DNA of 23,616 nucleotides from IMG/VR virus record IMGVR_UViG_3300036715_000833, positions 1-23,616 of that record. The stretch is one strand, 5' to 3'. Shown here piece by piece: positions 1 through 23,616 of the stretch. Every line of letters begins with the position of its first letter. Positions within the stretch are counted from its first letter, which is position 1. The position numbers were made by a program, and so were the translations under genes. The notes below the pieces were generated by a model. The model made no database searches and had not been told where the DNA came from. It saw only the letters and a list, made by a program, of their open reading frames with translations. The stretch is from a virus.

Positions 1-1
1 C

Positions 2-1567
2 GTTGGAGCCGGGATGAGTCTCCAAGGGGCCGGGGCACTCGCTGGGTCTGCACTGGAGGGTGCAACGGCACCAGCGTTCTTGCAGCCTGTAATAGATGCT
101 GGATCCAAGATCAAAGCCGCCATTCAAGCGGTTAAGGGCGGCAAGGTTGCGCTTCCCATCGCTCAATCTATTGGGGTGGGTGCTGTGATGCAGCCAGCGT
201 TTACTCCAGAAGTGGACGTGAAAGACAATTCCGATTTTTGGTCCAGGCAGCTCCCAGAAGTGGCAAGCGGTGCTAAGTGGGGAGGTGCGTTAGGCGCTGT
301 GCCATCGGCGGCGGTAAGCGCCGCACAAAAGATTTCATCGTCTTTGGGGAATGTCGCCAAGACTCCAGCCGTCCAAGAACTCATGGATTCACTGACCACC
401 AAACTAGGGGGGAAGTCCCCAGGTGTGGCTGCTCAGGACGCCGCATGGAACCAATACAACAGCGCATGGGATAAGTTCAAAACCGCGATTGCTCCAGTTG
501 ATGAAGCCGCTGGAGGTGCCCAAATGGACTACTCTGGCCCAATCAAGACGCTCGAAGATACGTTGGGCATCGGGGGGAAGCGTTCACCGGCTCCGATGCC
601 TCCCAAGAGTAAGGAATATCTGACCGAGCTACTTAGTAACCTCAAAGAAGCACAGTCTGGGAGCGGCTCAGTAGATACCAGCGCAACGGGCGCTATCGAC
701 ACTATTAAGCAATTGGGGGCACAGCAGCGGCTATTGGCTCAAGTCCATGGCGAAACTGAATCCCGCGAGATGCTGAATAGGGTCAGGGATTCTATCCTCA
801 AAGCGATGGATGATTCTCACCCTGACATTGCCAGCGGTTATGGCAATGCCCGCCAAATATTCGCCGAAGAAGTGGCGCCTCTTTTCGATAAATCGGAGGG
901 TGGACAATTTTTGACACAACTTCGGGATACCCCCACTCCTGATGATTGGCTTGGGTCATCGAATCAGGGATCTTTGACCAGGATGAAGGCTGATAAAGCA
1001 GCCATCGTCGCAAAGGGGTCTAGTCCTGAACCATTGTTGTATTCCTATTTGGATGCTGCTAATAAGCAAGCAAACGGGAATCCTGGTTCATTCGTGACAT
1101 CCATCGAAAAAGCTATGCCCGCAGTCCAAAAAATGGCCGACGACGGCACAATCGATCCCGAGACACTTAAGGCGTTCCAAGGACTCTCCAAGATAGCGCG
1201 AACGGCTAAGTTCGGGGGTTGGCTTGCCAATATGGCCGTTCCTGCCGCTGCGGAAGCCATTGGAGGCCCTCAGGCGGGTGCAGCGGCTGCTACAGCTGCA
1301 ATCGGACTGCATTTCAAGCCTGGCTATTCTGCCCCTGGGTTGATGTGGAAGTTGCTCCAATCTCCGACTACTCGCAGCATTCTCTCTATCGCTAGTAAAT
1401 TGCCAGAAGGAAGCCCCGAATTGGAACTTATCGGGCGCGATATGTCAAAAAGAATGGCAGCGATGGCGGCGGTAACTTCCTCCATGACTAGGCCGGGAGT
1501 GGTCCCGGCCATGGCATCTCAGCCTTCCACTCCAAACCCTGAAATTGTCCAGACGGAGCAAAAATGA
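2..1567 (+). CDS. C-terminal part of a large virion protein, possibly an injection/internal virion protein (5' end cut by window)
   Basis: The reading frame is open to the left edge, so the methionine at 14 is probably internal and the gene is partial. About 520 residues are visible. They are rich in Ala, Gly and Ser, with amphipathic helical stretches and hydrophobic Ala/Gly segments near visible residues 400-435 (from the Met at 14). I see no enzyme motif. The stop overlaps the next start as ATGA (1564-1567), so it is translationally coupled to the first fibre gene. In P22-like phages the genes just before the tailspike encode ejection proteins (gp7, gp20, gp16), and the position, composition and helical character fit such a protein. 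That assignment is by context only; a structural tail or assembly protein is also possible. Confidence 0.6.
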   Translation, partial: VGAGMSLQGAGALAGSALEGATAPAFLQPVIDAGSKIKAAIQAVKGGKVALPIAQSIGVGAVMQPAFTPEVDVKDNSDFWSRQLPEVASGAKWGGALGAVPSAAVSAAQKISSSLGNVAKTPAVQELMDSLTTKLGGKSPGVAAQDAAWNQYNSAWDKFKTAIAPVDEAAGGAQMDYSGPIKTLEDTLGIGGKRSPAPMPPKSKEYLTELLSNLKEAQSGSGSVDTSATGAIDTIKQLGAQQRLLAQVHGETESREMLNRVRDSILKAMDDSHPDIASGYGNARQIFAEEVAPLFDKSEGGQFLTQLRDTPTPDDWLGSSNQGSLTRMKADKAAIVAKGSSPEPLLYSYLDAANKQANGNPGSFVTSIEKAMPAVQKMADDGTIDPETLKAFQGLSKIARTAKFGGWLANMAVPAAAEAIGGPQAGAAAATAAIGLHFKPGYSAPGLMWKLLQSPTTRSILSIASKLPEGSPELELIGRDMSKRMAAMAAVTSSMTRPGVVPAMASQPSTPNPEIVQTEQK

Positions 1568-3435
1568 CCGTGATCCCGCCCCTCACAGCTATTTTCAGGG
1601 CCTTCGATGCCGGTGGGGCCGTGCTTCCTGGAGCTCTGCTCTACACCTATGCAGCCGGGACGGTAACGCCCTTGGCAACATACAGGGATGCCAACGGGCT
1701 GGTTCCCAATACAAATCCGGTCGTCTGCGATGCCAACGGTGAGGCCATCGTCTATCTGACCGCCGGTGTCGGATACAAGCTCCTTCTCACAGATTCGATT
1801 GGGAATGTCCAGCCGAACTACCCGCAGGATAATGTTTTGGGCGGTATCGCCGGAACCAATGGCACGAACGGGAGCACTTGGCGGGATGGCTCTGGTGTGC
1901 CGTCCAACGCGCTAGGTGTTGACGGGGATTACTACTTGAACACAGCCAACGGTGATGTCTATGTTCGGTCCAGTGGAGTATATGGGATCCGGGGGAACAT
2001 CCAGGGCCCTCCAGGGTCCAGCCGCAACGCGATTCAGAATGGGACGTTCTACGGCGGGTTAGCGCCATGGAATGTCTACGCGGCCGCAGTCAATGGCGTG
2101 GTCCCCACGTATGGCGGGGGGCGTCTCCATGGCTCCGGCGCCCCGAATCTGAAGGCCACTTCTACCATCGGACTCGCTACTGCGGTTGGCGAAGTTTCGC
2201 AGGGGTTTGCGATTCAGACGCCCGCCGGGACTACGAATCTCCAATTCTACACGGCAGCATGGCTTGAGGCAACGCCCCCCCTTGCGGCCTATTCTGCGTC
2301 CATCGCTGTATATTTCTATGATGCACAGTCGGACACGGAAACACTCATCGGAACCTATCCCTACGCTCAGTCCGAGATCACGACAACTTACGCCACGGCA
2401 GTATGGACGCTCAGAACCATTGATGTTAGCGACAAAGTCCCAACTGCCGGAACCTATGGGATCCGCTGCGAGTTGACGGCCATAAGCGATAATACTGGCG
2501 GATCGGAAGGCGCTCACGGCATCCTTTGCGGGGTTGATGACTTCCTGATGCTTGTTTCATCGGCTGGCGTCACTGGCCCCGCTGGCCCGGCTGGCCCTGT
2601 TGGGCCAATGGGGCCTTCCGGTGGTGGCAAACTCCAATCTCAGGTTTTCACGACAAATGGAACAATCACCGTTCCTGCCGGAGTCAATTTCTATGACGTG
2701 ACGGCCATCGGTGCAGGTGGAGGCGGCGGCGCTGGTGAAGGGCTTAACACCGGCGCAGGTGGTGGTGGTGGTGGGGCGGGTGCATCCATCAGGCGGCGGG
2801 TGACCGTTACGCCTCTTTCTACCTATGCGGTAACAATCGGGGTGGGAGGCAATGGGGGCACCGTTGGCGTGGCGGCTACCGATGGGACGGCTACCACCTT
2901 CGGAAGCCTTGTTTCCGCCAATGGAGGCATCCACGGGCTCGTCGGTGGTGGGGTAACCTCTGGCATTGGAGGTTTGGGGGGCGCGGGAGCAACGGGGACA
3001 CTGGTCGGGACCGGAGTGGGCCAGACCACGGCATTCTCCGCTGGTCTGGCGTCTGCGCTCATCAATGGCTCCGGCGCAGCGCTTGCGGGCGGAAACGGCG
3101 GGGCGGGCGGAATCGGCGGTTACTGTGAAGTCTCCACCGTGGCACAATTCGCGGGCGCGAATGGGGGCTATGCCGAATCCGCTACTGGTGGGGCAGGAGG
3201 CGCCTACCCTGATGGGATCGCTCTCCACTCGCCAAGGTATGCGGGCGGTTCCGGCGGTGGTGGAGGTGCATCTGCTTTCGGGAATGGTGGGGCGGGCGGG
3301 AAAGAGGCAACTTCGGGCGTTTCTGCCGGTGCGACTGCTTACGGTGCAGGTGGAGGCGGTGGCGGTGGGGGGGCGACCCCTGGAGTTGGCGGATCCGGCG
3401 CTAATGGATATCTCATCGTTGAATGGATTGCTTAG
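1564..3435 (+). CDS. Tail fibre/adhesin with head-binding-like N-terminus, collagen-like stretch and glycine-rich tip
   Basis: A 623-residue fibre. Residues 1-95 form a compact region resembling phage fibre and spike head-binding domains (a short beta-rich segment with the pattern 'DANGLVPNTNPVVCDANGE'). A Gly/Asn-rich linker and a GPPG motif lie near 147-151. Residues 155-330 look like a beta-sandwich, carbohydrate-binding-like domain. A collagen-type run of GPx triplets spans about 338-352. From about 370 to the end there is a glycine-rich domain that closes with 'GANGYLIVEWIA', the usual ending of glycine-rich phage fibre domains. Family knowledge: such glycine-rich tips often bind the host surface. 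The gene starts in an ATGA overlap with the preceding virion gene. Receptor-binding is inferred; membership among fibre proteins is well supported by domain style and position. Confidence 0.82.
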   Translation: MTVIPPLTAIFRAFDAGGAVLPGALLYTYAAGTVTPLATYRDANGLVPNTNPVVCDANGEAIVYLTAGVGYKLLLTDSIGNVQPNYPQDNVLGGIAGTNGTNGSTWRDGSGVPSNALGVDGDYYLNTANGDVYVRSSGVYGIRGNIQGPPGSSRNAIQNGTFYGGLAPWNVYAAAVNGVVPTYGGGRLHGSGAPNLKATSTIGLATAVGEVSQGFAIQTPAGTTNLQFYTAAWLEATPPLAAYSASIAVYFYDAQSDTETLIGTYPYAQSEITTTYATAVWTLRTIDVSDKVPTAGTYGIRCELTAISDNTGGSEGAHGILCGVDDFLMLVSSAGVTGPAGPAGPVGPMGPSGGGKLQSQVFTTNGTITVPAGVNFYDVTAIGAGGGGGAGEGLNTGAGGGGGGAGASIRRRVTVTPLSTYAVTIGVGGNGGTVGVAATDGTATTFGSLVSANGGIHGLVGGGVTSGIGGLGGAGATGTLVGTGVGQTTAFSAGLASALINGSGAALAGGNGGAGGIGGYCEVSTVAQFAGANGGYAESATGGAGGAYPDGIALHSPRYAGGSGGGGGASAFGNGGAGGKEATSGVSAGATAYGAGGGGGGGGATPGVGGSGANGYLIVEWIA

Positions 3436-3447
3436 GAGATATGGAAA

Positions 3448-5082
3448 ATGGCCGCAATCACTGCCCCCCCCACTACTGTTCCAATCTTTCAGTATCCTCC
3501 CAATTTCCCTAGTGGGGTGGTGAACGACCAATGGCTTGCATGGTTCGAGACTGTGCAAACCAATACCTACGTCTTCCCACCTCCAATCGCTGGCTATGCT
3601 CTTGGCTGGGATGCACTTGGGAATATAGTGAACGTCCCCAATACCGGGGCCGATCAGACCGCCGTTTTGGCTGATACGACCTTGGCAACGAATGGCGCTG
3701 GAAGGATCGGGTACAACGGGGCTTTGACCTACCCATCCAATACGGCTGGGTCTGCCATCGCGGCTCGCATCGTTGGGTCCGATTTGGCCTCTACTTCGGA
3801 CGCAGCCAAAGGCGCGGGTTCGGTCGGGTTCTCTAGCCTCCTGAGTTATGCTATCGGAACCGTTGGCGAATGGTTGACTCGACTGTCGTCTAGCGTGGGC
3901 GCGGGGATGGTGGGCTACCTCGCACCGTTCACGGGGGCGGTGGCTACAACCGTTAAAGATCGGCTGGACCTGGTAAGCACCATCGTGCCCCCCACTGCCA
4001 ATGGCGATAATACCTTCGTCGGGTATGCCGGGAATACCACACTCAGCCCAAACGGAGGCGCGGCTACCCTCGCATCCCAAAACACGGGGGTCGGCAAAGG
4101 CGCTTTGGCTGCTCTGACCACTGGCTTCGAGAACACGGCCATCGGCGTGGCCGCCATGGCTTCGACCACCACAGGGGACCGAAACACGGCTGTCGGTGTG
4201 ACGGCGCTCCAGAACAATACGACAGGCGATCACAACATCGCGTTCGGCCAGAATGCGCTTCAGGCGAACATCTCAGGTGCCTACAACACGGCCATCGGCA
4301 TTGATTCTCTGCACTACAATATTGACGGCTACTACAATGTCGCTCTGGGTCAGAACGCGCTCCTGAACTGCGACCACGGTTACTACAACACCGCTCTCGG
4401 GATTGATACTCTTAAAGCCCTGACTGGAGGCCACGACAATGTAGCCATCGGGGAGACAGCAGGCTACAGCCTCACAACTGGATTCTATAATGTCGCTGTC
4501 GGTGTCGGCGCTCTGCATTCTTGTGTGAACCACGTGGCGAATGTGGCCATTGGGCAGTGGGCAGGCTACTCCAACGACGGTAACAACAATGTGTTCATCG
4601 GATACTCGGCTGGTTATTACGAGACCGGCTCGAATGTGCTGATGATCGACAACCAGGCGAGGGCAAGCGAAGCGGATGCCCGCCTCAAGGCCATAATCTA
4701 CGGGATCTTCGCTGACACCCCGGCGGCCCAGCGACTCATCTTCAATGCGAACCTGGGCTTCAACGGACTCACCCGTAAATTGGCGAAGGTCTTCGCGGAT
4801 AACGCAGGAGGGAACTCGTATTCCTACCCTTCCGACACGAGCTATGTCTACCTGACATCTCCCAACACCACGGCCACTACCATTACCCTCCCCGCAACCA
4901 ACGGCTCCCACCCCATTGACGGGGCTGAGATCACCTTCGTCTGCGGGTCCAACATCACTACAGTGACATGGGCCGCAGGAGCTGGCGGGGCGACCATTAC
5001 TGGTGCCCCTACATCCATCACTGCCAATGTGCCAGTTCGCATGATTTACCACGCGGCGGGAGGCAAGTGGTATCCGTGCTAA
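3448..5082 (+). CDS. Second tail fibre/appendage protein with 17-residue tandem repeats
   Basis: A 544-residue protein. The start at 3448 follows AGGAG at 3434-3438. Residues 1-180 contain an aromatic/Pro-rich N-terminus and small 'GxGxxGY' modules. Residues 188-397 hold about twelve copies of an N-[TV]-A-[IV]-G-x-x-A-L-like unit. Ten of these repeat at exactly 17 residues (Asn at 212, 229, 246 and so on up to 365). This style is known from trimeric beta-roll appendages and YadA-like heads. Residues 440-544 form a beta-rich C-terminal domain with many Thr/Val strands. It follows the first fibre by only 12 bases, so they are probably cotranscribed. Its stop codon overlaps the stop of the convergent membrane-protein gene. 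A receptor-binding or branching fibre role is inferred. Confidence 0.78.
   Translation: MAAITAPPTTVPIFQYPPNFPSGVVNDQWLAWFETVQTNTYVFPPPIAGYALGWDALGNIVNVPNTGADQTAVLADTTLATNGAGRIGYNGALTYPSNTAGSAIAARIVGSDLASTSDAAKGAGSVGFSSLLSYAIGTVGEWLTRLSSSVGAGMVGYLAPFTGAVATTVKDRLDLVSTIVPPTANGDNTFVGYAGNTTLSPNGGAATLASQNTGVGKGALAALTTGFENTAIGVAAMASTTTGDRNTAVGVTALQNNTTGDHNIAFGQNALQANISGAYNTAIGIDSLHYNIDGYYNVALGQNALLNCDHGYYNTALGIDTLKALTGGHDNVAIGETAGYSLTTGFYNVAVGVGALHSCVNHVANVAIGQWAGYSNDGNNNVFIGYSAGYYETGSNVLMIDNQARASEADARLKAIIYGIFADTPAAQRLIFNANLGFNGLTRKLAKVFADNAGGNSYSYPSDTSYVYLTSPNTTATTITLPATNGSHPIDGAEITFVCGSNITTVTWAAGAGGATITGAPTSITANVPVRMIYHAAGGKWYPC
4009..4638 (+). repeat. In-frame 51-bp (17-residue) tandem repeat region of the second fibre gene
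   Basis: The encoded unit N-x-A-[IVFL]-G-x-x-[AS]-[LMG] recurs about twelve times. Ten consecutive spacings between residues 212 and 365 are exactly 17 residues (51 bases). The first gap is 24 residues and the last is 16. The DNA copies have diverged more than the protein pattern, so selection is on the protein fold. Confidence 0.85.
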
Positions 5083-5453
5083 TGGTTTACAAACTCACTC
5101 AAAACAGACCCGGCAGGGTTGCGGATTGTGGCGAGATCGGTTGGTATCCGGCAGAGAAAAGCGACTAAAGAGGCAGCACAAATACAGGAAAGGATAATAC
5201 CAACCACTGGAGCACCAACTTCACACCAGAAACCACTATCCTTCGTGTTCATGCCCTTCTTGATGGATGGAACAAGGCATACAACTGCGACAAGGGAGAG
5301 AATAACGCCAAGAGCGAGGGTGACGAGTTCACCTAGTGCTACGCTGGATCGGTAGGTGCACATCTGCTCGAACCCCCACTTGGCGGGGCCTGAAGTGGCG
5401 GTCGCCCCTTCTCGGATGAAACCCAGCACTTTTTGAAGCATTTCTTTGTCCAT
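5079..5453 (-). CDS. Small two-helix membrane protein, function unknown
   Basis: A 124-residue protein. The start at 5453 is chosen over an upstream in-frame ATG (5513) because AAGGGAG lies just before it. It has an N-terminal soluble helix (MDKEMLQKVLGF...) and two strongly hydrophobic segments: one around residues 44-62 (VTLALGVILSLVAVVCLVP) and one around 80-102. It has several cysteines. No family is recognised. It is the last gene of the leftward operon, faces the fibre genes directly and overlaps the fibre stop by 4 bases. Small membrane proteins at such borders are often accessory 'moron' genes, for example superinfection-exclusion proteins, but nothing in the sequence proves that. A holin-like role is less likely because a separate lysis cassette is present. 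Confidence 0.65.
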   Translation of the reverse strand: MDKEMLQKVLGFIREGATATSGPAKWGFEQMCTYRSSVALGELVTLALGVILSLVAVVCLVPSIKKGMNTKDSGFWCEVGAPVVGIILSCICAASLVAFLCRIPTDLATIRNPAGSVLSEFVNH

Positions 5454-5479
5454 TATTTCTCCCTTCGTGTAGTTCTCAT
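5453..5479 (-). other. Possible 8-codon leader ORF coupled to the membrane-protein gene
   Basis: The sequence reads ATG, then Arg-Thr-Thr-Arg-Arg-Glu-Lys, then TAA, with GGGAG a few bases upstream of the ATG. Its TAA overlaps the downstream ATG as TAATG at 5455-5451. The ribosome-binding site of the downstream gene lies inside it. Three of eight residues are Arg. It may be a translational-coupling leader or a chance ORF. Confidence 0.3.
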
Positions 5480-5492
5480 TTTTGTTTCTCCC

Positions 5493-5569
5493 GCGCCCAA
5501 CCGGGCGCTGCACTTGGACCCTGCCGCAAGTCCGAGATTTGGTAGGTTGTGACTCACCGTGCGGCAGGG
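5493..5569 (-). other. Two hairpins in the gap between the Tad2 homologue and the membrane-protein gene
   Basis: The gap 5480-5586 holds no gene. There is a perfect 10-bp inverted repeat, CCCTGCCGCA at 5519-5528 and TGCGGCAGGG at 5560-5569 (31-base loop). A perfect GCGCCC/GGGCGC hairpin with a 4-base loop lies at 5493-5508. Neither is followed by a T-run in the leftward direction, so they are not canonical intrinsic terminators. They could be an RNA-stability or attenuation element between operon genes. Confidence 0.5.
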
Positions 5570-5586
5570 CCGGTGAGATGGGGTCG

Positions 5587-5895
5587 TTAGGTGATAACTT
5601 CCCAGTCGTCAGCCAGCATGTCAGTTTGGGAGGCCAGCCACGGCACTCGTGCGCCCTCTGGATATGCTGATGCAGCAGTCACGACACAGCCGAGGCGATC
5701 GCTTGGAACATTGCCACCCGGGTAGTTCAGATAGATGTAGGGCAGCGTCATCTTGCTGTTGGCATCTGGCTGTTGGAGTTCAAGCCAGAGCCCTTTCCCA
5801 TCCCAGCCACTACGGCTCACCTTGCCGCCGTTCTTCAGTTCTTGTAGCGCCGCGCCAAAACTGACGCCTGTTTTCTTTCGTGTTTCGTGGTTCAT
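5587..5895 (-). CDS. tad2: Tad2/DUF2829 family protein, probable anti-Thoeris sponge
   Basis: A 102-residue protein. The pattern matches the DUF2829 (Tad2) family along its length: FGAALQELKNGGKVSRSGWDGKG at about 13-35, a LPYIYLNYPGG loop at 51-61, and the hallmark PWLASQTDMLADDWEV at 85-100. Established knowledge: Tad2 proteins bind and sequester the cyclic ADP-ribose signal made by Thoeris TIR proteins, blocking the defence. The start at 5895 has AGGAGG seven bases upstream. The N-terminal MNHETRKKTG is a short extension. It lies in the accessory end of the early operon beside MazG-like and DUF551 genes, as expected for a counter-defence gene. The family call is strong. Which signal molecule this copy binds is not known. 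Confidence 0.85.
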   Translation of the reverse strand: MNHETRKKTGVSFGAALQELKNGGKVSRSGWDGKGLWLELQQPDANSKMTLPYIYLNYPGGNVPSDRLGCVVTAASAYPEGARVPWLASQTDMLADDWEVIT

Positions 5896-5931
5896 GTCGT
5901 TCCTCCTTGGCCCACGGCGGGGCCGGTTAGC

Positions 5932-6198
5932 TCAACCCTCATGCGCCACCCGCTTCCCGAGGCGATCCAGCTTGTAGTCTATGGCCACGTCTACCTGGGA
6001 AGGCCCGAACAGGAGCCTCATTTGAGCGGCCATGATCAGCACGTCCGCAAGTTCCTCGATCACCTTTGCGGCGGGAACCTTGCCGTCCTGGAAATGGTGC
6101 AGCGCAACGGTCAATTCGGCGCATTCTTCGGCCATCTTCATGATCTGCCGGTCGCACCCGTAGGAGGCCAGGGCAGCGCGTAGGATCGTCTCATTCAT
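5932..6198 (-). CDS. MazG-like nucleotide pyrophosphohydrolase
   Basis: An 88-residue protein from the ATG at 6198, preceded by AGAGGA. The longer in-frame extension back to 6396 is Pro/Ser/Arg-rich, overlaps the DUF551 gene and looks non-coding, so the short start is chosen. The all-alpha NTP pyrophosphohydrolase motif is visible: EECAE at 24-28 and EELADVLIM at 48-56, giving the acidic ExxE...ExxD Mg-binding set. Family members hydrolyse (d)NTPs to monophosphates. Phage versions are thought to trim nucleotide pools or lower alarmone levels during infection. It sits between the Tad2 homologue and DUF551 in a tightly packed operon. Substrate is not inferable. Confidence 0.8.
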   Translation of the reverse strand: MNETILRAALASYGCDRQIMKMAEECAELTVALHHFQDGKVPAAKVIEELADVLIMAAQMRLLFGPSQVDVAIDYKLDRLGKRVAHEG

Positions 6199-6220
6199 GG
6201 TTCCTCTAGGTGGACATTCG

Positions 6221-6592
6221 CTAGACGGTCGGGGGTTCAGGGAGGGGCATCCAGTGGGTCGGCTGGCAACCGTCCTCGATGGGCGCATTGGCATCGGCTT
6301 CCCAATCACTGGACCACTCATCACCTTCCCCGGTATATGTGGCGATGGTGATGAGGCTGGTGTATCCAAGTTCGAGCATCCCGCCTTCGTTCTCATCGAG
6401 GTAGATCAGCACTTCCTGATCCTTCTCGGGGAGGCGATCAGCACATGGAATCCAGCCTTTCAACTTTCGCTCCTTCTCCATTGCGTCGAGGACATCACCT
6501 AAGACCTGGTCTATTTCGGGGTCAGTGTTCGGCATAAACTTCTCCAGGCTGAACCCGCCTTCCATCGGTGTCTTTGCGGGGTGGATCGTCAT
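6221..6592 (-). CDS. DUF551 domain protein
   Basis: A 123-residue protein. Residues 47-66 (WIPCADRLPEKDQEVLIYLD) and the ending THWMPLPEPP are the two signature blocks of DUF551, a small phage/prophage domain of unknown function. The first 45 residues are a variable acidic N-terminus. The start at 6592 overlaps the stop of the upstream 42-residue ORF as ATGA, with GGAGG just upstream inside that ORF. No catalytic residues are known for the family, so only the family can be given. Confidence 0.8.
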   Translation of the reverse strand: MTIHPAKTPMEGGFSLEKFMPNTDPEIDQVLGDVLDAMEKERKLKGWIPCADRLPEKDQEVLIYLDENEGGMLELGYTSLITIATYTGEGDEWSSDWEADANAPIEDGCQPTHWMPLPEPPTV

Positions 6593-6717
6593 GGCATCCT
6601 CCGGGTCTTGGTGGTGTCGTGAGTGCGGGGCCCGCTGCGGCGTTCGCCGGGCGTGGGCAGCAGCAGGACCGCCGCCAGGCCGAAAAGGAAGAGGACGAAG
6701 ATGCAGAACTCAGGCAT
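6589..6717 (-). CDS. Small 42-residue single-helix membrane protein
   Basis: A very short ORF that begins inside the 3' end of the preceding membrane gene (8-base overlap) and ends in an ATGA overlap with DUF551. GGAGAG lies seven bases before the ATG. The first 21 residues (MPEFCIFVLFLFGLAAVLLL then Pro) form one hydrophobic helix. The remainder is Arg/Thr/Pro-rich and positively charged (GERRSGPRTHDTTKTRR), implying N-out/C-in topology by the positive-inside rule. Without this ORF there would be an unexplained gap of about 120 bases in an otherwise gapless operon. No family is recognised. The hydrophobic profile, RBS and exact overlaps make it more credible than a chance ORF. Confidence 0.6.
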   Translation of the reverse strand: MPEFCIFVLFLFGLAAVLLLPTPGERRSGPRTHDTTKTRRMP

Positions 6718-7045
6718 GGGGCAACTCTCCGGAATTCCCGGAGGGTTCAGACGTGCGGCCTAGCCGTTCGGCGTATAGCTTGCGGAGGTCCCGCACGTAT
6801 TTGATATGCTCGGCCTCGTGTCTCCGCATCTCCCATAACTGCTGATCGGCGTAGCGGGTGGCGCGTAGGGCATGGACACGGTCCCGATCGCGTTTCCTGT
6901 AGAGAGCCCGAGCGGCTTCTTCGCCCTGCGTCAGAGGGCGCACCCTGCGGGCCGCCTTCATCCGGGCAGACCGCTCCCGGTCGAGATCCCGGAGGATCAC
7001 GGCGATCCCGAGGGCCCAGAGGGGAAGGAGAACTACGAGGATCAT
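6710..7045 (-). CDS. Small membrane-anchored basic protein, function unknown
   Basis: A 111-residue protein. Residues 1-18 form a hydrophobic helix (MILVVLLPLWALGIAVIL). The rest is a highly charged, Arg-rich helical region (for example RKRDRDRVHALRATRY, then MRRHEAEHIKYVRDLRKLY) that should form a coiled coil or bind nucleic acid or another protein. The start overlaps the stop of the upstream gene as ATGA (7045-7042). The end overlaps the start of the 42-residue membrane ORF. The architecture resembles single-pass inner-membrane proteins such as spanins, but the lysis cassette is elsewhere, so no role is assigned. Confidence 0.65.
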   Translation of the reverse strand: MILVVLLPLWALGIAVILRDLDRERSARMKAARRVRPLTQGEEAARALYRKRDRDRVHALRATRYADQQLWEMRRHEAEHIKYVRDLRKLYAERLGRTSEPSGNSGELPHA

Positions 7046-7398
7046 CGCGGGTTCTCCTTCATGGCCTCCCGGATCGCGGCCCGGCGGCGCTCCCGGTACT
7101 CCCTGGCTTTCTGGCGGTTGTATTCACGGGTAGCGCCTGACCAGGCGGGCCTCTTGTGTTTCCGGCCCATGGGCTCCCGATAGATGTAGTCGGCACGGGG
7201 CATGACGACGGGCGGTTGCCGCTCGAACTCTACGGTGACGCCCTCCATTGAGACGGCGCACTCCAGGCGCCCCTTGGTATCCACCCAGCGCTGCATGGCC
7301 CGCTGCCAGGCGATGGCCTCGGCGCTGTCGGGGGCATAGGGACGCGGCATTTCGGGACGCTGGGCAAGATGGGCGGAGAGGGCTTCAGTGGGGTTCAT
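7042..7398 (-). CDS. Hypothetical basic phage protein
   Basis: A 118-residue protein. The start at 7398 (MNPTEALSAHLAQRPEMPRP) is taken because it overlaps the stop of the upstream gene as ATGA. An in-frame ATG at 7458 would place 60 bases inside that gene. The N-terminal third is Pro/Ala-rich, the centre is mixed (CAVSMEGVTVEFERQPP), and the C-terminus is very basic (REYNRQKAREYRERRRAAIREAM). The basic tail suggests nucleic-acid contact. No known family is recognised. Confidence 0.6.
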   Translation of the reverse strand: MNPTEALSAHLAQRPEMPRPYAPDSAEAIAWQRAMQRWVDTKGRLECAVSMEGVTVEFERQPPVVMPRADYIYREPMGRKHKRPAWSGATREYNRQKAREYRERRRAAIREAMKENPR

Positions 7399-7748
7399 GC
7401 GGACTTCTCCACCCAGGCTCGCAGATCCGGGATATTGTAGAACACGGGGATCTGCCATTGCTCAGCCTGGAGCAGTTCCATGCGGCACCCGCGTGATTTC
7501 TCCCATTCGGGACAGAGCAGCATGGCGTCCGCCCTGGAGAGCATGGTCAAGCACTCTTGCATCGCCGGGCCCCAGGCTTCCTTGGCGCTCAACGCAGGAA
7601 AGGGGATGACCGATACGTGGGGCACCAGGGGCGTTGCTCCCATGTCGCGGACCTGTGCCCCGCAGACGATGGCCCGCTGGGCATTGACCGCCATCAACTG
7701 CTCGCTGGCGGCGGTGTAGGGAGAGCTGACGTAAACAAGGGGGCGCAT
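7395..7748 (-). CDS. Nucleoside 2-deoxyribosyltransferase-like/DUF4406 protein
   Basis: A 117-residue Rossmann-like protein. Visible signatures are VYVSSPYT at 5-12, a helix with NAQRA at 22-26, G-x-x-PLVPHV at 38-45, and ADAMLLCPEWEKSRGCRMEL at 73-92. These form the set shared by DUF4406 and the nucleoside 2-deoxyribosyltransferase superfamily (SPY loop, D near the strand end, and the SxGxxxE motif, here SRGCRMEL with Glu91). Members cleave or exchange the N-glycosidic bond of (deoxy)nucleosides or nucleotides. The start overlaps the upstream stop as TAATG. The substrate is unknown. A role in nucleotide salvage or in destroying a nucleotide signal is inference. Confidence 0.72.
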   Translation of the reverse strand: MRPLVYVSSPYTAASEQLMAVNAQRAIVCGAQVRDMGATPLVPHVSVIPFPALSAKEAWGPAMQECLTMLSRADAMLLCPEWEKSRGCRMELLQAEQWQIPVFYNIPDLRAWVEKSA

Positions 7749-7975
7749 TACGGCTCCTTCTTCTTCAATTCAGCCACGACAGAGGCATCGTGATCCATCC
7801 ATCCCTGCACCTGGTCAATTAATGCCTGCGCCTGCCTGCTGGGTTTCCGTGCCCCGTGTGCCCAGTGGTGGACAGATCGAGCCGACGCATGGAGTGCATC
7901 AGCCAGCGCCTGGACGCCCCCCAGCCGCAGGGCCAGGGAGCGCCAAGGTTCGGGGAGGGTGGTGGGGCGGGCCAT
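7748..7975 (-). CDS. Small HTH protein (YdaS/Cro-like), putative regulator
   Basis: A 75-residue protein from the ATG at 7975, which forms TGATG with the upstream stop and has GGAGGT 7 bases before it. Upstream in-frame ATGs at 7981 and 8002 leave no usable RBS spacing. Residues 12-50 fit a small Xre/YdaS helix-turn-helix: LALRLGGVQALADALHASARSVHHW followed by a basic GARKPS turn. It probably binds DNA as a dimer. The C-terminus AELKKKEP is shared with the next-but-one upstream gene and its DNA doubles as the RBS of the downstream gene. The operator is unknown. Confidence 0.65.
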   Translation of the reverse strand: MARPTTLPEPWRSLALRLGGVQALADALHASARSVHHWAHGARKPSRQAQALIDQVQGWMDHDASVVAELKKKEP

Positions 7976-8145
7976 CACCATACCTCCATGATGAAGTGGC
8001 ACCGGGACTCAATGGCCCGCACGGTAACGGTGGCAGGCAGGCACTCAATGCCAGAGGCGTATCGAACCAAGTCGGTCAGGGCATCGTATGCAACGCGGTT
8101 ATTCATTCTGTCGAAGTCTTGGCCTGTTGCGAGTTTGATGGTCAT
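7975..8145 (-). CDS. Hypothetical 56-residue protein
   Basis: The start at 8145 is chosen because AGGAGCCACC directly precedes the ATG. A longer in-frame start at 8184 would lie in the -10 region of a probable promoter. The protein begins MTIKLATGQDFDRMNNRVAY and ends in HFIMEVW. It is mixed alpha/beta with no recognised motif. It is the first gene after an internal promoter (8185-8213) and overlaps the HTH gene as TGATG, so the two are probably co-regulated. Confidence 0.55.
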   Translation of the reverse strand: MTIKLATGQDFDRMNNRVAYDALTDLVRYASGIECLPATVTVRAIESRCHFIMEVW

Positions 8146-8184
8146 GGTGGCTCCTGTGTTGTGAGGTCCAATCCCCATGCACAC

Positions 8185-8213
8185 AGTGTCGGTCCAGCGT
8201 TCCGGATTGTCAA
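8185..8213 (-). promoter_or_regulatory. Leftward sigma70-like promoter for the 8145 gene
   Basis: The -35 TTGACA (8213-8208) is a perfect consensus. A 17-base spacer leads to GACACT (8190-8185), a weak -10 with 3 of 6 matches. The predicted start is about 8178, giving a 33-base leader before the ATG at 8145. The weak -10 fits a promoter that needs an activator, and a Crp-like dyad lies upstream. Confidence 0.5.
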
Positions 8214-8228
8214 GGGTGAATATCCAAC

Positions 8229-8244
8229 TGTGACCAAAATCACA
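8229..8244. promoter_or_regulatory. Perfect TGTGA-N6-TCACA dyad (Crp/Fnr-family-like site or phage operator)
   Basis: The + strand reads TGTGACCAAAATCACA, identical to the textbook Crp consensus at all ten specified positions. Its centre is about 58 bases upstream of the predicted start at 8178, close to the class I activation position. It lies in the 123-base gap 8146-8268. A host Crp-family protein or a phage repressor with similar specificity could bind it. Confidence 0.5.
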
Positions 8245-8272
8245 CTGGACGGTGTGGGGGCCTTCCGTTCAT
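8240..8272 (-). other. Possible 10-codon minigene
   Basis: The ATG at 8272 overlaps the stop of the upstream gene as ATGA and has AAGGAG five bases upstream. It encodes MNGRPPHRPV and ends in TGA inside the Crp-like dyad. It may be the remnant of a gene displaced by the promoter, or chance. Confidence 0.2.
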
Positions 8273-8574
8273 AAAGGCTCCTTCTTCTTCAGTTCCGCCA
8301 TGACGGCGGACGCCATGTTCCCGGTTTCAGGGGTGGGATCGGCCATGGCGGCCTCGATAGCCGCCCGCTTCGCCATCATCCGGAAGGCTTCCTCCAGGTG
8401 GTCAGCCAGGGCGCGGAGAGCGCTCACGGTTTCCTCCTTGCAGATGGTGGTGATGGTCACGCAGCAACCAGTAGAGAGGTAGAGCCAGGGCTGGGCGCCA
8501 TCATTCCCGTAGTGGATGGCGGCGTAGATGTCCTCCGTCAGCTGGACGGGGCGGTAGGGGAAGGCGTTTGTCAT
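8269..8574 (-). CDS. Hypothetical 101-residue protein
   Basis: The start at 8574 has AAGGAG upstream (AAGGAGCCGCCACC). Residues 1-45 are beta-rich (YAAIHYGNDGAQPWLYLSTG, then CCVTITTIC). Residues 48-75 are helical (ETVSALRALADHLEEAFRMM). The C-terminus MAELKKKEPL nearly repeats the end of the HTH protein at 7748. No family is recognised. It is the last gene before the 123-base regulatory gap in the left operon. Confidence 0.6.
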   Translation of the reverse strand: MTNAFPYRPVQLTEDIYAAIHYGNDGAQPWLYLSTGCCVTITTICKEETVSALRALADHLEEAFRMMAKRAAIEAAMADPTPETGNMASAVMAELKKKEPL

Positions 8575-8616
8575 GGTGGCGGCTCCTTGAAAGGGGTGGT
8601 GGGCTTCACGGGCCGA

Positions 8617-8691
8617 TCAGATCTCTGCGCCCGTGGCCCCGGCATCCATGAAGCGAATTTCCAGTTCGGAGATATATGTGTCTTGACTCAT
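8617..8691 (-). CDS. Possible 24-residue small protein downstream of the exonuclease
   Basis: The ATG at 8691 overlaps the exonuclease stop as ATGA, and GGAGG sits five bases upstream inside the exonuclease gene. The peptide starts MSQDTYISELEIRF and ends ATGAEI. It is acidic, with no Lys and a single Arg. Good RBS and overlap support translation, but length gives no statistical support, and any gene ending in ATGA creates such a start. No homologue is recognised. Confidence 0.35.
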   Translation of the reverse strand: MSQDTYISELEIRFMDAGATGAEI

Positions 8692-9323
8692 GAGGCCCTC
8701 CGACGCGTGGCGAGGCTGGACAGGGTGGTGTCCACTTCTGCCAGGAACGCCACAACCTCAGCTTCCATCGCGTCAATGCGGGCCTGATCCCGGTTGAACC
8801 GGACCACGAAAAGCTGGAGGTCTTCAGGAAGTCGCGGATCGAAACTCACGAAGTCGCACCACTGGCGGCCAGTGCAAGCCATCTGCCAAAGCATTTGAGG
8901 CTGGTACTGGCTCGGGACTTCATCAGCCAGCAGGTAGGACAGATGGGTCGCGGTCTTGGGACACTTGATCTCTACCAGGCCATCGGCCCCCACCAGACCG
9001 TCAGGAGATGCTGCTCCGCGTTCGATGGTGGGGTGGATCACCAGTCCCACTTGATCGACCAGGATGCCCTTGGCGACCTCGTAAGCGGCACGGGCGTAGG
9101 GTTCATGTTCAGTTCCCCAGCGCATGGCGTCGCTTGTGAAAACGTCATCCTGGGGGGTTCCAGTCAGGATCTCCGCCACTATCTGTGCGCGGTAGTCACG
9201 TCGGGAGGCGGCCTCACCTGACTTGATCTTGGCCATGACATCAGCAATACGCGAGGCGGTGACCTTCCCGGCGCGGGCGGCTTTCCATTCATCGGTTCCT
9301 TGGGTGAGTTCCAAGATGATCAT
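8688..9323 (-). CDS. YqaJ/lambda-type exonuclease, recombination
   Basis: A 211-residue protein of the YqaJ viral recombinase family. It shows the N-terminal QGTDEWKAARAGKVTASRI (8-26), WGTEHE with Glu74 (69-74), SPDGL with Asp108, and VEIKCP with Glu118 and Lys120. Together these make the PD-(D/E)XK core E...D-x9-E-x-K. The enzyme degrades one strand of duplex DNA 5' to 3' and works with a single-strand annealing protein. Here that partner is the ERF protein encoded just upstream, with an ATGA overlap at 9323-9320. Length is normal for the family. Confidence 0.92.
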   Translation of the reverse strand: MIILELTQGTDEWKAARAGKVTASRIADVMAKIKSGEAASRRDYRAQIVAEILTGTPQDDVFTSDAMRWGTEHEPYARAAYEVAKGILVDQVGLVIHPTIERGAASPDGLVGADGLVEIKCPKTATHLSYLLADEVPSQYQPQMLWQMACTGRQWCDFVSFDPRLPEDLQLFVVRFNRDQARIDAMEAEVVAFLAEVDTTLSSLATRRRAS

Positions 9324-9952
9324 TTCAAACCTCCAGCAAGCCTAGATGCACCCTTCAAGAAGATCTGGCGTTCGTTTTTGGCCTTCACGATTGCATCCTT
9401 GGCACCCTTGTCCTTCTCTGCGTGTGCATACGCGGCGGCATAGACTTCGAGCAACGAACCGAGGGTTTTGGCATCCTTGATCGCCTGGATCATCGCCGCC
9501 AGATCATCACTCCCGACCTCATCCCCTGGGGCCATATTGAGGGTTGTCCGGGCCTCATCGTTATCGCCCGTCTCCAGGAATAGCACCTTGAGGATCGCTG
9601 ACTTGGTGGCATAGGTGATCGCTTTACCGGGTGCCTTGTCCCCATAATCATTCGCGTGTGCATCAACTTCGACAGATGTAAAATCCAAAGGATCATCGCA
9701 GTTTTGGAACCGAACAATAAATCGGCCTTCATATCTATAGAGCGGATTCCCCTTTTGACTCTTGCACCCAGTGTCGATCATGGCACTGCTCATCACGGAT
9801 GGAAGAATAATCACCCCCACCTCAATGAACCACTGGCGCGTCTCTGCGACAACCGCGTCATGGCTGACTGCGGTATAGTTCTCCACCTTTTTGTCCTTCC
9901 GGATGTAGGCCACCTTTTCCCGGATGGTATTGAGGCGCTGGTAGATATTCAT
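9320..9952 (-). CDS. erf: ERF-family single-strand annealing protein
   Basis: A 210-residue protein. The true start is 9952, with GGAGGT five bases upstream. The in-frame extension to 10225 is an Arg/Pro-rich shadow of the upstream gene. The ERF core is visible: MNIYQRLNTIREKVAYIRKD, ENYTAVSHDAVVAETRQWF, a central beta-rich stretch ending near VEVDAHANDYGDKAPGKAITYATKSAILKVLFLETGD. ERF proteins anneal complementary single strands and circularise P22-like genomes. The C-terminal 60 residues are a Lys/Ala-rich tail as in relatives. It forms a two-gene recombination module with the YqaJ exonuclease. Confidence 0.9.
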   Translation of the reverse strand: MNIYQRLNTIREKVAYIRKDKKVENYTAVSHDAVVAETRQWFIEVGVIILPSVMSSAMIDTGCKSQKGNPLYRYEGRFIVRFQNCDDPLDFTSVEVDAHANDYGDKAPGKAITYATKSAILKVLFLETGDNDEARTTLNMAPGDEVGSDDLAAMIQAIKDAKTLGSLLEVYAAAYAHAEKDKGAKDAIVKAKNERQIFLKGASRLAGGLK

Positions 9953-10008
9953 GCTGACCTCCGTGCATTGATTCCGTGAACCGTGGTGTGGGTGCCTGTC
10001 TCGGTCAT
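9949..10008 (-). other. Possible 19-codon minigene bridging two genes
   Basis: The ORF MTETGTHTTVHGINARRSA has ATGA overlaps at both ends: with the stop of the upstream gene (10008-10005) and with the ERF start (9952-9949). GGGAGG lies just before its ATG, and the ERF ribosome-binding site is inside it. It exactly fills the only gap between these genes, so it may pass ribosomes on to erf. It could still be chance. Confidence 0.35.
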
Positions 10009-10310
10009 AGGGCCTCCCGCTTTGGCGCGAATGGCGCGAGGATCTGGGCAAACACGGGATGAACCGCGTTCTCTCCCGCATCCATAGCCGCGTCCTCAGT
10101 GTCGGCTGTGGATCCCCGGGTGGAAGCCGCAAAATGTGCCATCTCGATCTCAACCATGTGGCAAGCCTCAGCCATGTCCAGGCAATACTGACGGGCCATC
10201 CCGAATGCCTGGGGCAGATCCCCACGGGTCAGGTGGAGGACTTCATCTATGCCATTGCGGATAATTTGGCGGGCCGAAACCAGTGTTGCTGCGGGGTATT
10301 CGGTGCTCAT
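10005..10310 (-). CDS. Hypothetical 101-residue protein upstream of erf
   Basis: The start at 10310 follows GGAAGGA. The protein is largely helical (TLVSARQIIRNGIDEVLHL, then YCLDMAEACHMVEIEMAHF) with a Ser/Thr/Asp-rich middle and a short hydrophobic end. No motif is recognised. Its place before erf and exo suggests an accessory recombination gene of the type often found beside these modules, but that is context only. The 76 bases upstream (10311-10386) hold no gene. Confidence 0.6.
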   Translation of the reverse strand: MSTEYPAATLVSARQIIRNGIDEVLHLTRGDLPQAFGMARQYCLDMAEACHMVEIEMAHFAASTRGSTADTEDAAMDAGENAVHPVFAQILAPFAPKREAL

Positions 10311-10386
10311 GCGTCCTTCCTTTCATGGGTTTGGGGTGGATTGATGCGGCGGCCTTTCTTGTCCGTGAGGTTCTACATGCGGGGAG

Positions 10387-11121
10387 TCACGACAGCTCCT
10401 TCCTGTGCGCCTCAGCCATGCGGAGCGCCTTGGCCCTCGTAACCTCAAAGGCCGCCACACGTTCCTCGGATTCCGCACTACCGTCATCCGGGAACTCGCT
10501 GGGGTTGCTCTCGCGGATGCCGATGGCGTCCCACTCATCCACGGAGTGGAAGAGACATCCCATCCGAACGTAGGGGGTTCCGTCATCAGCGACCACGGCC
10601 CAGCACTGGTAGCTGTAGAGCCCCGTCATGACCACGACTGCGGCCAGTCTTAGATCGCCGTATCTTGCACCGGCGAGTTTCGCCCTGGAGAGGTCCGCTC
10701 CAGCGAGATTTGCACCGGCGAGGTCCGCACCGGCGAGGTTTGCTTCGTAGAGGTACGCACCAGCGAGATTCGCACCGGAGAGATCGGCCCCGTAGAGGTT
10801 CGCCCTGACGAGGTTCGCTCCGAAGAGCTTCGCCTCGGCGAGGTTTGCCACGGCGAGGTTCGCACCGTCGAGATCCGCCCCGGAGAGGTCGGCACCGTAG
10901 AGGCCCGCCCCAGTGAGTAACGCCTTGGTGAGGTCAGCACCGGAGAGGTCTGCCTCGGCGAGGTCTGCCCCGGAGAGATCTGCCCCAGAGAGGTCGGCCC
11001 CGGAGATATCCGCTCCGTACAGGTCCGCCCTGACGAGTTTTGTACCGGCGAGGTCCGCCCCGGCGTGGGGTGTCCCGGAGCTTTCGCTGGTGATTTCAGT
11101 GGGGACGCTAGAGCGGGTCAT
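10387..11121 (-). CDS. Pentapeptide repeat protein with a C-terminal globular domain
   Basis: A 244-residue protein. From about residue 20 to 152 there are 26 uninterrupted pentapeptides of the A-[DN]-L-x-x type, predicted to fold as a right-handed quadrilateral beta-helix. Residues 153-244 are a separate non-repeat domain (YGDLRLAAVVVMTGLYSYQ, CLFHSVDEWDAIG, then a helical acidic-to-basic tail). The start at 11121 has GGAGGAACC upstream. Related helices such as Qnr and MfpA mimic B-DNA and act on gyrase. Whether this one does is unknown, because it lacks the visible loop insertions of Qnr. Other pentapeptide proteins have no known role. It has its own promoter at 11192-11219. Confidence 0.85.
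   Translation of the reverse strand: MTRSSVPTEITSESSGTPHAGADLAGTKLVRADLYGADISGADLSGADLSGADLAEADLSGADLTKALLTGAGLYGADLSGADLDGANLAVANLAEAKLFGANLVRANLYGADLSGANLAGAYLYEANLAGADLAGANLAGADLSRAKLAGARYGDLRLAAVVVMTGLYSYQCWAVVADDGTPYVRMGCLFHSVDEWDAIGIRESNPSEFPDDGSAESEERVAAFEVTRAKALRMAEAHRKELS
10660..11064 (-). repeat. 15-bp tandem coding repeats of the pentapeptide region
   Basis: The DNA repeats every 15 bases, with variants of GAGGT[CT]CGC[AC]CCGG on the + strand, for about 26 units. The copies are similar enough in sequence that recombination could change copy number. Confidence 0.85.
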
Positions 11122-11191
11122 GGTTCCTCCGTGTTTGGGTTGGGGTTGGGGTGGTTTTGACTAGGGGGGGCATTGGGGTGCTGCAAGAATG

Positions 11192-11219
11192 AGTATATGC
11201 CCTCCAGGGGAACATGCAA
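11192..11219 (-). promoter_or_regulatory. Leftward promoter for the pentapeptide gene
   Basis: The -35 TTGCAT (11219-11214), 16-base spacer and -10 TATACT (11197-11192) match the architecture of the promoter before the helicase gene. The extended -10 reads GGGCATATACT. The predicted start is near 11185, with a leader of about 64 bases. The gap 11122-11226 otherwise holds only a G/T-rich tract and no gene. Confidence 0.6.
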
Positions 11220-11226
11220 GAACAAT

Positions 11227-12213
11227 TCAGACGACATCCCCAGATTCGTCAAACAAGTTCTCCCCATCCTCGACATCGAACTGTTGGCCACGGGCGGCTG
11301 CCTCAACATTTCGGCACGCTTGTCGGAAGTAACTGTCTTTTAGCTCGACGCCTACCCCAAGTCGTCCAAGGATTACAGGGATGTAGACCTCAGATCCAAC
11401 CCCCATAAACGGCGTGAAAACAACCTCGCCGGGGTTTGAAAAAAGCTGGACACATCTTTCGATTACATCCAATTGGAGGGGATGGACATGCTTTTCGTCC
11501 TCACTATCACGGGCCTCGCGGAATGGAAGGACGCGATTCATGCGGATGTCATCCCACATACAGTCGGCGTATTGCCTCCAGATCCACTGAGAGAAACGAT
11601 TCTCAGTCTGCTTCCCCTTCCATCCTCGGTACCCCAGAATCTCAGCGGGAGGGATCCGTTCCCCGGCATAACTTGTCATCCCGACAGGGTGGGCAACTGG
11701 GATAGGATTCTGACCGGCCCGCCTGAAGGTGAGTAGCTGGTCTCCAGATGCCACACCGCAGTCCAAACTGTCCTCACATAGGGTTTTATGAGCCAAGTTC
11801 TTCTGCATAGTCCGGAGACGAACGGCTAAGGGTTCTTTCCAGATCATGCGGCGACCTGTGAAGTGCCACCCTTCAGCCTCATGGAGTCGGATGATATCTC
11901 CCGGGAAATCCATCATGGCATCAGTGCCAGTGTTTGACTTCGGAATGTCCATGCAATGAACGGCGGTCACGCGGCCTGGGACCGTTATCCTGGCAAGTTC
12001 CTGGACCACGAAGCGATAATGCTTGATGAACTCATCATAGTCCATCGAGTTGCTTAGGTCGCGATCATGGCTCGAATAGTTGTAGAGTCCACCGAATGGG
12101 GGGCTATAGATCGAAAGGTGAACGGACCTTTCCGGTAGTCCCTGCATGACTTCCACGCAGTCACCGTGGTAAAGGGCAAACTTTGACGTGATTAGTTGAC
12201 CATTGACAGCCAT
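11227..12213 (-). CDS. Beta-class DNA methyltransferase (N4-cytosine or N6-adenine)
   Basis: A 328-residue protein. Catalytic motif IV is YSPPFGG at 36-42. The SAM-binding motif I (FTPFMGVGSEV, 266-276) comes near the C-terminus, followed by GVGVELKDSYFRQA. The IV-before-I order marks the beta class. SPP[FY] at motif IV is typical of N4-cytosine enzymes, although some N6-adenine enzymes have it. The centre (about 90-240) would hold target recognition. The start at 12213 has AGGAGGT upstream and lies 22 bases inside the end of the SNF2-type helicase gene, so the two are coupled. No restriction enzyme is nearby. It probably protects phage DNA or modifies it together with the helicase. Confidence 0.85.
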   Translation of the reverse strand: MAVNGQLITSKFALYHGDCVEVMQGLPERSVHLSIYSPPFGGLYNYSSHDRDLSNSMDYDEFIKHYRFVVQELARITVPGRVTAVHCMDIPKSNTGTDAMMDFPGDIIRLHEAEGWHFTGRRMIWKEPLAVRLRTMQKNLAHKTLCEDSLDCGVASGDQLLTFRRAGQNPIPVAHPVGMTSYAGERIPPAEILGYRGWKGKQTENRFSQWIWRQYADCMWDDIRMNRVLPFREARDSEDEKHVHPLQLDVIERCVQLFSNPGEVVFTPFMGVGSEVYIPVILGRLGVGVELKDSYFRQACRNVEAAARGQQFDVEDGENLFDESGDVV

Positions 12214-13568
12214 GATGGCACCTCCTGAGTGTTCGAGAATTGGGAAGCCTTCTCAATCGAGAGGGCATGGTTCATTTCTGCAACCAACCGACTGAACATT
12301 TGATCGGCTTGGACCGCCTTCCGTTGCAGGTTGGCCAACACGCCGCGCTCGCCCTCTGAGGTCACAATGTCCACATGCACGGGACGCTTTTGGCCGAACC
12401 TCCAACACCGCCGGATACTTTGATAATACTGTTCGAAGGAATGGCTCGGGAAGGTGGTCACATGGTTGCAGTGCTGGTAGTTGAGCCCCCATGCTCCAAT
12501 ACTTGGCTTAGTCACAAGAACACGGGCGGACCCTTTGGCGAAGGCTATCAACTTCTCTTCTTTGGAATCGTCACTATCTGATCCACTGACCTGGATAGCA
12601 TCTGGAATCATTTTTTCCAGCATGTTCCCTTCATCGTTCAGGTGGCACCAAACAAGAGAAGGCTGCCCCGTGGGGTTTACCAGTGAAGCAACCTTCTCGC
12701 ACCGTTCCTGGATGGATCTTCGGCGCTCTGCATGCTGTTCTCTAAGGCCAGAGGCCGGGATAGAAAACAGCATACCATCGGGAAGCGATTCGGCTGTTAC
12801 GAAATGTTCCTGCTCGGTCAGCTCTGGGAGGATGAATGCACGGTCATCAAACCCAATATCTGATGGCTTTCTAACGGCCCGAGCCCAACTGCATACCCAA
12901 CGCCAGAAGGGGATCTCTGCATGGCCCTTGAGTCGCCATTTGATGACCTCCCCACGCATCCGCCCCTGGGCTGAATTATTGAGGTCGTTCTTGAAAAACC
13001 GATTAAGCATATCCATGTGGCCAAGATACCCAAGCGCCTCGGAAGATGTCCCTAGTTCCGTGAAGTCGTTGGGGGCAGCTGTGGCCGTGGCCAGAAGCCG
13101 ATAGGGTAGCTTTCGCATGAATGTAGTGATGGCGGATCGTGTAGACCCATCATAGCTTTTAAGAATCGAGCTCTCATCACAAACCATACCCACAAAATCA
13201 GAGGGGCTAAATAGATGAAGCTTCTCGTAATTCGTGATGGTGATCCCAGGATGAACTTTCCCATCCCTGGAAATGGTCGCATCAATCCCAAATTTCTCAG
13301 ACTCAGCCTTGATTTGATGGGTCACAGCAAGCGGCGTCAAAAGAAGAATGTTGCCCTTAGCATGGCGTTTGACGTTCTCAGCCCACACCAATTCCATCAC
13401 GCTCTTCCCGAGCCCACAGTCTGCGAAGTTTGCGGATCTGCCTGTTACCAATGACCACTCCACAAGGGCTGATTGAAAATCAAGCAGGAAATCCGGCATC
13501 CAGTTAGGGGTGAATCCGTGGTTTCCACCGAGTTGGGCCTTGTCTATCAGGAACTGCGAGTAGTCCAT
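12192..13568 (-). CDS. SNF2/DEAD-like superfamily 2 helicase paired with the methyltransferase
   Basis: A 458-residue protein. The start at 13568 has GGAG 8 bases upstream. Extensions to 13658 or 13757 run through the promoter region and lack an RBS. Motifs: Walker A DCGLGKS (50-56), motif Ia LLLTPLAVTHQ, motif II CDESS (130-134, DESS in place of DEAH), motif III TATAAP (161-166), and motif VI as QYYQSIRRCWRFGQKRP, the Q-x2-RR-x2-R-x-GQ form typical of SNF2 proteins. It should translocate on duplex DNA using ATP. It is the first gene of the leftward operon and overlaps the methyltransferase by 22 bases. SNF2-like helicase plus methylase pairs occur in many phages; the joint function is not established. 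Confidence 0.85.
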   Translation of the reverse strand: MDYSQFLIDKAQLGGNHGFTPNWMPDFLLDFQSALVEWSLVTGRSANFADCGLGKSVMELVWAENVKRHAKGNILLLTPLAVTHQIKAESEKFGIDATISRDGKVHPGITITNYEKLHLFSPSDFVGMVCDESSILKSYDGSTRSAITTFMRKLPYRLLATATAAPNDFTELGTSSEALGYLGHMDMLNRFFKNDLNNSAQGRMRGEVIKWRLKGHAEIPFWRWVCSWARAVRKPSDIGFDDRAFILPELTEQEHFVTAESLPDGMLFSIPASGLREQHAERRRSIQERCEKVASLVNPTGQPSLVWCHLNDEGNMLEKMIPDAIQVSGSDSDDSKEEKLIAFAKGSARVLVTKPSIGAWGLNYQHCNHVTTFPSHSFEQYYQSIRRCWRFGQKRPVHVDIVTSEGERGVLANLQRKAVQADQMFSRLVAEMNHALSIEKASQFSNTQEVPSWLSMVN

Positions 13569-13606
13569 AGTGGCGCTCCAATGGGCGGGGTGTCCGCATG
13601 CCCCCC

Positions 13607-13634
13607 AGAATATGCCATCCGACAGAATATGCAA
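13607..13634 (-). promoter_or_regulatory. Leftward promoter of the early operon (helicase-methyltransferase)
   Basis: The -35 TTGCAT (13634-13629), 16-base spacer and -10 TATTCT (13612-13607) are preceded by GGCA in the extended -10 position. By eye 22 of 29 bases match the pentapeptide-gene promoter. The predicted start is near 13600, about 32 bases before the ATG at 13568. Confidence 0.55.
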
Positions 13635-13649
13635 GTGACTTTCGTCACA
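13634..13649. promoter_or_regulatory. Second TGTGA-N6-TCACA-like dyad
   Basis: AGTGACTTTCGTCACA matches the Crp-type consensus at nine of ten positions and contains the perfect dyad GTGAC-N4-GTCAC. It is centred about 44 bases upstream of the predicted rightward start and directly abuts the leftward -35. It is similar to the perfect site at 8229-8244, which supports a shared binding protein. Confidence 0.45.
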
Positions 13650-13651
13650 GG

Positions 13652-13679
13652 TGGACATTTTTTTTGTCCGGCATATACT
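13652..13679 (+). promoter_or_regulatory. Rightward promoter for the Cro-like gene, probably giving a leaderless mRNA
   Basis: TGGACA (13652-13657, 5 of 6), a 16-base spacer and TATACT (13674-13679) with an extended GGCA. The predicted start is at about 13685-13687, which coincides with the ATG at 13687. No Shine-Dalgarno sequence precedes that ATG. Confidence 0.6.
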
Positions 13680-13686
13680 GTAGACC

Positions 13687-13920
13687 ATGACAGACCTCCG
13701 TCCCCTCCTCCCTGCTCGCATGCAAATCCGCGAACTCCAGAAGATCTGCGGGTTCAAGTCCTACTCTCAGTTCTGGTGCGTCGTTACGGGACGATCCCGC
13801 GCAACAGCCGAGGTGGCCGTGAAGATCAACGCAGCTACGGGCATACCCAAGTCCACCATCCGGCCCGATCTGTGGCCACCTCGGGTGAGGAAGCCCTTGA
13901 CACCCATCCAGAATGGCTGA
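13687..13920 (+). CDS. Cro-like small DNA-binding protein
   Basis: A 77-residue protein. Residues 14-60 fit a small helix-turn-helix of the Cro/YdaS kind: IRELQKICGFKSYSQFW, TGRSRATAEVAVKINAATG, then the typical IPKSTIRPDLWP ending. It should bind operators in the adjacent divergent region and set the balance of the two arms. There is no RBS; the promoter places transcription start at or next to the ATG, so translation is probably leaderless, as known for lambda cI mRNA. It is the only candidate here for a switch regulator. It lacks a self-cleavage domain, so it is not a lambda CI-type repressor. Confidence 0.75.
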   Translation: MTDLRPLLPARMQIRELQKICGFKSYSQFWCVVTGRSRATAEVAVKINAATGIPKSTIRPDLWPPRVRKPLTPIQNG

Positions 13921-13936
13921 CCATTGAGGTATCGGT

Positions 13937-14044
13937 GTGAGAGCCGAATCTAATCACCCCTTGCACGACACCTCGCCGTTGTATCCCCTGCCCTGTGGGG
14001 CTCTCACCAGGGGGTAGCGGCGAGGCCTTTTGGGCAGTGCCCAA
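13937..14044 (+). other. Structured leader RNA with pseudoknot topology before the ParB-like gene
   Basis: The 135-base gap has interleaved complementary segments in the order A-B-A'-B'. A is GTGAGAGCC (13937-13945) with A' GGCTCTCAC (13999-14007). B is CCTCGCCG (13971-13978) with B' CGGCGAGG (14018-14025), extendable by CCCCTG/CAGGGG at 13985-13990 and 14008-14013. A' lies in the loop of the B stem, so an H-type pseudoknot can form. A further hairpin, TTGGGC-AGT-GCCCAA (14030-14044), ends at the AAGGA Shine-Dalgarno of the next gene. A terminator after the Cro-like gene is an alternative, but only four T residues follow the B stem. Confidence 0.5.
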
Positions 14045-14055
14045 GGAAAACGTCC

Positions 14056-14952
14056 ATGGACAATAATTCGGGATCCAAGGGTCTGCCGCAACACCCGCTT
14101 AGCGCGGCATTCCCCAGCATGTCCCCGCTCGATTTTTCAGAGCTGGTCAATGACATTCGGGAAAATGGTGTCCAGCAGTCCATCACAGTCTTTGAGGACA
14201 TGGTCCTGGACGGGTGGCACCGATACCTCGCATGCCAGCAGATCGGGTGCGAATGCCCGTCCGCGCCCTTCACCGGGAAGGATCCAGTCCGGTTCGTTCT
14301 GTCGCTGAATCTCAACCGCAGACACTTGACTGGGAGCCAGAAGGCTGAGGCTGTGGTCGCCTGTAATGCCTGGGCGCCCTCGGGCCGTCCAAAGGGTGAA
14401 GCGGCTTCACCCTTTCCGACAGTCAAGACCATGGCCGAAGAGGCTGGAGTCTCTGAGCGGACCATTCAGAAGGCCAAGAAAGCCCATGCCGCTGGTTTGG
14501 GAGAAGCGGTCAAGGCTGGGAAGGTGTCCGTAGAGAAGGCCGCTGAGATTGCGGACCTGCCTGAGTCTGAGCGGGAAGCTGCCATCAGTGCGCCTTTGCC
14601 CAAGAAGGCCAAGCCCGCAGAACCCACGGCAGAGCGGATCAAAGAGCTTGAAGCCCTACTCGCAGAACGTGAAGACGAATGCCGGGAACTGATCAGCGAA
14701 GCGGCTGCCGGGAACGACGAATACCAGTCCATGCTCAGGATTATTGAGGCGGATGACCGGCTGGCTCAGGCCCATGCCGAGGTCAAGCGGTTCACCGAAC
14801 TGAACCGCGTCCTGCAAGAACGGCTCAACGGCAAGATGGCCGAGTGCAATGGCCTAGCCAAGGATGCCAAGCGGTGGATGAACAAGTTCCTCGTTCTGGA
14901 GCGGAAGTTCAAGGCCCTGGACCGTGACGAAACCTTCCAGGAGGGGGACTAG
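14056..14952 (+). CDS. ParB-like domain protein with coiled coil, replication module
   Basis: A 298-residue protein. Residues 13-75 form a ParB/Srx-like fold: HPLSAAFPSMSPLDFSELV, the NGVQQSITV strand, and LDGWHRYLA with the DGxHR motif at 52-56. Residues 121-142 look like a helix-turn-helix (TVKTMAEEAGVSERTIQKA). Residues 190-290 are a long charged coiled coil. Phage ParB-like proteins near replication genes may be DNA-binding or nuclease proteins; a plasmid-type partition role is unlikely because there is no ParA. The SD AAGGA at 14043-14047 overlaps a hairpin. The DEAH helicase starts immediately after the stop (14953). Confidence 0.75.
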   Translation: MDNNSGSKGLPQHPLSAAFPSMSPLDFSELVNDIRENGVQQSITVFEDMVLDGWHRYLACQQIGCECPSAPFTGKDPVRFVLSLNLNRRHLTGSQKAEAVVACNAWAPSGRPKGEAASPFPTVKTMAEEAGVSERTIQKAKKAHAAGLGEAVKAGKVSVEKAAEIADLPESEREAAISAPLPKKAKPAEPTAERIKELEALLAEREDECRELISEAAAGNDEYQSMLRIIEADDRLAQAHAEVKRFTELNRVLQERLNGKMAECNGLAKDAKRWMNKFLVLERKFKALDRDETFQEGD

Positions 14953-16467
14953 ATGGTGCCCCTTTTTGAGGACCAAGGGCGATTCCCCGAGCCCCGCGCC
15001 TTCCAGCATCAGGCCCACGAAGCCCTGCGCCAAGGTGCAAGAGATGGACACAGGCGCCAGATCATTATGGCGCCTACAGGCGCGGGAAAGACCTTTCTCG
15101 GCATGCGCGTCATCAGTGAGGCGCTGAAAAAGGGCAAGCGGGCCATGTTCCTGTGCGACCGGCGCACACTTATTCGCCAGACCAGCGAAACGGCCACGCG
15201 CTACGGCCTCGGGGATCACTCCGTGATCATGGCCGATGACCCCCGGCTGGATCTCACCAAGCAATTCCAGATTGCCAGTCTCCAGACCCTGGAGCGGCGG
15301 GGCTGGCCAGAGGTGGATGTCCTAATCGTGGATGAGGCCCATACCCTTTACAAGACCTGGGTTGATTTTGTGACCTCGAAAGACTGCAAGGCTATGGTAG
15401 TGGGGCTCAGTGCAACCCCATTCTCCAAGGGACTAGGCAAGGTATTCACGAATCTGATCAATGCCGCAACCATGGCAGACCTGACCGATTCCGGCGTTTT
15501 GGTGCCCATGCGCGTCTTCTCATGTCGGAAACCGGACATGACCGGGGCGAAGCTGAACATCAAGGGAGAATGGGCTGAAGAAGCGGCGGAAGAACGGGAG
15601 CTGTGCATCGTTGGCGATGTGGTTTCTGAGTGGAAGAAGCTGGCTGAGAACCGAAAAACCATCGTCTTCGGTGCCACCATCCGACATTGTGAGGAAATTG
15701 TGAGGCAGTTCCGGGAGTGCGGCGTCAACGCTGCCACCTTCACGGCTGATACTACGGAAGCAGAACGGTCAGCGCTGTTGGGAGACTTCAGCGGGCCAGA
15801 CCCATTCATCCGTGTCTTGGTGAGTGTGGAAGCCTTGGCTAAGGGATTCGATGTCCCTGATGTGGGGTGCGTTTGTGACTGCCGCCCTCTACGAAAGAGC
15901 CTTTCAACAGCGATCCAGATGTGGGGTCGTGGCCTTCGCTGCTCACCCGAGACTGGGAAGGAAGACTGCTTTTTACTTGATTTTTCCGGGAACATCATCC
16001 GGTTTGCAGATGACTTCTCCGATGTGTTTTTCAACGGTCTGGACAAGCTGGATGACGGGGAAAAGCTGGACAAGGAAGTCCGCAAGGACGAAGACCATGA
16101 GCCCAAGCCATGCCCTAAGTGCGGGAATGTTCCAATGGGCAAGCGGTGTGTGCGGTGCGGGTATGAGCCAGAGCGTAAGAGTCTAGTGGAAGCCTTGCCG
16201 GGTGAGATGCAGGAAATTAGGATCGGCAAGAAGGTGCTGGCGCCTGATTCCGCCCATCTTTACGCTCAGGTTGCAACCTATGCCCGTCTGCATTCTGCTC
16301 CTGAGAAGCAGAACGGGCGGGCCGCGCATCTATTCAGGGACATGACCGGCGCATGGCCCCCGCGTGATTGGAGGGTCGAATCTGCGCCCATTGTAGAGCC
16401 TACCCGCGCCACGCTCGGAAAGATCAAGTCTCTCCAGATCGCCTTCCATAACCGGAGGGCATACTGA
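14953..16467 (+). CDS. DEAH-box superfamily 2 helicase with C-terminal zinc ribbon
   Basis: A 504-residue protein. Walker A PTGAGKT at 41-47, DEAH at 127-130, SATP at 153-156, and motif VI as TAIQMWGRGLRCSP in the C-terminal RecA lobe. Four cysteines (387, 390, 399, 402) form a zinc ribbon (CPKCG then CVRCG). The organisation resembles UvsW/type III-like phage helicases that unwind branched DNA and may replace DnaB loading at the origin. The start directly abuts the ParB-like stop, with a GGAGGGG-type RBS. The stop overlaps the primase start as TGATG, so the two proteins are made together. Confidence 0.88.
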   Translation: MVPLFEDQGRFPEPRAFQHQAHEALRQGARDGHRRQIIMAPTGAGKTFLGMRVISEALKKGKRAMFLCDRRTLIRQTSETATRYGLGDHSVIMADDPRLDLTKQFQIASLQTLERRGWPEVDVLIVDEAHTLYKTWVDFVTSKDCKAMVVGLSATPFSKGLGKVFTNLINAATMADLTDSGVLVPMRVFSCRKPDMTGAKLNIKGEWAEEAAEERELCIVGDVVSEWKKLAENRKTIVFGATIRHCEEIVRQFRECGVNAATFTADTTEAERSALLGDFSGPDPFIRVLVSVEALAKGFDVPDVGCVCDCRPLRKSLSTAIQMWGRGLRCSPETGKEDCFLLDFSGNIIRFADDFSDVFFNGLDKLDDGEKLDKEVRKDEDHEPKPCPKCGNVPMGKRCVRCGYEPERKSLVEALPGEMQEIRIGKKVLAPDSAHLYAQVATYARLHSAPEKQNGRAAHLFRDMTGAWPPRDWRVESAPIVEPTRATLGKIKSLQIAFHNRRAY

Positions 16468-17816
16468 TGGCCCTTTATTTCGAGAAGACCCGAGACGCAG
16501 CCAGAGGTAAATGGCGCGGCATCCTGATCGCCTTGGGCATGAACGAGTCCTACCTGAAGGACCAGCACGGTCCCTGTCCACTCTGTAGGGACGGCAAGGA
16601 TCGGTTCCGGTTTGATGACAAAGACGGTGACGGGACATACTACTGCAACCAATGCGGGGCCGGTTCCGGCTCCCAGCTTGTGCAGAAGTTTCTGGACCTC
16701 CCGACATGGGAAGCGGCCTGCAAGCGGGTGGATTCCGTCGTGGGCACAGTTCAAGCCCAGGTTGTCAAGGCTGCGAAGGACGAAGGCGATACCAGGCGCA
16801 TCCTCACCAAAATCTGGAAAGAGGCGGTGCCGGTCAAGGCGGGCGACCCGGTGTGGAAATACCTGGAATCCAGGTGCGGCGATCCTTCGGCGGTGCTGGC
16901 AGACCTCCGGTATCACCCAGGACTGAAGCACCCCATGGGCGGAGTCCATCCGGCCATGCTGGCCCTGTGCAGGCCAAATGAGGGCAAGGCAGCAGGGATT
17001 CACCGGACCTTCCTCACGATGGACGGGTGTAAGGCCGCAGTTGACCCAGTGAGAATGATGATCGGTGAATGCGCCACAATCCGCCTGGGTCCGGTCATGG
17101 AACGAATGGGCATCGCTGAGGGAATAGAGACGGCCATCAGCGCCGGGAAGCTGTTCGGGTGCACTGTGTGGTCTGCCATCAGCGCCAATGGTCTGAAGGC
17201 GTGGATGCCACCAGAAGGCGTCCGGTCTGTGGTGGTCTGTGGTGATGCGGACCAAAACTACACAGGCCAGGAAGCGGCCTATGCCCTGGCCCATCATATG
17301 GCCATGATTGGACTTAATGTTGAAGTCCAGATACCGAAGCCCATCGGCACAGACTGGAATGACCACTACAAAGAGCTGGAATTCGGGCAAAACCAGCCAA
17401 AACAGACCAATTATCACAGACCACAGCAGACCACCACAGACCACCCCACTGAATTGGGCCATTTTGATGCGAAATCGGCTATTTTGCCGCATACCACAGA
17501 CCAATTCGAAAAAGTGGTATTGACAAGCAACACTTGCCCACCCTATTCTCCAAGTACTCCTCACCCAAAGAACCTGGGCCAAGAAGGATGCTTGATCACT
17601 GGTCAACTGACTGGTGATTCGTTCCCTGGTAAGGGAAAGGGAAAAGACGCAAACAACGGCAGGGACGTACACCCTACCCGCGCGGATTGGGATTTTCTGG
17701 TTTCTGAGCGTGAGGCGATCATGCACGAATCGGGTATGGTTTCCAGCCGGTGCCTTCCTATGGCCCTGGCAGACACTCAACAAGCCCATGGGCATAGGCC
17801 GAAGGAGGTTGAATGA
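16467..17816 (+). CDS. DNA primase with zinc-finger and Toprim domains
   Basis: A 449-residue protein. The N-terminal zinc-binding domain has Cys at 37, 40, 60 and 63 (CPLC then CNQC), as in P4/T7-type primases. The Toprim domain spans about 212-300, with the catalytic Glu in AEGIETAIS (218), the DxD motif CGDADQN (260-262) and GTDWNDH (294-300). No helicase domain follows, so it makes primers only. Residues 305-449 are a low-complexity Gln/Thr/His/Pro-rich tail with no domain. The DNA encoding that tail carries iteron-like repeats and dyads, so the tail may exist because the replication origin is embedded there. Confidence 0.88.
   Translation: MALYFEKTRDAARGKWRGILIALGMNESYLKDQHGPCPLCRDGKDRFRFDDKDGDGTYYCNQCGAGSGSQLVQKFLDLPTWEAACKRVDSVVGTVQAQVVKAAKDEGDTRRILTKIWKEAVPVKAGDPVWKYLESRCGDPSAVLADLRYHPGLKHPMGGVHPAMLALCRPNEGKAAGIHRTFLTMDGCKAAVDPVRMMIGECATIRLGPVMERMGIAEGIETAISAGKLFGCTVWSAISANGLKAWMPPEGVRSVVVCGDADQNYTGQEAAYALAHHMAMIGLNVEVQIPKPIGTDWNDHYKELEFGQNQPKQTNYHRPQQTTTDHPTELGHFDAKSAILPHTTDQFEKVVLTSNTCPPYSPSTPHPKNLGQEGCLITGQLTGDSFPGKGKGKDANNGRDVHPTRADWDFLVSEREAIMHESGMVSSRCLPMALADTQQAHGHRPKEVE
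17402..17637. other. Candidate replication origin inside the 3' end of the primase gene
   Basis: ACAGACCA occurs at 17402, 17416, 17436 and 17496, with a 7-of-8 copy at 17426. Spacings of 14, 10 and 10 bases suit helical phasing. Nearby are A/T-richer DNA (17461-17520), an imperfect 24-bp dyad (17595-17618, outer arms ATCAC/GTGAT, inner arms GTCA/TGAC) and a perfect TTCCCT-GGTA-AGGGAA hairpin (17622-17637). This resembles lambda, where iterons lie inside gene O. No binding protein is proven. Confidence 0.5.
17520..17549 (+). promoter_or_regulatory. Possible rightward promoter within the primase gene
   Basis: A consensus TTGACA (17520-17525), an 18-base spacer and TATTCT (17544-17549, 4 of 6). 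It could transcribe the downstream recombination and packaging genes, or activate the nearby candidate origin. It is a single match inside coding DNA, so chance is possible. Confidence 0.35.
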
Positions 17817-18127
17817 GAGCCAGCAAATACAACGCAGCCCGAACGGGCAAGTATGCCAGCGGTGCCGAAGCGCGGCGGGCCGGAGAACTTAAACTCCTGG
17901 AGCGGGCCGGGAAGATCGAAAACCTGGGCGAGCAAGTGAAGTATGAGATCATTCCGAAGCAGGACGGCGAACGGGCCGCGCACTACATCGCGGATTTTGT
18001 CTATACAGATACTACTACTGGCTTGGATATTGTCGAGGATGTGAAGGGCGTTCGGACCAAGGAATACATCCTGAAGCGGAAACTGATGCTCCTGGTTCAC
18101 GGCATCAAGATCAGGGAGGTATCATGA
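17813..18127 (+). CDS. DUF1064 nuclease-like protein
   Basis: A 104-residue protein. The DUF1064 layout is clear: KYNAARTGKYASGAEARRAGELKLLERAG (5-33) with the conserved Ser-x-x-EA motif, LGEQVKYEI, AHYIADFVYTD with the conserved Asp, and IVEDVKGVRTKEY with the Glu-x-x-Lys (VEDVKG) typical of a PD-(D/E)XK fold. Members are phage nucleases related to endodeoxyribonucleases and sometimes stand in for Holliday-junction resolvases. The start overlaps the primase stop as ATGA, and GGAGG precedes it. The end overlaps the next gene as ATGA. It fits a junction-resolving role in recombination and replication. Confidence 0.85.
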   Translation: MRASKYNAARTGKYASGAEARRAGELKLLERAGKIENLGEQVKYEIIPKQDGERAAHYIADFVYTDTTTGLDIVEDVKGVRTKEYILKRKLMLLVHGIKIREVS

Positions 18128-18471
18128 GTCTCCCATCCAGGAGAACCAAGCCCCGCCGGAAGGGCACCCCTACCCCCCGGATCAAAGCCGGGAGGGAGGA
18201 AGATCCTGCGTACCTGGCCAGGGTCCGAGAGCTCCCCTGTGATGTGTGCGGAGCCATCCCGAGCGAACCCCACCACCCAAAGGGCCTGGAGTTCTGCGGG
18301 AAGGGTCAGAAGGCTCCGGACCATGACGCTTTCCCGCTCTGCCCGAATTGCCACAGGACCGGCCCCAACGCCTTCCACCGGATGGGGAAGCGGCCATGGG
18401 AGGCACTCTACGGCCCCCAGCGGGAACACGCAGATCGGACGCGGGCCATTCTCAATCTGGAGGAACCATGA
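18124..18471 (+). CDS. Ref/DUF968-like HNH-type zinc nuclease
   Basis: A 115-residue protein. A basic N-terminus (RRTKPRRKGTPTPR) is followed by CDVCG, EPHHPKG, GKGQKAPDH, and PLCPNCHRTGPNAFHRMG. The two CxxC pairs plus the His-rich sequence are the signature shared by DUF968 and the Ref family (phage P1 recombination enhancement nuclease), a variant HNH fold. It would bind DNA and cut it, in Ref's case in a RecA-dependent way. It lies between DUF1064 and NinB, a common phage recombination cluster, joined to both neighbours by ATGA overlaps. Confidence 0.8.
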   Translation: MSLPSRRTKPRRKGTPTPRIKAGREEDPAYLARVRELPCDVCGAIPSEPHHPKGLEFCGKGQKAPDHDAFPLCPNCHRTGPNAFHRMGKRPWEALYGPQREHADRTRAILNLEEP

Positions 18472-18758
18472 ACAGCATTCCGCACAGATCATGTAAGGCC
18501 ATCCACGCGCCTGATTGGATGATCATTGATGCCGTCCGCTACGCCATGGGCAGGCGATCCTATCAGGTTGGGATTACGGCAGAATGGGTAAGGTGCTGTT
18601 GGAACCTGCTCAGTGACCATAGCCAACGGATCATCAAGCAGGATATTGAGGATGAGTTCCAGCGAGCCGAGAGGACCGGGAACTACTCTAGCTTGGGGGG
18701 TGAGTGCGACCGGCGAGAGTGGGAGGATGTTCGTGCCCTTTGGAAACCCAATCCATGA
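18468..18758 (+). CDS. Hypothetical phage protein in the recombination cluster
   Basis: A 96-residue protein. The start at 18468 overlaps the previous stop as ATGA with GGAGG upstream; the in-frame ATG at 18348 lies well inside the neighbour. It shows IHAPDWMIIDAVRYAMGRRSY (A[IV]RYA[ML]GR pattern), VRCCWNLL, and SQRIIKQDIEDEFQRAER. This 'RYAxGR...I..DI' arrangement is seen in small phage proteins, but I cannot name a characterised family. It is helical and Trp-rich. It is coupled to ninB by ATGA at 18755-18758. Confidence 0.65.
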   Translation: MNSIPHRSCKAIHAPDWMIIDAVRYAMGRRSYQVGITAEWVRCCWNLLSDHSQRIIKQDIEDEFQRAERTGNYSSLGGECDRREWEDVRALWKPNP

Positions 18759-19156
18759 AGGTCTTCATCCTGCGGGAAGAACGCAACGCTCAGGCCCTGT
18801 GGGCATTCCTCCGTGGCAACTGGAAGGCCATGGCGGAGGCAGGGAAGCCTCTTCAGGTCACTTGCGGGCCGGAGGAAACCAAGCGTAGCCTCCAGCAGAA
18901 CAAGCGATATTGGGCCATCCTCCGGCAGATCAGTGAGGAAGGCTGGCTAGACGGGCGCCAATACAGCTCCGAGGTTTGGCACGAGCATTTCCGCCGGGAG
19001 TTCATCGGGTGTATTGACCTTCCGGGCGGTGGGCTCATGGGCATGAGCACAACCAAACTCACAGTGGAGGAGTTCTCTATCTACTGCACACGGGTTGAGG
19101 TATTCGCTGCAACAGAGCTAGGGATTCAACTTATTGAGGTGGAGGCACCCCGATGA
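18755..19156 (+). CDS. ninB: NinB-family recombination protein
   Basis: A 133-residue protein from the ATG at 18755 (ATGA overlap). The NinB pattern is clear: MKVFILREERNAQALWAFLR, KPLQVTCGPEETKRSLQQNKRYWAIL, EVWHEHFRREFIG, STTKLTVEEFSIYCTRVEVFAATELGI. Lambda NinB (Orf) binds single-stranded DNA and SSB and can substitute for RecFOR functions in phage recombination. It complements the ERF/YqaJ pair on the other arm and sits with DUF1064 and the Ref-like protein. The in-frame start at 18704 lies inside the previous gene and is rejected. Confidence 0.88.
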   Translation: MKVFILREERNAQALWAFLRGNWKAMAEAGKPLQVTCGPEETKRSLQQNKRYWAILRQISEEGWLDGRQYSSEVWHEHFRREFIGCIDLPGGGLMGMSTTKLTVEEFSIYCTRVEVFAATELGIQLIEVEAPR

Positions 19157-19203
19157 AATGCACGATGGAGATGAATAATAGGACCGGGAGGGTTCATGGC
19201 TAA
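19153..19203 (+). other. Possible 16-codon minigene between ninB and terminase
   Basis: The ATG overlaps the ninB stop as ATGA. It encodes MKCTMEMNNRTGRVHG and ends in TAA eight bases into the terminase small-subunit gene. The terminase RBS GGGAGGG lies inside it. It may carry ribosomes into terS; chance is possible. Confidence 0.3.
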
Positions 19204-19717
19204 GGCAGGACGACCGTCCAAGCTCGACGACAGGCAGAAGGCAGAGATTGGGCGCAGGCTCGCCCAAGGCGAAACCATGGGGGATCTGGCCAAGGAATAC
19301 AAGATCGGCAAAACTACCCTTTCGAGGCACTTTTCGGGACGCCCCGAAATCATCCAAAATCTAGCAAACACCCTGGCTACAACGGAAGCGGCGATTGACC
19401 AACTCCCAATAACGGAACAAATATCGGTTCGCACTCTTGCCGACCAGCTTAAGGGGTTGACAAATAAGCTAGTTGCAACGGCCAGGATCCAGTCCGAAAC
19501 TGCCTCCATCATGGCAGGGCATGGGTTGAAGGCTGCGAAGAGCTTGCCGCAGAATGGTGCTACGCCGGAAGACATGCGAACCGTGGCGGCCTGCACCGAG
19601 CTGGCGAACAAGGCCGGACAGATGGGTATGGGCCTGCTCACAGCGGGGAAGAATTTCAAACCTGATGACACGAGCGCTCCGGCCATTCGCGTGTCCCGTG
19701 AGGATGAGTGTCTATGA
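19196..19717 (+). CDS. Terminase small subunit
   Basis: A 173-residue protein directly before the large terminase. An N-terminal helix-turn-helix (residues 10-48: LDDRQKAEIGRRLAQGETMG, DLAKEYKIGKTTLSRHFSG) would recognise the packaging site. A central helical oligomerisation region follows (TTEAAIDQLPITEQISVRTL, TNKLVATARIQSETASIMAG), and the C-terminus is flexible. It starts with GGGAGGG upstream and is coupled to the large subunit by ATGA. The role is to bind pac DNA and regulate the motor. The assignment rests on position, size and HTH layout. Confidence 0.82.
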   Translation: MAKAGRPSKLDDRQKAEIGRRLAQGETMGDLAKEYKIGKTTLSRHFSGRPEIIQNLANTLATTEAAIDQLPITEQISVRTLADQLKGLTNKLVATARIQSETASIMAGHGLKAAKSLPQNGATPEDMRTVAACTELANKAGQMGMGLLTAGKNFKPDDTSAPAIRVSREDECL

Positions 19718-21069
19718 GCCTGACTGTCGGCCAGACCGAGGCGCTGAAGATCATGGCAGGGGGCGCAACCCATATCATGGGGGAGGGCGGCTCTCGGTCT
19801 GGTAAAACGTTCCTCTTCGTCCGTGGCGTGTGTATGCGGGCGATCAAGGCCCCCCAAAGCCGACACGGTATCTTCCGTTTCCGGTTCAATCACGTCAAGG
19901 CGTCCATCGTCCTAGACACGTTCCCGAAGGTCATGGCGACGTGCTTCCCAGGCATCCGGGCAGACCTGGACAAGACAGACTGGTTTGCCACGCTCCCGAA
20001 TGGAGCGGAGATCTGGTTTGGCGGACTGGACGACAAGGAACGGACCGAGAAGATTCTAGGCCGTGAGTTTGCGACCATTTATCTGAATGAGATTAGCCAG
20101 ATCCCGTTCGCAAGCAGAAACCTGGTGATGACGCGCCTTGCCCAGCGCATAGACCAGGTCATAGATGGAGTCAAAACGCCCCTGACGCCCCGTATGTATT
20201 ACGATCTAAACCCAACGAACAAGGGACACTGGGGATACAAACTGTTCCATGAGTTGCGGGATCCTGATTCCAAGCGGCCCATTACGGACGCCGAGGAATA
20301 CAAGTATTTCAAGTTGAACCCCGCAGACAATATGGAAAACCTGTCGCCGTCCTACATAAAGACGCTCCAGGGCCTTAGCATCCGGCTCCAGAAGCGGTTT
20401 CTCAAGGGTGAATGGGCCGATGAGAACCCTAACTCACTGTTTAGTGAGTCGGATATAGACAAATGGCGCGTGATTGACGGGAAGGTGCCTGAACTGGTCC
20501 GGGTGCTGGTGGCAGTTGATCCGTCCGGCTCCGGGGACGAGAATAATGCCGATAACGATGCAATCGGGATCATCGTTGGGGGACTAGGAACGGACGGACG
20601 GGCCTACATCCTGGAAGATCTGACGGTGAAGGCAGGCCCTGGGACGTGGGGCAAGGTGGTCACGAGCGCCTTTGACCGTCACCAGGCCAGCAACATTATC
20701 GGCGAATCGAACTTCGGGGGCGACATGGTTCGGTTCGTCATCCAAACGGCTAGGCCCCGGACGCCATACAAGGCCGTGACCGCAAGCCGTGGCAAGGTGG
20801 TTAGGGCCGAGCCAATCAGCCCGCTGTATGAGCAGGGGAAGGTCTGTCACGTTGGATTCTTCCCCGAGCTTGAGGATGAGCTAACGGCTTTCACGACTTA
20901 TGGTTACATGGGGTCAGATAGCCCGAACCGCGCCGATGCGCTGATCTGGCTACTGACTGAGCTATTCCCAGGGCTGACGAAGGCCGATCAAACGCCCCCC
21001 GAAGAGGACGATTTCGAGTCCAGGATGGCACGTCAGGGGCGAATAACTGAAAATAGCTGGATGGGATGA
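19714..21069 (+). CDS. terL: Terminase large subunit (ATPase-nuclease packaging motor)
   Basis: A 451-residue protein from the ATG at 19714 (ATGA with terS; a GTG at 19708 is less likely). The ATPase domain has Walker A GGSRSGKT (25-32) and Walker B-like TIYLNE (121-126, Asn-Glu in place of Asp-Glu), followed by DLNPTNKGHW, a coupling-type motif. The C-terminal RNase H-like nuclease shows VLVAVDPSGSG, IIGESNFGGDM and DSPNRADALIW with its acidic residues. It translocates DNA into the procapsid through the portal and cuts it. The family type cannot be fixed by eye, but headful pac packaging is usual for P22-like phages. Confidence 0.92.
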   Translation: MSLTVGQTEALKIMAGGATHIMGEGGSRSGKTFLFVRGVCMRAIKAPQSRHGIFRFRFNHVKASIVLDTFPKVMATCFPGIRADLDKTDWFATLPNGAEIWFGGLDDKERTEKILGREFATIYLNEISQIPFASRNLVMTRLAQRIDQVIDGVKTPLTPRMYYDLNPTNKGHWGYKLFHELRDPDSKRPITDAEEYKYFKLNPADNMENLSPSYIKTLQGLSIRLQKRFLKGEWADENPNSLFSESDIDKWRVIDGKVPELVRVLVAVDPSGSGDENNADNDAIGIIVGGLGTDGRAYILEDLTVKAGPGTWGKVVTSAFDRHQASNIIGESNFGGDMVRFVIQTARPRTPYKAVTASRGKVVRAEPISPLYEQGKVCHVGFFPELEDELTAFTTYGYMGSDSPNRADALIWLLTELFPGLTKADQTPPEEDDFESRMARQGRITENSWMG

Positions 21070-21302
21070 TGCCCGACTTTCTGACCACCTTCCTGGCCTC
21101 GATCCTCCATAATCAGGGTGTCCATGATGCCACGCGCATAGCCGAGGAAGCCGCTACGAGTCTCCGCAAGGCCCGTATGGTAGATGAGGTCCGAGTGAAA
21201 CGGGCGATGATCAAGGCTGACCCCAGCCGGGATTACCGCGCCGTGGCCCGCAAGTATCATGTAACCGTATCATTTGTTTATAGATCATGGCGTGGGCTGT
21301 AA
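21066..21302 (+). CDS. Small HTH-like protein after terminase
   Basis: A 78-residue protein whose start overlaps the terL stop (ATGATG). Residues 1-45 are helical. Residues 47-77 (IKADPSRDYRAVARKYHVTVSFVYRSW) read as a C-terminal helix-turn-helix, similar in form to Mor-like or resolvase-type domains. It could control the lysis or late genes just downstream, or be a packaging accessory; the sequence does not decide. The following 124 bases are non-coding. Confidence 0.55.
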   Translation: MMPDFLTTFLASILHNQGVHDATRIAEEAATSLRKARMVDEVRVKRAMIKADPSRDYRAVARKYHVTVSFVYRSWRGL

Positions 21303-21426
21303 GATTTTGTCGCGCATTGGAAATGGAATGGCCGCAAGCTGATAAGGCCCGGGCGTCCAACCAGACACCTAAGAGCCGCGAGCATCGGGCGGACTCACCT
21401 AAACCACAAGCCCGGGCACATATCTG
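21303..21426. other. Non-coding gap before the lysis cassette with a duplicated palindrome
   Basis: The palindrome GCCCGGGC occurs at 21347-21354 and again at 21410-21417. The two copies can pair with each other to close a 55-base loop, or each can self-pair. A weak promoter-like pair, TTGGAA (21317) and GATAAG (21341), precedes the first copy. I see no tRNA (no T-arm motif) and no T-run terminator. Confidence 0.45.
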
Positions 21427-21810
21427 GTGCCTGTGACCCTCACCCTGACATACAGCCAATCAAGCGGCCTCGTCACGAATAATGACGGGGCAATTGTTGC
21501 GCATGGTTGGGCGGGGAATGGGGCAGGCAAAGACAACCCCGCTATGCAGGACGTGCATAACGTGGGGCCGTTGCCACAGGGCACGTATGCGGTCGGCTAC
21601 TGGCATGACCACCCCAGGCTAGGCCCGATGGTGGCGGAGCTGGTCCAGATCAAAGGCGAGACGTTCGGGCGGAGCGATTTCTTCATCCATGGGCCGTCCA
21701 CCCATTCAGACCGCTATGGCCAGGAATCCCAGGGCTGCATCGTCCTGCCTCGCCCCGACCGGAACGCCGTGAAGGGCCTGGACCCTGACTTTATCCAGGT
21801 GGTGGCATGA
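21427..21810 (+). CDS. Probable endolysin with L,D-transpeptidase/Tlde1-like (DUF2778-type) domain
   Basis: A 127-residue protein starting at a GTG (21427, or possibly 21433); no strong RBS is visible, so the start is uncertain. It shows the DUF2778/L,D-transpeptidase-like layout: NVGPLPQGTYAVG in the centre, FFIHGPSTHSDRYG, and ESQGCIVLPR with the catalytic His and the S-x-GC Cys. Tlde1-type domains cut or exchange peptidoglycan peptide cross-links. It is followed by holin-like and spanin-like genes with ATGA overlaps, so it is most likely the endolysin. No signal peptide is present, so it would depend on the holin. Confidence 0.7.
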   Translation: MPVTLTLTYSQSSGLVTNNDGAIVAHGWAGNGAGKDNPAMQDVHNVGPLPQGTYAVGYWHDHPRLGPMVAELVQIKGETFGRSDFFIHGPSTHSDRYGQESQGCIVLPRPDRNAVKGLDPDFIQVVA

Positions 21811-22046
21811 ATGCCTGGCGAGAGGTGTTCCAGGACGACCGGGGCCAGCTTAGCTCGGGCCGTGTCTTCGCCGGGTATTGCACCGTTGCGGCGATTCTGT
21901 GCTGGGTTGCGGGCGTGATCCTGCCGCCACTCATTGCCCATGCCCAGAGCGGTATGAACTCGCTGCTGGCCGCTGCCGCCGGGTTTTACGGTGCTGGCAA
22001 GGCTTCTGAACGGTTCGGTAAGCAGCAGGACAGGGACAACCAATGA
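21807..22046 (+). CDS. Holin-like small membrane protein
   Basis: A 79-residue protein. There is one clear hydrophobic helix (about 20-43, VFAGYCTVAAILCWVAGVIL) and a second weaker Ala/Gly-rich helix (about 50-68, MNSLLAAAAGFYGAGKASE). The C-terminus is charged (ERFGKQQDRDNQ). Size, topology and position between the putative endolysin and spanin fit a class II-like holin that permeabilises the inner membrane. The start overlaps the endolysin stop and the end overlaps the spanin start, both as ATGA. Holins share little sequence, so the assignment is by layout. Confidence 0.6.
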   Translation: MNAWREVFQDDRGQLSSGRVFAGYCTVAAILCWVAGVILPPLIAHAQSGMNSLLAAAAGFYGAGKASERFGKQQDRDNQ

Positions 22047-22642
22047 ATACCCCGCGCCTGGCTTACATTCTCGGGGCCCTTGCGGTTGGCCTACTGATCT
22101 GGTGGGGCGTGGCAACGGCCATGGATGCCTACCATCAGCATCAAGGCGCGGCCCAAGAGCAAGTATCCCATCAACAGGATCAGGAGGCACAGAGCCATGC
22201 CAACATCGCCCAACAGATCCCGGATCATGCGGCGGACCTGGCGGCGGCCCAGGCAGACGTGGATCGGGCACGGGCCGAAGTGGCGAGACTTCGCAAGATC
22301 CTGGCGTCCAAGCCAAGCGTTCCCGTTTCTGATCCGGTCAACCCGAATCCGCCCCTCGCCCCGTCTGTGGCCCCTGATCATCGAGATGAAACCATCGCCG
22401 CCCTCGACGTATTGGTTCGAGCTCAGGACAGTCAGATCGCTGGCCTCAAGCTCGCACTGACGGACGAACAGAAGCGGTCCAGCGAATGGCGGGCGGCGTA
22501 TCAGCACGAGCAGCAGGCGAGGCTGGCGCAGGAAGCGGCCACGAACGCCTGGAAGGCATCCATCAAGGAATCCCGCTGGCGTGGCAGGATTGAGGGCTTT
22601 GCCTTGGGCACGGCCCTCGGTTATGTGGGGGGGAAGCTGTGA
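22043..22642 (+). CDS. Rz-like inner-membrane spanin candidate
   Basis: A 199-residue protein. An N-terminal anchor (about 8-26, YILGALAVGLLIWWGVATA) is followed by a long Gln/Ala/Glu-rich coiled coil (40-100), a Pro-rich hinge (PVNPNPPLAPSVAP, about 99-112) and a second coiled coil (DETIAALDVLVRAQDSQIAG to about 165). The end is weakly hydrophobic (GFALGTALGYVGG). This matches a periplasm-spanning i-spanin. No lipobox-containing Rz1 partner was found in the frames I inspected, so it could instead be a unimolecular spanin variant. Confidence 0.6.
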   Translation: MNTPRLAYILGALAVGLLIWWGVATAMDAYHQHQGAAQEQVSHQQDQEAQSHANIAQQIPDHAADLAAAQADVDRARAEVARLRKILASKPSVPVSDPVNPNPPLAPSVAPDHRDETIAALDVLVRAQDSQIAGLKLALTDEQKRSSEWRAAYQHEQQARLAQEAATNAWKASIKESRWRGRIEGFALGTALGYVGGKL

Positions 22643-22686
22643 GCGGTCCGAACCAAACCTGCCCTATTCGTGATGGAGAGGGCGAT

Positions 22687-22929
22687 ATGGACAATCGGAG
22701 ACAGTTGACCTTTGGGCAGGCCATGGACCGAGCGTTGATGTGGATGATTGCGGCACTAGTATCCTGGCTGTGTTACAGCACCATGAATCTTCAAAAACAG
22801 ATGGCCGTGATGAGTGAGCGATCAGATAACACCCATTTCGACATGCAGAGGTTATCGGCGGGGGTTCAGCTGATGGATAGCCGCATTCAGATTATAGAAG
22901 TCAAACAAGCCCAGCACGGGTGGAAGTGA
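22687..22929 (+). CDS. Small membrane protein with coiled coil, lysis-cassette end
   Basis: An 80-residue protein from the ATG at 22687, which has GGAGAGGG 6 bases upstream. A GTG at 22639 overlapping the spanin stop is an alternative with no good RBS. One hydrophobic helix lies at about 18-33 (MWMIAALVSWLCYSTM), followed by a heptad-like tail (MAVMSERSDNTHFDMQRL, then SRIQIIEVKQ). It may be a second holin, an antiholin or a spanin accessory. It overlaps the portal start by one base (TGATG). Confidence 0.6.
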   Translation: MDNRRQLTFGQAMDRALMWMIAALVSWLCYSTMNLQKQMAVMSERSDNTHFDMQRLSAGVQLMDSRIQIIEVKQAQHGWK

Positions 22930-23616
22930 TGAACTACCCCGCGACGGTTACCAAGGAAGATCAGAAGATTCTGGAGCGAATCAGGAAGCGGCGTGATCTT
23001 GCCTATGAAGCTGAGAAGGAACGGCGAGAGAAGCAGCTTGAGGACTTGCTTTTCTGCGACTCGGATAACCAGTGGCCAGACGAGGAACGTGCCAAGCGGA
23101 AGAAGCAGGGGCGCCCGTGCCTGACGGTAGACCGGACGAACCCGTTCATTGACATGCTAGTGAATGAAGAGCGGCAGAATAGGCCCTCTGCCACGGTGAA
23201 CCCTATCAATGACGGGGCAGACAAAGACACCGCCGAGATCATCCAGGGGTATTTCCGGCATGTTGAACTGAATTACAACGCCGATTTCGCCTATGATCGG
23301 GCCTCGGAATCTCAGAAGCGGTGCGGCTTCGGGTTCATGCGCCTGTTCACCGACTACATAGACGAGAACAGCTTCGACCAGGACATCATGGTGGGGTCTA
23401 TCCCGAACCCATTCATGTTCTATCTGGACACTGCAAGCACGGAGCCGGATGGTTCTGACGCCGAATGGGGATTCGGCGAAGAGGATTTCAGCCGGGACGA
23501 CTTCAGGGGAAAGTATCCCAAGGCCAGCATTGGGACGGCTGGGACCGCTGAGTGGACTTCTATCGGCGACGATGCTCCAGGATGGGTGGGACAGAATGGC
23601 GAGACTTTCCGGGTCG
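22929..23616 (+). CDS. P22-like portal protein (3' end cut by window)
   Basis: The first 229 residues run to the right edge with no stop. They follow the P22-portal family: an N-terminal charged helix, GRPCLTVDRTNPFIDMLVNE, ERQNRPSATVNPINDGADKD, AEIIQGYFRHVELNYNADFA, YDRASESQKRCGFGFMRLFT, SFDQDIMVGSIPNPFMFYLD, and GSDAEWGFGEEDFSRDDF. The portal is a dodecameric ring at one capsid vertex through which terminase packages DNA. The start overlaps the previous stop as TGATG. The lysis genes lying between terminase and portal are an unusual arrangement. Confidence 0.92.
   Translation, partial: MNYPATVTKEDQKILERIRKRRDLAYEAEKERREKQLEDLLFCDSDNQWPDEERAKRKKQGRPCLTVDRTNPFIDMLVNEERQNRPSATVNPINDGADKDTAEIIQGYFRHVELNYNADFAYDRASESQKRCGFGFMRLFTDYIDENSFDQDIMVGSIPNPFMFYLDTASTEPDGSDAEWGFGEEDFSRDDFRGKYPKASIGTAGTAEWTSIGDDAPGWVGQNGETFRV

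Follow-up and report, generated by a model that had tools for sequence, protein, structure and literature searches.

To understand what is encoded at positions 5,587 to 5,895 of this viral DNA, and how the gene came to lie there, we analysed the whole stretch of 23,616 nucleotides (hereafter the window), which is the linear IMG/VR virus contig IMGVR_UViG_3300036715_000833 (23.6 kb) and carries terminase, YqaJ/ERF recombination genes, helicases, a methyltransferase and tail genes. The answer that we consider likely is that a gene for a Tad2 signal sponge, of a protein family known to sequester bacterial immune signals, rides here as an accessory gene in a cassette array of the phage. The features concerned are the following.

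5079..5453 (-): next slot gene, a 124-aa membrane protein (phrog_1486 membrane protein, E 3e-4)
5495..5592 (-): complete attC-like site of 98 nt, R'' ACCTAAC ... R' GTTGGGC, an imperfect palindrome with one-sided bulges
5587..5895 (-): tad2-like coding sequence, 102 aa, PF11195/DUF2829 (Pfam, PDB phmmer, AF2 model, VIA)
5653..5721 (-): beta3-beta4 loop, residues 59-81, 23 aa, near the presumed ligand pocket (alignment of relatives, low pLDDT)
5866..5895 (-): N-terminal extension, codons 1-10, MNHETRKKTG, its first codons homologous to the attC-like site loop in loci L320, L347 and L328
5896..5936 (-): decayed attC-like site, 5' half only, GTTGAGC + GCTAACCGGCCC + GCCGT + GGGCC + Shine-Dalgarno AAGGAGG
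5932..6198 (-): MazG-like NTP pyrophosphohydrolase (PHROG_2245, 1e-21), its stop codon within GGGTTGAGC
6221..6592 (-): DUF551 protein (PF04448, 6.6e-16), common to L227, L324, L346 and L347
7395-7748: DUF4406/deoxyribosyltransferase-like gene (profile matches)

Judged by its sequence and its predicted structure, the reading frame at 5587-5895 (-) does encode a Tad2-like (DUF2829) protein. Translation starts at the ATG at 5895, which is preceded by AAGGAGGAACGAC, with a strong Shine-Dalgarno sequence (AAGGAGG) ending 6 nt upstream. The Tad2/DUF2829 signature reported in the first-pass annotation was borne out by the PF11195 Tad2-like profile (E 4e-21), by two DUF2829 PHROGs (PHROG_872 and PHROG_1048, ~2e-21) and by a phmmer search of the PDB, in which every solved Tad2 chain was matched (SPO1 Tad2, HgmTad2, SptTad2 and ModTad2); the profile search, which had been named as a possible refutation, gave a clear match at 75.8 bits against a curated cut-off of 25. 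Compared with 96 relatives, the Tad2 core is kept (R28, W31, W86, Q90, SQTD, D97 and W98), the sole exception among the invariant or near-invariant family columns being Asp32 in place of Asn32. As side observations on the family, L013 carries tandem Tad2-like genes of differing sequence on one phage contig (4971-5300 and 5512-5823), which may bind different signals, and many Tad2 relatives (L075, L083, L086, L089, L100, L108 and L004) possess an N-terminal domain of ~50 aa, GYxVRYxDGYESWSPKxxFExAYR, which constitutes the upstream half of the tad2 ORF in those relatives.

Modelling against Tad2 structures, as the first-pass annotation had proposed, placed the predicted fold beside SPO1 Tad2, ModTad2 and HgmTad2 at Z 10-11. 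The AF2 model (monomer) has a mean pLDDT of 83.8, with most core blocks above 90 and low values in the N-terminal extension (61) and in loop residues 61-80 (54-68). VIA-align Z scores were 11.1 for apo SPO1 Tad2, 11.0 for ModTad2 with His-ADPR, 10.5 for apo AcrIIA7 and 10.1 for SptTad2, and ranged from 9.9 to 11.1 across all solved Tad2 entries, the next non-Tad2 chain scoring 5.9. SPO1 Tad2 (gp34.65; PDB 8SME/8SMF/8WJE) is 40% identical over 75 aligned residues and shares the SGWxGK loop, the SQTD motif and the W98 core, but its beta2-beta3 segment is longer and includes helix alpha2, and its beta3-beta4 turn is short, whereas the window protein has a shorter beta2-beta3 segment, a long beta3-beta4 loop and the N-terminal extension. 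ModTad2 (Myroides odoratus prophage; PDB 9EIB/8V3E), which binds His-ADPR, has the same fold but differs in loop lengths and in carrying SVSD rather than SQTD. HgmTad2/AcrIIA7 and SptTad2 (PDB 8KBI, 8KBJ and 8WJD; Z 10.1-10.5) likewise share the fold and the SQTD motif, but possess a long, cyclic-dinucleotide-linked beta2-beta5 insertion that the window protein lacks.

With regard to the ligand, the first-pass annotation had described LPYIYLNYPGG as an uncommon central loop, which did not hold: the relaxed motif LPY[IV][YF][LIM][NSEA]YP was found in 47 of 124 sampled Tad2 relatives, exact LPYIYLNYP is present in L002 and L003, and this sequence is typical for the subfamily nearest to the window protein. 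The unusual part is instead an extra GNVPSDRLGCVVTA-like stretch after LPYIYLNYP; the beta3-beta4 loop, at 23 aa, is the longest of 97 (4-17 aa in the 96 relatives). Additionally, residue 32 is Asp (Asn in 94/97), while the beta2-beta3 loop has 11 aa, as in 71/97. The gcADPR pocket of SPO1 Tad2 lies between loops beta1-beta2, beta3-beta4 and beta4-alpha3, and HgmTad2 binds cyclic dinucleotides through its beta2-beta5 insertion (review, PMC12043709); by analogy with this map, the unusual features of the window protein would lie at the ADPR-type pocket. An insertion of the HgmTad2 type is absent from the window protein, and the SQTD motif of gcADPR-binding Tad2s is intact (SVSD in the His-ADPR binder ModTad2). 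Because of these three points a gcADPR-type ligand is our best guess, although with real doubt. Since the pocket loop is rebuilt, the Tad2 fold may conversely serve another main target, be it CBASS cyclic dinucleotides, His-ADPR of type II Thoeris or, in the manner of AcrIIA7, type II-A Cas9. We regard this as unlikely: the deposited entry for HgmTad2/AcrIIA7 names it a type II CRISPR-Cas inhibitor, it binds cyclic dinucleotides too, ModTad2 binds His-ADPR, and both the 23-aa loop and Asp32 would suit such a change, but the missing insertion and the kept SQTD argue against it.

Under the gcADPR-type reading, tad2 would encode a Tad2-family immune-signal sponge, most likely a multimer as predicted from its family, that sequesters TIR-derived ADP-ribose signals during infection (glycocyclic ADPR being the first choice), so that Thoeris-type effectors would stay inactive. 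A ligand preference differing from that of characterised Tad2 proteins, as originally suggested from the loop and the N-terminal extension, is possible; if the long pocket loop does alter ligand choice, the known range of Tad2 specificity would be wider.

Close relatives of the window phage were found via TerL and the YqaJ exonuclease, and these carry other genes at the tad2 position. Over most of the early operon L214 is 85-93% identical to the window; much of the early region aligns at 91-93% and other parts at 81-85%, the match ending at 6580. L227 matches as far as 6223 and then once more over 5930-5979, but lacks the MazG-like gene (present in L320). Any match to PF11195 was found in only one of 24 related records. 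Since these matches break off and so few related records hold the domain, tad2 is, on sequence comparison, accessory cargo and not core phage machinery. The proposal that tad2 sits next to other nucleotide-acting genes was correct locally (the MazG-like gene and the DUF4406 gene) but failed as a conserved association: DUF4406 occurred in 0/40 Tad2-bearing records, and the MazG-like, DUF551 and DUF4406 genes of the window had no relative in the first 140 loci, which ruled out a conserved tad2-MazG/DUF551/DUF4406 operon. For the 124-aa membrane protein, no relative was found in the fetched viral loci.

Directly 3' of tad2 lies the complete attC-like site, the R'' box of which contains the tad2 stop codon. 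It is 91% identical to a site in L296 and 87% to one in L216, loci in which the 98-nt element recurs between unrelated genes, with five or more sites each and a single small gene between neighbouring sites. The site ends carry integron-type boxes (ACCTAAC ... GTTGGGC; GCCTAAC ... GTTAGGC). A pattern search for such sites led to 27 stretches of viral DNA, and a covariance model built from eight sites (model R1) detected, at E<0.01, ~77 sites in one search and ~24 more in another, giving a family of ~100 sites in one-gene-per-slot arrays on some 30 IMG/VR contigs; each slot holds a single small ORF, and neighbouring sites mostly lie 230-540 bp apart. Single-gene cassette arrays were seen in L216, L296, L334, L349 and others, while in the window itself there is a complete site plus a half site. 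Every array contig was assembled from a metagenome, and the recurrence of ~95-nt sites could give rise to chimaeras in such assemblies. The site at 5495-5592 scores 83 bits with model R1, being itself part of the training set.

The pairing of the sites is kept by compensatory changes (15 cells, 0/500 shuffles), and both boxes fit the mutually complementary R'' RYYYAAC and R' GTTRRRY in 47/57 sites. Bulged bases are more numerous on the 3' arm in 47/57 sites and on the 5' arm in five. The bulged C and A of L296:2930 are separated by 6 bp, the very spacing found in the validated attC sites of TJE1, which are recombined by IntI1 (PMC9892861). The polarity of the sites is, however, inverted relative to the genes, with the bulges on the arm distal to the preceding gene, the reverse of what is seen in TJE1 attC, and the Shine-Dalgarno sequence and ATG of the following gene lie inside several sites; each site therefore appears to go with its downstream gene. 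For the same reasons, a cassette composed of the tad2 ORF and its own 3' attC was ruled out. An earlier reading of the 98-nt element as an H-type pseudoknot or riboswitch was dropped once R boxes, bulges and arrays had appeared, and an Rfam search of the element gave no match at E<=1.

The family resembles the phage CALINs without integrase described by Qi et al. 2023 (PMC9892861) in its small-gene arrays, R''/R' hairpins, bulged bases, lack of an integrase and methyltransferase cargo, but its sites run in inverted orientation with respect to the genes and several have a Shine-Dalgarno sequence and start codon in the loop; furthermore, the arrays belong to uncultured phages and their cargo includes tad2 and Lar. 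We infer that the sites may descend from integron attC and that a recombinase may have captured the slot genes. In the arrangement that we propose, tad2 would fill one slot in the 3'-terminal, variable part of the early operon, in an array of inverted attC-like hairpin sites, the loop of which could supply a Shine-Dalgarno sequence and start codon to the gene after it, and the complete site would form the boundary between tad2 and the next gene. By eye only, the first cassette of the published array, L315:77-280 (phage TJE1 orf1), encodes a protein whose ending, THWMPLPEPPT, resembles that of DUF551, the family of a tad2 neighbour in the window.

A decayed half of a second site precedes tad2. 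The window has a single copy of the 12-mer GCTAACCGGCCC, a 5'-arm sequence of the sites, and 1.62 Mb of DNA from other viral loci has none. Positions 5889-6211 match L320 at 93.8%, spanning the MazG-like gene, the half-site, the Shine-Dalgarno sequence and the tad2 ATG, and positions 5880-5932 match L347 at 83%. Past the first codons, L320 runs into the 3' arm of a site (GGGTCCGAGTTGAGCGCTGGGTTAGGC) whereas the window runs into the Tad2 domain, so that the tad2 translation start and N-terminal extension stem from the loop of a site. It is thus the 5' half of a further site that provides tad2 with its ribosome-binding site, start codon and N-terminal extension. The extension of about 10 residues noted at first pass is real, being in frame and with a Shine-Dalgarno sequence ahead of it, and is best explained, from these alignments, as a translated recombination-site leader rather than a ligand feature. 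Since the 5' site is incomplete, without its 3' arm, the tad2 cassette may no longer be mobile. Elsewhere, site-encoded tags (GSxLSEGLG and GxVERxVRP), which are the translated 3' arm of the site, begin many slot proteins in L216, L317, L321, L326, L329 and L334.

The missing 3' arm, together with Asp32 and a loop that is unique among 97 relatives, could also be taken to mean that tad2 is a decaying or inactive fusion, its site-derived start and odd loop marking a recent and possibly non-functional rearrangement. This is improbable, as the frame is intact, the Shine-Dalgarno sequence is strong, the core residues R28, W31, W86, Q90, D97 and W98 are kept and the core pLDDT exceeds 90.

A weightier objection to the cassette reading is that an ordinary phage Tad2 homologue arrived through normal mosaicism, and that the palindromes are lineage-specific hairpins (terminator-like or for translation coupling) which resemble attC by convergence. 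Consistent with this, no integron integrase (TIGR02249) over the cut-off was found in 28 array-bearing or related records other than the window, many of these records being partial; moreover, the orientation of the sites with respect to the genes is inverted, one site is incomplete, relatives keep only site scars, and a blast of the L216 array found nothing in annotated phages or plasmids. Against it stand the fit of R''/R' to the integron consensus in most sites, the bulge spacing shared with TJE1 attC, the absence of a U-tract after the site hairpins, and a slot gene that has full sites in L324 and collapsed ones in L214. On balance we consider mosaicism with convergence rather unlikely, though it is a stronger contender than a changed main target, and we retain the cassette reading. 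The slot gene in question (KLKAFLKWGGLAGG...) lies among full hairpin sites in L324:2950-3420 and among collapsed site scars in L214:9840-10720; both come from the same metagenome and are possible snapshots of site decay.

To evaluate if tad2 is associated with such sites elsewhere, other Tad2 loci were searched. In L082, an independent tad2 phage, a site detected with model R1 ends 41 nt before the tad2 ATG (E 1.2e-5 within the locus, 0.0011 over the 760 kb searched); its sequence differs and its bulges are the same. It is the only second case among ~92 sampled Tad2 loci. A strict attC scan of 1.03 Mb at other Tad2 loci found none, a weak negative since the scanner misses the validated TJE1 attCs too, and a relaxed scan gave background level. 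TJE1, with its published CALIN and a BFVD Tad2-like hit, was checked, and its record yielded no Tad2-like ORF at E<=10 (phmmer with the window protein). The main text of Qi et al. 2023 reports no Tad2 (PMC9892861), and no tad2 in phage attC arrays was found in the literature searched, in which subscription journals were covered thinly. Thus, while phage attC arrays were already known (PMC9892861), tad2 in one appears to be new.

The slot cargo set comprises 58 ORFs, most of unknown function. Among those recognisable, DNA methyltransferases and Lar restriction-alleviation proteins occur twice each, and a Mom-like modification protein, a MazG, a queuine tRNA-ribosyltransferase-like protein and a pentapeptide protein once each; in terms of sequence matches, the recognisable cargo is mostly anti-restriction. 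Control ORFs (n=101, roughly size-matched, from related non-array loci) included one methyltransferase, no Lar and no Mom, so that anti-restriction genes occupy 5/58 slots against 1/101 controls (Fisher p 0.025, a post hoc and rough comparison). Phage attC arrays are known to carry methyltransferases, and their cassettes had only been suggested to help overcome host defence (PMC9892861); Tad2-type sponge, Lar and Mom-like genes in slots make this suggestion concrete and testable. The results suggest that, in some phages, genes for counter-defence are swapped in cassette form, and phages may tap an integron-like gene pool for this purpose. A site with its own Shine-Dalgarno sequence and start codon would amount to a plug-in expression device, and would explain the N-terminal extension of Tad2 as leftover recombination sequence. 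More tentatively, and with appreciably less confidence than in the cassette reading itself, this uncultured phage lineage might keep a dedicated counter-defence cassette region in which a captured ORF is translated at once, from the ribosome-binding site and start codon of the loop, as a fusion to site-encoded residues, tad2 being one product.

As to the host, the nearest plasmid-borne relatives of the window TerL and helicase are mostly from Alphaproteobacteria, and on this sequence evidence the host is probably an alphaproteobacterium. In the class of a Tabrizicola MAG (L055), PF08937 ThsB_TIR was found in 55/385 genomes, which shows only that potential targets exist; in a STALD/ThsA search of 190 genomes of this class the control was silent. 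Two further window genes deserve mention. A pentapeptide-repeat protein (10387-11121, -) recurs in L214, L320, L328, L346 and L347, and in L347 it sits in an attC-like slot. Additionally, a Tlde1/YkuD L,D-transpeptidase-like protein (21427-21810, +; PF10908, 4.5e-10) is encoded in the presumed lysis region, where it is an unusual phage enzyme.
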